Assembly (NCBI GenBank): GCA_020351995.1
Contig: CP070674.1
Coordinates: 2,018,052-2,080,582 of the forward strand
Length of the DNA: 62,531 nt
Origin: Candidatus Zixiibacteriota bacterium
Lineage (GTDB): Bacteria > Zixibacteria > MSB-5A5 > GN15 > FEB-12
Direction of reading: 5' to 3'
Both the position numbers and the translations under genes were made by a program. The notes under the pieces are model-generated. The model did not search any database. It had not been told where the DNA came from and saw only the letters and a program-made list of their open reading frames with translations. This document shows positions 1 to 62,531 of this stretch, one piece after another; position 1 is the first letter of the stretch, and each line of letters opens with the position of its first letter.

Positions 1-2
1 TT

Positions 3-74
3 ATTCTCGACATGGCTGGCGTCGAGGAGCACCTTCGCCTGGCCTACCTTCGCGGTCTTTTGGGGAAGATATAA
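3..74 (+). CDS. C-terminal end of an upstream protein, cut by the window edge
   Basis: An open frame enters from the left edge and stops at TAA 72-74. Its last residues read ILDMAGVEEHLRLAYLRGLL followed by GKI, a composition that looks like real amphipathic protein rather than noise. The frame is too short to identify. It converges on the minus-strand repeat protein with about 25 bases between the two stops. It could be chance, since only 24 codons are visible. Confidence 0.35.
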   Translation: MLDMAGVEEHLRLAYLRGLLGKI

Positions 75-99
75 GGCTGCTGTATCTTACACTGAGAGT

Positions 100-2247
100 T
101 TATTGAGACTCCCACAGCAGTAGTTCCGGTATAATTCCGTCCCGGATGTCTAACCCCACCCCGAAATTGTTGAACCCGAATGTTGAATCAGCGCGGGCGG
201 GTTGGAGCCACAACGAATTGTCGCGGGCGAGAGGATGTTCGGTCGTAAGGGTGTCTGTGGTTGCGGTGGCACTGTCGCTCGCGATCTCGAATTCGTGGTA
301 AGTGTCCTCACCGCCGATATCGATAAACCCGCCGAAAGACTTGGTATAGTAATAATAAGTCAGCAGCGGCAGAGGCTTATCCATCCCCGCACGATAAGTG
401 GCCTCACCCAATCCCGGCGTGCCTTTGCCGAGCAGATAACGGTCGTTGCCGTCGGTATCAATCAGGAAAGCGTTGGAGCGAATCTGGGCTAAACCCATCG
501 AGATCATTTTAGCGCGGTAGCTGTCATCGCCGCCTTTGTTGATTAGCAAGGCGTTGGCGAAATCCCACCCGAAACCAAGGGCGGCTCCGGCGGTTTCATA
601 CAATTCGTGCCGGTCGTTGCCGGATTCATCGAGCAGAAGCGAATTACAGTAATGCGCTCCGGAACCCTGGGTGAAGTAGCACGATTCGTAAATGTCGTCG
701 CCATAGCGATCAACAGCGATACCGGTTGCGAACCAGTATGAAACACCCAGCGAAAAGTTGCCGGACAGGTAGTGATCGTTACCGTGAATGTCGATGATGG
801 CCCCCAGGCCGCCGGCCCATGAATGACCATCGGTGATGTCGCCGCGCCGGCCTTTACCCGCTCCGTGTACCCAGCTGGCATTTATCTTGTGTTGACTGTG
901 ATAGTCGGCGTGGTCGTAAACCTCGGGGTCCTTTTCGGCAACATATTGGTCATTGCCATCGAACGAGGCACACACGCCAATACCACCGCCGACACCGCCT
1001 AACCCCTGACCGTCGCAATACAGATAGTACTTGTCATTGCCGCTGATATCGAGACACAACCCGATACCGAAATAGCCGCAGCCCTGCGCGGACAGTTGAG
1101 CGTTGTAGATATCGTCGCCGTTGCGGTCGAGAAGCACTCCCACGCCGAAGAGTCCGGCCCCTTGGGCGTAGACCGAGCCTTCGTATCGGTCATTTCCGTC
1201 GCTGTCGATGACCATCCCGATTCCGCACAGGCCGACGCCGGCGTTGGGGAGATGCTCATCGGCCGGTTGATAATTATCGTTGCCACCGAGGTCGATCAGG
1301 ACCGATACCGGATTTTCGAGTGTTGCCGTGGCGCCGACGCATCCGCTATAAGTGATGGGCCGGCCAAAGTCGAAGACGAGCAGGCAGCCGCTGTCCGGAA
1401 TAACCAGGGGTGAACTTCCGGGCGTAAGTATCAGGATTTTTCCGAACGGCGTCGGGATGTCTATGGTCAGGTCTTCGTCAACGGAATCGACGTATGACCT
1501 CAATGACAGTTCTGACTGTTCGGCCGCCGAGGCGATTTTTAACGCGGCGTAGTGAAGCGAGGGGAAGTCGATGTTTGCGGCGATATCATCCAGCTCGGGG
1601 TAGTACACCAGGCCGTCTTCCTGGCTGATAGCAAGGTCTCTTATCTCAATCGCCTTTTGCAAGTCCTCCGGGTCACAGTTGCGGAACGCGAGATTTCGCC
1701 ACTTGATTGCGTCGGCGAGGTTGACCAGCAACTGCGCTATTATCGTTTGCACTGAATCGGGGAGGCGCTCGAATTCGGCAAATTGTTGACGCTGGATATC
1801 GGACATGTCTTCCCCTGCCATTCTGAATAGAGTTCGGACGGCTTGTTCAAACGGCTTGTCGCCTTCCGGGGCGGGAAGCAGGTCTATTGGATATGACCGG
1901 AGTCCCCCGAGTTTCTTGTCAACACCGAGATTGTAGACAAGCTTGTAGAGGCCATCGGAAGCGGTGTCGGCATACGTCGGATCCATGTATAATTCGACAG
2001 TGTTGGCCATCACCGTGCTGTAGTCGATGAGTTTGAGAGGTTTGGCAAACAGGTCATTGAATGAGGTCAATCGGTACGGGATATCCAGCGGAAAGCGGTT
2101 CCAGTAGCCTTTGGGCTGGTAGCCGAGGTCGGCCCGCGTAAAGCCGACTTCTTCGAGAACTTTTCCGAGTACATCTTGATCGGACTGACCTGATGCCGAG
2201 CCCAGCGCCAGGCTCACTATGATAATTGTATAGACGGCTGTTTTCAT
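100..2247 (-). CDS. Secreted protein with eleven GND-x-Y repeats, function unknown
   Basis: The protein is 715 residues from ATG 2245-2247. An upstream in-frame start would add nine residues before the obvious signal peptide (MKTAVYTIIIVSLALGSASG), so I chose the inner one. Residues from about 30 to 300 form a mixed helical region without a recognised domain. From about 310 to 690 a 20-70 residue unit recurs, each with a G[N/D/E]D-x-Y core preceded by a hydrophobic D-rich strand and often followed by QGxGxxGxG. I count eleven cores: GNDNY, GNDRY, GDDIY, GNDKY, GNDQY, GNDHY, GDDIY, GNDRH, GDDSY, GNDRY and GEDTY. The spacing suggests a beta-solenoid or beta-roll, perhaps Ca2+ binding through the Asp/Asn residues; this is inference. 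The motif differs from RTX nonapeptides. It is probably periplasmic or exported and is monocistronic. Confidence 0.8.
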   Translation of the reverse strand: MKTAVYTIIIVSLALGSASGQSDQDVLGKVLEEVGFTRADLGYQPKGYWNRFPLDIPYRLTSFNDLFAKPLKLIDYSTVMANTVELYMDPTYADTASDGLYKLVYNLGVDKKLGGLRSYPIDLLPAPEGDKPFEQAVRTLFRMAGEDMSDIQRQQFAEFERLPDSVQTIIAQLLVNLADAIKWRNLAFRNCDPEDLQKAIEIRDLAISQEDGLVYYPELDDIAANIDFPSLHYAALKIASAAEQSELSLRSYVDSVDEDLTIDIPTPFGKILILTPGSSPLVIPDSGCLLVFDFGRPITYSGCVGATATLENPVSVLIDLGGNDNYQPADEHLPNAGVGLCGIGMVIDSDGNDRYEGSVYAQGAGLFGVGVLLDRNGDDIYNAQLSAQGCGYFGIGLCLDISGNDKYYLYCDGQGLGGVGGGIGVCASFDGNDQYVAEKDPEVYDHADYHSQHKINASWVHGAGKGRRGDITDGHSWAGGLGAIIDIHGNDHYLSGNFSLGVSYWFATGIAVDRYGDDIYESCYFTQGSGAHYCNSLLLDESGNDRHELYETAGAALGFGWDFANALLINKGGDDSYRAKMISMGLAQIRSNAFLIDTDGNDRYLLGKGTPGLGEATYRAGMDKPLPLLTYYYYTKSFGGFIDIGGEDTYHEFEIASDSATATTDTLTTEHPLARDNSLWLQPARADSTFGFNNFGVGLDIRDGIIPELLLWESQ

Positions 2248-2285
2248 ATTGTGCCTTGTCCCCGTTGTTTCCAATGGGTTGCCGG

Positions 2286-2315
2286 AATATAAGGGTGGGG
2301 CTGAGGGCAGGACAA
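2286..2315 (-). promoter_or_regulatory. Possible sigma-70 promoter for the GND-x-Y repeat gene
   Basis: Read on the minus strand, TTGTCC (2310-2315) and TATATT (2286-2291) are separated by 18 bases and lie about 40 bases before the chosen ATG. The -35 match is only moderate. Confidence 0.35.
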
Positions 2316-2335
2316 GATTTGAGGTGTCGGATTAT

Positions 2336-2367
2336 CAACAAAAAGGCGCCCGCTGAGCAGGCGCCTT
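2336..2367 (-). terminator. Rho-independent terminator after the small basic protein gene
   Basis: A perfect stem AAGGCGCC (2343-2350) / GGCGCCTT (2360-2367) with a 9-base loop is followed, on the minus strand, by a T run (plus-strand A run 2340-2344). It lies about 30 bases after the stop of the gene at 2397-2609. Confidence 0.75.
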
Positions 2368-2396
2368 AAGCAATCTATGTTTAGATTATATCTTTT

Positions 2397-2609
2397 TTAC
2401 ATGTTTTGGTGGGTTATGGCTTCTTCAAGCAACTCAGTCTCTGCCATTTCCTCTAATTCATCCATCTTCTCCTGCCGCTTGTGATGTTTCTGACGTTCCA
2501 TCTTCTTGTAAAAGGCGTCTTCGTTTTCCGAATTCCAATCCTTACTCTTGTTCTTCCAGGGCTTGTTTTTCTTGCTTGGCTTGCCCCTACCTCGCCATGA
2601 CCTGTGCAT
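2397..2609 (-). CDS. Small highly charged protein, unknown
   Basis: A 70-residue protein. The first half is very basic with Trp and Asn (WRGRGKPSKKNKPWKNKSKD). The second half is a predicted charged helix rich in Lys, Glu and Met with the segment MDELEEMAETELLEEAITHQ. An excellent ribosome binding site (GGAG, seven bases before the ATG) and a strong terminator directly downstream argue that this is a real gene despite its size. There is no signal peptide or membrane segment. The basic head and acidic tail could suit nucleic-acid or ribosome binding, but no family is recognised. Confidence 0.7.
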   Translation of the reverse strand: MHRSWRGRGKPSKKNKPWKNKSKDWNSENEDAFYKKMERQKHHKRQEKMDELEEMAETELLEEAITHQNM

Positions 2610-2989
2610 TGCAAATCTCCAAATAACGGTTACTTGATGTTAGATAATCGACTATGTCTTCTGGATTATATCATTGATATGAAATTTGACCACAAACTCT
2701 CACTCTTGCCTTGCGTGAATCGGTCGAGAATCCCGCAGATACTATACATTATTAATTATCGTCAGCCGCACGCCGCAGTTTTACACTTTTGTCATCCCGA
2801 AGAAAAAGTGTGCAGACGGTTTCGCTCGTTTCAACCGAAACCGGCTCCGCGCAAAGCCTGCACATAGCCGCCATCCTATTGATACATAACAACATAACTC
2901 TCATCGAGGGACGATCTGACCGATTTTGGCACCAGCGGCATAATCGATGCACTAAGGGGTAGTGTAATTGATCAACTGAGGAGAGCATA
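2610..2989. other. 380-base intergenic region between divergent genes
   Basis: It separates the minus-strand small basic gene from the plus-strand gene at 2990. It holds a fair minus-strand promoter (2665-2692). No convincing plus-strand promoter, RNA gene or coding frame with a ribosome binding site was seen. Confidence 0.5.
2665..2692 (-). promoter_or_regulatory. Possible sigma-70 promoter for the small basic gene
   Basis: On the minus strand a perfect TATAAT (2665-2670) is preceded by TGGTCA (2687-2692) with a 16-base spacer. The leader to the ATG at 2609 would be about 50 bases. The -35 is weak. Confidence 0.4.
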
Positions 2990-3610
2990 ATGTTAGAGGG
3001 AAGATATCAAAGAGGTTTTTCGAACGAACGACTGGCAAGTAGCACCGACCCGCGGATTCACCAGGACGAAAAGGGCTATTTCACCATGTCGCTGTCGGAG
3101 AATACCAAAGTATATTTTGAGGATTACTACCGGTTCCTGGAACTGACCTACAGAAACGCCGCCAACGAACGTGATTCGGTCCTTTTGAAGCTGGCCAATA
3201 CCCCTGAATCGCACGAAGAAACAACGGCTTTCTATAGGGCCAAGTCAGTCATTCTGGATCTGGTGCTCAGAACCGTCCGGCGTTTCTATTGCGACGGTGG
3301 CAATTTTGGCGTGGTTATGACCCCGTGGTGCTTCGGCACCGTTATGCTGGAAAAGATTGAGGTATATAAAGAACGCCTGGCTAAAGGCGAGATATCAGAC
3401 CCCAACATCCCGGACTATCCGTACTATGCCGTAAAATATATCGAAGAAATATATAAGACCACCCTGTTGGAGCTGTTCGACTTCCCCGAGAACGCTTTCC
3501 ACATGCGCTGGCAGTATTCCGAATTGCTCAAGAGGTACTCCAAGATTCTGACCAATATTACGGATTCTCTTAATTCTGTTCTCAGGACGGTTAAGAACTA
3601 CGGTTCCTGA
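2990..3610 (+). CDS. Conserved-looking cytoplasmic protein, unknown
   Basis: A 206-residue soluble protein starting at ATG 2990 with GGAGAG close upstream. It has no signal peptide or membrane segment. It is mostly helical and rich in Tyr and Glu, with a central Cys/Trp-containing stretch (RRFYCDGGNFGVVMTPWCFG, about residues 103-122) that looks like a structural core. The second half (KYIEEIYKTTLLELFDFP) is helical. I do not recognise the family. It is single, with its own terminator, and is followed by an HD-GYP gene that may or may not be related. Confidence 0.75.
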   Translation: MLEGRYQRGFSNERLASSTDPRIHQDEKGYFTMSLSENTKVYFEDYYRFLELTYRNAANERDSVLLKLANTPESHEETTAFYRAKSVILDLVLRTVRRFYCDGGNFGVVMTPWCFGTVMLEKIEVYKERLAKGEISDPNIPDYPYYAVKYIEEIYKTTLLELFDFPENAFHMRWQYSELLKRYSKILTNITDSLNSVLRTVKNYGS

Positions 3611-3649
3611 TTTTCTGGTCTTAGTGTTGTTTTCTTCCCTCCTACAGGG

Positions 3650-3678
3650 CCCCCCGGAACCCTTCCGGGTGGTTTTTT
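3650..3678 (+). terminator. Rho-independent terminator
   Basis: A GC-rich stem (left arm 3650-3659, right arm 3663-3672, one mismatch, CCC loop) is followed by TTTTTT. It ends the 2990-3610 transcript. Confidence 0.8.
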
Positions 3679-3774
3679 AAATATCTGACCCAACTCTGCC
3701 GATAATAGTACCGATATCGACGATAACCGCATGAGGCGGCCAAAGTTACTGAATTTGGTGAGTCACGAGAGCTT

Positions 3775-4758
3775 ATGCTTACTTCTGTCAGTGGTTTCAT
3801 AGTCGGGGAAAAGTACCAGGCCATCTATCTGGATTCCATCCGGATCGATTCGATGCTTGATTTTGACCTGTACATAAAGGTCAATCACAAATTTGTCCTC
3901 TATCGTTCGGCTGATCTGCCCTTTACGGAAGGGACCCGGCAAAAGCTCATAGAAAACCATGTCGACCGACTTTATATCTCAACTGAATGCAAAGAAAAGT
4001 ATCAGAAGTACATCGAGCAGAATTTAGGCAAGATCCTGACTGACCCGCAGGTGAAAGAGGACAAGAAAGCAGGCATCCTTTATGAGACATCCACCACCCT
4101 CGTTAAGGATGTGCTGTCGAATCCTACTTATGGTGAGAATATCCGTCGTTCGAAAGAGCTTGTGACCAATACCGTCAACTATATTCTAAGCGGCCGGGAG
4201 GCATTTCTAAATCTTCTGAAGATCACGTCGTTCGACTATTATACTTACACCCACTCGGTTAACGTTTCGACCTTTTCGGTGGCCCTGGCCCAGCAGATGG
4301 GTTTCTCGGACAAGAAATTTCTACGCGAGCTGGGCATCGGCGCCCTGCTTCACGATATCGGCAAATCGAAAATCTCAGAGCGGATTCTAAACAAGCGGTC
4401 GGCACTCAACCCCATCGAGTTCGAAATCATGAAGAAGCACCCCAAGTGGGGAATAGAGATTCTTACCGACACCGACGAAATCCCGGCCGCGGCCTACTAT
4501 CCTATCCTTCAGCATCACGAACGCGGCGACCGGAGCGGTTATCCCTCCGGGCTTTCTCTCGACGAAATGCATCTCTATTCGAGAATCGTCGCCATTGCCG
4601 ATTCTTTCGACGCCATGACCACCGAACGGGTTTACCAGAAAGCAATGGATACTTACCCCTCGTTGAAAATTATGTTCTCGCTTGATGGTGCGTACGACGA
4701 GGCCGCTTTGAGGGCATTCGTTGAACTGATGGGGCCCAGCGGCCTGGTGGGTATATAG
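3775..4758 (+). CDS. HD-GYP domain protein, probable cyclic-di-GMP phosphodiesterase
   Basis: 327 residues. Residues 1-110 form an N-terminal beta-rich region, seen before some HD-GYP domains, that may be a sensory or adaptor part. Residues from about 160 carry the HD-GYP metal-binding signature: H193-D194 in HDIGK, H247-H248-E249 and G255-Y256-P257. HD-GYP enzymes hydrolyse cyclic di-GMP to pGpG or GMP, controlling motility, biofilm and envelope functions. The GYP triad is intact, so activity is likely. The N-terminus has no membrane segment, so it is cytoplasmic. The ATG at 3775 has GAGAG shortly upstream. No GGDEF or receiver domain is attached. Confidence 0.88.
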   Translation: MLTSVSGFIVGEKYQAIYLDSIRIDSMLDFDLYIKVNHKFVLYRSADLPFTEGTRQKLIENHVDRLYISTECKEKYQKYIEQNLGKILTDPQVKEDKKAGILYETSTTLVKDVLSNPTYGENIRRSKELVTNTVNYILSGREAFLNLLKITSFDYYTYTHSVNVSTFSVALAQQMGFSDKKFLRELGIGALLHDIGKSKISERILNKRSALNPIEFEIMKKHPKWGIEILTDTDEIPAAAYYPILQHHERGDRSGYPSGLSLDEMHLYSRIVAIADSFDAMTTERVYQKAMDTYPSLKIMFSLDGAYDEAALRAFVELMGPSGLVGI

Positions 4759-4892
4759 TCTTTAGCTCTACGGTGATATCTCCGTCATCGATACATTCTG
4801 CTTCAACCTTCGAAAAAAGTTTCGCTTGACCGCCCGATTTATTAGATTCCTCTCATTCGACCAATAAGTAATCAAGAGAGGCAGGATTTCTG

Positions 4893-5276
4893 ATGAGAGA
4901 AATCATCAAGACCGCCAAAGCCCCGGCGGCGGTTGGCCCTTACTCCCAGGCGGTCAAGGTATCGTGCGGGACGGTCGTCTTTGTTTCTATGATGATTCCG
5001 CTGAATCCGGAAACCAAGGAAGTCGTCGGCCGGACCGGTGGTGAACAATGCAAGCAGGCTATGGACAATCTGGCTCAGGTACTCAGAGCGGCGGGCGCGG
5101 ATTTATCTAAAATCGTCAAGACTACCATCTTCCTCGTTGATTTGGACGATTTCGGTGCGGTCAACGAAATGTACGCGACCTATTTTGATACCGACCCACC
5201 CGCTCGTGCGACGGTTGAGGTAAGTCGGCTTCCGTTGGGCGCCAAGGTGGGCATCGAGGCCGTAGCGTTTTTGTAA
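4893..5276 (+). CDS. ridA: RidA family enamine/imine deaminase
   Basis: A 127-residue protein of normal RidA (YjgF/YER057c) length, which hydrolyses reactive enamine/imine intermediates such as 2-aminoacrylate from PLP enzymes. The N-terminal KAPAAVGPYSQAV and C-terminal PARATVEVSRLPLGAKVGIE are typical and supply the substrate-binding Arg and the late Glu. The usual SGQ-(I/L)P segment reads SMMIPLNPET, so the SGQ is lost while the rest of the loop is kept. This may affect specificity. AGAGGCAGG lies just before the ATG. It is cytoplasmic and monocistronic. Confidence 0.9.
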   Translation: MREIIKTAKAPAAVGPYSQAVKVSCGTVVFVSMMIPLNPETKEVVGRTGGEQCKQAMDNLAQVLRAAGADLSKIVKTTIFLVDLDDFGAVNEMYATYFDTDPPARATVEVSRLPLGAKVGIEAVAFL

Positions 5277-5326
5277 AAGATTTGTTCACGCGTGGGGCCC
5301 CATCTGGGTTTTTTGCGCTTTTGCAT

Positions 5327-5355
5327 TTGACATCGTGGAACCAACAGCATAAAAT
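5327..5355 (+). promoter_or_regulatory. Strong sigma-70-like promoter of the bc-type complex operon
   Basis: TTGACA (5327-5332) and TAAAAT (5350-5355) are exactly 17 bases apart, 37 bases before the Rieske gene start. Eleven of twelve consensus positions match. Confidence 0.75.
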
Positions 5356-5391
5356 AGAGGAAAACAGTCTAATAATTTATGCGGAGGACGA

Positions 5392-5844
5392 GTGGCTCCG
5401 ATAAAATCCTCCCGTCGCGGTTTTCTTGAGGTGATACTCGGAGGGGGCGTACTGGCTACACTGGGGGCGGTCGTATATCCCGTAATACGGTATATAATCC
5501 CCCCGGCAGCCGGAGAGGCCAAGCTCTCTCAGCTTAAATTGCCGTTTACGCGCGCCGACATCGAGGCCGATCCGAAAAAGGCGAAGTACTTCAAATACGG
5601 CCGGAATCTGGGGATTATCTACCTCACCGAAAAGAACGAACTGCGGGCTCTGGCGGCAACCTGTACCCATCTCGACTGCACCGTGCAGCATAGGCCCGAC
5701 CTGGGAATCATCTGGTGCTCCTGTCACAACGGACGCTATGATCTTGACGGCAACAATATATCCGGTCCTCCGCCGAGACCTTTGGAACGCTACGCCGTCA
5801 AGGAAACGGATGATGTTATCCTCGTCAGCCGGGAGAATGCCTGA
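5392..5844 (+). CDS. Rieske [2Fe-2S] subunit of a cytochrome bc/b6-type complex
   Basis: 150 residues from a GTG start with GGAGG four bases upstream. The N-terminus carries SRRGFLE, a Tat-like twin-arginine motif, then one membrane anchor (about residues 15-40). Cluster ligands are C91-x-H93 and C109-x2-H112, with the disulphide pair C96 and C111, the normal Rieske arrangement. The protein faces the periplasm and passes electrons from quinol at the cytochrome b Qo site to the c-type partner. The stop and the cytochrome b start overlap as TGATG, indicating translational coupling. At 150 residues it is a short, b6f-like Rieske protein. Confidence 0.95.
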   Translation: MAPIKSSRRGFLEVILGGGVLATLGAVVYPVIRYIIPPAAGEAKLSQLKLPFTRADIEADPKKAKYFKYGRNLGIIYLTEKNELRALAATCTHLDCTVQHRPDLGIIWCSCHNGRYDLDGNNISGPPPRPLERYAVKETDDVILVSRENA

Positions 5845-6968
5845 TGCCGGCAAATGGAACTGACGCCAAACTTGGATTTTACGACCGGGCATATGCCTGG
5901 TTGAACGAGCGGTTCAAAATCGATGCCCTGGTCGAGTATATGGGGGATAAGAAAGTTCCCGTTCATGGGCATTCGGCGTTTTACTATTTCGGCGGAATAT
6001 CGCTCTTTCTGTTCATCGTACAGGTGATCACCGGCATATTGCTGCTGATGTATTACCGTCCGGGAGCCGACACTGCTTATGAATCGGTCCGCTTCATTGT
6101 GTCCAACGTTCAATTTGGATGGCTCGTCCGTTCGATCCATTCGTGGTCCGCCAACCTGATGATTCTGGCGGTCTTCATTCACATGTTCACGGTGTACTTC
6201 ACCTACGCTTATCGAAAGCCGAGAGAGCTAACCTGGCTGACCGGCATCGGCCTTCTCGGGTTGTCGCTGATGTTTGGCTTCTCAGGTTACCTGCTTCCAT
6301 GGAACGAGTTGGCCTTCTTTGCCACCCGCGTCGGTACCGGCATGGCCGGAGCGATTCCTGTCATTGGTCGTGATATTCTGGTTATTATGCGTGGCGGCGA
6401 GGAAGTGACCGGGGCCACAATAGGGCGATTTTTCGGTTTGCACGTGGCCATCCTGCCGGGAATATTCACAGTGCTTCTGGCAGCCCATCTGATATTCATC
6501 CAGCGACAGGGGATGAGCGAACCCCTTCACTGGCACGACAGGGCGGAAACAGACAAAAAGTACCAGCGTTTCTTTCCCAGTTTTCTACTGCGCGACCTGC
6601 TGGTATGGTTGATAGTGCTAAATGTGCTGGCCATCCTGGCGGTGTTGTTTCCCGATGGTATCGGCGTGGTGCACTGGCCGCTGGGAACCAAAGCTGATCC
6701 GTTTGCCCCGCCGCCTGAGGTTATCCGTCCCGAATGGTATTTTATGTTTGCCTTCCAGGCGCTGAAGATGCTTCCGGCGCATGTTCTCTTCATTGAGGGC
6801 GAACTCTTCGGCATACTCGTGTTCACGGTCGGGGGAGTGATCTGGGCACTGGTTCCATTTCTGGATCGCAAGACTGGCGGACAAAAGGCCCGGTATTATA
6901 TGGCCTTCGGATGGCTGGTGCTGGCATTCATAATTGTTATGACCGTAATAGGATATGTGCTCGAATAG
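5844..6968 (+). CDS. Cytochrome b, b6-type core fused to a subunit IV-like C-terminus
   Basis: 374 residues, the length of a b6/subunit IV fusion. Haem-ligand His pairs are in HSWSANLMILAVFIH (13 residues between) and HVAILPGIFTVLLAAH (14 between); the 14-residue spacing is the b6-type signature. The Qo-site motif is PEWYF. RKPRELTWLTGIGL closely resembles cytochrome b6. Where b6 has the Cys that binds haem ci (FYCLGG), this protein has FYYFGG, so that covalent haem is not expected. It is an inner-membrane quinol-oxidising core, between the Rieske and multihaem cytochrome genes. Confidence 0.94.
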   Translation: MPANGTDAKLGFYDRAYAWLNERFKIDALVEYMGDKKVPVHGHSAFYYFGGISLFLFIVQVITGILLLMYYRPGADTAYESVRFIVSNVQFGWLVRSIHSWSANLMILAVFIHMFTVYFTYAYRKPRELTWLTGIGLLGLSLMFGFSGYLLPWNELAFFATRVGTGMAGAIPVIGRDILVIMRGGEEVTGATIGRFFGLHVAILPGIFTVLLAAHLIFIQRQGMSEPLHWHDRAETDKKYQRFFPSFLLRDLLVWLIVLNVLAILAVLFPDGIGVVHWPLGTKADPFAPPPEVIRPEWYFMFAFQALKMLPAHVLFIEGELFGILVFTVGGVIWALVPFLDRKTGGQKARYYMAFGWLVLAFIIVMTVIGYVLE

Positions 6969-6977
6969 GAGTGTATA

Positions 6978-8231
6978 ATGTTCTCGCGCGTCTTGGCCGT
7001 TTCAATAATGATAGTAGCACTGTCACTCGTGGGACTCCCGGCCCTGGCCGCTGACAACTGTCAGACGTGCCATTTCGAGTTCGAGGACGAGGACGGAGCT
7101 TCCCACAAGTTTGTCAGAGACATCCATGGTCAGAAGGGGCTCGGCTGCGTGGACTGTCATGGCGGCGACCCTTCGCTCGATGATATGGACGAGGTGCGCC
7201 GTGAAAAGGATTATCGCGGGGTGCCGTCACACCTCGAGGTCCCCCGGTTTTGTGCCCGTTGCCACAGTGACGCCGCTTATATGCATGAGTACAATCCCTC
7301 TTTACCCACTGACCAGCTCGAGAAGTACAAGACCTCGGTCCATGGACAACGGCTGTTCAACAACCGCGATGATAAAGTCGCTAATTGCATCTCCTGTCAC
7401 ACTGTCCATGAAATTGGCGACGCCAAGATGCCGCACTCGAGTACCCACCCGGTGAACCTTATTGCCACCTGTGGAAAGTGTCACTCGGATGCGGACTATA
7501 TGGCCGGGTATGGAATTGGCACCGGTCAGGTGGACGACTACGTCGTGTCGGTCCACGGCGTGGCTCTTCTGGAGCGAAACGATTTAGGGGCGCCCGCATG
7601 CAATGACTGTCATGGTAATCACGGGGCGGCCCCGCCCGGCGTAACTTCTCTTTCAGCCGTCTGTGGCAACTGCCACGCTATCGAGGCCGGGCTGTTCAAC
7701 ACTTCTCCGCACGAACCGGCTTTTGCCGCCAACGACTTTCCGATGTGCGAAACCTGCCATTCCAATCACAAGATTCTTAAGCCGGATGACAGTATGGTAG
7801 GTACTCACCATGAGGCTGTTTGCGCTGAATGTCACGCTTCAGATGATGGCACCCGGGCTTTCGCGATCGCCGGTACTATTTCTGAGGCGCTAAGCCGATT
7901 GGTCACAGCTCATGGGCAGGCCGGGGAAGTTCTCTCCGAGGCCATCGAGAAGGGAATGATGACCACCGACGAAGAGTTCCGCTTCAAGGAGGTGGACCAG
8001 GCCCTTATTCAGGCCAGAACCATGGTTCACGCATTTGATGCCGATTCGGTGCTGTCGCGAACCGGGCCGGGAATCCTCAAGGCTGACAGTGTACGAGTGA
8101 ATTCGGCGGCCCTTATCGACGAATATCATTTCCGTCGCAAGGGGCTGGGCTTTGCCACGCTGTTTATAACCATTCTTGTGGTAGCTTTATATATCAAAAT
8201 CAGGCGAATTGACCGTGGATTGAACGAATAG
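6978..8231 (+). CDS. Nine-haem membrane-anchored c-type cytochrome
   Basis: 417 residues starting at ATG 6978 with AGGAG six bases upstream, nine bases after the cytochrome b stop. A signal peptide (residues 1-25, ending ALAAD) is followed by nine CxxCH haem sites: CQTCH, CVDCH, CARCH, CISCH, CGKCH, CNDCH, CGNCH, CETCH and CAECH. A haem-free stretch of about 100 residues leads to a C-terminal membrane helix (GFATLFITILVVALYIKIRR). It takes the place of cytochrome c1 or f and probably relays electrons from the Rieske protein to periplasmic acceptors. Many extra His residues could give bis-His ligation. No terminal oxidase or reductase lies nearby. Confidence 0.93.
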   Translation: MFSRVLAVSIMIVALSLVGLPALAADNCQTCHFEFEDEDGASHKFVRDIHGQKGLGCVDCHGGDPSLDDMDEVRREKDYRGVPSHLEVPRFCARCHSDAAYMHEYNPSLPTDQLEKYKTSVHGQRLFNNRDDKVANCISCHTVHEIGDAKMPHSSTHPVNLIATCGKCHSDADYMAGYGIGTGQVDDYVVSVHGVALLERNDLGAPACNDCHGNHGAAPPGVTSLSAVCGNCHAIEAGLFNTSPHEPAFAANDFPMCETCHSNHKILKPDDSMVGTHHEAVCAECHASDDGTRAFAIAGTISEALSRLVTAHGQAGEVLSEAIEKGMMTTDEEFRFKEVDQALIQARTMVHAFDADSVLSRTGPGILKADSVRVNSAALIDEYHFRRKGLGFATLFITILVVALYIKIRRIDRGLNE

Positions 8232-8450
8232 TTCGATCGGTCGAGTCAATCATATTCACACCCCCAATAATTCAAATCGTGACGCGGATGCGTCGCATTT
8301 CCCCGTGACCCTATGATGTTACGTGATAAGCTGATAAGCGGACTATTAGGTCCTTTTATGATGTGCCTCGTGACAGCGGTGACATCGATTCAAAAAAAGC
8401 AAAAACTTCTTGACTTTGGCCGAAAACGAGGTTTCTTGAGCCATTATTTA

Positions 8451-8466
8451 TGTGAATTTCATCACA
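8451..8466 (+). promoter_or_regulatory. CRP/FNR-family operator, perfect TGTGA-N6-TCACA
   Basis: TGTGA (8451-8455) and TCACA (8462-8466) flank six bases, and the symmetry extends two bases further each side (TA/TA). This equals the classic CRP-type consensus. It ends 35 bases before nuoA in the 270-base leader of the complex I operon. The binding protein is not in the window. No clear -10/-35 pair was found, so activation or repression cannot be decided. Confidence 0.6.
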
Positions 8467-8501
8467 TATCGAGCTATATGTGCTGACAGCAGATTGAAGC
8501 G

Positions 8502-8855
8502 ATGACAGAGTATTTAGCAGTTTTAATCTTCATCTTTGCCGGCATTGGAATAGTGTTGTTTACGTTCCTGCTGTCCCGCCTCTTGAGACCCATTAACCCC
8601 TATCACGAAAAAAACATTAATTATGAGTGTGCCGAAAACCCGATTGGCACCTCATGGGTAAAATTCAATAACCGCTTTTACATCTTCGCCCTCATCTTTG
8701 TCATCTTCGATGTGGAAGTGGTCTTTCTATTCCCCTGGGCGGTGGTCTTTGGCCAGCTTGGGTTGTATGCCCTCGTTGAAATGGTAATCTTTATCGGAAT
8801 TCTTTTCTTCGGCATCTTTTACGCCTGGCGAAAGGGAGCTTTGAAATGGGTTTAA
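8502..8855 (+). CDS. nuoA: NADH-quinone oxidoreductase subunit A (complex I)
   Basis: 117 residues with three membrane helices and the subunit-specific stretch [20 protein letters not shown], whose Cys-bearing loop sits at the quinone-tunnel entrance. [15 protein letters not shown] is a family signature. It is the first gene of an 11-gene operon with tightly packed or overlapping cistrons. It overlaps nuoB by ten bases. The ribosome binding site is weak. Confidence 0.95.
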
Positions 8856-9358
8856 TCAAGAAGCTTCCGTACTACTCGGAGAAAATTCCCGGCGGGGCTA
8901 TTGTCCTGACCAGTCTTGAGGCGACTTTACAATTCGCGCAGGCAAAATCATTGTGGTACCTGCTATTCGGTACCGCTTGCTGCGCTATCGAGCTTATGTG
9001 CACCGGGGCTTCGCGTTACGATTTTGACCGACTGGGCATGATCTTCCGGGCCTCACCCAGACAGTCCGACCTGATCCTTGCCGCCGGGACCATCACCAAG
9101 AAGATGGCCCCCCGATTGCGTCGGTTGTACGACCAGATGGCTGAGCCGCGCTACGTGATTGCCATGGGTGGTTGTACCGTAAAGGGCGGACCGTTTTACT
9201 ATGATAGCTATGCCGTGGAAAAAGGCATTGACCATATCGTGCCCGTAGATATTTACATACCGGGGTGCCCACCGCGACCAGAATCTCTTATGGAAGGATG
9301 TCTTCACCTGTCGGAGAAAATCCGACGCCAGAAACTGAGCGATTGGCAAGAAAAGTGA
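8846..9358 (+). CDS. nuoB: NADH-quinone oxidoreductase subunit B, N2 iron-sulphur cluster
   Basis: 170 residues. The N2 [4Fe-4S] ligands are all present: tandem C45-C46, C110 in GGCTVKGG and C141 in PGCPPRPE. N2 is the last cluster before quinone reduction, held by the peripheral arm at the junction with NuoD and NuoH. AAAGGGAG precedes the ATG, which lies inside the end of nuoA. Confidence 0.97.
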
Positions 9359-9359
9359 C

Positions 9360-9833
9360 ATGACCCGCGACCAACTGAAAGATTATATCGGCAGTAAATA
9401 CGCATCGCTGATGACGCCGCTGGATACCGGCCGGTTCGATCCCATGTTCGAAGTTAAAGCCGACCGGTTGTTCGAGGTTTCCCGCGCGCTTCGCGACGAT
9501 GAAAACCTCAAACTCGACTTCCTGTGTAATATGCATGCCACCGACACCAGAGAAAATTTCGAAATTGTCTATTCTATAGCTTCGATAACGACGAAGCTGC
9601 GCCTTGATTTCAAGATCGTCATGCCCTACCAGAACGCCGAGATTGATTCCGTACAGGAAGTCTGGCCGGCAGCCAACTGGTATGAGAGGGAGATGTGGGA
9701 ACTGTTTGGCATCAATGTGAAAAATCACGGGAATCTGAAGCGTTTTCTGCTACCCGATGACTGGAATCAGGGCCACCCGATGCGCAAAGACTGGGATGCT
9801 CCCGACTTTGTGCGGATGCCGGAGATTCAGTGA
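9360..9833 (+). CDS. nuoC: NADH-quinone oxidoreductase subunit C
   Basis: 157 residues, the 30-kDa subunit. Late signatures include PAANWYEREMWELFGI and NLKRFLLPDDW followed by GHPMRKDW. It is not fused to NuoD, unlike in enteric bacteria. The start lies one base after the nuoB stop. Confidence 0.95.
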   Translation: MTRDQLKDYIGSKYASLMTPLDTGRFDPMFEVKADRLFEVSRALRDDENLKLDFLCNMHATDTRENFEIVYSIASITTKLRLDFKIVMPYQNAEIDSVQEVWPAANWYEREMWELFGINVKNHGNLKRFLLPDDWNQGHPMRKDWDAPDFVRMPEIQ

Positions 9834-10936
9834 TGTCCGCCGTACGTACCGAAGAGTTCATGGTCAATATGGGACCGCACCATCCCTCGACACACGGGGT
9901 GTGCCGACTATTGCTGACTATGGATGGCGAAAAGGTCATCAAGATTGAACCCTACATCGGTTACTTGCATCGCTCCATAGAGAAAATCTGCGAAAACAGA
10001 ACCTATCATCAGTGTATCCCCATACTCGACCGGTTCGAGTACGTCACGGCCATGTCGTGCAACTATGTGTTCTCGCTGGCAGCTGAAAAACTGGCGCAAA
10101 TTGAGGTGCCGGAACGAGCTGAGTACCTTCGCGTAATCATGCTCGAACTCAACCGCATTGCCTCGCACCTGATATTCTTTGGTACCACGGCGATGGATCT
10201 CGGCGCCCTGACACCGTTCCTGTACGCTCTGCGCGAGCGCGAGTATATCATGGATCTTTTCGAAATGACATGCGGGCAGCGTCTGACCTACAATTATATC
10301 CGCATCGGCGGTGTTTCCCGGGATATCCCGGCCGAGTTCGTACCCAAGTGTCGCGAGGCCATCAAGATTATCGACCAAAAGGTTGATGAATACATGGCCC
10401 TGCTGAACGGCAACCCGATCTGGCAGAAGAGAACCATCGGTGTCGGTTATCTGTCTCCGGAACTGGCCGTTGCCTATGGCGTATCCGGCCCGATACTCAG
10501 AGCTTCCGGCGTCGATTTTGATATCAGAAGGGACGACCCCTATTCAATATATGACCGGTTTGATTTTGAAATTCCCGTGCGGCCCAACGGTGACGTCTTC
10601 GACCGCTATATGCTACGACTCGACGAGATTAAACAGTCGGTAAGAATCATTTCGCAGGCTCTCGATGGACTTCCCGAAGGTGAGATCAAGGCCAAGGTGC
10701 CACTCAAGTTCAAGCCGCCGGCGGGTGAGGTCTACAGCCGCATCGAAAACTCACGCGGTGAGATGGGTGTGTATATTCTGTCCGACGGCACGGAAAAACC
10801 GGTTCGGGTGAAAACCCGTGGCGGGTCATATAACCACCTTCAGGTCCTCCCGGAATTCGCGACCGACATCCTCATCGCCGATCTCGTGGCGATATTCGCC
10901 TCGTTCGATATAATCATGCCGGAGGTGGATCGATGA
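9833..10936 (+). CDS. nuoD: NADH-quinone oxidoreductase subunit D
   Basis: 367 residues from ATG 9833, whose first base is the last base of the nuoC stop (TGATG); an in-frame GTG three bases earlier is a less likely start. The N-terminal NMGPHHPSTHGV carries the quinone-site His, and the 49-kDa fold follows (GYLHRSIEK, QIEVPERAEYLRVIMLELNR). It binds quinone together with NuoB and is related to [NiFe] hydrogenase large subunits but lacks the Ni-binding Cys pairs. Confidence 0.96.
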   Translation: MSAVRTEEFMVNMGPHHPSTHGVCRLLLTMDGEKVIKIEPYIGYLHRSIEKICENRTYHQCIPILDRFEYVTAMSCNYVFSLAAEKLAQIEVPERAEYLRVIMLELNRIASHLIFFGTTAMDLGALTPFLYALREREYIMDLFEMTCGQRLTYNYIRIGGVSRDIPAEFVPKCREAIKIIDQKVDEYMALLNGNPIWQKRTIGVGYLSPELAVAYGVSGPILRASGVDFDIRRDDPYSIYDRFDFEIPVRPNGDVFDRYMLRLDEIKQSVRIISQALDGLPEGEIKAKVPLKFKPPAGEVYSRIENSRGEMGVYILSDGTEKPVRVKTRGGSYNHLQVLPEFATDILIADLVAIFASFDIIMPEVDR

Positions 10937-12003
10937 ACCTGATACCAATCGTTGCGGTTGAACTGCAGCCCATCTTCGCCTGGATTTACCGGTGGCTGGA
11001 GGGTCTGGGCCTTCAGGGAACCTTGCTCACGGTGGTGGTCTACGCCGGCCTGGGCGTGATGGTGTTCGGCGTCCTGGCCGTGTTGGCTCTCTTCCTGGTC
11101 TGGTGGGAACGCAAGATAGCCGGCCATATGCAGCAACGCTTTGGTCCCATGCGAAACGGTTGGCACGGATGGTATCAGACTATGATGGACGGCCTCAAAC
11201 TGTTGCAGAAGGAAGATGTACTCGTTGACACCCGGGACAAGGTCGTCTTTTTCTGGGCGCCGGTGATCTGTTTCGTTGCGGCCTTTCTGGCTTACGTCGT
11301 GATGCCTTTCGGCGACGGTCTGATCGTAGCCGATCTTAATGTCGGTATCCTTTATATTATGGCCGTTACGACTTTTACGGTCATTTCTCTTCTCATGGCC
11401 GGATGGGGGTCCAATAATAAATATGCTCTCCTTGGCGGCATGCGCTCGGCGGCGCAGGTGGTCAGTTACGAGGTCCCCATGGTGGCATCGATTCTGACAG
11501 TGATTCTGTTCACCGGCTCTCTTTCCATGGTTGACATCGTGGAATCACAGTCAGGGTTGGTGTTCAACTGGTTCGTATTCCGCCTCCCGTTCGGACCGGT
11601 AGCGTTCATGATCTATATAACGGCTGCTACCGCCGAGGCCAACCGCACCCCGTTCGATATTCCCGAGGCCGAACAGGAATTGGTGGCCGGATTCAATGTC
11701 GAGTATTCCGGAATGAAATTCGCCATGTTTTTCCTCGCCGAGTTTGTCAATATGTTCACGGTTTCGGCCATCGCCGTCACATTGTTCTTCGGCGGCTGGC
11801 AGGGATGGGAATTTATCCCGTCGTGGATATGGTTCCTGGGCAAGACTTTTATGGTGGTCCTGCTGCTGATGTTGTTCCGGTGGACGTATCCGCGTCTTCG
11901 GGTGGACCAGCTGATGGAGTTTGCCTGGAAGATTCTGATACCTATAGCGTTCGTCAACCTTATTGTGGCAGGCTGGATGAAATACGCGGGATGGTACTGG
12001 TAG
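10933..12003 (+). CDS. nuoH: NADH-quinone oxidoreductase subunit H
   Basis: 356 residues with about eight membrane helices. Signatures are ERKIAGHMQQRFGPMRNGWHG (cytoplasmic loop next to the quinone tunnel) and EANRTPFDIPEAEQELVAGF. It anchors the peripheral arm to the membrane. The start overlaps the nuoD stop by four bases with GGAGG seven bases upstream. Confidence 0.96.
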   Translation: MNLIPIVAVELQPIFAWIYRWLEGLGLQGTLLTVVVYAGLGVMVFGVLAVLALFLVWWERKIAGHMQQRFGPMRNGWHGWYQTMMDGLKLLQKEDVLVDTRDKVVFFWAPVICFVAAFLAYVVMPFGDGLIVADLNVGILYIMAVTTFTVISLLMAGWGSNNKYALLGGMRSAAQVVSYEVPMVASILTVILFTGSLSMVDIVESQSGLVFNWFVFRLPFGPVAFMIYITAATAEANRTPFDIPEAEQELVAGFNVEYSGMKFAMFFLAEFVNMFTVSAIAVTLFFGGWQGWEFIPSWIWFLGKTFMVVLLLMLFRWTYPRLRVDQLMEFAWKILIPIAFVNLIVAGWMKYAGWYW

Positions 12004-12016
12004 GGATTAAATTTGG

Positions 12017-12580
12017 ATGTTGAGTATCGTCAAAGGCATAGTTGAACTCGTGCGTGGCATGACTATTACCGGGAAACATCTCGGTAAGCATGCCGTAACG
12101 CTCCAGTATCCCGAAGAGAAGTGGCCCATGCCCGAGCGTTCGCGCGGGATTGTGGTTCTTTTGTCCGATAAGGAAACCGGCGCACTCAACTGCACCGCTT
12201 GTATGCTCTGTATGCGGGCCTGCCCGACCGCCGCCATAACGATCGATGCTCCCCGCGGAGAAGACAAGAAACGCCAGTTGAAAGTCTTCCAGCTTGATGT
12301 CGGAATATGCTGTTTCTGCGGCCTGTGCGAAGAAGCCTGTAATTTCTCAGCCATCAAGCTGGCTACCAAGTATGAGTTTTCTACCGAGAACAAAGAAGAC
12401 CTCGTTTGGGATATGCACAAGCTACAGGAAGTCGGCCGCGACGTTCCGTACGAAGCCCGACCGAAAAAGAAACCGGCTCCGAAACCGGAATCACAATCCC
12501 AGCCGCCCCAGACCGTAAATCCCGTAGCCGCTCCGGAAAGCGAATCGAGTGAGGATGAAAAGAAGGAGGGAGAGGCATAG
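12017..12580 (+). CDS. nuoI: NADH-quinone oxidoreductase subunit I, two [4Fe-4S] clusters
   Basis: 187 residues with two CxxCxxCxxxC(P) motifs (C59/C62/C65/C69 and C98/C101/C104/C108), binding clusters N6a and N6b that pass electrons to N2. The C-terminal 45 or so residues form a low-complexity Lys/Pro/Glu tail (RPKKKPAPKPESQSQPPQ and an acidic end) not needed for the fold. With NuoEFG absent, this ferredoxin-like subunit is the outermost known electron entry point, so the charged tail may help dock a donor; that is inference. Confidence 0.95.
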   Translation: MLSIVKGIVELVRGMTITGKHLGKHAVTLQYPEEKWPMPERSRGIVVLLSDKETGALNCTACMLCMRACPTAAITIDAPRGEDKKRQLKVFQLDVGICCFCGLCEEACNFSAIKLATKYEFSTENKEDLVWDMHKLQEVGRDVPYEARPKKKPAPKPESQSQPPQTVNPVAAPESESSEDEKKEGEA

Positions 12581-12582
12581 TT

Positions 12583-13116
12583 ATGGCTGAACCAGGCATC
12601 GTTTTCTGGATACTCGCAGTGGTTACCGTCGCATCGGCCGTTATGGTAGTGACCCTCAAAAATATCTTTCACTGTGCCCTTGCTCTGATCCTGTGCCTTT
12701 TTTCGGTGGCTGGCATCTACATACTGCTCAACGCTGAATTTCTGGCCGCCGCCCAGGTGTTGATATACGTCGGTGCCGTTGCCATCCTGATGATATTCGC
12801 CATCATGCTCACTTCCAACCTGGCCTCAAAGGCTATTCGTCAATCCAACGAACAGGTGATGGTGGGAACCGTGGTCTCGGTGCTGTTCTGCGGCGGCATG
12901 CTGGCCCTGATTTACCTTACCGACAAGGCTATCGTAAGCGAGGAGACAGGAGTGGCCTTCTGGAGACAGGTCCGGGGAACTCTACCTGCCGACAACGTGG
13001 CTTCTCTCGGCGGATACCTGATGACCAAATTCATGTTGCCCTTCGAAGTCGTGTCGGTTCTGCTGTTGGCCGCGATGATTGGTGCCATCGTGCTGGCGCG
13101 AAAGGAGAAAGCCTGA
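12583..13116 (+). CDS. nuoJ: NADH-quinone oxidoreductase subunit J
   Basis: 177 residues with five membrane helices. The conserved VAGIYILLNAEFLAAAQVLIYVGAVAILMIFAIML region, which contains the pi-bulge helix, is intact. GGAGGGAG lies 14 bases upstream of the ATG, and the stop overlaps the nuoK start (TGATG). Confidence 0.94.
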   Translation: MAEPGIVFWILAVVTVASAVMVVTLKNIFHCALALILCLFSVAGIYILLNAEFLAAAQVLIYVGAVAILMIFAIMLTSNLASKAIRQSNEQVMVGTVVSVLFCGGMLALIYLTDKAIVSEETGVAFWRQVRGTLPADNVASLGGYLMTKFMLPFEVVSVLLLAAMIGAIVLARKEKA

Positions 13117-13415
13117 TGCTGTTTTATCTCAGTCTGGCTGCCGTTCTTTTCGCTGTAGGCCTTTTCGGAGTGCTGACCCGCCGCAACACCATCGGCATTC
13201 TGATGTCGCTGGAACTGATGTTTAACGCCGCCAATATCAATTTTGTCGCTTTTAATAAATATGTCTGGGCCGACGGTCTGATAGGCCAGATGTTCGCTGT
13301 TTTCATTGTGGTTGTGGCTGCCGCTGAAGCCGTAGTCGGCTTGGCCATCGTGCTTCTGTTATACAGAAACTGGCAGGGAATTGATACCGATCACGTCAGC
13401 GTGATGAAGTGGTAG
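13116..13415 (+). CDS. nuoK: NADH-quinone oxidoreductase subunit K
   Basis: 99 residues, three membrane helices, with GVLTRRNTIGILMSLELMFN and the conserved membrane Glu residues (LELMF; VAAAEAVVGLAIVL) that form part of the central proton path. AAAGGAG lies just upstream. Confidence 0.95.
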   Translation: MLFYLSLAAVLFAVGLFGVLTRRNTIGILMSLELMFNAANINFVAFNKYVWADGLIGQMFAVFIVVVAAAEAVVGLAIVLLLYRNWQGIDTDHVSVMKW

Positions 13416-13424
13416 GATTATGAG

Positions 13425-15509
13425 ATGACCGAATTTTCGTTTTTGATTCCGCTTCTGCCCCTGTTTTCGTTCGTGATGATCATTTTCTTCCTGCGCTGGA
13501 AAGAGATGCTTTCAGCGGTCTTCTCGATCGTGATGATTCTTGCGGCGTGGGTGATGTCAATTATCGTCCTGATTGAGACCATCGCCCGCCACGGCGACAA
13601 CTATGAGGCCTTTTACAAATTTGTCGACCTGCCCAATTTCGTTCTGGAAATAGGCGTCTTGATTGATCCCCTGACAGCGATTATGCTGGTGGTCGTCACA
13701 ACTGTAGGCGCCTGCGTGGAGATATACTCGGTCGGGTATATGCACAATGACCCGCGCTTCAGCCGGTTCTTCGCTTACCTGTCGCTGTTCTTGTTCTCCA
13801 TGCTGGGGCTGGTAGTCGCCAACAACTTCTTTATGATATTCATTTTCTGGGAGCTGGTCGGTCTTACTTCGTACCTGTTGATCGGCTTCTGGTTTGAGAA
13901 GAAATCTGCGGCCGATGCCTGTAAAAAAGCCTTTATCACCACGCGTATGGGGGACTTGGGCTTTTTGGTCGGTCTGTTTATCATCGGTATCTATTTCGGG
14001 ACGTTCAATTACCTCCGGGTCTTTGATATAGCCGGCTCAGGAATGATCCCGGCCGGGATACTGACAGCTGCGGCCATATTCGTATTCTGCGGCGCGGTGG
14101 GTAAGTCGGCCCAGTGGCCACTGCATGTGTGGCTCCCCGACGCTATGGAAGGCCCCACGCCGGTTTCGGCTTTGATTCACGCCGCCACAATGGTTGCTGC
14201 CGGCGTTTATTTAGTGGCCCGGTCAATGCCGCTGTTTGTCACTTCGGGCGATGCCTCGATGGTTGTGGCCATAATCGGGTTGATTACATCGTTCATTGCC
14301 GCTTCGATTGGTCTTGTTCAAAATGATATAAAACGCGTTCTGGCGTACTCAACTGTCAGCCAATTGGGTTATATGATAATGGCCCTGGGGCTTTACGGTT
14401 ATGACCATTTCCATGGCCAGCATTCGCCGGGTTTCTATGCCGGAACTTTCCATCTCTATACCCATGCGTTCTTCAAAGGGTTGCTGTTCCTTGGAGCCGG
14501 ATCGGTGATTCACGCTGTCCACACTAATGATATCCAGGAAATGGGTGGCTTGGGACGAAAAATGAAAAAGACCGCACTGACTTTTATGATAGCCTCGCTA
14601 TCCATTGCCGGTATCTTCCCCTTGTCTGGTTTCTGGTCCAAAGATGAGATTGTCGCCGCGGCGTCACACCATCCTGTCTTTTTCATTGGTACCCTGACCA
14701 TCGCCTTCATGACCGCCTTTTACATGTGGCGGCTGTGTTTCCTGACTTTCTTTGGCGAACCCCGCGACCAGCATCGTTACGATCATGCCCACGAATCGCC
14801 CAACAATATGACCTATCCGCTTATTTTCCTGGCGGTCCTGTCGGTTTGCGCCGGATGGGTTGGTGTGCCGTATTTGAGTCACGGTTTTGCCTCGTTTGTA
14901 TTCCACGATGAGGCTTATCACCCGCACCCCAACTACCTTCTGTGGGCAGTTTCGACGATAGTCGGGGGCGGCGGAATAATCCTGGCCTATCTGATGTACT
15001 ATAAGAAATCGATATCGGCCGATGCCATGGCCAACAGATTCAAACGAATTTATAAGCTTCTTTATAATAAGTGGTATTTCGACGAGATTTATCAGAAGAT
15101 CTTAATTGACCCGGTCATGTCCATCGCTAGCTTCATGTGGAAATTCGATGCTAATGTAATCGACGGAGCCGTCAACGGTACCGGCTGGCTGACTATTAAG
15201 TGGTCGGATATCAAGGAATGGTTCGATACCTGGATCGTTGACGGAGCCGTGAACGGAACCGGATGGATTGTCAGGCAGGGAGCTAATATCCTGCGTTTCC
15301 TGCAGACCGGCTCAATGCAATTTTACGCCCTGTTTATTGCCGCGCTGGTGGTGTTGTTCGGGATTTACCGGTTCGAGACCAGCATGATGGAGGGGGATGA
15401 ACCGATTTTCACGATAGGTTTCATAATTGCCGTTGTCCTTCTGGCTGTGGCCGCCAAGCTGCTTCAGGGCAGGCCCCAGACCGACCGGCAGGCCGAAAGC
15501 GAAGAATAG
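13425..15509 (+). CDS. nuoL: NADH-quinone oxidoreductase subunit L, proton-pumping antiporter-like
   Basis: 694 residues with at least 14 membrane helices plus the long lateral helix. The antiporter core is typical (FWELVGLTSYLLIGFW; GKSAQWPLHVWLPDAMEGPT; IHAATMVAAGVYLVAR). Near the C-terminus the sequence DGAVNGTGW occurs twice, 26 residues apart (about 15163-15189 and 15241-15267), where most NuoL proteins have one such copy, so the linker before the last helix looks duplicated. Its start is preceded by AGGA. Confidence 0.95.
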   Translation: MTEFSFLIPLLPLFSFVMIIFFLRWKEMLSAVFSIVMILAAWVMSIIVLIETIARHGDNYEAFYKFVDLPNFVLEIGVLIDPLTAIMLVVVTTVGACVEIYSVGYMHNDPRFSRFFAYLSLFLFSMLGLVVANNFFMIFIFWELVGLTSYLLIGFWFEKKSAADACKKAFITTRMGDLGFLVGLFIIGIYFGTFNYLRVFDIAGSGMIPAGILTAAAIFVFCGAVGKSAQWPLHVWLPDAMEGPTPVSALIHAATMVAAGVYLVARSMPLFVTSGDASMVVAIIGLITSFIAASIGLVQNDIKRVLAYSTVSQLGYMIMALGLYGYDHFHGQHSPGFYAGTFHLYTHAFFKGLLFLGAGSVIHAVHTNDIQEMGGLGRKMKKTALTFMIASLSIAGIFPLSGFWSKDEIVAAASHHPVFFIGTLTIAFMTAFYMWRLCFLTFFGEPRDQHRYDHAHESPNNMTYPLIFLAVLSVCAGWVGVPYLSHGFASFVFHDEAYHPHPNYLLWAVSTIVGGGGIILAYLMYYKKSISADAMANRFKRIYKLLYNKWYFDEIYQKILIDPVMSIASFMWKFDANVIDGAVNGTGWLTIKWSDIKEWFDTWIVDGAVNGTGWIVRQGANILRFLQTGSMQFYALFIAALVVLFGIYRFETSMMEGDEPIFTIGFIIAVVLLAVAAKLLQGRPQTDRQAESEE

Positions 15510-15534
15510 ACCTGATTTTGGAGGATAGATAATA

Positions 15535-17016
15535 ATGATTTTGAGCTCTCTTGTTTTTGTCCCCTTGCTGGGGATGATAATCGTGATGTGCCTTCCTAAA
15601 GATAAATTCAACGCTATCCGGTGGACGTCCCTGCTGGTAAGCCTGATTCCGATGTTCGCTTCGTTCTGGCTGACCTGGGATTACTTCTTCAACTATTCCG
15701 GGTCGGCGGCATTTGCTTATGTGGTAGGACCATACAATTGGATTCCCTCTCTGAATATTCAGTATTATATGGGGGTCGATGGCATCTCAATACCGATGTT
15801 ATTTCTGACCGGTCTTCTTTCGACCCTCTCGCTTCTGGCTTCGTTCGGTATCAATAATCGCGTCAAAGAGTATTTCGCTTTCTTCCTTTTGTTGGAAGCC
15901 GGTATGATGGGTGTCTTTGTGGCTCTGGACTTCTTTTTGTTTTATGTTTTCTGGGAGGTCATGCTTGTCCCGATGTATTTCCTCATCGGCGTCTGGGGCG
16001 GCCCTCGTAAGGAATACGCGGCCATCAAGTTCTTCCTCTACACGTTGTTCGGCTCGATCTTCATGCTGGTGGCCATCCTTATCATGTACTTCACCTCCGA
16101 GCCACATTCGCTGAATATGGTAACCTTGCTCGATCACGGTCCGATGATGTCCCATACCCTGCAGATGGTCTGTTTCATCTTCTTCTTTATCGCTTTCGCT
16201 ATCAAGGTTCCCGTCTGGCCGTTCCATACGTGGCTTCCCGATGCTCACGTCGAGGCACCTACGGCGGTATCGGTGATCCTTGCCGGTGTTCTCCTTAAGA
16301 TGGGCACCTACGCCATGCTTCGCATCAACTGGCCCATGTTCCCGCAGGCGCTACGTGAGCTGTCGTTCTGGATAGCCGTTCTGGGCGTGATAGCCATTAT
16401 CTATGGCGCGTTGGTATCGATGGCGCAGAAAGATCTAAAGAAGCTGGTCGCGTACTCATCGGTGTCGCACATGGGTTATTGTATGATGGCCCTGGCGGCC
16501 GTTTCATCGGTTAGTGCCATCGCCGGGTGTATGTTCCAGATGGTGTCACACGGTTTGATCACGGGCGCCCTCTTTGTTCTGGTAGGCGTTTTGTATGACC
16601 GCGCCCACACCCGCGAGATTGCCGCCTTCGGCGGCCTGGGAGCCAAGGTGCCGGTATACACCGGTATCATGGTGCTCTTCTCGATGGCTGCCCTGGGTCT
16701 TCCCGGGATGTCCGGATTCGTAAGTGAATTCATGATCTTCGTAGGAGCCTTCGGTGCCCTTAACAAGGTTCTGGTCGGCATCTCGGTTCTCGGTGTGGTG
16801 CTCGGCGCGACCTACATGTTGAGAATGGTACAGAACGTATTCCTCGGTGAGTTCAATATGGCCAGATGGGGTGGACTGACCGACATCAACCTGCGGGAAA
16901 TCATCTCTGTGGCCCCTCTGGCGGTCCTGACGGTAGTCATCGGTGTTTATCCCAAGCCGCTGACCCAACTGATGACAGCAACTCTGGAACACTTAGTAAG
17001 TCTGATGGCTAGGTAA
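15535..17016 (+). CDS. nuoM: NADH-quinone oxidoreductase subunit M, proton-pumping
   Basis: 493 residues, about 14 membrane helices. Signatures include FWEVMLVPMYFLIGVWGG with the proton-path Glu and KVPVWPFHTWLPDAHVEAPT. GGAGG lies 11 bases before the ATG. It is one of three antiporter-like subunits. Confidence 0.95.
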   Translation: MILSSLVFVPLLGMIIVMCLPKDKFNAIRWTSLLVSLIPMFASFWLTWDYFFNYSGSAAFAYVVGPYNWIPSLNIQYYMGVDGISIPMLFLTGLLSTLSLLASFGINNRVKEYFAFFLLLEAGMMGVFVALDFFLFYVFWEVMLVPMYFLIGVWGGPRKEYAAIKFFLYTLFGSIFMLVAILIMYFTSEPHSLNMVTLLDHGPMMSHTLQMVCFIFFFIAFAIKVPVWPFHTWLPDAHVEAPTAVSVILAGVLLKMGTYAMLRINWPMFPQALRELSFWIAVLGVIAIIYGALVSMAQKDLKKLVAYSSVSHMGYCMMALAAVSSVSAIAGCMFQMVSHGLITGALFVLVGVLYDRAHTREIAAFGGLGAKVPVYTGIMVLFSMAALGLPGMSGFVSEFMIFVGAFGALNKVLVGISVLGVVLGATYMLRMVQNVFLGEFNMARWGGLTDINLREIISVAPLAVLTVVIGVYPKPLTQLMTATLEHLVSLMAR

Positions 17017-17020
17017 GAAA

Positions 17021-18559
17021 ATGGACTTTACGCTGCCGCAATACGACCCCTTTAGAATGCTTCCTGAGATATTCATGCTTCTCTGGGCGCTCTGGGTGTT
17101 TACCTATGATCTTATTACGAAACGCCAGAAAGAAGCGGCGGTGGGCTACATGGCCCTGATCGGACCGGCCGTACCGCTTCTGTTCATCGTTTTCTATCTA
17201 ACGGGTCTTTTGCCCGAAAGCTGGAGATACGGCGGCAGCGGTTTCGGGGCCATGTTCTTTAATGACACCACGGCCATGTTCTTCAAGATTGTCTTCCTCG
17301 GGGCCGCCATAATGGCCATCGGCAGTTCCTTCGGCATCACCAAACAGAAGATCGTCAATCACCGCGGAGAGTTCTACGGTCTTTTGCTCTTCTCTACTCT
17401 CGGCATGATGTTCCTGGCCTCCTCCAATGAGCTTTTGACCCTCTATATTGGGTTGGAGCTGACAACTATACCGCTCTTTGTGCTGGCCGCGTTTTTCAAG
17501 GATGACAAGCTCTCGGTGGAAGCCGGCGTAAAGTACTTCGTCATAGGCGCTTTCTCATCGGCTCTACTGCTATACGGAATGTCATTTCTTTACGGCCTCT
17601 CTGGCACCACAGGTCTGGTGCAGATGAAGATGAACATGGCGGTGGTCTTTCTTTCTTACCGGGATATCGGCGTAATCTTGCTCGGCGGTATAGTCTTGCT
17701 GGTAGCCGGTGTCGGCTTCAAACTGGCCCTGCCCCCGTTCCATCAATGGGCGCCGGATGTGTATGAGGGCTCCCCCACGCCAATCGCCGCCTTCCTGTCA
17801 GTCGGGTCAAAAGCCGCCGGCTTGGTGGCCTTCGGCAAGATATTTGTGAATGGCCTGATGGCTTTCTTTGGCCCGGAGCAGGCACCAAACGACTGGGGAA
17901 TGCTGGTCGGGTTACTTGCTATCCTGGCCATGGTTATCGGCAACGTCGTGGCTATCCGCCAGACCAATATAAAGAGAATGCTGGCTTATTCGTCCATTGC
18001 TCAGGCCGGGTATATCATGATCGGTATGGTCGTCCTTAACGAGCATGGTATGGCCTCGGTGGCCTACTATATTTTTGCCTATATGTTCGCCAATATGGGA
18101 GCTTTCGCGGCGGTGGCGATATTTGAAGACCAGACCGGCTCCTGTCAAATTGAGGATTATAAGGGGCTGGCTAAAACCTCGCCGGTGTTCGCCGTGTCGT
18201 TGTCTTTGTTCCTGCTCTCGCTGGTGGGAATTCCACCGCTGGCAGGATTCCTGGCCAAGTACAAGGTCTTCGCCGCTGCCATCAGTATGGCTACCGTCGA
18301 CCCGTCAGCGAGCTGGCTGTACTGGCTGGTTGGTGTAGGCGTTCTGACAGCTGTCTTCTCACTGTTCTACTATGCCAACGTGATGAGGCTGATGTTTTTC
18401 TCGAACGAGGAACCCCGGCACAAGATTACCTACTCGGTCCCGGCCCTGTGCGTGCTTCTTTTGGGGTTAGCGGGCATAGTTGTTTTCGGTATCTATGCCG
18501 AACCGATTCTCAAACTGGTCAGAACCATTCCGGCTGATTTCGGCCTGTATATCCCGTAA
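17021..18559 (+). CDS. nuoN: NADH-quinone oxidoreductase subunit N, proton-pumping
   Basis: 512 residues, about 14 membrane helices. LYIGLELTTIPLFVLAAF, KLALPPFHQWAPDVYEGSPTP and KRMLAYSSIAQAGYIMIG are typical NuoN segments. It is the last subunit gene of the operon; nuoE, nuoF and nuoG are absent between nuoD and nuoH and at both ends. No terminator was found between it and the next promoter at 18577. Confidence 0.95.
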   Translation: MDFTLPQYDPFRMLPEIFMLLWALWVFTYDLITKRQKEAAVGYMALIGPAVPLLFIVFYLTGLLPESWRYGGSGFGAMFFNDTTAMFFKIVFLGAAIMAIGSSFGITKQKIVNHRGEFYGLLLFSTLGMMFLASSNELLTLYIGLELTTIPLFVLAAFFKDDKLSVEAGVKYFVIGAFSSALLLYGMSFLYGLSGTTGLVQMKMNMAVVFLSYRDIGVILLGGIVLLVAGVGFKLALPPFHQWAPDVYEGSPTPIAAFLSVGSKAAGLVAFGKIFVNGLMAFFGPEQAPNDWGMLVGLLAILAMVIGNVVAIRQTNIKRMLAYSSIAQAGYIMIGMVVLNEHGMASVAYYIFAYMFANMGAFAAVAIFEDQTGSCQIEDYKGLAKTSPVFAVSLSLFLLSLVGIPPLAGFLAKYKVFAAAISMATVDPSASWLYWLVGVGVLTAVFSLFYYANVMRLMFFSNEEPRHKITYSVPALCVLLLGLAGIVVFGIYAEPILKLVRTIPADFGLYIP

Positions 18560-18576
18560 CTTAGTTGCCAAAAATA

Positions 18577-18605
18577 TTGACATTGACTTGGTGGGCGGAT
18601 ATAAT
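18577..18605 (+). promoter_or_regulatory. Perfect consensus sigma-70 promoter
   Basis: TTGACA (18577-18582), a 17-base spacer and TATAAT (18600-18605) match consensus at all twelve positions. The start site would fall near 18612, about 29 bases before the DUF502 gene. A second TTGACT directly abuts the -35. Confidence 0.8.
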
Positions 18606-18640
18606 CCACTTGCGTCCCTTTGTTTTCGGGTGGTGAGAAT

Positions 18641-19303
18641 ATGTCCGTGATAAATGAAATCTTTGGGGCTGTCAGGCGGTACTTTGTATCAGGGGTGCTG
18701 GTTGTCGTACCCCTTATCCTCACCTATATTGTTCTGAAGTTCCTCTTTGAGAGCATTGACAGCATTCTGCGCCCGCTTCTCGAGCGGGTGCTGGGTTATT
18801 ACGTCATCGGTCTGGGTGTATTTACCACGATCCTGTTGATAGTCCTTGCCGGCATCATTACCCGAAATTTCGTCGGGGCCAAACTCTACAAGTTGGGTGA
18901 TCGCATAATGGTCAGGATGCCGATTATCCGCCCCATTTACACCGCCGCCAAACAGCTTCTGGAAGCTGTCACCATGCCCTCGATGCAGGCCTTCAAAGAG
19001 GTTGCCATAGTCGAGTATCCCCGGCGGGGCGCCTACGCCCTCGGCTTTGTGTCCAACCGGCTTAACTTCACCATCGACGGCAGCCTGAAAAAATATACCT
19101 CGGTCTTCGTGCCCTCAACGCCGACACCTATCTCCGGCATGGTGATCATGCTCCCCGACGATCAGGTCATCCCCATAGAAATGACGGTTGAGGAGGGCGT
19201 GAAATTCCTGGTGTCCGGCGGCGTGGCGTCGCCCGAGTTGATACAGAGAAAAAACTACCCGGCAGTGGATAACGATAAAGAGGTTGGAAGTGAAGCTCGC
19301 TAA
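18641..19303 (+). CDS. DUF502 family inner-membrane protein
   Basis: 220 residues from ATG 18641 with GGTGAG close upstream. The N-terminal RRYFVSGVLVVVPLILTYIV and a second hydrophobic helix (about residues 60-85) match DUF502, followed by a soluble domain with RMPIIRPIYTAAKQLLEAV and VEYPRRGAYALGFVS. The family's biochemical role is not established. It is first in an operon with an EIIA-CBS fusion, whose start lies inside its last codons, and an ion exchanger, suggesting a membrane-transport or envelope context. Confidence 0.88.
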   Translation: MSVINEIFGAVRRYFVSGVLVVVPLILTYIVLKFLFESIDSILRPLLERVLGYYVIGLGVFTTILLIVLAGIITRNFVGAKLYKLGDRIMVRMPIIRPIYTAAKQLLEAVTMPSMQAFKEVAIVEYPRRGAYALGFVSNRLNFTIDGSLKKYTSVFVPSTPTPISGMVIMLPDDQVIPIEMTVEEGVKFLVSGGVASPELIQRKNYPAVDNDKEVGSEAR

Positions 19304-20198
19304 TTTATTGATGGAGCGCCGCATTAACATTGATTTGAAGGCCCGCACCAAAGACGAAGCCGTCTACGAGCTGCTCGATATGATACAGGCCGAGGGAGTC
19401 AGGCTTGACTATGAACAGGTTATGGCTTCCATTCGCGAGCGCGAGGATATAGAAAATACTTCTTACGGCCGCGGATTTGCCTTTCCTCACGCTCGAACTG
19501 ATGCCGTCAAGGAACTCTATATTCTAATTGGTATTTCCAAACAAGGTCTGGAGGAAAAAACACCCGATGGTATTCCCCTACACGTGGTTTGTCTGCTCTT
19601 GACTCCGGCAACGATCGCCAAGCTGTATCTTCAGACCCTCTCGGGACTGGCCGCGTTTGGCCGGATGCCGGGGAATCTGGAGAAGTTGCTGAGCATCACC
19701 CATAAGAGCGAGCTGGTCAAACTGATTGCAGACGCCCATATCACGGTCGACAAAGATCTTATGGTAAAGGATGTCATGCGTCATAGTGTCGCCACCGTGA
19801 CACCGGACCACACCCTCAAGGATGTCGCTAACCTCATGTTTCGTGACCGTCTATCCGCACTGGCTGTGGTTGACCACGATAACAAGCTGGTGGGTGTGAT
19901 TGCCGATCGCGACCTCATCAAAGCCGCCTTGCCGGACTATAAATCGCTTATCTCCAATCTCAATTACTCGATGGAAGTCGAGCCGTTCGAGGAATTGCTT
20001 AAGCAGGAAGACAAGATCAAGGTCTCACAACTGTTCCGGACCGATTACGAGGTTACCACGCCGGAAACCAGGATTGTTGAAGTGGCGGCTATGATGATTT
20101 TCAAGGATATTAGAAGAGTTTTCGTCACCACAACGGAGAATTATCTTGTCGGCGTGCTGCTCAGGAAAGACATTGTCAATATGATCATTCGTGGGTAG
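19290..20198 (+). CDS. PTS EIIA-type domain fused to two CBS domains, probable regulator
   Basis: 302 residues from GTG 19290 (AGAGG six bases upstream; a TTG two codons earlier is possible). Residues 1-150 match the fructose/nitrogen-type EIIA fold, with the phospho-acceptor His67 in FPHAR. Residues from about 158-210 and 245-300 are two CBS motifs (VKDVMRHSVATVTPDHTLKD; KVSQLFRTDYEVTTPETRI), which usually bind adenine nucleotides. EIIA domains of this class can regulate transporters by protein contact. Translational overlap with DUF502 and adjacency to a cation exchanger suggest it controls ion transport in response to energy charge. No other PTS protein is in the window. Confidence 0.85.
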   Translation: MKLANLLMERRINIDLKARTKDEAVYELLDMIQAEGVRLDYEQVMASIREREDIENTSYGRGFAFPHARTDAVKELYILIGISKQGLEEKTPDGIPLHVVCLLLTPATIAKLYLQTLSGLAAFGRMPGNLEKLLSITHKSELVKLIADAHITVDKDLMVKDVMRHSVATVTPDHTLKDVANLMFRDRLSALAVVDHDNKLVGVIADRDLIKAALPDYKSLISNLNYSMEVEPFEELLKQEDKIKVSQLFRTDYEVTTPETRIVEVAAMMIFKDIRRVFVTTTENYLVGVLLRKDIVNMIIRG

Positions 20199-20223
20199 GG
20201 AACTGTCGCCCTTTACGACAAGG

Positions 20224-21435
20224 ATGTTTCAACTAATGACCACCAACCACCAGAAGTACGAAGTTGATCCCTATCATTATGTAATACTCGTCCTGATGTT
20301 TGTGGCCGCCGTTCCAGGCGCCCTCTGCGGTTTGTGGGGAGTGCATTTGCAGCCGCTGGTGGGCGCTCTGGTGTTCGGGATTGCTATATTTGCCGGGGCC
20401 TTTATTCTCTCGTGGGCGGCCGAGGCGGTCCAGGTAGATATTTCCGAATCGCTGGCCGTCGCCATTCTGGCCCTGCTGGCGGTACTGCCCGAATACGCCG
20501 TCGATTTCGTTTTTACCTGGAAAAGCGCGCACGATCCCTCGCAAGCCCATTATGCTATCGCTAACATGACTGGTGCTAACCGTTTGCTGGTCGGTCTGGG
20601 CTGGCCGCTGATTCTTATCCTTTACATACTGGTCAAGAAAAGAAAAGAGATTGTACTGGAGGAGACCCAGCGCGTAGAGATTTTCTACCTGGCCATGGCT
20701 ACCATCTACTCGTTCACTATTCCGCTCAAGGGCCAGTTGAATCTGATCGATACCATTATTTTGGTGACTCTGTTTGGTATGTACACCCGCCGGGCAGCCA
20801 AACTGCCGACCGAAGAGCCGGAGCTGGTCGGGCCGGCAAAAATCGTCGCTAATTGTAATACCGCGCCCCGAAGGGTATTTACCATAATTCTGTTTCTGTT
20901 TTCCGGTACCGTCATATTTTTTGTCGCCGAGCCCTTTGCTGAGTCGCTGGTGGCATCGGGGGCTCACATTGGCATCGATGAATTTCTGCTTGTGCAGTGG
21001 CTGGCGCCGATTGCCTCCGAGTCGCCGGAATTCATCATCGCCGCCACCTGGACAATACGCGGAGCGGCCGGGTCCGCTTTGAAGGCTCTCATATCATCGA
21101 AAGTCAATCAATGGACTTTGCTGGTGGGAACGATCCCTCTCGTCTACGCCATTTCGGGTGGTTTCATAAAGCCGTTTGTGCTCGACGATCTCCAGCAGCA
21201 TGAATTGATTCTCACTGCCGCCCAATCACTTTTCGCGGTCGGTGTGCTGGTGAATCTAAAATTCAGACGTGGGGAAAGCCTGCTGCTGCTGGCACTGTTT
21301 CTGGCACAGCTCATTGTGGCCGAGATCCGTCTCGAGGTAACCGTTATCTACTTGGTGCTGGCTGTGATTGTCCACATCCTGCATCGCAAAGATTTAATCC
21401 CGGCCCTCAAGACAGGGCTGAATATAAAAAAATAG
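20224..21435 (+). CDS. Na+/Ca2+ exchanger-like cation antiporter
   Basis: About 403 residues with ten or eleven membrane helices. The two alpha-repeat motifs are VAILALLAVLPEYAVDFVF and APIASESPEFIIAA; the second half also carries SSKVNQWTLLVGTIPLVYA. These are the ion-binding regions of the calcium/cation antiporter superfamily. ATG 20224 is preferred, but GTG 20191 (overlapping the EIIA-CBS stop) and ATG 20236 are possible since none has a clear ribosome binding site. Likely a cytoplasmic-membrane exchanger of Ca2+ or a related cation for Na+ or H+; the exact ion cannot be read from sequence. Confidence 0.82.
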   Translation: MFQLMTTNHQKYEVDPYHYVILVLMFVAAVPGALCGLWGVHLQPLVGALVFGIAIFAGAFILSWAAEAVQVDISESLAVAILALLAVLPEYAVDFVFTWKSAHDPSQAHYAIANMTGANRLLVGLGWPLILILYILVKKRKEIVLEETQRVEIFYLAMATIYSFTIPLKGQLNLIDTIILVTLFGMYTRRAAKLPTEEPELVGPAKIVANCNTAPRRVFTIILFLFSGTVIFFVAEPFAESLVASGAHIGIDEFLLVQWLAPIASESPEFIIAATWTIRGAAGSALKALISSKVNQWTLLVGTIPLVYAISGGFIKPFVLDDLQQHELILTAAQSLFAVGVLVNLKFRRGESLLLLALFLAQLIVAEIRLEVTVIYLVLAVIVHILHRKDLIPALKTGLNIKK

Positions 21436-21455
21436 GCCCCCGTTAATCGAGGGCC
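21424..21455 (-). terminator. Rho-independent terminator after the PhoU-like gene
   Basis: Read on the minus strand, an eight-pair stem (arms 21448-21455 and 21435-21442, one G-T pair, five-base loop) is followed by TATTTTTTT. It overlaps the stop of the plus-strand exchanger gene, so the two transcripts converge here. Confidence 0.75.
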
Positions 21456-21475
21456 CGCATAAGAAATCGCAAAAC

Positions 21476-22156
21476 TTACTTCTTGTTCTGTTTCTTCTCC
21501 CTGAACCCGATTCTTGGAAACGGATTTACGATCGAGCTGGCAATGTTGGTCAGGTGAGCGTTGATACGCTTCAGGTGACGGGCGTACATGGCCAGGCAGA
21601 CAGCGTCGGCCTTCGACAATTGCGGATCTTTTTCAAGTACGGTGTCCTCAACGATCATCTCGGCTCTCTTTCCGGTTTCGTCTTCCTTGCGAAGGATTCC
21701 CCGGGCGGAATTCTTGTCCTGGGTCTTGAGCACATTTATAATCTGGGAGAAGTGCTCGTCGATTGTCTTCTCGATTTCCTGCAGCGTATCCTCATGCATG
21801 CCTCCCTGGAGCCGGCGTTCGTGAAGGTTGGCCAGACCCGCGATATTCTTGGTATAATCGCCGATGCGCTCGACATCGATGACGATTGATACCAGAACCA
21901 GCCCGGGCACGAGATTCTGCGTCCCGGCGATGGTCAGGTGGGTCAGAACGTTGCGCCGCACTTCCCGCTCGTATTTGTTAATCTTGCGGTCCATCTTTTT
22001 GATATCGAGCGGAAGCATGGCGTCGTCGGCGCAGCGCAGGACTTTGCAGGAAGCGTCGTACATCTGCCGGTCATAGTCGAGCATGGTCAGGGTAGTCTTG
22101 AACGCGGTATCGAGCAGGTTTTCCGACGCGAACAGTTCTTTGAATTTATGGAACAT
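21476..22156 (-). CDS. PhoU-like protein
   Basis: 226 residues from ATG 22154-22156, which has GAGAGGTG seven bases upstream; a start five codons earlier is less likely. It is an all-helical PhoU-type protein with the metal-binding-like segment VIDVERIGDYTKNIAGLANL and the late CLAMYARHLKRINAHLTNIA. PhoU domains modulate phosphate uptake and signalling. It begins 14 bases after the stop of the Na+/phosphate cotransporter gene, so the pair is one operon. Confidence 0.88.
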   Translation of the reverse strand: MFHKFKELFASENLLDTAFKTTLTMLDYDRQMYDASCKVLRCADDAMLPLDIKKMDRKINKYEREVRRNVLTHLTIAGTQNLVPGLVLVSIVIDVERIGDYTKNIAGLANLHERRLQGGMHEDTLQEIEKTIDEHFSQIINVLKTQDKNSARGILRKEDETGKRAEMIVEDTVLEKDPQLSKADAVCLAMYARHLKRINAHLTNIASSIVNPFPRIGFREKKQNKK

Positions 22157-22170
22157 ATTTACACCTCTCA

Positions 22171-23295
22171 TTAATTATACAGATAAATTATCAGAGCCGG
22201 TAATATAAAAAACGCAGCAAGAATATACAGGATGGGATACAGCCTGGATATCGTGGCAATTTTTGCCAGAGTCTCGGACATCCATATCGGAATTCGCTTC
22301 AGGGGCCAGAATATCGCTATACCGAAAACATTGAACAGCAGGTGCCCGAAGGCCACCGCGACCGCCTCGTGGGAGCCGGTAACAAATGAGGCCAGAAAGG
22401 CGGTAATGGTCGTGCCGACATTGGCCCCGAGAAGATAGGGATAAATCTGCTGGATAGAGATGACCCCGGCTCCGATGAGGGGAACGACCATCGAGGTTGT
22501 TATCGAGGAGGACTGCACCATCGCGGTGAGAAAGACTCCTAAGAGAAGGCTTAAAATAGGTGTGCGGAATATATAGCGCTGGAAGAATTTTTCAACCCGC
22601 GCTAACACCATCGATTTCAGAACCTTTACTATATAACGCAAAGCTACAAAGAGAAAGATGATTGAAATGGCTATTGTGATCCACCCGGAATCGCCCGTTA
22701 GCGCGACAATCTGACTGGCAACCGGCTTTGTCATGGCCTTCAGGGGCGAACTGAACTCAAGACCACCGAACCCGGCGAAAACGCTCTCCAGAACCCGCGC
22801 GCTTTTTCCTATAATGTTGAAATTCACCTGCAGCGGTAGCAAGACGATTACACCACAGACATTAAAGAAATCGTGGCACATCGCACCTGCAAACGCTCTT
22901 CTGAACTCTTCCCCGCGCGAGATATGACCCAGCGAAACGATAGTGTTGGTGACAGAAGTCCCGATATTTGCTCCCATGACCATGGCTATCGAAGACTCGA
23001 ATGAGATGGAACCGGCGGCTACTAATCCGACAATAAGCGTAGTTGTTGTGGAAGATGACTGAATAACCGCGGTGGCCAGCACGCCTATCATCAGTCCCAC
23101 AATCGGATTCGATGTCGCCTGGAATATTCTTTCAGCTAACCCTTTTCCGAAAAGATTGAACGCATCCCCCAGGAGAGTTATCGAGAGGATAAAGAGATAG
23201 ACCAGGGCAAAAAGTGCGAGCAGCCTTAGAATTATCTTCCCGCGGCTGGCGGTTGCGGTACTGAACGTCTTGACTTCGTCGGCTTGATCAGCCAT
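22171..23295 (-). CDS. Na+/phosphate cotransporter family protein (NptA/NPT2-like)
   Basis: 374 residues from ATG 23293-23295; the longer frame starts upstream of the probable transcription start, so it is unlikely. Two inverted membrane repeats each carry the family QSSS motif (ATAVIQSSSTTTTLIVGLV and TAMVQSSSITTSMVVPLI) and GANIGTSVTN / GANVGTTITA. These motifs form the Na+- and phosphate-binding sites. It is followed by phoU, the usual partner, though many relatives have PhoU fused at the C-terminus. Confidence 0.9.
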   Translation of the reverse strand: MADQADEVKTFSTATASRGKIILRLLALFALVYLFILSITLLGDAFNLFGKGLAERIFQATSNPIVGLMIGVLATAVIQSSSTTTTLIVGLVAAGSISFESSIAMVMGANIGTSVTNTIVSLGHISRGEEFRRAFAGAMCHDFFNVCGVIVLLPLQVNFNIIGKSARVLESVFAGFGGLEFSSPLKAMTKPVASQIVALTGDSGWITIAISIIFLFVALRYIVKVLKSMVLARVEKFFQRYIFRTPILSLLLGVFLTAMVQSSSITTSMVVPLIGAGVISIQQIYPYLLGANVGTTITAFLASFVTGSHEAVAVAFGHLLFNVFGIAIFWPLKRIPIWMSETLAKIATISRLYPILYILAAFFILPALIIYLYN

Positions 23296-23338
23296 AAGGA
23301 CAGCAGGCCCGTATTCTTCCCTGGTAATAATTGCGGAG

Positions 23339-23367
23339 AATATATGTAAGTGCCGACAGGGCGTCAA
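23339..23367 (-). promoter_or_regulatory. Sigma-70-like promoter of the Na+/Pi cotransporter-phoU operon
   Basis: On the minus strand TTGACG (23362-23367) and TATATT (23339-23344) are 17 bases apart, ten of twelve consensus positions. The transcript would start near 23332, about 37 bases before the chosen ATG, which supports the shorter protein. Confidence 0.65.
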
Positions 23368-23422
23368 GGCAAGAAAGACGATTTCCAGCTAATTCTTGGC
23401 CTTCGGAAAGAGAAGTCGCCTT

Positions 23423-26167
23423 TTAAGGCTTTTTACCTGCTGTGGAGAGCACATAGGCATCGCTGCGGAAATACTTCTCGGCCGCCCGACGAACCGCTTC
23501 CCTGTCAGTTGCCTGAAGCGCTGCCAGGAAAGCCGAATCGTAATTAAGCCCGCGGCCAAGGTATTCATTCACGCCCAGATAATAGGCCTGGTTAACACTG
23601 GAGAGCCTCGCCCGCATACGACTTCCCAGAATCTGGTTCTTGGCGCTGGACACCTCTTCCGCTGTGGGGCCGTCGAATCTCAGTTTGTCGGTCTGCAGCA
23701 GCAGCCCGTCAAAAGCAGTCTGATAATTCTGCGAGGCTGTCGTGATACTGCTATAGAACCAGCCAAAATTCTTGTCCAGATTTGCGCCCGCCCCAACCGA
23801 ATAGGCCAGGCCCTGTTTCTCGCGCAAATTGAGATACAGGCGGTTGGACAAAATGGTCGCAGCCACACGGATAAGTACAGCGTCCTTACTGGCAACTCCG
23901 GGCAAATCGCACCCCAGATAGATACTTATTTGTTCCTTGTCAAGCTCGGTGTGGGCCACCCTGGTCTCAATGAGCCGCTCCGGGGACTGCGCCTCGTTGG
24001 ATTCAAACGGTGGATAACTGAGCCGGCCGAACCGTATATCAACCCAATCCTTGACGGTTGCCACCGGAAGGTTAGTGGTAATCGAAAGAATCATATTTCC
24101 CGGGGAATAAAACGAAGCATGATGAGCTTTCAAATCATCTACGGTAATCCCGCCCAGCGTGCGTGGCGAACCCATTATGGGATGCGCGTATTCCTTGCCC
24201 TCAAAGAGGGTGGCAAAGAATCCGTCCCGGGCAACTTTTGACGGTGAGCCGCTGCTACGCCCAAGCACACCCATCATCGAGCGCCGGACATTTTCGACCT
24301 CGATCGGGTCGAATGACGGATATAATATCATGTCGCTGAATAAGTGAAAACCTCGCTCGGCAAATTCATCGATAGTCTCGAATTTCATGAACGAGTACTG
24401 CCGCGTGGTGTAACGGTCATCATACGGGATCCAGGGATTGTCGCATAGAGTCACATTGGCGCCGATCTTGGCCAAATCGCGAGACAGCTCCGAAGCGTCG
24501 CGGGTGACAGTACCCTTATCGAGACACCGGTTCACGAAATCCGTGATGCCGATCTTATCGGTGGGCTCGTTGGCCGTGCGGTTCTTGCCGATAATGTTCA
24601 TCCCGAATACCCGCGTATCGGGATTGGATCTGATTATCACTGTCAGGCCGTTAGCGAGAACCTCCCGGTGATACTCAGCCGGATCGCTATACTCAAGACT
24701 GACGGAATCGGTAGAAGGAAAAGTGAGCGGATAACCGTTCTGTAAATCAAAGGCTGCGAATTGCACCGAATCGAAGTGGGCTACCACTTCCTCGGAAGGA
24801 AGCTCGTACGGCTGGTATGGTTCAGCCGCGCCGTCACCGACTGGCTTCACCACCGTAGCTACATAATTAGGCGATACCAGCCATTTCTCAGCGATCTGCT
24901 GGCAATTGGTCCATTGCACCTCAGCTAATTCATCGGGGTAAGCCAGCACTGATTCCCAGCCACTGATCATCATTCTCGGACCAATCATGAACGCCACAAA
25001 GTACAGCTTTTCGGAATTGTAGATGTCGCTTGTCTTGACCGAAGTCTTGATCCCCTCCAGGCTCTCGTTATCGGCAATGTGATTCGGCACAGCCTTGAGT
25101 TGTTCAAGAACCGTGGTCACAATCCCGTCGGCGTTGTCAGCGTTATCCGTAATCACCGACACTTCCATACGTGAGAACTCCGGCCGGGTAGCGAGCGTGA
25201 CATAGACCTCGGTGGCCAGCGGTTGCTCGCCGCCCTTGAGGGCTATCATCAGCGGCGAGATTTCATCCATGCTCAGATATTGCGCCAGCAGATCCATGGC
25301 CAGATGGTCGGGCTCACTGTGGTGCGGCGCGGCGATGGAGAAGTTAATATAGGTGGATTTGACGTTGGCCACAGTGTCATATACGTTCTGGCCGGTCAGG
25401 GCCGGCCGATCGGCCACGGGCGGTTCTTCGGGAATGTTCGCCGTCACGGTGTCAACGATCGAACCGAAAATGGACGCCATCGAGGCCTTCATCTGTTCAG
25501 TGTCGAAGTCACCGATTATCAGGGCAACCATATTCTCGGGCCGATAGTATCGTTTCCAGTAGTCAACAATGGCGGCGCGGGGAATATTCTCGATGAATCC
25601 CTTGTATCCCAGGACAGGGCGGTCATAATCGGTTCCGCTGTACGCCTTCTCCGTGAAGAAAGCATCTTTGGGCGCGGCGGGGGCATCAGCGTCACGATTT
25701 ATCTCTTCCGCAACCACTTTGCGCTCTTTGGAGAGCTCCTCTTCAGGGAAAACGGAATTGAAGAGCATATCGGCCAGAACGGTCAGTCCATAGTCATTGT
25801 ACTGCCGGGGGAGTAAGGTGAAGTAACAGGTCATTTCCTCACGGGTGAAAGCGTTAAGCATCCCGCCCAGGTCGCGAATGGAGGCGTCCAGCTCCTCGCG
25901 GGTCAGATGGGTGGTACCGTCGAAAAGCAGGTGCTCCAAAAAATGGGTAATGCCGTTTTCATACTTGGACTCATATTTGCTGCCTGACTTTACGAAGATC
26001 ATCGAGGCTATCATGGGAGAGCTGTGATTTTCCCGTAGGATAACCTCCATCCCGTTGTCCAGGCTGTATACGGTATCCTTGGCGGCCGCGCCGACAGCCG
26101 GAACGACGACCAAAATTGTGAGCAGCAGCGCCCGAAAATGTATTTTGCGTTTCTGACAGGTTGCCAT
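23423..26167 (-). CDS. Secreted M16 family zinc peptidase with two M16 halves
   Basis: 914 residues from ATG 26165-26167 (GGGAG six bases upstream); a longer frame would bury the signal peptide (FRALLLTILVVVPAVGAAA). The first half carries the inverted zinc motif H75-x2-E78-H79 and the distal Glu in KVVAEEINRDADAP. The second half repeats the fold but has no HxxEH, the usual active/inactive arrangement of processing peptidases such as pitrilysin and PqqL types. It probably degrades peptides in the periplasm or outside. A C-terminal Tyr-rich segment with NLREKQGLAYSVGAG carries the substrate-binding R/Y motif typical of the inactive half. Confidence 0.92.
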   Translation of the reverse strand: MATCQKRKIHFRALLLTILVVVPAVGAAAKDTVYSLDNGMEVILRENHSSPMIASMIFVKSGSKYESKYENGITHFLEHLLFDGTTHLTREELDASIRDLGGMLNAFTREEMTCYFTLLPRQYNDYGLTVLADMLFNSVFPEEELSKERKVVAEEINRDADAPAAPKDAFFTEKAYSGTDYDRPVLGYKGFIENIPRAAIVDYWKRYYRPENMVALIIGDFDTEQMKASMASIFGSIVDTVTANIPEEPPVADRPALTGQNVYDTVANVKSTYINFSIAAPHHSEPDHLAMDLLAQYLSMDEISPLMIALKGGEQPLATEVYVTLATRPEFSRMEVSVITDNADNADGIVTTVLEQLKAVPNHIADNESLEGIKTSVKTSDIYNSEKLYFVAFMIGPRMMISGWESVLAYPDELAEVQWTNCQQIAEKWLVSPNYVATVVKPVGDGAAEPYQPYELPSEEVVAHFDSVQFAAFDLQNGYPLTFPSTDSVSLEYSDPAEYHREVLANGLTVIIRSNPDTRVFGMNIIGKNRTANEPTDKIGITDFVNRCLDKGTVTRDASELSRDLAKIGANVTLCDNPWIPYDDRYTTRQYSFMKFETIDEFAERGFHLFSDMILYPSFDPIEVENVRRSMMGVLGRSSGSPSKVARDGFFATLFEGKEYAHPIMGSPRTLGGITVDDLKAHHASFYSPGNMILSITTNLPVATVKDWVDIRFGRLSYPPFESNEAQSPERLIETRVAHTELDKEQISIYLGCDLPGVASKDAVLIRVAATILSNRLYLNLREKQGLAYSVGAGANLDKNFGWFYSSITTASQNYQTAFDGLLLQTDKLRFDGPTAEEVSSAKNQILGSRMRARLSSVNQAYYLGVNEYLGRGLNYDSAFLAALQATDREAVRRAAEKYFRSDAYVLSTAGKKP

Positions 26168-26236
26168 GATATACTCCCGATTTAGTGCCGTTAGCGTCCC
26201 CGGGCTAGGGCTTATTTGTTTAATTGACAATAAGTT

Positions 26237-26265
26237 ATATTATGCGAAAGACGGGCTGTTGTCAA
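26237..26265 (-). promoter_or_regulatory. Possible promoter of the M16 peptidase gene
   Basis: On the minus strand a perfect TTGACA (26260-26265) is followed after 17 bases by TAATAT (26237-26242). The -35 is ideal, the -10 weaker. Leader length would be about 60 bases. Confidence 0.45.
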
Positions 26266-26282
26266 GGTTCGAAAGTTTTGAA

Positions 26283-26310
26283 TTGACATAATTGAAGCAT
26301 ATACTATATT
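26283..26310 (+). promoter_or_regulatory. Sigma-70-like promoter placed for a leaderless transcript
   Basis: TTGACA (26283-26288) and TATATT (26305-26310) with a 16-base spacer. Initiation about seven bases downstream would fall near 26317, only about four bases before the ATG at 26321, and no ribosome binding site is present there. Confidence 0.5.
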
Positions 26311-26320
26311 CGTCAAACTT

Positions 26321-26767
26321 ATGCTCAAAGGGATTCTCACAAAAGCAGTTACGCCGCTTCGGTGGGCAACTGTGATGTTTGCCGTGATGGCTCTGTCTCT
26401 GGGTGGAGCATCCTCAGCCGAACGGGCCTTTGACCTGTGTTCGACCGCCGAGAACGCGGAGCAGGGGATTTCTCAGAACGATTTGCTTCTCCCGGGTCCG
26501 CCTTCGCCGGACGAAATCCCGCAAAACATGACACCGTCGGGCAAGCCGAACTGCGAACCATACGCCTATCTTTCGGCACTATTGATCGGTGATTTTGCCA
26601 ATCTTGACAACCGCGCTGAAGGTGAATATCTGGATTTAGCGGTTCTGCATGGGACGGGAAAGTGTTCATCCGGTCAGGCGCAGGTTTGCTCAACCGCTTT
26701 TGGAGTCTCACCCCGACTGGGGATTCAGTTTACTCTGGTGGGTGCCAAACCATCGGGCACCAGTTAG
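26321..26767 (+). CDS. Small secreted protein, unknown
   Basis: 148 residues. A signal peptide (residues about 10-32, ending GGASSA) is followed by a mature chain of about 115 residues with four or five Cys (LCSTAEN, PNCEPY, GKCSSG, QVCSTAFG) that could form disulphides. The middle is Pro-rich (LLPGPPSPDEIPQNMTPSG). No family is recognised. It has no ribosome binding site, yet a good promoter lies directly before the ATG, so it may be translated leaderless. It sits alone between the M16 gene (divergent) and secD. Confidence 0.6.
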   Translation: MLKGILTKAVTPLRWATVMFAVMALSLGGASSAERAFDLCSTAENAEQGISQNDLLLPGPPSPDEIPQNMTPSGKPNCEPYAYLSALLIGDFANLDNRAEGEYLDLAVLHGTGKCSSGQAQVCSTAFGVSPRLGIQFTLVGAKPSGTS

Positions 26768-26844
26768 CCTTTGAGACACTCCTGATTTAATCCACAAAAC
26801 GAAAAATAGTAATAAACTAAGACATAGATGGGAAAGGGTATCTA

Positions 26845-28572
26845 ATGTCGACAAAGAACTGGCGGGTTATCCTAACCGCCATCCTGATTATTCTGGCTTT
26901 CTACGCCTTCTGGAACACTTTCAAGCTCTGGACCATGAGCGAGGGGGAAAAGACCGCCCTTGGCGAAAGTGATCCCGGAGCACTTCTGCAACTGCAGCAG
27001 AAAGCCATCAGACTTGGCCTCGATTTGCAGGGAGGAATACACGTCGTCCTCAAGGTGATTATGGAGGGTATGGATGACGATGCGTCGAAGGATGCTGTTG
27101 ATCGAGCCATTCAAATCATCCGCAACCGTATCGACGGTCTGGGTGTGGCCGAACCGATCATCGTCAAGCAGGGCAGTGACCGCATTGTCGTTGACCTACC
27201 CGGTTATACCGACGCCGAGCGAGCCGAGGACCTGATCGGCCAGACAGCTTTGCTGGAGTTCAAACTTCTGGCGTCGTTCGAAGATGCCAGTCAGATTCTC
27301 ATGCGCATTGATTCAGTCGTTTATGCCTACGAGATGGAACGGCAGGCCGAAACCGAGGAACCGGAAACGATCGAAGAGGAAGCACCGGTTGATACAACCG
27401 GGGCTGTCACGGAGGATGACGATGAAGACATCCTCGCCGAGCTGATGGGTGACTCGGCCGTGATCGATACCGCGGCGCTGTTCGGCTTTGACGAGTCCGA
27501 ACTCGGCATGAGTGAACTACCGGTCACTTCGCGAATGGAAGTAGCCCTTTATTCAGATCAGACAGCCACCAGTTGGCCGGGTTTTGCCGTGGCCAGAAAA
27601 GACCGGGAACTGATCGATAGATGGCTCAACCTTCCCCAGGTTATGGCTACCATCCCGATTGATATTCAGTTCGCCTGGTCAACGCGCCCGGAGCTGAGAA
27701 ATCAAAGGGAGGTCTATTACCTGTACGGCCTTAAGAGAAAGACCGAGTTTCTCGGCAAGTTTCTCGAAAGAATTGCCCTGTCACGCGACGAGATGGGCGG
27801 CTTCGCCGTTAACTTCACCGTCTCCGGCGATGGTCTTCAAAGATTCGCCCAGCTAACCGGCGCCAATATCAACAAGCCTCTGGCGGTAATTATCGATAAC
27901 AAGGTTGAGTCGGCACCGTTCGTCAATTCGAAGATTCGTGGGCCGGGCAAGATCACCATGGGTGGCTCGGCTTCTCTTGAGGACGCCCGCAATATGGAAA
28001 TCGTTCTCAAGGCTGGTGCCCTGCCGGCTCCGGTCGAGATAATCGAAAAGAATGTTGTCGGAGCTACTCTCGGAGCCGATTCCATCAAGAAGGGGTTCTA
28101 CTCGTCACTCATCGGGCTCCTGATTGTTTTGCTCTACATTGCTGTCTATTACCGGCTATCGGGAGTGATCGCCGACATCGGTCTGCTGTTTAACCTGTTT
28201 TTCCTCCTGGCCGTTATGGCGGCTCTCGGTGCGACCTTGACCATGCCTGGAATTGCGGGTATTATTCTTACCATTGGTATCTCGGTGGATGCAAACATCC
28301 TGATTTTCGAACGTATCCGCGAAGAGCTTCGCACCGGTAAAACCGTGCGGGCTTCCATCGATGCCGGTTACAGCCGGGCCTTCGTGGCAATCTTCGACTC
28401 TCACGTGACCACCCTGATCACGGCCGGTGCGCTGTTCCTTCTGGGGTCCGGACCCATAAAAGGATTCGCCGTCACGTTGTTCTGGGGTGTGACCATATCC
28501 CTGTACACGGCTTACGTAATCACCAAACAGATTTTCGATTTCCGCAAAGGATATCGAACACTGAGCATATAA
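26845..28572 (+). CDS. secD: Protein translocase subunit SecD
   Basis: 575 residues with six membrane helices: one at the N-terminus, a large periplasmic P1 domain (about residues 50-390, KAIRLGLDLQGGIHVVLKV) and five in the C-terminal RND-like block (GFYSSLIGLLIVLLYIAVYY; MPGIAGIILTIGISVDANIL). It uses the proton gradient to pull secreted proteins to the periplasm after SecYEG. An acidic low-complexity insert (about residues 163-220, Glu/Asp/Thr-rich) interrupts P1. AAAGGG lies just before the ATG. It is followed by secF. Confidence 0.96.
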   Translation: MSTKNWRVILTAILIILAFYAFWNTFKLWTMSEGEKTALGESDPGALLQLQQKAIRLGLDLQGGIHVVLKVIMEGMDDDASKDAVDRAIQIIRNRIDGLGVAEPIIVKQGSDRIVVDLPGYTDAERAEDLIGQTALLEFKLLASFEDASQILMRIDSVVYAYEMERQAETEEPETIEEEAPVDTTGAVTEDDDEDILAELMGDSAVIDTAALFGFDESELGMSELPVTSRMEVALYSDQTATSWPGFAVARKDRELIDRWLNLPQVMATIPIDIQFAWSTRPELRNQREVYYLYGLKRKTEFLGKFLERIALSRDEMGGFAVNFTVSGDGLQRFAQLTGANINKPLAVIIDNKVESAPFVNSKIRGPGKITMGGSASLEDARNMEIVLKAGALPAPVEIIEKNVVGATLGADSIKKGFYSSLIGLLIVLLYIAVYYRLSGVIADIGLLFNLFFLLAVMAALGATLTMPGIAGIILTIGISVDANILIFERIREELRTGKTVRASIDAGYSRAFVAIFDSHVTTLITAGALFLLGSGPIKGFAVTLFWGVTISLYTAYVITKQIFDFRKGYRTLSI

Positions 28573-28590
28573 CGGAAAGGGATAAGTGAG

Positions 28591-29523
28591 ATGTTTAGAA
28601 TAATACCAGATACCAACATCAATTTCATCGGGGTCAGAAGGGTTGCCTTCGTAGTTTCTCTGGGTCTGGTCGCCCTCGGTGCCCTTGGCTTTATCCAGAT
28701 TGTTACCGGTAGTGCCAATCTGGGGATTGACTTTTCCGGTGGCGTCATGCTGACCGGTTGGTTCGAAAGACCGGTTTCAATCGAGGAACTGCGCGCCGCT
28801 CTCTCGACTGAGTTCCCCGATGCGGAAATCACGCGTGTGACCGACTTTGAAGAAGAAAACGCCTTTATTATAAAAACAAAGGGCCCTCAAACAGAGGCCG
28901 AGGCCAAAGAGATGGCGGCCGGGATCAAGACTGTCATCGAAGGCCAGATCAAGGATAACCCGTTTAACACCGCCGGCGGGCAGGAGAATATAATCGGCCC
29001 GGCGGTAGGTGAAAGCCTGCGAAAAGACGCCCAGAAAGCGGTTCTGCTTTCGCTTCTGGGAATCATCCTTTATATCTGGCTGCGGTTCGACTTCCGAAGC
29101 GGTATCGCCGCGACGGTAGCGACCTTTCACGATGTGCTGGCGGTCATCGGGATATTTTACATCCTCAACCTTGAGTTTGATTCGCTGATAGTTACGGCCT
29201 TGCTGACGCTGGCGGGATATTCGCTAACGGATACCGTGGTCGTCTATGACCGAATACGCGAGAACCTCAAGAAATTCCGCACCAAGGGAGAGTTCACCTC
29301 GAGCGTGAACAAATCCATTAACGAAGTTCTTTCTCGCACCTTCAATACTTCGATCACCGTTCTGTTTGTGGTCGGCACATTGTTTTTCTTCGGCGGCGAG
29401 GTACTGCGCAATTTCGCCCTGGCCCTGATCCTGGGAGTGCTGGTAGGTACCTACAGTTCTATCTTCGTGGCCAGCCCTATCGTCGTTGAATGGGAGGCCC
29501 GCTCGCCGAAGCGATTCAAATAG
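28591..29523 (+). CDS. secF: Protein translocase subunit SecF
   Basis: 310 residues, six membrane helices with a short periplasmic domain (GSANLGIDFSGGVMLTGWF). The C-terminal membrane block contains LAGYSLTDTVVVYDRIREN. It forms the SecDF heterodimer with the gene before it, 18 bases upstream. Its own ribosome binding site (AAAGGG) is good, and a terminator follows. Confidence 0.96.
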   Translation: MFRIIPDTNINFIGVRRVAFVVSLGLVALGALGFIQIVTGSANLGIDFSGGVMLTGWFERPVSIEELRAALSTEFPDAEITRVTDFEEENAFIIKTKGPQTEAEAKEMAAGIKTVIEGQIKDNPFNTAGGQENIIGPAVGESLRKDAQKAVLLSLLGIILYIWLRFDFRSGIAATVATFHDVLAVIGIFYILNLEFDSLIVTALLTLAGYSLTDTVVVYDRIRENLKKFRTKGEFTSSVNKSINEVLSRTFNTSITVLFVVGTLFFFGGEVLRNFALALILGVLVGTYSSIFVASPIVVEWEARSPKRFK

Positions 29524-29553
29524 AACACGTTTTGACACACCGATAAACCTCAT

Positions 29554-29583
29554 CCCGCCGGACCAACTCCGGCGGGTTTTGTT
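29554..29583 (+). terminator. Rho-independent terminator after secF
   Basis: A nine-pair perfect stem (29554-29562 with 29568-29576, five-base loop) is followed by TTTTGTTT. Confidence 0.85.
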
Positions 29584-29685
29584 TACAATCTGGCTGCCGC
29601 GCAGACCCTGGCTGGCCCGCGAATGACAGCTTTTCCAGCCACATTTTTGTCATCAAAAATACGGCTTTTACTGTATATTAAGTAC

Positions 29686-30426
29686 ATGGCAAAAATAGTT
29701 TCCATAATACTCGTGATGCTGGCTCTCGGCTCCGGTTTCATCACCCTTTCGGCTCTCGCCCAATTGACGGAACCCGAACCGGCGCTTGACCTTACACGCG
29801 CGGGACGACCTCACGAAGGAAACCCCAACCCGTCGGCTCTCAAGGTCGCTCGACTTCACTATTCCGGTGGCGGCGACTGGTACTGGGGACGATCGGCGGT
29901 GCCGAATTTCCTCAACTTTGTAAACGAAAACACTGATTTTCCGGTCGATACCAACGAATACGAAATCACTATCATGGACCCCGAACTGTTTCGTTATCCT
30001 TTCCTGTTCGCTACCGGTCACGGCGTAATCAGTTTCTCCGCCGAAGAAAAGGAACGCCTCAGGCAATATCTGGCTGGCGGAGGATTCCTGTTTGTAAACG
30101 ACTCTTATGGCATGGACGCCAATTTCAGAGAAACAATGGAGGAACTGTTTCCGGAAAGACAGGTGGTAGAACTTCCCTTCGACCATCTTATATATCACGG
30201 CTTTTATGATTTTCCCAACGGTCCCCCCAAGATCCACGAGCATGACAACAAACCGCCACGCGGTTACGCTATAATTATAAATGGGCGGGCGGTAATCTAC
30301 TTCTTGGTCGAATCCGATATTGGTGATGGGTGGGAAGACCCGCAGGTTCACAACGACCCGGAAGAAAAACGCCTCGAGGCCTTTAAAATGGGCGTAAACA
30401 TACTTACCTACGCCCTCCTCTATTAG
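29686..30426 (+). CDS. DUF4159 family secreted protein
   Basis: 246 residues from ATG 29686, chosen because the signal peptide (MAKIVSIILVMLALGSGFIT, ending ALA) begins there. The mature part matches DUF4159: LHYSGGGDWYWG, FLFATGHGVISFS, GGGFLFVNDSYGMD and YHGFYDFPNGPP. The fold resembles a glutamine-amidotransferase-like Rossmann domain, without a known reaction. It is the first gene of a three-gene operon with the DUF4175-like and TPR proteins. In other bacteria DUF4159 proteins occur near MoxR AAA+, DUF58 and von Willebrand A proteins, none of which is here. Confidence 0.85.
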   Translation: MAKIVSIILVMLALGSGFITLSALAQLTEPEPALDLTRAGRPHEGNPNPSALKVARLHYSGGGDWYWGRSAVPNFLNFVNENTDFPVDTNEYEITIMDPELFRYPFLFATGHGVISFSAEEKERLRQYLAGGGFLFVNDSYGMDANFRETMEELFPERQVVELPFDHLIYHGFYDFPNGPPKIHEHDNKPPRGYAIIINGRAVIYFLVESDIGDGWEDPQVHNDPEEKRLEAFKMGVNILTYALLY

Positions 30427-30443
30427 TCGGACACGTTACTGCT

Positions 30444-33400
30444 ATGAAACAGATACACAACATCGATTCGGTATACAAGAGTCTCAGGATGACGCTACTC
30501 AAAAAAAGGATGGTCCTGTTCGGCGCGGGCGTGCTGGTGACGGCGGCAGTGGTGGTGATCCTTTCGATTATCCTGTCCGCAATCGCTTCGTTAGCTGTGC
30601 TTCCCGTGGCCATCAAAATATCCCTGCTTGCTGCGACCGGTTTACTCACTTTGGTTGCTTTCCTTAAAGCGGCTGTAAGTAGACTGTTCTCAGATTCAGT
30701 GGAATCAGTAGCGGTGGATCTGGAAACGAAATTCCCCGAGCTCAAAGGCCGTCTCATCGCCGCTATTCAGTTCGCCCGGATGAAAAAGACCCCGGGTTAC
30801 TCCGCCGAACTGATGGCCTCAACCCGGCAGCAGGCGGTTGAGAACGCCAGTCAGATAAGTTTTGGCAAAGCCATACCGTTTCACCCTGTTCATCGAATGG
30901 TAAGACTTCTGGCAGTAGTGCTCGTGGTGGGATTACTGCTGGTGATTATTGCTCCGGGTATGTTTTACCGTTCTATTGAGGTATATTCCAGTCCACTGAC
31001 GGTCGTCATGCCGCCGGTAGGCTATCGGCTGACCGCCTTTCCCGGTTCGGTTCAGTGGATCAAGTATCAGGATATCGAGATCGGCGGCATCCTTGTCGGC
31101 GACAAACTGCCCGACAAGGCCGTAATTCATCATCGTCTCGCCGGCGGCAGCTGGCAGGAGACAGAGGTTGATGTTACGAAGCAGCAAACCCACCCGCTCA
31201 ACTGGGGTGACTCGGTGACATTCTCTACCACTCTCAGACAGATTAACAAATCGTTCGACTATTTCGTGGAAGCCGGCAAACTTGAAACGGAGATCCAGCG
31301 TGTTGATGTCGTCGACCGGCCCAGAGTGGTCGGCATCAAACTGTCACTGTTTTATCCCGAGTATACCGGTTTGGCTCCGAACATCATCGATGAAAATAAC
31401 GGTTCTTTTTCTGCCGTAATAGGCACCAGGGTGAATATGCAGGTGACTACCAACCGGCCCGTAGAGACAGCTGAGCTGGTCTTCGCTGATTCCAGCCGCC
31501 TGCCACTGACCATAGAGAGCGGAGCGGCCATCACCACCCTGAGAGTCGACAGTTCGCGCGCCTACTATGTCCATCTGCTCGATCACCTTGGCGAACGCAA
31601 TCCTGACCCCATCGAGTACTATATGACCGCCATACCGGACGAGTATCCCTCCATCGATGTTGTCCGCCCGGGGTTTGATGTCAACCTCAACGACGAGATG
31701 ATGCTTCCGCTAAAGGTTCACATTTTCGATGATTTCGGCTTCTCATCTCTGGTGCTCAAGTACATTGTCATCTCGCAGGGCAGACAGTCCGAGGAAAATG
31801 TAGCCGTTCTGCACTTCTCGGAACGAATTAAAACCGAGGGAGAAATCGAGTTCAACTGGGGACTCGATCAGCTGAATATGTTCCCTGGCGATTTTGTCAG
31901 CTACTATTTCGAGGTGGCCGACAACGACCAGATATCGGGCCCCAAGATAACGCGGTCCCGGCGGTATATTGCGCGCCTCCCGTCGCTCGACGAAATAATC
32001 GCCCAGGCTGAATATGAAAACGCCCGGCGGATTACCGGCGCCGAGAATATCCTCCGCACCGGCAAGGATCTCTCCGAGCGCCTCAGGAATGTTGCCCGCA
32101 AACTGCAGGCTCAAACCAACCGACTCGAACAAACCGACTGGCAGCACCAGAAAGAATTGGAGGCCCTGCTTGACAAGAACATGGAGATGGTCGAGCAAAT
32201 CGAGGATCTGGCCCAGTCGATGGAGAAATCGCTCGAAGAGTTAAATGATAAGGCCCTGCTCAGTCGCGAGATTCTCGAAAAACTCCAGCAGGTACAACAG
32301 TTATTCGAAGAAGTGGCCACACCCGAGATGAAGGAAGCTCAGCGGCGACTGATGGAGGCTATCGAGAACATGGATCCGGCTGACCTGGAGAACGCCATCA
32401 GGGACTTTCAAACCTCACAGGAAGAATTTCTTCAGCGGCTTGAGCGCACTCTGGCCTTGTTGAAGAAATTGCAGCTAGAACAGGCCATGGAATCGATGCT
32501 TCGTAAGGCAGAAGAGTTGGCCCGCAGGCAGGAAGAAATCAACGAGCGCACTGAGGCCTCGTCCGACTCCGAACTCGGCGACATCAGCGACGACGAACGG
32601 CAGGTGAACGAATCATTCGAACAACTACAGCAAAAAGCGAGTGAGCTCGACGAGCTTGCCCGTGAGGCACGCATGGAGCAGTCTCCACAGCTTGAGCGCT
32701 TCAAACAGGCGGTTGAGCGAAGCGAAGCCGGTGAGCACATGGAAAACATGGCTGATGCCCTCGAACAGCGGCAAAAGAATCGGGCCGGTAGCGAGGGGAA
32801 AAAGGCCTTCAGCAGACTGATGGAAATGATTGATGGCATGCAACAGCAATTGATGGCTATGAAAGGCGGGGAGAACGAAGCTCTAATGAGAGAGATGCAA
32901 ATGGCCCTGCAGGACGCCAACAATCTCTCCCGTATGCAGGAAGAGCTTTTGAATGAGGCCGAGGATGTCGGGGACCAGTCGATGTTCCTTCGCGACCTGG
33001 CGACCCGGCAACAGGACCTTTCCGGGGCTACCTCCGGGCTCAAGAACCGCATCGACGAATTGGGTAACCAGTCACCGTATGTTGCTGCCGAACTTCGCCG
33101 GCTGGTGAACGAATCGGCCGAATACATGAATATGGCCATGCAGCAGTTCGACAACAAACGGGGTAGGCGGGCGGTCGGAGAGCAGCGACAGGCCATCTAC
33201 AGCCTCAATCGAGCCTCCTTGCGGCTAATGGAATCGCTTAACCAGATGCAGCAGTCACAATCCGGGGCCAACTGCGACAAAGGAACCTCCATGCTTCAGG
33301 GACTGGCTGATAAGCAAAATCTGCTTAACCAGATGACTCAGCAGCAACTGGGTAGGTCTGGAATCAATCTCGAACTGGGCGAAGGTGGGATTGATCGGCA

Positions 33401-33878
33401 AACACTGCAGCGCCTCGCCGGAGAACAGGGCGGTATTCGTAAATCACTCGAACAACTCAACCGCGAGTTCGGGCAGTCCCGCCAGATTCTCGGTCGCCTC
33501 GATGATATCGCCGATGAGATGCAGCGAGTCGAAGAAGCGCTCTCGTCCGGCGACGTTAGCGGAGATCTCATCGACCAACAACTCAAAATCTACTCGCGAA
33601 TGCTGGAAGCCAGCCGTTCGCTTTACCGCAAGGATTTTTCGGAGCAGCGCCGCTCCAAAACCGCCACCAACCAGGCTTTCCACATTCCTCCGGAATTGTC
33701 CAGGGAGATTCTCGAGGACAGAATGAAACTCGAGGACAGGCTGCATCATTATCTCGGCGGCAGTTACCCCCCGCAGTATGAAGAGCAAATCAAGGCTTAT
33801 TTCAGGGCCCTTCTTCAGGCGGAAAGCAACCAGATGTTACCTAACAACGGCGATATTACGCCAACGGAAGATCAGTGA
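30444..33878 (+). CDS. DUF4175-like giant membrane-anchored coiled-coil protein
   Basis: 1,144 residues. Two or three membrane helices lie in residues 20-75 and 150-175, then a beta-rich periplasmic part (about 190-510) and a very long Gln/Glu/Met-rich coiled coil (about 520-1100). The layout resembles DUF4175 proteins, but I assign it by architecture more than motif. Its start is 17 bases after DUF4159 and its stop overlaps the TPR gene start (TGATG). A structural or scaffold role across the envelope is likely. Low-complexity helix explains the long false frames on the opposite strand. Confidence 0.75.
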   Translation: MKQIHNIDSVYKSLRMTLLKKRMVLFGAGVLVTAAVVVILSIILSAIASLAVLPVAIKISLLAATGLLTLVAFLKAAVSRLFSDSVESVAVDLETKFPELKGRLIAAIQFARMKKTPGYSAELMASTRQQAVENASQISFGKAIPFHPVHRMVRLLAVVLVVGLLLVIIAPGMFYRSIEVYSSPLTVVMPPVGYRLTAFPGSVQWIKYQDIEIGGILVGDKLPDKAVIHHRLAGGSWQETEVDVTKQQTHPLNWGDSVTFSTTLRQINKSFDYFVEAGKLETEIQRVDVVDRPRVVGIKLSLFYPEYTGLAPNIIDENNGSFSAVIGTRVNMQVTTNRPVETAELVFADSSRLPLTIESGAAITTLRVDSSRAYYVHLLDHLGERNPDPIEYYMTAIPDEYPSIDVVRPGFDVNLNDEMMLPLKVHIFDDFGFSSLVLKYIVISQGRQSEENVAVLHFSERIKTEGEIEFNWGLDQLNMFPGDFVSYYFEVADNDQISGPKITRSRRYIARLPSLDEIIAQAEYENARRITGAENILRTGKDLSERLRNVARKLQAQTNRLEQTDWQHQKELEALLDKNMEMVEQIEDLAQSMEKSLEELNDKALLSREILEKLQQVQQLFEEVATPEMKEAQRRLMEAIENMDPADLENAIRDFQTSQEEFLQRLERTLALLKKLQLEQAMESMLRKAEELARRQEEINERTEASSDSELGDISDDERQVNESFEQLQQKASELDELAREARMEQSPQLERFKQAVERSEAGEHMENMADALEQRQKNRAGSEGKKAFSRLMEMIDGMQQQLMAMKGGENEALMREMQMALQDANNLSRMQEELLNEAEDVGDQSMFLRDLATRQQDLSGATSGLKNRIDELGNQSPYVAAELRRLVNESAEYMNMAMQQFDNKRGRRAVGEQRQAIYSLNRASLRLMESLNQMQQSQSGANCDKGTSMLQGLADKQNLLNQMTQQQLGRSGINLELGEGGIDRQTLQRLAGEQGGIRKSLEQLNREFGQSRQILGRLDDIADEMQRVEEALSSGDVSGDLIDQQLKIYSRMLEASRSLYRKDFSEQRRSKTATNQAFHIPPELSREILEDRMKLEDRLHHYLGGSYPPQYEEQIKAYFRALLQAESNQMLPNNGDITPTEDQ

Positions 33879-35728
33879 TGGCACCCTCCAGATTCACCCT
33901 GGCTGTCTCGGCAATCGCTTTCATCGCGGTGATGATGGGATCGGGGCTTGTTCATGCCCAGGTTTCCGGTGGAGACGAAATACCGGGACAGAAAAATCAG
34001 GCCTCCCGCGACCTCGATGTCAAGATCAGGTTCTGCCGCCAGCTGATGCTGGATCAGAATTTCGCCGGGGCGGCCGATATGCTGGAACTCCTCTATGAAA
34101 ACTACCCCGGTAATCCCACGGTGGTTGGCATGCTGGTTCAATGTTACGACAAGCTCCAACTGTATGACAAAGCCGAGGAGATTATCAGGCGTCATCTGAC
34201 CCAGTATCCCGATAATTTTAACTTCCTGCTCCTCTACGCCGAGATCCTGGCGCGACAGGGCCGGGTTAACCAGGCCGCAACGGCGTATCTGCGAGCAGCG
34301 GCCGATATACCCCTGAATAATCTGGCAAGATACCAGCTCATTGTGCAGAGTATGGTTACCGAAGGTCTGGGCGAAGTCGCCATCGTCTTTATAGACAGCT
34401 TGCGTTCAGAGACAGCCGACAGCAGCTTGTTCGCCCTCCAGCGTGGCACCGTCCTGGAAAGACAAAAACGTTACGACAGTGCAGCCGCAGAGTTCTATTC
34501 TAAGCTCGATGATACTGCCCGCGTCGGCAATGAGGCGGAGAAGAAACTGCTGGCCTTACTCTCGTTTGGAGAATCAGAACCGGCGGCCGAGACCTATATT
34601 TTGACGCAGGCCGATCTGTTTCGTCAGCCAAGGGCTTTGAAAATACTATCTACCCACTATCTCAAGTCCGGACAGTATGAAAAGGCCTTCGAGTTTACCA
34701 TTAGCCGCGATTCCCTTCAAGGCCCGGACGGCAGAAGTATGGAGACTTTCATGCGCAGCTGCCACGAGCATCGGCTGTACGACCAGGCAGTCCGTACCGG
34801 CGATTACCTGTTCGGGCGTCGCGACAGCGCCGCGGTGAGGGACGATGTTTATCTGATCTATGGCGACGCCCTTACGCACCTGGGCAGATTTGAGGAAGCT
34901 ATTGCTGTTTATGAGAAGTTGTACGCGATTACCAGACAACGGCGGTTTCAGGCCGACGCGCTTTATCGAATCGGTACCATCTACCTCGATAACCTTAGTG
35001 ATTTCGATCGGGCCCTGATTTATCTCGACTCGGTGGAGACTTTTTACGGCGCCAATCCGGCCTACTTAACCGCTCTGGTGATCAGGCCGCTCTGTTATGT
35101 GCGCAAGGGGGAACTAAAGCAGGCGCGGGCGGAACTGGAAGAGCTCAAAAGTCGCCCTATCGACGGTATATACAAAGAGCGAGCCCAGTACAGCCTGGCC
35201 CTGGTGCATTTCTACCAGAAACAGATAGATTCGGCACAGGCCGCCCTGAGTAGATTGCTGGTCGATTTCCCGCGCGGAATGTATGTCAACGATGCTGTTC
35301 GGCTGCTGTTCATTGTACAGCAGGCGCAGTCTAACCAGCAACTCTTGTATGATTACTCAAATGCGCTGCTTTTTTTGGAAAGACGAATGGTGGATTCGGC
35401 TGTCATCAGGCTCAACCTTATGGCCGAATCTCAGGACCAAAGCCTGGCCGATCTGGCTCTATATGAGCTGGCCATTGTAAGTCTGGCTCATGCCGATACT
35501 CTTAAGGGGATGGAATATATAGACTTGCTGGCCCGGGATTTCCCCGAGTCTTATTACGTTCCGTATGCTCTGCGAACCAAGGCGGATTACCTGAGCACTC
35601 TTGTCGACCAAAAAGACCGGGCGCGCGAAATCTACCGTCATTTGCTGGAGAATTTCCCAAACTTCCCGTTCATCTCTGAGGTCAGACAGCAGGTGCGCAA
35701 ACTCGAAGGGGCGACGGGATCCTCTTAG
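33878..35728 (+). CDS. Exported TPR-repeat protein
   Basis: 616 residues from ATG 33878, which shares a base with the preceding stop. The signal peptide (FTLAVSAIAFIAVMMGSGLV, ending HAQ) is followed by about twelve tetratricopeptide-like helical repeats (for example NFAGAADMLELLYENYPGNP, YDKAEEIIRRHLTQYPDN, FEEAIAVYEKLYAITRQ and DRAREIYRHLLENFPNFP). It is likely a periplasmic adaptor working with the two upstream products. It ends by overlapping, tail to tail, the minus-strand gene at 35725. Confidence 0.85.
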   Translation: MAPSRFTLAVSAIAFIAVMMGSGLVHAQVSGGDEIPGQKNQASRDLDVKIRFCRQLMLDQNFAGAADMLELLYENYPGNPTVVGMLVQCYDKLQLYDKAEEIIRRHLTQYPDNFNFLLLYAEILARQGRVNQAATAYLRAAADIPLNNLARYQLIVQSMVTEGLGEVAIVFIDSLRSETADSSLFALQRGTVLERQKRYDSAAAEFYSKLDDTARVGNEAEKKLLALLSFGESEPAAETYILTQADLFRQPRALKILSTHYLKSGQYEKAFEFTISRDSLQGPDGRSMETFMRSCHEHRLYDQAVRTGDYLFGRRDSAAVRDDVYLIYGDALTHLGRFEEAIAVYEKLYAITRQRRFQADALYRIGTIYLDNLSDFDRALIYLDSVETFYGANPAYLTALVIRPLCYVRKGELKQARAELEELKSRPIDGIYKERAQYSLALVHFYQKQIDSAQAALSRLLVDFPRGMYVNDAVRLLFIVQQAQSNQQLLYDYSNALLFLERRMVDSAVIRLNLMAESQDQSLADLALYELAIVSLAHADTLKGMEYIDLLARDFPESYYVPYALRTKADYLSTLVDQKDRAREIYRHLLENFPNFPFISEVRQQVRKLEGATGSS

Positions 35729-35973
35729 CCGATACCGAGCTTCTCGCGATGAGACTCGAGGGCCTTTACCTGACATTCAAGGTCAAAAATTCGCTTTTCG
35801 TAGTGCTCTTTCATCTTGGTCCGGGCCTTGGTGGTGGTACGTATCAGCAGCCCGAGTGAAATGAGCATAAACATCACCGAGTTTACCTGCCGGAAGATGT
35901 CCCCCATGTTGAAAATCGAGTCAACAAACGCGAATATTCCGAGTACGAATAAAACGCTACACCAGACAAGCAT
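35725..35973 (-). CDS. Small two-helix membrane protein with coiled-coil tail
   Basis: 82 residues. Two hydrophobic helices (about 1-20 and 30-46) are followed by a charged coiled coil (KMKEHYEKRIFDLECQVKAL). GGGAGG lies seven bases before the ATG. The stop overlaps the stop of the plus-strand TPR gene by four bases. The family is not recognised; it looks like phage-shock-type or DUF-type small membrane proteins. It is monocistronic. Confidence 0.65.
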   Translation of the reverse strand: MLVWCSVLFVLGIFAFVDSIFNMGDIFRQVNSVMFMLISLGLLIRTTTKARTKMKEHYEKRIFDLECQVKALESHREKLGIG

Positions 35974-36074
35974 CTCTTTCCTCCCATGCTTCGATTAACT
36001 TAAGCCTTGGAAAATAAAGGGTTGTGGCTACGCCTACAAATATTATATTCTTGTTTCACAATCTTAAATAAGAC

Positions 36075-36103
36075 TGATACTATTAATACATTATCGGTAT
36101 AAT
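36075..36103 (+). promoter_or_regulatory. Possible promoter of the DUF2723 gene
   Basis: A perfect TATAAT (36098-36103) has TGATAC 17 bases upstream (36075-36080), a poor -35. Transcription would start about 27 bases before ATG 36137. Confidence 0.35.
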
Positions 36104-36136
36104 GCTTAGCTGCTTTACTTGGAGAAAATTGCCCGT

Positions 36137-38869
36137 ATGTATAATCTGAAAAAAGAACCTTTCGATCGGACAAACGCCCTGCTGGCCGTCGTCGTCCTGC
36201 TGATTTCCTTTGTGGTTTACGCACTTACCGTGCAGAGAACCTTTTCCTTCTGGGATTGCGGCGAGTTCATCGCCTGCGCCTACATCATGGGCATTCCCCA
36301 TCCCCCGGGAACACCCTTATTCGTCATACTGGGTCGGATTTTTTCACTGGTCCCCTTCGTCGAGGACATTTCATACCGAATTAACTATATCTCGGTTGTT
36401 TCTTCGGCGTTTACGGCCATGTTCAGCTATCTACTTACCGTGAGAATAATTAAGTACTTCTTCGATAAGGGCGATGCTAACCAGTTCAATAGATTTATCG
36501 CTTACATCGGCGGTTTGACCGGAGCTTTCTTTGTGGCCTTCGGTCAGACCAACTGGGCCAACTCGGTCGAAGCAGAAGTGTACGGGATGGCTCTGGCCAT
36601 GTCGGTAATGATAGTCTGGCTGACCATGAAGTACTTCGAGAGCCGCGGGACCATTTCGGGAACCAAGATAATGATCCTGATTATTTACATGGCCCTGCTT
36701 GGGGTGGGAATACATATGACGGTTTTCATGGTAGTACCTACCTGTGCCATCTTTTTCATCCTCAAAAGAGACGCAACACCCAGGGATTGGCTGATCGTTT
36801 GTGCCTTTATCATCGTCGAGTTGGCTCTTATTATCGTTTTCTCTAACGGCCGTGGCGGCTCGACCATGTTTTACATGTTCACGGCCGTGGCGGGGCTATC
36901 ACTGCTGATTTTGCTTCGCAATAAGATTAACTGGGCCGTGCTGATTGGAATCGGTTCAGCCAGTTCGATAATGCTCGCGTTCTCCAAGTACATGATCGTA
37001 ACGCCGGTCGCTCTGGTGGCTCTGATTCTGCTGGGTATCCTGTCCAACAAGTATAAGTGGAACTTTCAGTGGAAAACGGGCCTGGCCCTGGTCGTGGTGG
37101 CTTTTCTGGGGATGTCGGTTCATGCCTATGTGCCGATAAGGTCCGCACACAACCCGCGTATAGACGAAAACAATCCCTCCCGCGACTGGCGGACATTCGT
37201 CAACTTCCTCGACCGTAAACAGTATGGTCAGATTTCGATGTTTGAACGTATGTTCGAACGGCGTGGATTATGGTCCAATCAATTCGGGCGCCATCCGCAC
37301 ATGGGCTTCTGGTCGTTCTTCGAAGAGCAGTATTCCTCGGGTAGCTGGCAATTCATCTTACCATTTTTCGCGCTGGGAATAATCGGCCTGCTTACCGCCA
37401 TAAAAAAACGAATTGAGATCGGCATGCCCTTCTTCACGCTCTTCTTGATATGCTCTGTCGGTTTGGTACTGTATATGAATTTTGCCGATGGCACCCAGTA
37501 CAACTTCGAAACCGGAGACGCCTACCTCGAGGTCCGAAACCGGGATTACTTTTTCACACCCGCCTTCGTCTTCTTTGGCATCGCTATGGGTATGGGCGTC
37601 GCCGGGGTGATGCAGTTCCTTCGAGACCGCGCTGGCGCCTCGGGGACGTCAACATTGAAGGCAACGGTACTGGCCTCGTCAGTGCTGGTGCTCTTGCCCC
37701 TCGTTTCACTGGCCCACAACTATCACGCCAATGACCGATCCAAAAATACCCTCCCGTACGATTACGCCGCCGATATGCTGGATACCTGCGAGCCAAATGC
37801 CATCCTGTTTACCTCCGGGGACAACGACACCTTCCCTCTGTGGTGTATACAGGAGGTCTATGACTATCGCAAAGACATCGTCGTGGTGAATCTGTCACTG
37901 CTGAATACCGACTGGTACATCGACCAGATGAAAAACCGCTATGGTGTGCCCATATCGCTCGACCAGGAACAAATTCTCTGGTATCCGTGGGAAGCCCGCC
38001 CCGGCCTATGGGCCAGCAGGCCAAAAAAGCCCTTTATCGATCGACCCCGAAACCGCCGGGTCTATCTTACCCCAACCCAGCACGAGGGCCGGCTTGTGAA
38101 AGTTCAGGATATGATGACCGATGAGATTGTTCTTGAGAACAAATTCAGGCGGCCGATCTATTTCAGCATGCCGCCTTACGAACAATCCCCGCTGCGACTG
38201 CGTGATCGCACCTCCTCTGTCGGTTTGCTCTTCCGTCTCGATCGCGACCCGGATACCTCGCGGATCGATATAACCCGGGGACTCGGCCTGTACATGAACA
38301 AATACCGCCTGAGTGGTATGGCCAACTCGGACATATCCCGTGATGAAAGTGCCACCGGCGTGTATATGGGTTATGGCATGATGGCCGTACGCCTTTTTGA
38401 GGGACTTGTCTCACAGAACCGGGTGGACGAGGCTCTCGAACTGGGCGATTCAATTGTCCAGAAATACCCGGAATATTGGCAGATGCGAGTCGTCATGGCG
38501 GAGCAGTACGATAAGAGGGGAGATACCACCAAGGCTCTGGAGACGTTCCAGTCGCTTCATGACTCCCTGGCGGCTTTTCTGGCCGCCAACGAGGGAAATA
38601 TCTATTACATGCAGGATCTCGGTCTGACGAAAGCTGAGCTTGGCCGAAGAACCGGCGACCAGGCTATGATCGATGAAGGTGTGCGGCTGCTGTATCGAGC
38701 CTTCTGGTTGCACCCAAACAGCCCCTATGGATTTCGCAAACTCGTTACGGTACTCGGCCGGCTGGGACGGTACCAGGAAATCGGTGAAGTTGTCCAGGAG
38801 TTCGCCACCTATAAGAGAAATTTGCAGGATCCATACCTGCAAACCCTGTTGGGCGCCGCCGGTCGCTGA
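36137..38869 (+). CDS. DUF2723 family polytopic membrane protein, glycosyltransferase-like
   Basis: 910 residues from ATG 36137 (GGAG 12 bases upstream; a TTG six codons earlier is possible). The N-terminal 500 residues hold about twelve membrane helices with the family motif FWDCGEFIACAYIMG ... HPPGTP, matching DUF2723, related to PMT-type O-mannosyltransferases where the early acidic residue is catalytic. Residues from about 540 to 910 form a periplasmic part with FTSGDNDTFPLWCIQEVYD and a C-terminal helical-repeat region. It may glycosylate secreted or surface proteins using a lipid-linked sugar; the substrate is unknown. Confidence 0.85.
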   Translation: MYNLKKEPFDRTNALLAVVVLLISFVVYALTVQRTFSFWDCGEFIACAYIMGIPHPPGTPLFVILGRIFSLVPFVEDISYRINYISVVSSAFTAMFSYLLTVRIIKYFFDKGDANQFNRFIAYIGGLTGAFFVAFGQTNWANSVEAEVYGMALAMSVMIVWLTMKYFESRGTISGTKIMILIIYMALLGVGIHMTVFMVVPTCAIFFILKRDATPRDWLIVCAFIIVELALIIVFSNGRGGSTMFYMFTAVAGLSLLILLRNKINWAVLIGIGSASSIMLAFSKYMIVTPVALVALILLGILSNKYKWNFQWKTGLALVVVAFLGMSVHAYVPIRSAHNPRIDENNPSRDWRTFVNFLDRKQYGQISMFERMFERRGLWSNQFGRHPHMGFWSFFEEQYSSGSWQFILPFFALGIIGLLTAIKKRIEIGMPFFTLFLICSVGLVLYMNFADGTQYNFETGDAYLEVRNRDYFFTPAFVFFGIAMGMGVAGVMQFLRDRAGASGTSTLKATVLASSVLVLLPLVSLAHNYHANDRSKNTLPYDYAADMLDTCEPNAILFTSGDNDTFPLWCIQEVYDYRKDIVVVNLSLLNTDWYIDQMKNRYGVPISLDQEQILWYPWEARPGLWASRPKKPFIDRPRNRRVYLTPTQHEGRLVKVQDMMTDEIVLENKFRRPIYFSMPPYEQSPLRLRDRTSSVGLLFRLDRDPDTSRIDITRGLGLYMNKYRLSGMANSDISRDESATGVYMGYGMMAVRLFEGLVSQNRVDEALELGDSIVQKYPEYWQMRVVMAEQYDKRGDTTKALETFQSLHDSLAAFLAANEGNIYYMQDLGLTKAELGRRTGDQAMIDEGVRLLYRAFWLHPNSPYGFRKLVTVLGRLGRYQEIGEVVQEFATYKRNLQDPYLQTLLGAAGR

Positions 38870-38903
38870 CACAACTCTCTGAAAAGCAAAATACTCTCAT
38901 TCA

Positions 38904-38942
38904 AAAACGCTCTTCACCTTTCGGTAATGTGAAGAGCGTTTT
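38904..38942. terminator. Bidirectional terminator between convergent genes
   Basis: A perfect 14-pair stem (38904-38917 with 38929-38942, 11-base loop) begins with AAAA and ends with TTTT, so it can serve both the DUF2723 gene (plus) and the HTH-DUF2087 gene (minus). Confidence 0.8.
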
Positions 38943-38971
38943 CCTTTTTAGGACCTGTTCGAGTGTCTCAG

Positions 38972-39445
38972 TCAGTCCGAAAGCCGGTATTCCGTGCGCC
39001 GACGATATTTGCCGTCGACACGATCCATCATTTTCTCCACTATGAATTCGCGGCGGACCGTGCAAAAGTCGTTGTGGAAGCGGCCAATTATCCGATTGAC
39101 CTCCTCTTCGGTATAAACCCGGTTAGGCTCGAATTGGGCCAAAATGTACTCAAGAAGGTACTTCCGCTTACTCCGCTGGGCAGGAAGTCTCTCGATGTGT
39201 TCGTCCTTAACGAAGTTCGACACCACTTTCTGGCGAGCGGTCCGGTTATGCTGGTTTGAGTGCATCTCCAGCCAGGCATGAACTGAGTGCTCCGGGATCC
39301 GCCAGTCCTTCCCTATCTTGTAAGCCTGAATCTCCCCCGACTGAACCTTCCGAGTAATGACCTGAACGTTCATCTTCAGTTTCTTGGCCAGCTCCGATGT
39401 TGTGAAGAATTCGGTTTTCCTGATTTGTCCTTCCCGGTATTCCAT
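38972..39445 (-). CDS. HTH (excisionase/MerR-like) - DUF2087 fusion transcription regulator
   Basis: 157 residues. Residues 14-60 form a HTH_17-type domain (FTTSELAKKLKMNVQVITRK ... GKDWRIPEHSVHAWLE). Residues from about 85 on match DUF2087 (LPAQRSKRKYLLEYILAQF; YTEEEVNRIIGRFHNDF; REFIVEKMMDRVDGKYRR), which elsewhere follows ArsR or other HTH domains. GAGGAAA lies eight bases before the ATG. It is probably a cytoplasmic DNA-binding regulator; no target is evident. Three TGTCAA sequences (TTGACA on its own strand) lie in its upstream region. Confidence 0.82.
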   Translation of the reverse strand: MEYREGQIRKTEFFTTSELAKKLKMNVQVITRKVQSGEIQAYKIGKDWRIPEHSVHAWLEMHSNQHNRTARQKVVSNFVKDEHIERLPAQRSKRKYLLEYILAQFEPNRVYTEEEVNRIIGRFHNDFCTVRREFIVEKMMDRVDGKYRRRTEYRLSD

Positions 39446-39964
39446 ATATCAATTTCCTCTGTCAAATTGGTGTCAATAAGCGCCGGGGTATAGGTATTGT
39501 CAAGTAGTTTGTAGTATGATAAGGTATGATTTCCCCCGATGACCGAGCTAAACGTGACCTCTGAATTCCGAAATACGTGAAAAAGGCAAAAATAACCGAA
39601 CATAGCCGGCATCAGCTCCTACAACCTATTGTCTAACAAGGAAATACCTCGACCGGCATATATGTTTTCGTGGTAAGAGCCTGTTACGAATGAACTTATG
39701 GGAAAATAGCGTGAATGAAACGACCAAAAACCATGTTTTTTTGGCTTCCCAGCTTGCAGATTGCCAATTTGGGTAGTATCTTTATTAGGAAGGGGCTGCC
39801 CACGTTTTTGAAGATGCTGATTCTTTGCTCTCCTAGGCCCATGGTGGCCACTGCCGAAACGGCCCGTTGAATCTGCTGAGCAGCCTCACAAGCAATAATA
39901 TCTTAGAGCCGCTTTTCTGGTGCCGGCATCAGGATTGACTCCGGTGGTCTGATAGGAGGTCTTT
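39446..39964. other. 519-base intergenic region between divergent genes
   Basis: It separates the HTH-DUF2087 gene from the radical SAM gene. It contains three minus-strand TTGACA sequences (39460-39465, 39471-39476, 39498-39503) without a convincing -10. A weak plus-strand promoter (TTGCAG 39754-39759, 17 bases, TATCTT 39777-39782) and GGAGG before the radical SAM ATG are also seen. Longer than average for this window; no RNA gene recognised. Confidence 0.4.
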
Positions 39965-41167
39965 ATGAATGCCCGAGGTCATACCGATACGACCAGGAAG
40001 AGAAGGCGCCCTCGTGTTGTTTACAACCTCGATAGGCTTCCTTATCTCTCCGATAGCGAGAAAGCCCGGCTACGGATGGTTACCGAGAAATATGCCTTCC
40101 GGGCCAACGAGTATTATCTTAGCCTGATTGACTGGAGTGATCCTGACGATCCGATCCGTAGACTGATAATCCCCGACGTTGAGGAACTCAATACATGGGG
40201 CAAGCTTGACGCCTCAAAGGAACATGCCATTACCGTCGGCAAGGGGATACAGCACAAGTACACCCATACCGTCCTTTTGCTGGCAAACGAAACCTGTCCC
40301 TCGTTCTGCAGATACTGTTTCCGCAAACGTCTTTTTATGAACGGTACCGACGAAGTTACCTATGACCTGGAACCCGGCATTGAATACATTCGCGAACACC
40401 AGGAGGTGAACAATGTGCTCCTGACCGGTGGTGACCCGCTGGTGCTTCCGACTCCCCGACTGGAGAGGATTCTTGCGGCGCTGCGCCGGATCGACCACGT
40501 GCGGATAATACGCATTGGCACCAAAATGCCCGCCTTCGATCCGTTCCGATTCATCAACGACGATTACCTGATTGATGTCTTGCGAAAATATTCCCGGCCT
40601 GACCGTCGCATCTACATGATGTGCCATTTTGATCATCCCCGGGAGCTCACCGATGAGGCCAGGGAGGCCATAAATCGCGTGCTTGAGGCGGGCGTGGTCT
40701 GCGCCAACCAGAACCCGATTGTCAGGGGCATTTCCGATGACCCCGGGGTAATGGCCACGCTCTGGAACGAACTGTCTTATATAGGCGTTCCTCAGTACTA
40801 TGTCTTTCAGTGCCGGCCCACTATCGGCAACCAGCCCTACGCTGTGCCTATTGTAGAAGCCTATCATAGAATCGAGGAAGCGAAGAAGTCCTGCTCAGGT
40901 CTGGCTAAAAGACTGAAGTATACCATGTCGCACGAATCGGGTAAGATCGAGGTAATCGGCGTCGACGCCCGCCACATTTACTTAAAATACCACCGGGCCA
41001 AGCATCAGGTGGACCGGCAGCGCATATTGGTTTGCCATCGCGACGATCAGGCCCTGTGGCTGGATCAACTGAAACCAGTGGACGGTTATCGCAATGAATA
41101 CTATCGCTCGGGGGTCGAGCAGCGCCGGGGTTTCGGTATCGGCTCGGATTCTGGCCCGTATTCGTAA
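39965..41167 (+). CDS. KamA-family radical SAM protein (lysine 2,3-aminomutase-like)
   Basis: 400 residues with GGAGG six bases before ATG 39965. The radical SAM cluster motif is C111-x3-C115-x2-C118 (CPSFCRYCFRKR), followed by TGGDPL. A late HESGKIEVIG supplies a Lys in the place of the PLP-binding Lys of lysine 2,3-aminomutase. The family migrates amino groups between carbons 2 and 3 of lysine and related substrates or, in EpmB, makes beta-lysine for EF-P. No epmA or efp gene is close, and the sequence before the cluster differs from classic KamA, so the substrate is open. Confidence 0.85.
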   Translation: MNARGHTDTTRKRRRPRVVYNLDRLPYLSDSEKARLRMVTEKYAFRANEYYLSLIDWSDPDDPIRRLIIPDVEELNTWGKLDASKEHAITVGKGIQHKYTHTVLLLANETCPSFCRYCFRKRLFMNGTDEVTYDLEPGIEYIREHQEVNNVLLTGGDPLVLPTPRLERILAALRRIDHVRIIRIGTKMPAFDPFRFINDDYLIDVLRKYSRPDRRIYMMCHFDHPRELTDEAREAINRVLEAGVVCANQNPIVRGISDDPGVMATLWNELSYIGVPQYYVFQCRPTIGNQPYAVPIVEAYHRIEEAKKSCSGLAKRLKYTMSHESGKIEVIGVDARHIYLKYHRAKHQVDRQRILVCHRDDQALWLDQLKPVDGYRNEYYRSGVEQRRGFGIGSDSGPYS

Positions 41168-41205
41168 GTCTACCCTGTCACTGGTGAGTTAGCAGAGCAA
41201 TTTCA

Positions 41206-41233
41206 GTCAGGCCATGTTGGCCTGGCTTTTTTT
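41206..41233 (+). terminator. Rho-independent terminator after the radical SAM gene
   Basis: A CAGGCC/GGCCTG stem (41208-41213 with 41219-41224) extended by flanking pairs is followed by TTTTTTT. Confidence 0.8.
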
Positions 41234-41256
41234 GTCCGAGAAGGTGGGGAAGAAGG

Positions 41257-42021
41257 CTATTCGATTGTCTTGTAGGTTACAGCCGCCGAGGCCTGGGCGG
41301 ATGGAAATATGATCACTTCCGCAATCTGAACATGATCTGGTCGGCTGGCCACCCAAACGACTGCGTCAGCGATATCATCACCCGTGAGGGGTTTATAACC
41401 CTGATAAACAGCTTTTGCCCGGTCCCTGTCGCCGCGGAATCTAACCATCGAAAACTCCGTCTCCACCAGACCCGGATCGACCGTCGAGACCCTGACCGGG
41501 GTGTCAACCAGGTCCAGACGCATCCCTTTAGTCAAAGCGTCGACCGCGTGCTTGGTCGCACAATAGACATTGCCCCTGGCGTAAACCTCGTGTCCGGCGA
41601 TGGAGCCAATATTGATGACGTGTCCTCGTCCCCTTTTTACCATTCCGGGTAAAATAGCTCGGCTGATGTAAAGAAGTCCCTTGATGTTGGTATCTATCAT
41701 TTCCTCCCAGTCCTGAAGACTGGCTTCCTGAAACCGGTCCAGGCCGCGGCTCAATCCGGCGTTATTGACGAGCACATCAACGTCGGCCCAGTCTGGGGGC
41801 AGCGCCCCCACCGCCCTTTCAACGGCACCCGATTCTCGTACGTCAATCTCGACAGGGTAACTGTCATTTTTCAGCTTTCGCGATAGCTCCTTGAGCCGGC
41901 GAAGCCTTCTGGCCATCATTATTACCCTGGCACCCTCAGCCGAGAACTTTTTCACGCAGGCTTCGCCAATTCCCGATGACGCGCCGGTCACCAAAACGAT
42001 CTTATCTTTCAAACTGCTCAT
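41257..42021 (-). CDS. Short-chain dehydrogenase/reductase
   Basis: 254 residues from ATG 42019-42021 (AAGGA upstream); longer starts are less likely. It is a classic SDR with the TGASSGIG cofactor motif (about residues 11-18), NNAG, a catalytic Ser in NIGSIAG and YxxxK in VYCATKHAVDALTKG. ARR after the second strand suggests NADP(H) preference. It resembles YdfG/serine-3-dehydrogenase-like clade members; the substrate is unknown. It is a lone minus-strand gene. Confidence 0.88.
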   Translation of the reverse strand: MSSLKDKIVLVTGASSGIGEACVKKFSAEGARVIMMARRLRRLKELSRKLKNDSYPVEIDVRESGAVERAVGALPPDWADVDVLVNNAGLSRGLDRFQEASLQDWEEMIDTNIKGLLYISRAILPGMVKRGRGHVINIGSIAGHEVYARGNVYCATKHAVDALTKGMRLDLVDTPVRVSTVDPGLVETEFSMVRFRGDRDRAKAVYQGYKPLTGDDIADAVVWVASRPDHVQIAEVIIFPSAQASAAVTYKTIE

Positions 42022-42511
42022 CAGAGAAATCCTTTTTCCCATGGGTCTTGTCGAATTTAGCCAATTTGCCACAGGCAGTCAATCAATGGCCAGAACAATA
42101 GCGGTCCCCGCATGCAATAATCACCACCCGCCTGGCTTCTAACCACTGTTCATTGACTGAACACGACCAGCCTTCTCTGATCGGTCAAGAGCTCCTGATT
42201 GGCCCCTGCTCGTACCGGCGACGACCTCAAGTATGGCTCGCCGCTTTATAGCTATTGGGGCAAGGCGATATTTTTGACCTGTCCGACCCAGAACCCGATC
42301 CCGCTCAAGGACCCGCACCAGCCACTAACCTGTTTTACCGCAACGACATAGATTTACGGCAATCTTCTTGTTGGGCCGATCATTTACGGCACGATATGTG
42401 CACCTTTGGCTGCGAAACTACTCTAAATCAGAAGCCGTCGCCGCCCGATAATAATAGGTACCGGTTATTTGCCTTTTCCAGGCGGCTGTCGGCCTCCGGA
42501 GGGTAAGTACC
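42022..42511. other. 490-base region upstream of the 49-residue gene
   Basis: It lies between the divergent SDR and the small gene at 42512. An 83-codon frame in it (42255-42506) has no ribosome binding site and an unlikely composition. No RNA gene, repeat or clear promoter was recognised. Confidence 0.4.
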
Positions 42512-42661
42512 GTGAACAGCAGTGAGAAAAAACAGGATCTGAGGCTTATAAGATCAAAGAAAACCTATTGGCATTTGTACAGCCTGCAGAGCCTGGAATC
42601 GGAAAAATTGGCGAGAATAGTAAACAAAGTACTCAAAAGAGAGTATGTACTAATTAAGTAA
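42512..42661 (+). CDS. 49-residue basic protein, unknown
   Basis: A GTG-initiated frame of 49 codons with a strong ribosome binding site (GGAGGG, 42498-42503) eight bases upstream. The product starts NSSEKKQDLRLIRSKKTYW and ends in a Lys-rich amphipathic helix (KLARIVNKVLKREYVLIK). There is no membrane segment. It is too short to appear in most gene calls. The site, spacing and composition argue for a real gene; a leader or chance frame cannot be excluded. The M23 peptidase gene follows about 130 bases later. Confidence 0.5.
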   Translation: MNSSEKKQDLRLIRSKKTYWHLYSLQSLESEKLARIVNKVLKREYVLIK

Positions 42662-42788
42662 GTTGGCGGAAACTTAAACCTTGACAGATGACAGCAGGGA
42701 ACATACCTTCTGCGCTGGTTAGTCGAGCTGTCTTAAGGGCACCGAAGAGTTGTCAACTTTTTGGTGTTCAAAAGTATTTGGAAGAGTT

Positions 42789-43703
42789 TTGAAAGTTCTC
42801 AAAAAGAAACTTACATTAATGCTGATTCCCAACTCCATGGGAATCCTCAAGCAACTCAATATCCCGGTTGCCTTGATCTATTTCGGCGCTTTTGCGGTGC
42901 TGGTGCTGCTGGTCGGCAGCCTGTTTTTATCAGCTGAGTTTTTCACCACCAAGGTAGATCAAGCCGAGTTGGAACGACTCCGGGCCGAAAACCAGCGTCT
43001 TCAGGAGAAATACGACCAGCTCAGGTGGAACCTGGTCGAAGTCGGTGAGCGCTACAACGACCTGGTCCAAAAAGAGATCCGAATCCGCAACATTTTTGAC
43101 CTCCCCGAGATAGACTCCGAGGAACGGATGCTGGGTATCGGCGGGCCCTCCACCGAAAACTTGGCCGATATGTCCGAGTTCGAGCAGGATGCCGTTGCTA
43201 CCGAAGTCGAGGTTGACCGCCTCCTTAGGCTCTCCCGTTTTGAACTGGAAAAGTACGGCGAGATAGAAACGTCATTGTTGAAAGTCAGGGACCGATTGGA
43301 TCACACGCCCTCAATCTGGCCCACCAAGGGCTGGGTTTCGCGGGGCTTCGGCATGCAGTACGATCCGTTCACCGGTTACAAACAGATGCATCGGGGTATG
43401 GATATCGCCAATCGCACTGGAACGCCGATTATTGCTACCGCCGACGGCAAGGTTATCCAGGTCCGCACCGACAACATGATGGGCAGGTACATCGTTATAG
43501 ATCACGGTTACGGCTTTAGAACCCGCTACGGGCACCTGTCACAGGCTAAGGTCAAAGTCGGTCAGAGGGTGCGGCGTGGCGAAGTTGTGGCGCTCATGGG
43601 TTCTACCGGTTATTCGACCGGACCACACCTGCACTACGAGGTCATCCGTAACGGTAAGTTTGAAGCCCCGAATAAGTTCATTCTCAACGACATGAAAAGT
43701 TGA
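42789..43703 (+). CDS. M23 family peptidase with membrane anchor and coiled coil
   Basis: About 304 residues. The start is uncertain: TTG 42789 (GGAAGAG close upstream) gives LKVLKKKLTLMLIPNS at the N-terminus, TTG 42750 and ATG 42819 are alternatives. One membrane helix (about residues 25-50) is followed by a coiled coil (AELERLRAENQRLQEKYDQL) and a C-terminal LytM/M23 domain with zinc ligands in MHRGMDIA and GPHLHYEV. M23 enzymes cleave peptidoglycan cross-bridges; this form resembles DipM/NlpD-like or MepM-like envelope factors. It acts in the periplasm. Confidence 0.9.
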   Translation: MKVLKKKLTLMLIPNSMGILKQLNIPVALIYFGAFAVLVLLVGSLFLSAEFFTTKVDQAELERLRAENQRLQEKYDQLRWNLVEVGERYNDLVQKEIRIRNIFDLPEIDSEERMLGIGGPSTENLADMSEFEQDAVATEVEVDRLLRLSRFELEKYGEIETSLLKVRDRLDHTPSIWPTKGWVSRGFGMQYDPFTGYKQMHRGMDIANRTGTPIIATADGKVIQVRTDNMMGRYIVIDHGYGFRTRYGHLSQAKVKVGQRVRRGEVVALMGSTGYSTGPHLHYEVIRNGKFEAPNKFILNDMKS

Positions 43704-44042
43704 TGATCACTCTTAAAGAGTTTCTTAGACCGCCGCCAGAGGGCGGTTTTTTTGTGCCATAAACGGCCCTGCCTGGCAAAGGAAACGGCCGTCCTTCGAA
43801 ACTCATTTCATGCTGTGAAATACCCACCCTGACTTTTCCCTAGCCGCCCTGCGCCTAAGAACTTAGCGACATCGAAACAACACCGGGCTAGCCGTGCCGC
43901 CAGGGCGCAGGAATTGTCGGTCGAAGTTCTTTCCACCAAACGTCCGCCTCGCAAGTCACAAATGCATGGGCCCGGCCAAAGTTTTCGGAACTTGCCACCC
44001 GCAGGTATTGTTCTTGAAGTATACAATTGAGGGCTGGGAAAT
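43704..44042. other. 339-base region before the ECF sigma gene
   Basis: It begins with the M23 terminator. Near its end GGAACTT (43987-43993) precedes TCTTGA (44012-44017), an ECF-like arrangement with an 18-base spacer that could be an autoregulated promoter. Nothing else was recognised. Confidence 0.4.
43729..43753 (+). terminator. Rho-independent terminator after the M23 peptidase
   Basis: ACCGCC (43729-43734) pairs with GGCGGT (43742-43747), followed by a run of seven T from 43747. Confidence 0.8.
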
Positions 44043-44675
44043 ATGAAAAAAGGCAAGACGACCCAAAACGGTACTTACCATAACCTTGCCGATGAAAAGG
44101 ACGAACAGCACGTTAAGAAGCTTGTGGCCGAAATAAAAAGAGGAAACAAGCTTGCCTTTACTGAACTGGTTAATCGATATCGGAGCCAGGTAGCCTCGCT
44201 GGCTTATAAGATGGTAGGTGACTATGACGAGGCAGCCGATATCACGCAGATAGTCTTCGTGAAAATGTCCAAGAATATCTGGAGATACGACGAAAAGAAG
44301 AAGTTTTACACCTGGCTTTACCGCATTACCGTCAATGCGGCCATCGATTACATTCGAAAGCACAAACGGCACCGTCATGAACCCCTCGACAATTTCCGGG
44401 AAACCATCGAGAATATGCAGGGCGATCCCGAAATAACATATCGCCAGCAGCAGATCAATGATTTCATAGCCGAGGCCACCAAGTCGCTCAATGAGAAACA
44501 GAGATCGGCGTTTATACTGCGCGATGTTGAGGGGTGCAAGATCGATGACGTGGCCAACATCATGAACATGCCCGAAGCCACCGTCCGCTGGTATCTCCAC
44601 CGGGCCCGGACCAAGGTCCGCAAAGAACTTATGCGCAACTGCCCCCAGTTGTTGATCCTGCTCGGCATTAAGTAA
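44043..44675 (+). CDS. ECF-type sigma-70 family RNA polymerase sigma factor
   Basis: 210 residues from ATG 44043 with GAGGG upstream. Region 2 ([30 protein letters not shown] ... [17 protein letters not shown]) and region 4 ([20 protein letters not shown] ... [16 protein letters not shown]) are clear, with nothing between typical of larger sigma factors. No anti-sigma gene is adjacent; the next gene is a copper ATPase, 41 bases downstream. It directs RNA polymerase to stress or envelope genes, unidentified here. Confidence 0.9.
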
Positions 44676-44716
44676 CGGCGTGGTCCATATCCATTAAATC
44701 GCAAGAATCGGTTTCC

Positions 44717-46930
44717 ATGACGAAAGTATCAGAACTAAATCTAAGAGTCGATGGTATGCACTGCGCCAGTTGCGTCAGCAGCATCGAAAGATCGGTCGGT
44801 GAGATGGCCGGTGTGCGCCAATGCCGCGTCAATCTTGTCACCGGCTCGGCTACGGTAACCTACGATCGGGGTACTGTCAGTGACGCCGGGATTGTCGAAA
44901 AGATCAGGACTCTCGGCTTTAAGGCGCAAGCGGGAACTCCTGACATACTTGCCTCAAATATCTCAGAGGAAACCGCCGCCCGCAGGGCTTTCTGGTCAGC
45001 TTTCGCCGTTACGATGCCCCTGATGCTTCTGGCCATGTGGCCCGGGGGATTTCTTATTGGCAAGATGATCGACGGAGCGATACAGGGTATAATTGCGGCT
45101 ATCGTGCTGTTCTATGCCGGGCGCCGAATCCTGGCCGATGCCTTAACCCAAACCCTCCACTTGCGGGCTAACATGAACAGCCTGATTGCTATGGGCACAC
45201 TGGCGGCCTTTGGCTGGAGCTGGTATGTCCTGTTCTATTCGCAGCCGGTTGAACAAATGCCGCAATTGTACTTCGATTCGTCGGCTATGATAATTACTCT
45301 GATACTCCTCGGCAGGTATCTTGAGGCGACAGCCAAAGGCAAGGCCGGTCAGGCTATCAAGGCTCTCCTGAAACTCAGACCGTCGCGTGCGCTTGCGGTA
45401 ATAAAAGGTGTTGAAACCGAAATCGATGTTGATTCGGTGCGTCCCGGTATGGAACTGATCGTCAGACCCGGAGAAAAGATTCCCGCCGACGGAAAAATTC
45501 TGTCGGGCCATCCGATCATAGATGAGTCGGTCTTAACCGGGGAGTCGGTGCCGGTCGAGAAGGAAACCGGCGACAGTGTCATCGGCGGCTCGCTTAACGG
45601 CAATACCTCATTTCATATGAAAGTTACGGCATCGGGTGAGACAAGTTTTCTGGCTTCCATTATTCGTCTGGTAACGCAGGCTCAAAGCCGCAAAGCACCG
45701 GTTCAGAAGCTGGCTGATCGGGTCGCCTCGGTCTTCGTGCCCACCGTCATCTCAATCGCTCTTATAACTTTCGCGATCTGGTATTACTTCGCACCGGCCA
45801 GTCCGATGATGATCAAGAGCGTCATTGCGGTGCTGATCATAGCCTGTCCCTGCGCGCTCGGCCTTGCTACCCCAACCGCTATTCTGGCCGGAACCGGAAG
45901 AGCCGCACGAAAAGGAATAATCATCCGTGGCGGTGACATCCTGGAAAACATTGAGCGTATCGATACCGTCGTGTTCGACAAAACCGGAACGCTGACTTAC
46001 GGCAATCTGGGTGTGGTCGAAGTAAAGACTTTTGGTGACCTGTCCGAGAGAGGCCTGTTGAGGTTGGTGGGAACCATCGAGATTCAATCCGAACACCCTG
46101 TTGCAAGAGCCATTGTCAACCACGTGCGCTGGCAACAGATCGATTTCAGGGCTGGCCGGGATGCTCAAACGTATCCGGGTTTCGGCATGCGGGCCGAGGT
46201 CGACGGACATGTCTTGATGATTGGTAACAGACGCCTGATGTATGAGCACCAAATAGATTTCGGCAACACTCTCACTGTTGGTGACGGCGAAATGGAGAAA
46301 GGGCGAACGGTGGTCTGGGTAGCCCTCGACGGACGAGTGGTCGGGTTGATCACCCTGGCTGATCGCCTTCGCAGCGAGGCATCCGACGTCGTGGCGGCCT
46401 TGAAAGCTCGCGGCAAGAAGATACTCATGTTATCCGGCGACACCTTCAGAACTGCCGCCGGCGTGGCCCGGACAATCGGAATCGATGATTTCCAATCCGA
46501 GATTCGCCCGGGGCAAAAGCAAACCGTCGTCGAGGCCCTTCGCAAAACCGGTCGTCATGTGGCCGTTATCGGCGATGGCATAAACGACGCCCCCGCGCTT
46601 GCCGCGGCCAATGTCGGCGTAGCTGTTGGTGGCGGGACCGATGTCGCTGTTGAAACCGCCGGGGTGGTACTGGTCCGTCCGGAATTGAATCATATCCTCG
46701 AGATGTTCAACATCGCCGGTCGTACCATGAAAGTCATCAAGCAAAATCTCTTCTGGGCTTTCTTCTATAACGTGCTGGCGATACCTGTCGCAGCCGGACT
46801 GTTTTATCCGCTTTTCGCTTTGACGCTTTCACCGATGATTGCCGCTGGTGCTATGGCCATGTCGTCACTGTTTGTCGTCACCAACTCCCTCCGTCTCAAT
46901 CGAACCGATGTCGGCCATACCGACGGATAG
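44717..46930 (+). CDS. copA: Copper-translocating P1B-type ATPase
   Basis: 737 residues. One N-terminal heavy-metal domain with C16-x2-C19 (GMHCASC), about eight membrane helices, the membrane metal site C377-P378-C379, the phosphorylation site D421 in DKTGTLT, the HP motif (SEHPVA) and [10 protein letters not shown]. The CPC motif predicts Cu+ or Ag+ export from the cytoplasm. It may be co-transcribed with the ECF sigma gene. A respiring cell may use it for copper detoxification or for loading cuproproteins. Confidence 0.93.
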
Positions 46931-46994
46931 CGTTCGCTCGATTCACGGCCAACATCTCAACACATCGCTTGCGTAACCCCATCCCGATTCGCCG

Positions 46995-47023
46995 TTGACA
47001 AATCGAGCACGTTCTTATATATT
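46995..47023 (+). promoter_or_regulatory. Strong sigma-70-like promoter of the dockerin-bearing secreted protein
   Basis: TTGACA (46995-47000), a 17-base spacer and TATATT (47018-47023), eleven of twelve consensus positions. The leader to ATG 47103 would be about 73 bases. Confidence 0.75.
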
Positions 47024-47102
47024 ATTAACACTTAGAGCTTGCGCAGAAAACATTTCTGGTCCTCACCCAACAATTACCATCTTAAAGCATCGGGAGGATG
47101 TT

Positions 47103-49772
47103 ATGAGGAGGCTGGTGTTATTTACTATCGGACTGCTACTCTTGTGTCTGGCAACCACTGCCCCGGCAGAGCAGCTCGATAAAGCAGTCCACAAGAATCT
47201 CAGGCAGCTATCACAAGAGGTTGCCGACGAGCACTCCTTCGGCACGCAGACGCCGGAGAATTATCTTCGACCTCAGACGAATATGCAGTATAAGCTGACA
47301 ACCTACGTTGGCATAGACTGTGAGCTTCCCCATGAGGTCATTCGCATGAGTTTACCAGTGGCGCGCTACGCCTGGGATTTCGAATCGGATGGCGTCATTG
47401 ACTGGGAATCCAGAAACTGGGAGATAGCCCGGCATGCCTACGATAAAGAGGGTTCTTATTACGCGACCTTCTATGCCTTCGATATTCTCGGTGGACACGG
47501 TCGCGCCGAGATTTCGGTAGAAGTTCTCTCCGGCTCGGGGCAACCCAAAACGGAATCAAATGCCTTAAAACTATCCCTGACCGGAGTCGATGAGCGAAAT
47601 AAGAAAACTACCTTCTCCGTTTTTCCTGATCCTGAAAAGCGCTATTTTCTATTGATCGCCGACCACAGTGATGACTGGCTCTGGACCCCTATTGTTAATG
47701 CCTATCATCGACTGGTCGATTCGCTTGGCGCTACTGATGAAGAAATAATTGTTGTGGCGGGAGCGGCCACGGGGTTCCCTGATTATACCAGCTATCTTGA
47801 AGATACTGTTATAGTGGACTATCGTTACACTTCATACGGAGTTGATTCGGCCTTCAACTACCTTCTGGCAAATATGACTGTCAACGATGACCTTCATATC
47901 GTGAGTTCAGCTCACGGCGGCGGAAGGTACGATGAAGACGTGTTTGAGTTTGACCCCCAGTTGGCGTATCGCGCTTACAGGTTGGCCGCGGGCAGAATCT
48001 CTACTGAAGGAGATGACCCCGACCACTGTGAACTGGAGCAGGATTTCAAACTGGCTATACAGGGCTGGCAGAACGATGGCGTTCTGGAGACTCAGGTGGG
48101 TTTAAATGAATGGGCTGCCGTCTGGATCCCGTCGGAGAACGGAAGGCACACAGCCTGGAGAACCAAGCGAGTCGCCAAGTTCACCGGAATGAAGTTTGTC
48201 GGAAGCAGGATCAAGAAGGACAGTGACGTTTTTGTTGAGACAATCAAGCAGACCCTGGAAGGTGATAAGGACCGCAACGGTTATATCAATCCCGATCGAA
48301 AGGAAGTGTGGGATTACGATGGTGACGGCATTCCTCCGATTGATACCGTCGACGGGGAATACGTATATGATGAGGACGACTGGGGAGATTATGAACTACT
48401 AATTGACAACAGTGATTCGTCATGGTCCGGCGGCAATATCTATTTCGACGAGAACTTCGACGACGAGGTGGATATTTGCTATGATTGTATGGAGTTCTTC
48501 CCCAATCCTGTAGCTCACGCAACGGACTTCGGCAATGACGGTATTCTTGATCGTTGTGATCTGAATCGCGACGGCGACTGGTCAGACTACGTAGGTATTG
48601 ATGGGTGGGCCTTCAAGGGTTACGATGATGACGTGGCCGAGTTTATTGACAATCTTCAATATCGGTATGTAACGGTCACGATGCAAAACTGCTTCTCCGG
48701 TGAATTCATCGATGATCTCTCTCGCCCGAATCTCGCCATCGCGACATCGACCGTCGATGGAACGCTGGCATGGGGAACAGGTTTCGAGTCGGCCATATAC
48801 CGATCGCTCACCGGCGGACTATATACGTACGAGGATCATTTCCCGCCTGCCGAGGACAGAGTCGTGACGCTGCTCGAGGCTTATAACGAGATCTGCAATC
48901 GTGGATATACCGTGGGTGGCCGGGTCCGCTTTGATGACAACGGCGATGGAGTTGGTCATCTCTGTCCTTTGCCTGATGAAGGTGATGGCGCTCTCGCCGA
49001 CGAACTCTGCTGGGGAACCCTCCCGCCCCCCGACCCGAGGGCACCGAAGCCGGTACTAATTTGGCCGGCTCAGGATGACTGGACCTATAACGTTTACCCG
49101 ACCTTCATCTGGAGTGATACCGCCGATGCTGATTCTTTTAAGGTACAGTGGGGAAATGAAGACTTTTCAGTGTACGGATCAGGCGTCACTTATGACACTT
49201 TCTTCACGGTACCGACACACGTTTCGCCGTTGCCGAGATACGACCTTTTCTGGCGGGTTCTGGCATACCAGGCAGGTTACGCGCCTGGCGATTGGGCTGA
49301 TTCGATATCGTTTGATGTCCTGATAGATTACGATTGTTGCGTCGGTATGCGCGGCAATCTGGATGGTGACCCATTAGATAGTGTCACCGTCGCTGATCTG
49401 AATTTCCTGGTTGCATATCTGTTCCAGGGAGGACCACTACCCGACTGTATCCCCGAAGGGAACGTCAACGGTTCCGCTGGCAGTGAGACCCCGGATCTCA
49501 ACGATTATCAGTACCTTGCCGATTACCTGTACAACGCAGGTCCGCCACCGGTGCAGTGCCCCGGGTACATTTGCGGTGATGCTGACGGTAGCGGCCAAAT
49601 TGACGCCGCTGACGCCGTATTCCTCACCGACTATATATATCACGGCGGTCCGCCGCCCGAACCGATGGATGCTGGTGATATGGATTGTGTTCCCGGCGTA
49701 GATGAAGGCGATCTGGATTACCTGGTAGACTATCTATGGGAAGGTGGACCGGCCCCCTGTGACTGTGAATAA
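47103..49772 (+). CDS. Secreted PKD / caspase-fold-like / dockerin-repeat protein
   Basis: 889 residues from ATG 47103 (GGGAGG upstream; a longer frame lacks the signal peptide). A signal peptide (MRRLVLFTIGLLLLCLATTA) is followed by a PKD-like domain (about 80-150), then an alpha/beta region with AHGGG (His271) and QNCFSGEF (Cys530). These resemble the His/Cys dyad of C13/C14-type cysteine peptidases. The 259-residue gap between them, with Asp-rich Ca2+-loop-like segments (DKDRNGYINPDRKE, DYDGDG), is far longer than usual. A fibronectin-like segment and four tandem dockerin-like Ca2+ repeats (about 750-889, DADGSGQIDAADAVFLTDYI) end the chain. The latter may dock to cohesin-like partners or serve as a sorting tail. 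Confidence 0.8.
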   Translation: MRRLVLFTIGLLLLCLATTAPAEQLDKAVHKNLRQLSQEVADEHSFGTQTPENYLRPQTNMQYKLTTYVGIDCELPHEVIRMSLPVARYAWDFESDGVIDWESRNWEIARHAYDKEGSYYATFYAFDILGGHGRAEISVEVLSGSGQPKTESNALKLSLTGVDERNKKTTFSVFPDPEKRYFLLIADHSDDWLWTPIVNAYHRLVDSLGATDEEIIVVAGAATGFPDYTSYLEDTVIVDYRYTSYGVDSAFNYLLANMTVNDDLHIVSSAHGGGRYDEDVFEFDPQLAYRAYRLAAGRISTEGDDPDHCELEQDFKLAIQGWQNDGVLETQVGLNEWAAVWIPSENGRHTAWRTKRVAKFTGMKFVGSRIKKDSDVFVETIKQTLEGDKDRNGYINPDRKEVWDYDGDGIPPIDTVDGEYVYDEDDWGDYELLIDNSDSSWSGGNIYFDENFDDEVDICYDCMEFFPNPVAHATDFGNDGILDRCDLNRDGDWSDYVGIDGWAFKGYDDDVAEFIDNLQYRYVTVTMQNCFSGEFIDDLSRPNLAIATSTVDGTLAWGTGFESAIYRSLTGGLYTYEDHFPPAEDRVVTLLEAYNEICNRGYTVGGRVRFDDNGDGVGHLCPLPDEGDGALADELCWGTLPPPDPRAPKPVLIWPAQDDWTYNVYPTFIWSDTADADSFKVQWGNEDFSVYGSGVTYDTFFTVPTHVSPLPRYDLFWRVLAYQAGYAPGDWADSISFDVLIDYDCCVGMRGNLDGDPLDSVTVADLNFLVAYLFQGGPLPDCIPEGNVNGSAGSETPDLNDYQYLADYLYNAGPPPVQCPGYICGDADGSGQIDAADAVFLTDYIYHGGPPPEPMDAGDMDCVPGVDEGDLDYLVDYLWEGGPAPCDCE

Positions 49773-49813
49773 ACTGTGATGCGCGTAAATTAGACAAATG
49801 CCTTTCAATTCGA

Positions 49814-49845
49814 AGAAGCCGCCCCCTCCGGCGGCTTCTCTTTTG
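49814..49845 (+). terminator. Rho-independent terminator
   Basis: A perfect ten-pair stem (49814-49823 with 49830-49839, six-base loop) followed by CTTTT. Confidence 0.85.
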
Positions 49846-49911
49846 CCCGCAAAATCGTTTTACCGGTGCCACTTAATTTTGTAACTTTGTATAGGCAAAT
49901 CGGTTTAAAGA

Positions 49912-50916
49912 ATGATGGCTAGACTCGAAATCACCCCCAAAAGGGCACTCATACTCTTCATCGCTATCATAGTCGTCCTTATCGGACAGGCCGTGTGGTG
50001 GATTATCTTCATGGCCCGGCTGGTCGATGAAAAGGTCCGGATGGCTGTCGATCTCGGCGCCAGCCAAAACTTCGTGGACTTAGTGCACCAGCAGGAAATC
50101 CGCCGGCAGATTATGATCGGGAGCGAAGGTTTGTTCATGCTGGTGCTCGTCTTCGTTGGAGCCTGGCTCATATACCGGGCTCTCGTGAGAGCCGAAGAGT
50201 TGAAGTTCCAGCAACAGAACTTTCTGATGGCCGTAACCCACGAGTTAAAAACTCCTCTGGCGTCAATCAAAATCTATCTCGACACTCTCGAATCAAACAG
50301 GGTTGCGCCGGAGAAAAAAGCCCAGATCATCCCGCGGGTGAAAGAAGATGCCCGGCGCTTGGAAAAACTGGTGGAAAATGTGCTCGAAGCCGGACGGTTC
50401 GATCGCGGCGGTTATGATTTCAATCGCGAGCGATTCAATCTGAGTCAACTTGTGGCTGAAAGCCTTGGTAGATTCGATAATTACCCCTCTGAGATACCCC
50501 TTCACGTAACGAAACATCGCTTTGAACCTTCTCTCGAAATCTATGCTGACCGGGCAGCCATTAAACGTGCTATTGAAACCGTCCTTGAGAATGCGATAAT
50601 ATACAACGACAAGAAAGCCATAGAGCTCGGTATCCGCCTTTACAGGGATGACGACAGAATAGTGCTTGGCATATCGGATAACGGAATGGGTCTGCTGAAA
50701 AAGGATGTCGGGCGGATATTTGACCGCTTCTACCGTGTCGGTGAGGAAATCAACCGTAGCCGGCCCGGAACCGGACTCGGGTTGTATCTCTGCCGCGAGA
50801 TAATTCGCGCCCATTCCGGTAAAATCTCGGCCAGGTCCGACGGCCCCGGAAAGGGAACCGAGTTCACCATTAAGCTGAAAGCGAATATCAACGATGAAGA
50901 AAATATTGCTCGTTGA
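49912..50916 (+). CDS. Sensor histidine kinase
   Basis: 334 residues from ATG 49912 (49915 also possible). Two membrane helices (about 12-32 and 68-88) bracket a short periplasmic loop of about 35 residues. No HAMP or PAS follows; the H-box is directly next (NFLMAVTHELKTPLASIKIY), then N-box (ETVLENAIIYND), G1 (DNGMGLLKKDVGRIFDRFYR) and G2 (RPGTGLGLYL). It phosphorylates the response regulator encoded by the overlapping next gene. The small loop suggests sensing within the membrane or through a partner. Confidence 0.93.
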   Translation: MMARLEITPKRALILFIAIIVVLIGQAVWWIIFMARLVDEKVRMAVDLGASQNFVDLVHQQEIRRQIMIGSEGLFMLVLVFVGAWLIYRALVRAEELKFQQQNFLMAVTHELKTPLASIKIYLDTLESNRVAPEKKAQIIPRVKEDARRLEKLVENVLEAGRFDRGGYDFNRERFNLSQLVAESLGRFDNYPSEIPLHVTKHRFEPSLEIYADRAAIKRAIETVLENAIIYNDKKAIELGIRLYRDDDRIVLGISDNGMGLLKKDVGRIFDRFYRVGEEINRSRPGTGLGLYLCREIIRAHSGKISARSDGPGKGTEFTIKLKANINDEENIAR

Positions 50917-51595
50917 AGATGACCCTAACCTGGCCGATGGCCTGACCCTTAATCTCGAAGGTGAAGGCTACGAAGTTGTGCATGTCGACCACGGTAAATA
51001 CGCAGTGGATGAATTCGACCGCGGTAATTTCGACTTGCTTCTGCTCGATATCATGCTGCCGGGGATGGATGGCTTGACCATATGCAAAAAGATTCGCGCC
51101 AAAGGCTCAACCGTACCGATTCTGTTCATCACAGCCCGGGACCAGACCGAACAGAAAATCGAAGGACTCCTGGCGGGTGGCGATGACTATATCACCAAGC
51201 CCTTCGACGTCGCCGAGCTGCTGGCCCGTATCCAGGGAATCTTCAGACGCCAGGCCTGGCTGGCCTCAGGCGAAAACGTGGTAGATGAATACGCTTTTGA
51301 CGGTCGACACATCAACTTCAAGACTTTCAAAGCAACTGGCCCGATTGGATCCTTTGACCTTACTCGAAAGGAATGCATGGTAATGAAATACCTCGTCGAG
51401 CGCGAAGGGCAGGTGGTGCCACGCGACCAGCTACTTGACGCCGTATGGGGCTATCATATCTATCCCACCAACCGCACCATCGACAATTTTATCCTCAAGT
51501 TGCGTAAGGTATTCGAGGACGATCCAGCCAACCCTAAATACATAGAGACTGTGCGTGGAGCGGGTTATCGTTTTAACCTGCGGAGATTTTCCTGA
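50894..51595 (+). CDS. OmpR/PhoB-family response regulator
   Basis: 233 residues. The receiver domain has the acidic pair in LLVEDDPN, the phospho-acceptor Asp in LLLLDIMLPGMDG and Lys in YITKPFD. The C-terminal winged helix (about 140-230) shows the OmpR-type end NRTIDNFILKLRKVFEDDP ... YIETVRGAGYRF. The start overlaps the kinase by 23 bases, so the pair is translationally coupled. Targets are unknown. Confidence 0.95.
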   Translation: MKKILLVEDDPNLADGLTLNLEGEGYEVVHVDHGKYAVDEFDRGNFDLLLLDIMLPGMDGLTICKKIRAKGSTVPILFITARDQTEQKIEGLLAGGDDYITKPFDVAELLARIQGIFRRQAWLASGENVVDEYAFDGRHINFKTFKATGPIGSFDLTRKECMVMKYLVEREGQVVPRDQLLDAVWGYHIYPTNRTIDNFILKLRKVFEDDPANPKYIETVRGAGYRFNLRRFS

Positions 51596-51672
51596 TCTAC
51601 CCCCGGCGTCGATTCAATAGTTAAGTTATTGCCCTATATGTGATTTGCCACAACCCGACAGACAAATATCAC

Positions 51673-51700
51673 TTGACTTATCGGGCAACTTTATTATAAT
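51673..51700 (+). promoter_or_regulatory. Sigma-70-like promoter of the pth-ribosomal cluster
   Basis: TTGACT (51673-51678) and a perfect TATAAT (51695-51700) with a 16-base spacer, about 30 bases before the pth ATG. Confidence 0.65.
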
Positions 51701-51730
51701 ACACGCCGGCCGTACAGTCGGCTACAACGG

Positions 51731-52303
51731 ATGATATCACTTGTACTTGGGTTAGGTAATATCGGCGATCGCTACCGTGGCAATCGCCATAACCTCGGGT
51801 TCAGAGTTCTGCAGCGACTGATTGCGGACAATCAGCTTCAGATGCAGCCGGGTACGAGTAAGTATGATTGGGCCATTAAAGAGACTGAAACGGCAAAGAT
51901 TATCTTTGCGATGCCGAATACTTATATGAATTGCTCCGGTATCGCCGCCAAGGCTCTTTTACAGCGATATAGCTTGGAACCTGACCGGATGTTGGTTGTT
52001 GTCGATGACATCAACCTGCCTCTCGGGCGAATACGGATCCGCGCTGGTGGTTCCGAAGGTGGCCATAATGGCTTGGCTTCCATAATCGCCGAGCTGGAAA
52101 CGGAAAATTTCTCCAGACTTCGGCTTGGTATCGGACCGATACCGGAGGGAGTCGAGCAGGTCGAATTTGTTTTAGGAGACTTTAAACAGAGCGAAACCGA
52201 GTCTGTTGAAAAAATGATAGCTACGGCTTCCGAAGCGGCTATGTTCTGCGTACAGCATGGCCTCAACGAAGCCATGTCTGAATATAACCAAAACCCTGCT
52301 TAG
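51731..52303 (+). CDS. pth: Peptidyl-tRNA hydrolase
   Basis: 190 residues, normal length. It recycles tRNA from prematurely released peptidyl-tRNA. VLGLGNIGDRYRGNRHNLGF holds the catalytic His and Asn; MPNTYMNCSG, VVVDDINLPLGRIRIRAGGSEGGHNGL and the final helix match. The N-terminal GNPG of most relatives is GNIG here. No clear ribosome binding site is seen. Confidence 0.94.
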   Translation: MISLVLGLGNIGDRYRGNRHNLGFRVLQRLIADNQLQMQPGTSKYDWAIKETETAKIIFAMPNTYMNCSGIAAKALLQRYSLEPDRMLVVVDDINLPLGRIRIRAGGSEGGHNGLASIIAELETENFSRLRLGIGPIPEGVEQVEFVLGDFKQSETESVEKMIATASEAAMFCVQHGLNEAMSEYNQNPA

Positions 52304-52330
52304 CTGGATCTGATATCCCCGGCTAAGCCG
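52298..52330 (+). promoter_or_regulatory. Structured leader or attenuator-like hairpin before rpsF
   Basis: GCTTAGC (52298-52304, spanning the pth stop) can pair with GCTAAGC (52322-52328), with an inner GGAT/ATCC stem (52306-52309, 52315-52318). The overlapping CGGC-TAA-GCCG (52320-52330) is an alternative small hairpin that ends before TTTAA. S6-S18 leader RNAs are known ahead of rpsF in many bacteria, but I cannot match this one to that motif with certainty. Confidence 0.4.
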
Positions 52331-52367
52331 TTTAACCCTTAACTAACGTCCGTAGGGAGGATATTTG

Positions 52368-52898
52368 ATGAACCTTTACGAGACAACTTTTATCATCAAC
52401 CCGCAAACCGATGACGCTACTATTGACCGTCACGTGCGCGAGGTTGCCGATGTAATCAACAAGGGCCAGGGCAAAATCCATCACGAAGATCACATGGGAA
52501 CTCGCCGGTTGGCCTACGAAATTCAGGACCTGACTCAGGGCTACTATGCCAGTTTCATCTTCGAGGCGCCGACCTCGGTCCTGCCCAAACTTCAGCGGCA
52601 CTTCAAACTCAACGAGTACTATCTCCGTTATCTGACTGTTCGCTTTGAAGGTAACCTCGAAAAGCTCATTCGTCCGGCGGAAGAGCAAGCCCAATCACCT
52701 AAGGAAAAGCCTGCGGCGCCGAAAGATGAATCCGATATTGATGTCGGTAAGGGCAGCGAGGAAAGCCTCGAAACCGCCGAGTCACCTGAGACCGAGAAGA
52801 TCCAGACGGTCGAAACCGAAGCTGTTGAGCCGGAAGCGACCGATGAATCCGAAACTGAAACTCCCGGTGACGACGCCGCCGAGGAGCAGGAACTCTAA
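52368..52898 (+). CDS. rpsF: 30S ribosomal protein S6 with acidic C-terminal extension
   Basis: 176 residues from ATG 52368 (AGGGAGG seven bases upstream). The first 100 residues are S6 (MNLYETTFIINPQ ... YYASFIFEAP; NEYYLRYLTVRFEG). S6 is normally 95-135 residues; this one carries a long acidic, Pro/Glu/Thr-rich tail of about 70 residues (DESDIDVGKGSEES, PETEKIQTVETEAVEPEA) to the stop. E. coli S6 also has variable acidic tails (glutamate addition), so the extension is plausible. It is followed by rpsR. Confidence 0.93.
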   Translation: MNLYETTFIINPQTDDATIDRHVREVADVINKGQGKIHHEDHMGTRRLAYEIQDLTQGYYASFIFEAPTSVLPKLQRHFKLNEYYLRYLTVRFEGNLEKLIRPAEEQAQSPKEKPAAPKDESDIDVGKGSEESLETAESPETEKIQTVETEAVEPEATDESETETPGDDAAEEQEL

Positions 52899-52981
52899 GA
52901 CAAAAAGCAAGGGTGTCGACACCACCGTGTCGGATAAGGACTTGATCGTAAAAAAAGAAGATATGAGTGAGGAAAAATATT

Positions 52982-53209
52982 ATGGCGATGGTAAAAGGAA
53001 AAAAGATTTGCCGGTTCTGCGAAAACAAGATTGACTACGTCGATTACAAAGACGAGCGAATCTTAAGACGTTTTACGAATGAACGTGGTAAGATTATACC
53101 GAGAAGAATCTCGGGCAACTGTGCCATGCATCAACGAAAACTTACCACTGCTATCAAGCGTGGAAGAATTCTTGCCATTGTGGCATTTGAAAGTGAATCA
53201 TACCGATAA
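52982..53209 (+). CDS. rpsR: 30S ribosomal protein S18
   Basis: 75 residues from ATG 52982 with GAGGA eight bases upstream; an upstream GTG is in frame but less likely. Conserved segments are [20 protein letters not shown] and [20 protein letters not shown]. Four possible zinc ligands are present (CRFC, and C and H in NCAMH), the zinc-binding form of S18. S18 forms a heterodimer with S6 on the ribosome. No ssb gene lies between rpsF and rpsR. Confidence 0.95.
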
Positions 53210-54230
53210 CAAAAACAACGGCCGGGAAGATACCGCCGTCGCCTCGGCTGTGAGTACGAAACCGGGACGGGAACGCTACATCATTGTCGCGGTCATGTTT
53301 ACATACGCGATCTTGATCGGCCTGCTCTCGAGTCCCGGGAATGTTGGGGCCAGTCTCGTAATAAGCGTGCTGGCTTACTTTCTCGGGATCTATCTCTACT
53401 ATGGCGTGGCGACCCTGGCATTCATGGCCCGCAACTACCTGTTGTGGTTTGGCGGGATTTTCGCCTTCGTTGTCAGTTATAGCATTGCCGGATTGTCAGG
53501 TACCTGGGTTATGTTAACCAGTTGGAGTATGATTCTTGCGTCCGGAGCCGCGGTGGGAAGATTAAGCCGCACCGGACAACGCCAATTCAAGGTATACCTG
53601 ATCGGATTATTGATAGTCTCGGTCTTCGCGGTAGCCCAATTCCTGCCTCAATGGAAGAGTCTTATGTCCTTTGGCTCGGAGTTGAGTGCCCGCTTGATCC
53701 AGGATACTCTTGAAAAATCGGTCGCGATGGGCTACGGCGCCGATGCCGTGCAGAAGAGTCTTGAGGGTGTGGAAAGAATGTTCAGCGCTATGATAAGGCT
53801 GATACCAGCTTTCACCGTTCTTGGAGCGGTTTTGCCATTCAGCGTGGGCTACCTGGCCTTCGCATACCGGCTCGGTAAAACCGGTAATGCCGGGTCGACC
53901 ATGGCCCCGTTCACGTTGTGGAAAATGCCTTTTATGGTCATGCCAATTTTGATTGTCGCCGCTGCGATGCGACTTTTCGGTTCGGAGACACTGGCTCTGG
54001 CAGCCGACAATGTGCTGGCCTTCCTTTGTCTGTTCTACTCGGTCACAGGGCTGGCCCTGATAGAATTCTTCCTGCGAAAGTTCAACTTTTCGACTATCCT
54101 GAAAATCCTCTTCTATATCGTATTCTTTTTGTCACAGTTCGTGGGGCTTTTTGTGGCGGCATTCCTGGGTTTTGTGGATAGTTTCGTGGACTGGCGCAAA
54201 GTTCAACAGTTGAGTTTGGAAAGAAAATAG
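53193..54230 (+). CDS. DUF2232-like polytopic membrane protein
   Basis: About 345 residues from GTG 53193; the frame is open back into rpsR so the start is uncertain, and GTG 53250 is a serious alternative. About eight membrane helices are visible. The protein sits between rpsR and rplI, where DUF2232 membrane proteins are often found in other bacteria, and this position is the main support for the family name. Function unknown. No ribosome binding site is obvious at either start, suggesting translational coupling to rpsR. Confidence 0.72.
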
Positions 54231-54262
54231 CTTATTTTGTTTGAAGCACGAAAGGATCAGTC

Positions 54263-54709
54263 ATGAAAGTCATTCTGCGTGAAGATGTTCCTGACATCGG
54301 CCGGGCTGGCCAGACAGTTGAGGTCAAAGCGGGATTTGGACGTAACTACCTGTTGCCCCGCAACCTGGCTATATTGGCCACCAAGGCCAATCTCAAAGCG
54401 GTCGGTGAAATTGCCAAGCAGAAAGAACTGGCCGACCGCAAACGGCGCCGCGAGGCTGAGGTAATCAAGGAACAAATAGAGAAACTGGAGATCTCGACCG
54501 AGGTCTTGGTAGGCGAAGATGAAAAACTGTTCGGGTCGGTAACATCGGCCGATATCAGCGCCATGCTGGAAAAGCAAAATATAATCATTGACAAACGAGC
54601 TATCCAATTGGAAAATCCTATTAAAGTTCTCGGAGTTTATACGGTGCCGGTGAAGATCGACAAAGATGTTACCGCTAACCTTAAGCTGTGGGTCATCAAA
54701 AAGTCGTAA
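54263..54709 (+). CDS. rplI: 50S ribosomal protein L9
   Basis: 148 residues, the standard two-domain length. MKVILREDVPDIGRAGQTVEVKAGFGRNYLLPRNLA is diagnostic for the N-terminal domain; a long helix and the C-terminal domain (VLVGEDEKLFGSVTSADIS) follow. AAAGGA lies just upstream. Confidence 0.96.
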   Translation: MKVILREDVPDIGRAGQTVEVKAGFGRNYLLPRNLAILATKANLKAVGEIAKQKELADRKRRREAEVIKEQIEKLEISTEVLVGEDEKLFGSVTSADISAMLEKQNIIIDKRAIQLENPIKVLGVYTVPVKIDKDVTANLKLWVIKKS

Positions 54710-54713
54710 GAAT

Positions 54714-55208
54714 ATGAATATGATTGAAGCCAAAGTCGAGGGACTGGCCCTGGATATGACCACCAACTCACCGGTGGTCATACTTGCCCCCACCGGGCTC
54801 AATAAGGTCCTTCCAATCTGGATAGGCCATGCCGAGGCATGGGGCATCGCCATGGAACTGTCGGGCGTCAAATCCAAGCGACCGCTGACCTATGACCTGC
54901 TCAAAGACGTAATAGGTACACTGGATGCGGAGGTTCAGAAAGTTGAGATAACGGAACTGAAGGAGCAGACGTTCTACGCGAGAATATATCTCTCGGTCAA
55001 CGGTGAAACCCATGAAATCGACGCCCGCCCTTCGGATTCCATCGCTCTGGCATTGAAGGCCAAGGCCAAGATATTCGTCAACGAGGAATTGTTCAATATC
55101 AGCGAAACCCAGTCCGAAGATTCGGCCCCCATGCCAACCGACCCCGAGTCGCTGAGAGAGAGGCTGAAAAGAATCAATCCGGAAGATTTCGGAAAGTATT
55201 CGCTATAA
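54714..55208 (+). CDS. Bifunctional nuclease (BFN/DUF151) family protein
   Basis: 164 residues from ATG 54714 (54720 possible). It matches DUF151: VVILAPTGLNKVLPIWIGHAEAWGIAMEL, LTYDLLKDVIGTL and DARPSDSIALALKAKAKIFV, with a C-terminal UVR-like tail. Plant and bacterial relatives (BFN1) have reported nuclease activity. It begins five bases after rplI and ends one base before the next gene. Confidence 0.9.
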   Translation: MNMIEAKVEGLALDMTTNSPVVILAPTGLNKVLPIWIGHAEAWGIAMELSGVKSKRPLTYDLLKDVIGTLDAEVQKVEITELKEQTFYARIYLSVNGETHEIDARPSDSIALALKAKAKIFVNEELFNISETQSEDSAPMPTDPESLRERLKRINPEDFGKYSL

Positions 55209-57011
55209 ATGATAGCCAGCAAGTTTTACACAGTACTGGCGCTGATTCTCGCGGGTATCTTGTTAACCGACCCCGCCGCAGCCGAGAACCTGAATGATTC
55301 TCCCGATGCCGTAGCTCTCTATGCCCGGGGCAAACGGCTTATGCGCGAGAAAAACTGGTTCGACGCCGCCGATGTCTTTCAGGAGCTGGAGGGGCGATTC
55401 CCGGGCTCTCCTAATATTGACCTGTTCGTATTTAACCGCGCCAAAGCACGTTTTCATCTGGGTGAACATTCCGAAGCGGCCGCCGGGTTTAACTACTTTG
55501 TGTCACGTTTTCCAGAGTCACCGGTGATAGCCCACGCCTATCACTTTCTCGGCAATGCCCTCTACCTGAAAGGAGATATCAATCGCGCGGTAAGGGCCTA
55601 CCTGACGGCTTACCGCTTGTCCCGCAACCCCGAACTGACCCAGCTTGTGTCAGCTTCGCTGTTGGGTGCCTTCAGAAACGCCAGTTCTCTCAGCCTCGGC
55701 GCGGCCGATTTCGAAGACCTGCCCGTCGACAGAGCGTGCGCTCTGATCAAGCCGCTGTCCGAAATATACCTTCAAAGAGGTGAATCCTCTCGGGCGGCCG
55801 ATCTGCTCGCCATATGTGGCGACAAGATAGACTCATCCGCTATCAGTTCCCCCAGTAAAGGTTCCGCCGGTATCCAGATCGCCATGGTGTTGCCGTTGTC
55901 GGGCGAGCTACAGACCTTTGGCCAGGAAATCTACAATGGTGCCGTTATTGCCGCCGAGACTTATCGCGAGGAAACCGGCCAGGTCGTAAGGCTGGCCTCA
56001 TTTGACTCTAAGGGTGATCCGATCGAAGCTGCCCGAATCATCGGACAACTTTCGAATTCCGCTGGCACCAATGTGGTCATCGGACCCCTGACAAGTGATG
56101 AGGCAATGGTGGCTTCTGCCGCTCTGGCCTGTTCATCATTACCGATGATCGCGCCCGCGGCCACTCAGGCCGGACTGACCCGGCTATCCTCGTCGTCCTT
56201 CCAGCTATCTCCCAACATCGAATTGGAAGGCATCGCCTTGGCCGACTATGCCGTGAAAACGCTGGGCGCCGATTCGGCTGCTGTCATCTCGTCAACCGCG
56301 GCCGATCACCTGCGGATGACCCGCGCTTTTACCGATCGCTTCGAACGCCTGGGGGGAAAAGTCGTCGCTATCGAATACTATCGCCAAAGAGACAAAGATT
56401 TTGGCATCTATATAAGGGATGTCAAATCAGTGCTGCTCGGGCAGCCGCAGGATTCGACTTTCTTTATAAACGCCAATGGCGATACTCTGGATCTTGATGT
56501 TGTACCAGCATACATCGACTGCCTGTTCGTCCCGGGTGACTCCAGGCAACTCAGGCAACTGCTGCCTCAGATACACTTCTATAACCTTAACGGCGTTTAC
56601 CTCGGCTCTGACGGCTGGGGCGACGAGAGCGTCTATAGTCTGGGTGATGATATTACCAAACGCGCGGTATTCGGTTCGCCGTTTCTCGAGGGAAGAAAAT
56701 CTGAACAGTATCTGAAGCTGGCTGCGGCTTATGACATTCGTTTTGGGAGCCGGCCACAACGTTTATCTGCGCTCGGGTATGATGCTGTGAGTCTGGTGCT
56801 GGCCGCATCGCCCGGCAATAACGCTACCCGGGATGACATCCTGCGCCGCCTCAGGGAGATCAGCAGCTATGAGGGAGCCTCGGGTGTGATCTCATTCGGT
56901 GAGTACCGGGAGAATATTGAAATGCCCCTGTACCGCATTGAATCCGAACGTCCGGTGCTCATTGAGACCACCGAACCCGCGGCTGAAAGCAGCCTGGGTG
57001 TTGAACCATAA
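55209..57011 (+). CDS. LpoA-like: TPR N-terminus with periplasmic-binding fold
   Basis: 600 residues. Signal peptide (1-24, ending PAAA), N-terminal TPR-like repeats (about 30-200: FDAADVFQELEGRFPGSP; HSEAAAGFNYFVSRFPESP), then a type-I periplasmic binding domain (about 218-580: IQIAMVLPLSGELQTFGQEIYNGA; GTNVVIGPLTSDEAMVASA). This order matches LpoA, which activates peptidoglycan synthase PBP1a in gamma-proteobacteria, and related branched-chain-amino-acid-binding-like proteins. No Cys lipobox was seen at the signal cleavage, so anchoring differs from LpoA. Role in cell-wall control is inference. Confidence 0.82.
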   Translation: MIASKFYTVLALILAGILLTDPAAAENLNDSPDAVALYARGKRLMREKNWFDAADVFQELEGRFPGSPNIDLFVFNRAKARFHLGEHSEAAAGFNYFVSRFPESPVIAHAYHFLGNALYLKGDINRAVRAYLTAYRLSRNPELTQLVSASLLGAFRNASSLSLGAADFEDLPVDRACALIKPLSEIYLQRGESSRAADLLAICGDKIDSSAISSPSKGSAGIQIAMVLPLSGELQTFGQEIYNGAVIAAETYREETGQVVRLASFDSKGDPIEAARIIGQLSNSAGTNVVIGPLTSDEAMVASAALACSSLPMIAPAATQAGLTRLSSSSFQLSPNIELEGIALADYAVKTLGADSAAVISSTAADHLRMTRAFTDRFERLGGKVVAIEYYRQRDKDFGIYIRDVKSVLLGQPQDSTFFINANGDTLDLDVVPAYIDCLFVPGDSRQLRQLLPQIHFYNLNGVYLGSDGWGDESVYSLGDDITKRAVFGSPFLEGRKSEQYLKLAAAYDIRFGSRPQRLSALGYDAVSLVLAASPGNNATRDDILRRLREISSYEGASGVISFGEYRENIEMPLYRIESERPVLIETTEPAAESSLGVEP

Positions 57012-57086
57012 TATTCGGCCCGCGCCCGCGTTGAACAGGGGTCTCAGCGAACCTGAGTTAACTCTTTAGAACGGGAGTTTCTGAAA

Positions 57087-57293
57087 ATGGAGCAGAAAAA
57101 AGTCGCTTTAAAGATGATTGTGGACGGACAGGAGAGAGACATTTCCTTCGAGGAACTGGCTCTATCGAACAACCTCGCCCAGGAAGCGCTGGTGAGAGTC
57201 CTGATCGACAAGAAGCTCATCGAACCAAAAGAACTTCTTGATATGATGGAAAACGTCAAAAAGGAACGCTACCGCCAGATCGACGAAAAGTAG
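57087..57293 (+). CDS. Small protein, unknown
   Basis: 68 residues with GGGAG ten bases before ATG 57087. It is mainly helical and charged (ISFEELALSNNLAQEALVRV; KKLIEPKELLDMMENVKKER), without membrane segments. The helix-turn-helix-like pattern may be chance. It is followed 15 bases later by the next small gene, suggesting an operon of three unknowns. Confidence 0.6.
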   Translation: MEQKKVALKMIVDGQERDISFEELALSNNLAQEALVRVLIDKKLIEPKELLDMMENVKKERYRQIDEK

Positions 57294-57308
57294 TGGTTCA
57301 AACCGCCT

Positions 57309-57806
57309 ATGGCAGATCGCGATCAAAATAGTCGGTTGTCCGGGGCGGATGAACCCGAAGACGAGGGCGAGGTCCTCGAATGGACGACCCATCCCCTTAA
57401 ACGCAAACCGCTCGCGGCGATTCTGGTGACAATCTTCATTCTCGTAACGGGATTTCTCGTATTCGTCGTGACGGAATCCAGGACCTTCGGCACACTGGCC
57501 CTCATCGTGCTGTTCGCCTCCCTGGCCAAGTTCTACCTGCCCACCCGCTACCGCCTGACCGACAAGCGCCTGATGGTCAAATCAACCACCCAGACGATTT
57601 ATAAGAACTGGTCTCAGTACCGGAGTTTCTATCCGGACAGAAACGGTGTCCTGCTGTCACCCTTCTTATCTCCGTCACGTCTGGAGAACTTCCGCGGTGT
57701 TTACCTTATTTTTGAGCAGAACCGTGACGATGTCGTCCGGTTCGTTGAGTCGCACGTCGGGCAGGCCGCTGACGAAATAACCGATGACGCCGAGGAGAAA
57801 AAATGA
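57309..57806 (+). CDS. Small two-helix membrane protein with PH-like domain
   Basis: 165 residues. An acidic N-terminus is followed by two membrane helices (about 36-75) and a C-terminal beta-rich region (YRLTDKRLMVKSTTQTIYKN) resembling bacterial PH domains. It overlaps the following gene by four bases (ATGA). The identity is tentative. Confidence 0.65.
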   Translation: MADRDQNSRLSGADEPEDEGEVLEWTTHPLKRKPLAAILVTIFILVTGFLVFVVTESRTFGTLALIVLFASLAKFYLPTRYRLTDKRLMVKSTTQTIYKNWSQYRSFYPDRNGVLLSPFLSPSRLENFRGVYLIFEQNRDDVVRFVESHVGQAADEITDDAEEKK

Positions 57807-58267
57807 GTTTCTTCAAAGGCAGCGGTGATATACCCGACCCCGACCACACCTCGCTTCCCGCCGACGAAGAGGACGTGCTTGACCGGTTGGCCAAAAAAGC
57901 CGTGGAAAGAGGTATGGCTGTGCCGGCCATCGTCTTTCTTGAGTCGGTAAAGCCCCTCAACTTTATCGCCTCACAGGTCATGGTTTTCTTCGAACCGATC
58001 GTCCAGACCATCTTCAATTTCCGTGATTATAACACTCTCCGCTCGGCCCTCGAGAAACGAGAGTCGGTGGAAATCCTTCTTCTCAAGATAGAGAAGTACG
58101 ATGCCGTGGTTCTCGCCCGGGAAAAGCGCATCAAAAAATATATGAAAGAGATCAAGAAAGACTGGACCTGGTATCAGAAGTACTTGGGCCTGTTCCGTCC
58201 CAAGATCAAAATCCCCGATGAAATCTTGGACCCCCCGCAAAAGGACACATCACCCGGGCAGAAGTGA
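57803..58267 (+). CDS. Hydrophobic-core protein, unknown
   Basis: 154 residues. A central hydrophobic stretch (MAVPAIVFLESVKPLNFIASQVMVFFEPI, about 38-66) and a charged helix (KRIKKYMKEIKKDWTWYQKY) are visible. It is translationally coupled to the PH-like gene and ends before a terminator. No family recognised. Confidence 0.65.
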   Translation: MSFFKGSGDIPDPDHTSLPADEEDVLDRLAKKAVERGMAVPAIVFLESVKPLNFIASQVMVFFEPIVQTIFNFRDYNTLRSALEKRESVEILLLKIEKYDAVVLAREKRIKKYMKEIKKDWTWYQKYLGLFRPKIKIPDEILDPPQKDTSPGQK

Positions 58268-58293
58268 GATTGCTTCCCAATCGTTAACGGCTG

Positions 58294-58320
58294 TAAAAAA
58301 CGCCGGCACCGGGCCGGCAG
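58294..58320 (-). terminator. Terminator of the gyrB transcript, shared with the plus-strand gene
   Basis: A GCCGGC/GCCGGC stem (58302-58307 with 58313-58318) is followed on the minus strand by TTTTTT (plus-strand A run 58295-58300). On the plus strand only TTTATT follows, so it chiefly serves the minus direction. Confidence 0.7.
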
Positions 58321-58350
58321 TTTATTATCGTTTAGTATAACGGTACGCTG

Positions 58351-60643
<2,293 letters not shown>

Positions 60644-60666
60644 TTCACCTACCTTTTCTCTGATGA

Positions 60667-60695
60667 ATGATAGCTGTTTTTAAACACATTGGCAA
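60667..60695 (-). promoter_or_regulatory. Promoter of the DUF721-gyrB operon
   Basis: On the minus strand TTGCCA (60690-60695) and TATCAT (60667-60672) are 17 bases apart. The leader would be about 17 bases. Confidence 0.6.
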
Positions 60696-60802
60696 GCAAA
60701 AAAAGCAATCTATGTGATTAAAAGATAATAGCTTATGGCGGTTTTTTCGGCTAGTTTTCGTTTAACAGATGGCCCGAATTTTTCACCCGGATTTGGCGAG
60801 CT

Positions 60803-60836
60803 AAAAAGGGCAACGGCAGACCCGAAGGTCTGCCGT
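60803..60836 (-). terminator. Terminator of the DUF2807 gene
   Basis: A perfect ten-pair stem (60813-60822 with 60827-60836) closed by a CGAA tetraloop is followed, on the minus strand, by CCCTTTTT (A run 60803-60807). Confidence 0.8.
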
Positions 60837-60890
60837 CACAGGAGTGCTGCTGTGCTCAGCAGACGAGATAGTATGAAGTCGAGGGAGTGG

Positions 60891-61571
60891 CTATCTCCTT
60901 TTCGTGATATCTCCAGAGCCCGAAACGTGCCTCGACATGCGCTCTGGACTGCCATATACGTCTATGTCGCCGCTGCCGGATACTCGACCATAAAATGTTT
61001 CCGAGGCATAAACCTTTACATCACCCGACCCGCTAATTTTAACCGTGGCCTCTCTGGCTCTCAGATCGCGTGTATCAACATCACCCGAACCGGAGACACG
61101 AATATTCACCTCACCAACTTCGCCGTCGGCACGCATATCGCCCGAACCCGAGACACTGTACTCGAAATAGTCGCCGTCAAGGTCATAAATCTCGGCATCA
61201 CCGGAGCCGCTGATGCGCACCTCCTCGAGGACTGGCATAGTAATCTCGATCCGGCACCCGCGCCGCGATGAATATGAATCTTCGCAGTAAATCTTCAGCG
61301 TTTTGCCCCGGACCTCGGTCTCAATCAGGTCGACAAGATTGTCATCGATAGTAATGCTGACCTTCTGTTCCCCTCCTACCGTTACGAAAACATCAGTGCT
61401 TCCCTTCAGATCTATAGCTGTGAACTCGTCGAGATCGCGCTCCTGGGTAACCAGGTCTCCAGAGCCTTCGATGCAGTCTCTGCCTGTAATCCAACTGAGA
61501 AAATCATCCGCCGATACTGACGAGACTGCCAGCATCACGACGGCAAACAGGCATAGGATAGATTTCTTCAT
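60891..61571 (-). CDS. DUF2807 (GIN-domain-like) secreted protein
   Basis: 226 residues from ATG 61569-61571 (GGTGGAG six bases upstream). A signal peptide (1-21, ending VSA) leads to a right-handed beta-helix-like domain with seven GSGD copies (EGSGDL then six SGSGD), the hallmark of DUF2807. The family is called a putative auto-transporter adhesin head domain. It is probably exposed at the surface or in the periplasm, with no transporter partner nearby. Confidence 0.88.
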   Translation of the reverse strand: MKKSILCLFAVVMLAVSSVSADDFLSWITGRDCIEGSGDLVTQERDLDEFTAIDLKGSTDVFVTVGGEQKVSITIDDNLVDLIETEVRGKTLKIYCEDSYSSRRGCRIEITMPVLEEVRISGSGDAEIYDLDGDYFEYSVSGSGDMRADGEVGEVNIRVSGSGDVDTRDLRAREATVKISGSGDVKVYASETFYGRVSGSGDIDVYGSPERMSRHVSGSGDITKRR

Positions 61572-61588
61572 ATATGCTCCACCTGGAG

Positions 61589-61610
61589 TAAGGCATTATT
61601 GTATGCCTTA
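61589..61610 (-). repeat. Inverted repeat in the leader of the DUF2807 gene
   Basis: TAAGGCAT (61589-61596) and ATGCCTTA (61603-61610) form a perfect eight-base inverted repeat with a six-base centre, about 20 bases before the ATG. It could be an operator or an RNA hairpin. Confidence 0.45.
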
Positions 61611-61726
61611 GGTTACGGCAGGGAACCACAAAAGTTTCACCACCGCAGGAAATCCACGCCGATAGCCGGCGTACCGTTCGGGAAAACTGGACAACGCCTC
61701 AGGGGTTGTAAGACCGGCAGAAATGT

Positions 61727-62461
61727 CTACTTTTTCACTCGGAGGGGCCTGATGTCAACCATTGAGGTAAACGCGCTCTGATTCTGGCGGGCCAGGAATA
61801 CTACCGCTTCGGCAACCTCATCCGGGGTAAGTTTGCCTTTTGAATCGGGGGATGATGTGGGCCGTTTCCCGGTCAGGCCGTGGGCGAAATCGGTGTCTGT
61901 CGAGCCGGGAGACAGCACCGAAACCTTTATGTTGTCATTTCGCACCTCGCCCGCCACCGCCTCACTGAAGGTGTTCAGGGCGGCTTTGGAGGCCGAATAA
62001 ACGGCCAATCCCGGGACACCCATGCGACCGGCCAGCGAAGAGATATTGATTATGTGGCCGAAATTCTGCTTCCGCATACGGGGAATCAGCTCCTTGAAAC
62101 AATAGAAAACCGCTTTCAGATTGGTGTCCATCATCAGGTCATATTCTCTTTCGGTGGTTTCCGTGATACTTCGATGACCGCCCACGCCGGCGTTGTTGAT
62201 GAACAGATCCACTGTCCCGAATTTTCGGTAGGCGATATTGACAATCTCGCGCATACCCGTCCTGGTGGAGACGTCCGCCAGAACGGTAACCACGTTCCCT
62301 TCAGGGAGCTTAAGTGAGCGAGCCACCTTCTCCAGCCGGGTTTTGTCCCTGCCACACAAAACCAGCTTGGTTTGCTCGGCGGCAAAGGCTCTGGCGACAG
62401 CTTCCCCGATCCCCCTGGAAGCCCCGGTAATGACAACGACCTTATCTCTAATGCTTCGCAT
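61727..62461 (-). CDS. Short-chain dehydrogenase/reductase
   Basis: 244 residues. SDR motifs are TGASRGIG (about 13-20), NNAG, catalytic Ser in NISSLAG and YxxxK in AVYSASKAALNTF. The segment GRDKTRLE after strand 2 suggests NADP(H). It resembles the FabG-like/classical SDR group; the substrate is unknown. It starts two bases after the stop of the gene upstream, so it belongs to an operon running in from the right edge. Confidence 0.88.
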   Translation of the reverse strand: MRSIRDKVVVITGASRGIGEAVARAFAAEQTKLVLCGRDKTRLEKVARSLKLPEGNVVTVLADVSTRTGMREIVNIAYRKFGTVDLFINNAGVGGHRSITETTEREYDLMMDTNLKAVFYCFKELIPRMRKQNFGHIINISSLAGRMGVPGLAVYSASKAALNTFSEAVAGEVRNDNIKVSVLSPGSTDTDFAHGLTGKRPTSSPDSKGKLTPDEVAEAVVFLARQNQSAFTSMVDIRPLRVKK

Positions 62462-62463
62462 AT

Positions 62464-62531
62464 TTACTTTTCGAGGACGATCTCACGGGGTGGTGCTATA
62501 CGAACATTGCGGGGCTCGGCGGTCACGGCCT
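62464..62531 (-). CDS. C-terminal end of a protein upstream of the SDR
   Basis: The window cuts a minus-strand frame whose last residues read AVTAEPRNVRIAPPREIVLE then K, stop at 62464-62466. Too short to identify. Its stop sits two bases before the SDR start, so both lie on one transcript. Confidence 0.5.
   Translation of the reverse strand, partial: AVTAEPRNVRIAPPREIVLEK

Follow-up and report, generated by a model that had tools for sequence, protein, structure and literature searches.

How far apart along a protein chain can the catalytic histidine and cysteine of a caspase-fold peptidase lie? The His-Cys spacing is short in caspases, legumains and metacaspases (about 40 residues in legumain), and the family models for these enzymes depend on it. 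In a 62,531-nucleotide stretch of a Candidatus Zixiibacteriota genome (the window hereafter), an 889-residue protein carries a histidine, His271, in the motif AHGGG and a cysteine, Cys530, in QNCFSGEF, and both motifs and the 259 residues between them were exact in the translation. The original prediction interpreted this pair as the dyad of a C13/C14-type cysteine peptidase, interrupted by a long insert. This view is supported by a model with a caspase fold and by homologues that share the insert. We consider it likely that the protein is a secreted, legumain-like clan CD cysteine peptidase whose active site is shaped, or access to it controlled, by a Ca2+-binding insert.

Gene and domain layout

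The start codon at 47103 is preceded by GGGAGG (47092-47097). A TTGACA-17-TATATT site ends 80 bases upstream of this ATG; five promoter-like sites were observed in the region versus 3.1 expected, and as a promoter of the gene the site is suggestive only. We preferred the ATG over a longer, TTG-started frame because the latter begins on the promoter-like site. By eye, the neighbouring genes upstream (44043-44675 and 44717-46930, plus strand) resemble a sigma factor and a P-type ATPase for metal transport, and those downstream (49912-50916 and 50894-51595, same strand) a sensor kinase and a response regulator. A role in a defence system was rejected, as PADLOC gave no match. The features are:

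46995-47023, plus strand: promoter-like TTGACA-17-TATATT, matching the consensus at 11 of 12 positions
47103-49772, plus strand: gene of the 889-residue protein, a single open frame of 889 codons plus stop, ATG start
47103-47168, plus strand: signal peptide, probably of the Sec type, in residues 1-22 (...TTAPA/EQ), as judged by eye
47349-47531, plus strand: PKD-like domain, approximately residues 83-143, Pfam PKD E 0.0012, below the cut-off
47622-47936, plus strand: clan CD core, first half, residues 174-278, ending in the motif of the catalytic His
47913-47915, plus strand: codon of His271, presumed catalytic, invariant in 8 of 8 rows, aligned to metacaspase-4 His86
47937-48602, plus strand: insert of 222 residues (279-500), acidic, family-specific
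48264-48299, plus strand: EF-hand-like loop DKDRNGYINPDR, residues 388-399
48312-48347, plus strand: Asp-rich loop DYDGDGIPPIDT, residues 404-415
48369-48383, plus strand: DEDDW motif of the insert, residues 423-427
48525-48593, plus strand: paired Asp loops DFGNDGILDRCDLNRDGDWSDYV, residues 475-497
48603-49022, plus strand: clan CD core, second half, residues 501-640
48690-48692, plus strand: codon of Cys530, presumed nucleophile, invariant in 8 of 8 rows, aligned to metacaspase-4 Cys139
49335-49769, plus strand: dockerin-like tail, four EF-type loops by eye, residues 745-889

A PKD domain had been predicted before the core and four dockerin repeats after it. The PKD match was found at the right place, but its 19.2 bits stay below the Pfam cut-off of 23.5. 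Likewise, the four loops of the tail can be recognized by eye, whereas Pfam returned one sub-threshold Dockerin_1 match (13.3 versus 22.9 bits).

The dyad is conserved in homologues with the same insert

Homologues sharing the insert, as the original prediction had called for, do exist. We analysed eight complete domains, comprising two paralogues of this genome, three other copies from the Zixibacteria group and three planctomycete copies, one of which (L021) was counted as complete though some N-terminal residues are missing. The other seven domains show 27-54% identity to the window domain. The alignment of all eight (A3) contains 41 invariant columns, including the His and the next Gly as well as the Cys and the Gly three residues after it; in the numbering of the window protein, H271, G272, G274, C530 and G533 are invariant in 8/8 domains. 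The His-Cys gap is 259, 267, 256, 251, 254, 254, 257 and 264 residues (range 251-267). With the dyad and its neighbours invariant and the gap length kept, we ruled out a chance pair of motifs.

None of the eight complete copies lacks either residue, but one fragment does: L075 has an Asp in place of the catalytic His, while its insert is otherwise kept. This counts against universal activity of the long-form family. Among the other fragments the His is kept in L076 and the Cys in L074 and L077. These fragments are pieces on separate contigs (L074/L076 of genome G937, L075/L077 of genome G969) and are not among the eight complete rows. The N-terminal stretch of L075 (94-2145, minus strand) looks redoxin-like by eye, and its frame ends near the contig end.

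A substitution such as that in L075 would fit a catalytically dead or non-proteolytic protein, in which the insert binds a ligand and does the work, on a caspase fold kept as scaffold. Caspase homologues of planctomycetes often have substituted dyads, with Cys-His conserved in 64% according to the consulted part of PMC3501461. However, all complete copies, from two phyla, keep both His and Cys in a core that is mostly variable, and we regard a dead enzyme as improbable. A peptidase with a conserved dyad is the reading we prefer. As for its substrates, C13 peptidases cleave after Asn or Asp, and the residue two before the Cys helps to set P1 preference in known families. Since this residue varies freely among the eight complete rows (Q, T, Q, R, A, E, L, N), the specificity of the long-form enzymes is not predictable.

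The core is closest to legumain

The structural model that had been asked for supported a caspase fold, as AlphaFold models matched legumains and metacaspases. Two models were built. The first was based on A3, that is, on the eight long-form rows only (mean pLDDT 50.5, pTM 0.56), and the second on an alignment of 16 rows (A4) that included fragments and four relatives without the insert (pLDDT 63.0, pTM 0.62). Because the insert-free rows guide the second model, the first represents the more independent test of the fold. Its top matches were asparaginyl ligases and legumains (Z 12.2, rmsd 3.3, 186 residues), and metacaspases reached Z 11.2. The A4 model matched legumain 4nol best (Z 18.4, rmsd 2.6, 196 residues); other matches were GPI transamidase (Z 17.4), metacaspase-4 (Z 17.2) and caspase-8 (Z 13.8). 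Its alignment ranges span residues 6 to 463 with about 196 residues matched, as expected for a looped-out insert. In a Foldseek search with the A4 model there was no match at E <= 0.001; metacaspase-9 and legumain ranked first (best E 1.9e-3). Model confidence was modest overall and lowest in the first part of the insert.

The clan CD fold is a six-stranded alpha/beta sheet. In enzymes of the clan, strand 3 is followed by the His and strand 4 by the Cys, and the substrate pockets are formed in part by loop L3 (PMC4357240, consulted in part). The A4 model predicts the same arrangement on an alpha/beta sheet, in the order strand 90-96, insert, helix 335-344 and strand 349-354, with the His (domain residue 98) placed after the first of these strands and the Cys (residue 357) after the second. 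The dyad itself has the clan CD form, a His-Cys pair with Gly next to the His: H98, G99 and C357 of A3 are invariant in 8/8 rows. Among PDB sequences, metacaspase-4 was the best match to the A3 profile (E 4e-8), in two stretches that flank the insert. HG and C.SGG are in register, one stretch ending with His86-Gly of metacaspase-4 and the other holding its Cys139. From this register and the superposition on legumain, we infer that His271 remains opposite Cys530.

Family models gave a different picture. The window protein had no match to Pfam C13 or C14 even at E 10, and NCBIfam had none for the whole protein. Among the 16 domain rows, NCBIfam gave weak matches at best (E 0.009) and none for the window row. 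The Pfam Peptidase_C13 model (PF01650, cut-off 22.8 bits) was passed by the long-form copy L021 with 23.3 bits and also by three of the four insert-free rows (L027, L028 and L055), whereas PF00656 (C14) matched one of the eight complete rows weakly (E 0.034), which is not the window row. Despite its legumain-like core, the window protein escapes the family models. By fold and by the sequence of its core, it is nearest to legumain (C13). It is not a strict C13 member, since it fails both the Pfam cut-off and the spacing.

The long gap is an insertion

A search of planctomycete genomes yielded 47 partial-match loci (L027-L073), many of them insert-free C13-like matches mainly over the Cys half. 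We chose L027, L028, L055 and L056 for their top core scores and clear dyads. Their His-Cys gaps are 37, 37, 41 and 41 residues, and they align with the long form over the entire core; comparison of the long-form profile with L027 by hhalign gave a probability of 98.7% (E 3.7e-16) across the Cys half. Since these relatives share the core, the long gap represents a clean insertion of about 220 residues just after the catalytic His. Nine other loci (L029, L030, L032, L036, L047, L051, L053, L054 and L065) have a gap of 35-55 residues from HG to C-x-[SG]-G. A simple motif search did not find this pair in the remaining 34 of the 47 loci, some of which may be dyad-less relatives.

A single origin of the long form was not supported by a core-only tree of 8 long and 12 insert-free rows, which needs two changes of the long/insert-free label; a single change was seen in 10% of 200 bootstrap trees. 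The starred branches of the tree are compatible with one origin of the long form, and the homology among the inserts argues for common descent of the insert.

The insert is conserved and rich in aspartate

In the eight complete rows the insert comprises 214-231 residues, 29-38 of which are Asp. The predicted Asp-rich, Ca2+-loop-like segments between His and Cys were recovered well above chance: every row contains 3-4 loops of the form D-x-[DN]-x-[DNSG]-G, compared with a mean of 0.18-0.40 in shuffled inserts, and the observed number was reached in only 0-8 of the 2000 shuffles per row. An alignment of ten inserts (A5) showed 27-44% identity to that of the window and 13 invariant columns, nine of them Asp. 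Invariant in 10/10 rows are D126, D128, D130 and G131 of A5, which form the D-x-D-x-D-G of the DYDGDGIPPIDT loop, and D145, D148 and W149, the D-x-x-D-W of the DEDDW motif.

Searches with the insert reached at best E 0.92 in Pfam, with EF-hand models, and E 0.16 in the PDB, with the EF-hands of secretagogin. An EF-hand model matched one whole domain row weakly (E 0.012). Taken from its loops, the insert is probably calcium-binding. We rejected the idea that it is a mobile domain known elsewhere, as the A5 profile, run against 131 genomes of the phylum, hit nothing but the five long-form genes.

Its position between His and Cys would also suit an activation segment. Cutting of the precursor within it would give an enzyme of two chains, one with the His and the other with the Cys. 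Within the clan, clostripain is processed internally (PMC4357240, in the part consulted), and the A4 model is at its least ordered in the loop after the His. Yet 13 invariant columns in ten rows are too many for a disposable linker, and we think such a segment unlikely, if somewhat less so than a dead enzyme.

The tail is a common module of the genome

Although below the Pfam cut-off, the C-terminal tail matches certain PDB chains, which we take to be solved dockerins, at E 0.0014-0.016. In a search of the own genome, 30 of 32 places were partial matches within query residues 693-889, the dockerin-like tail. No match to cohesin (PF00963) was found at E <= 0.001 in this genome (3.6 Mb, 96.6% complete), while one of 14 control genomes had a match. 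Because the genome lacks a recognisable cohesin, the tail is probably not a cellulosome dockerin. Given 30 partial matches and no cohesin, it seems to be a tail module in general use in the lineage, probably for surface or matrix attachment.

A genome with so many dockerin-like tails and no cohesin could also accommodate a transpeptidase or ligase that perhaps attaches surface proteins, in the manner of asparaginyl ligases and PIG-K, a subunit of GPI transamidase. Plant asparaginyl ligases and GPI transamidase are indeed among the best structural matches (Z 17-18). However, hydrolytic legumains score equally, the fold is silent on hydrolase versus ligase, and no substrate signal emerged. We give this possibility very little weight and retain a hydrolase.

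The long form is rare

Within its own genome the window protein has a single paralogue, with which it shares 53% identity along its full length. Its domain was matched in 4 of 98 relatives' genomes, the own genome included, and a profile search across the phylum gave 4 of 132 genomes with five genes in total. A first single-sequence scan of genome contigs confirmed 0 of 10 pattern matches. A wide scan then yielded five loci from 218 pattern matches. Two of these (L019 and L020, Candidatus Zixiibacteriota) appear to be L010 and L012 again; the others are planctomycetal, namely L021 (Phycisphaerae), L022 (Sedimentisphaerales) and L023 (Pirellulales). Plasmid sequences gave no tblastn match, and viral contigs contained pattern matches, none of which was confirmed as a relative.

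In the order of the L022 genome, 4 of 161 genomes matched at E <= 1e-20; two were already known, and in the remaining two the matches were split over contigs (the fragments L074/L076 and L075/L077). In the class of this genome, 35 of 397 genomes matched at E <= 1e-5; beyond the two known long forms the matches covered half of the core only. For L023, 91 of 397 genomes of the class (E <= 1e-7) and 1 of 246 of the order (E <= 1e-20) matched, and the long form was confined to its own genome in both. Thus, the long form is rare among the genomes searched and represents a small family common to two bacterial phyla. In L023 (1976-9346, plus strand) the domain is embedded in a very long frame, open over 4214 codons, that also encodes many repeated modules of surface proteins.

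A putative calcium-dependent active site

We propose that the chain would leave the core just after His271, form a separate acidic domain with several loops of the Ca2+-binding type and rejoin the core ahead of the Cys530-bearing helix and strand, where the two residues could still meet. Because the insert leaves from the L3 loop, which lines the substrate pockets of clan CD, it may act as a lid or an exosite. If Ca2+ folds the insert and holds it in place, the enzyme would not be complete until it has been exported. According to a table in PMC4357240, several clan CD families need or contain Ca2+. A whole domain is seemingly tolerated in the loop that follows the catalytic His, and the protein would be a natural case in which to ask how calcium could control an extracellular protease through a domain between its catalytic residues. 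For proteins of this kind, left unnamed by standard family searches in uncultured bacteria, this suggests a testable function.

Comparison with known systems

The fold itself is known; what sets this probable clan CD peptidase of legumain-like type apart is a family-specific insert that separates the catalytic residues. In titles and abstracts, mostly of the open literature and with MEROPS outside the search, we found no clan CD enzyme with a large His-Cys insert. Separase has an insertion, but between beta1 and alpha1 (PMC4626109, consulted in part), and in caspase-7 the spacing between His144 and Cys186 is 42 residues (PMC4357240, likewise).

With metacaspase-4 of Arabidopsis (C14B) the window protein shares the best PDB sequence match and catalytic positions in register. 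It differs in its spacing (53 residues from His86 to Cys139 versus 259) and in the residue two before the Cys, which is Asp in metacaspase-4 (DsC) and Gln in the window protein. This Asp has a known role in metacaspases and is absent from all eight complete long-form rows. The metacaspase family is activated by Ca2+, and clostripain (C11) is, like the proposed enzyme, a bacterial member of clan CD that is secreted; it requires Ca2+, and a segment within its chain is processed. However, just nine internal residues are removed from clostripain, which we compare here by its description (PMC4357240, in the part consulted).

The four insert-free planctomycete loci are the nearest relatives without the insert by core score and share the DDNGDG tail motif, but their gap is 37-41 residues and they have other flanking domains. 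Legumain (C13, PF01650) shares the core fold (Z up to 18.4), the His before the Cys on neighbouring strands and the HG and C-x-[SG]-G motifs, and relatives of the window protein pass its Pfam cut-off. In contrast, the window protein itself has no Pfam match, and its gap is 259 residues instead of about 40.
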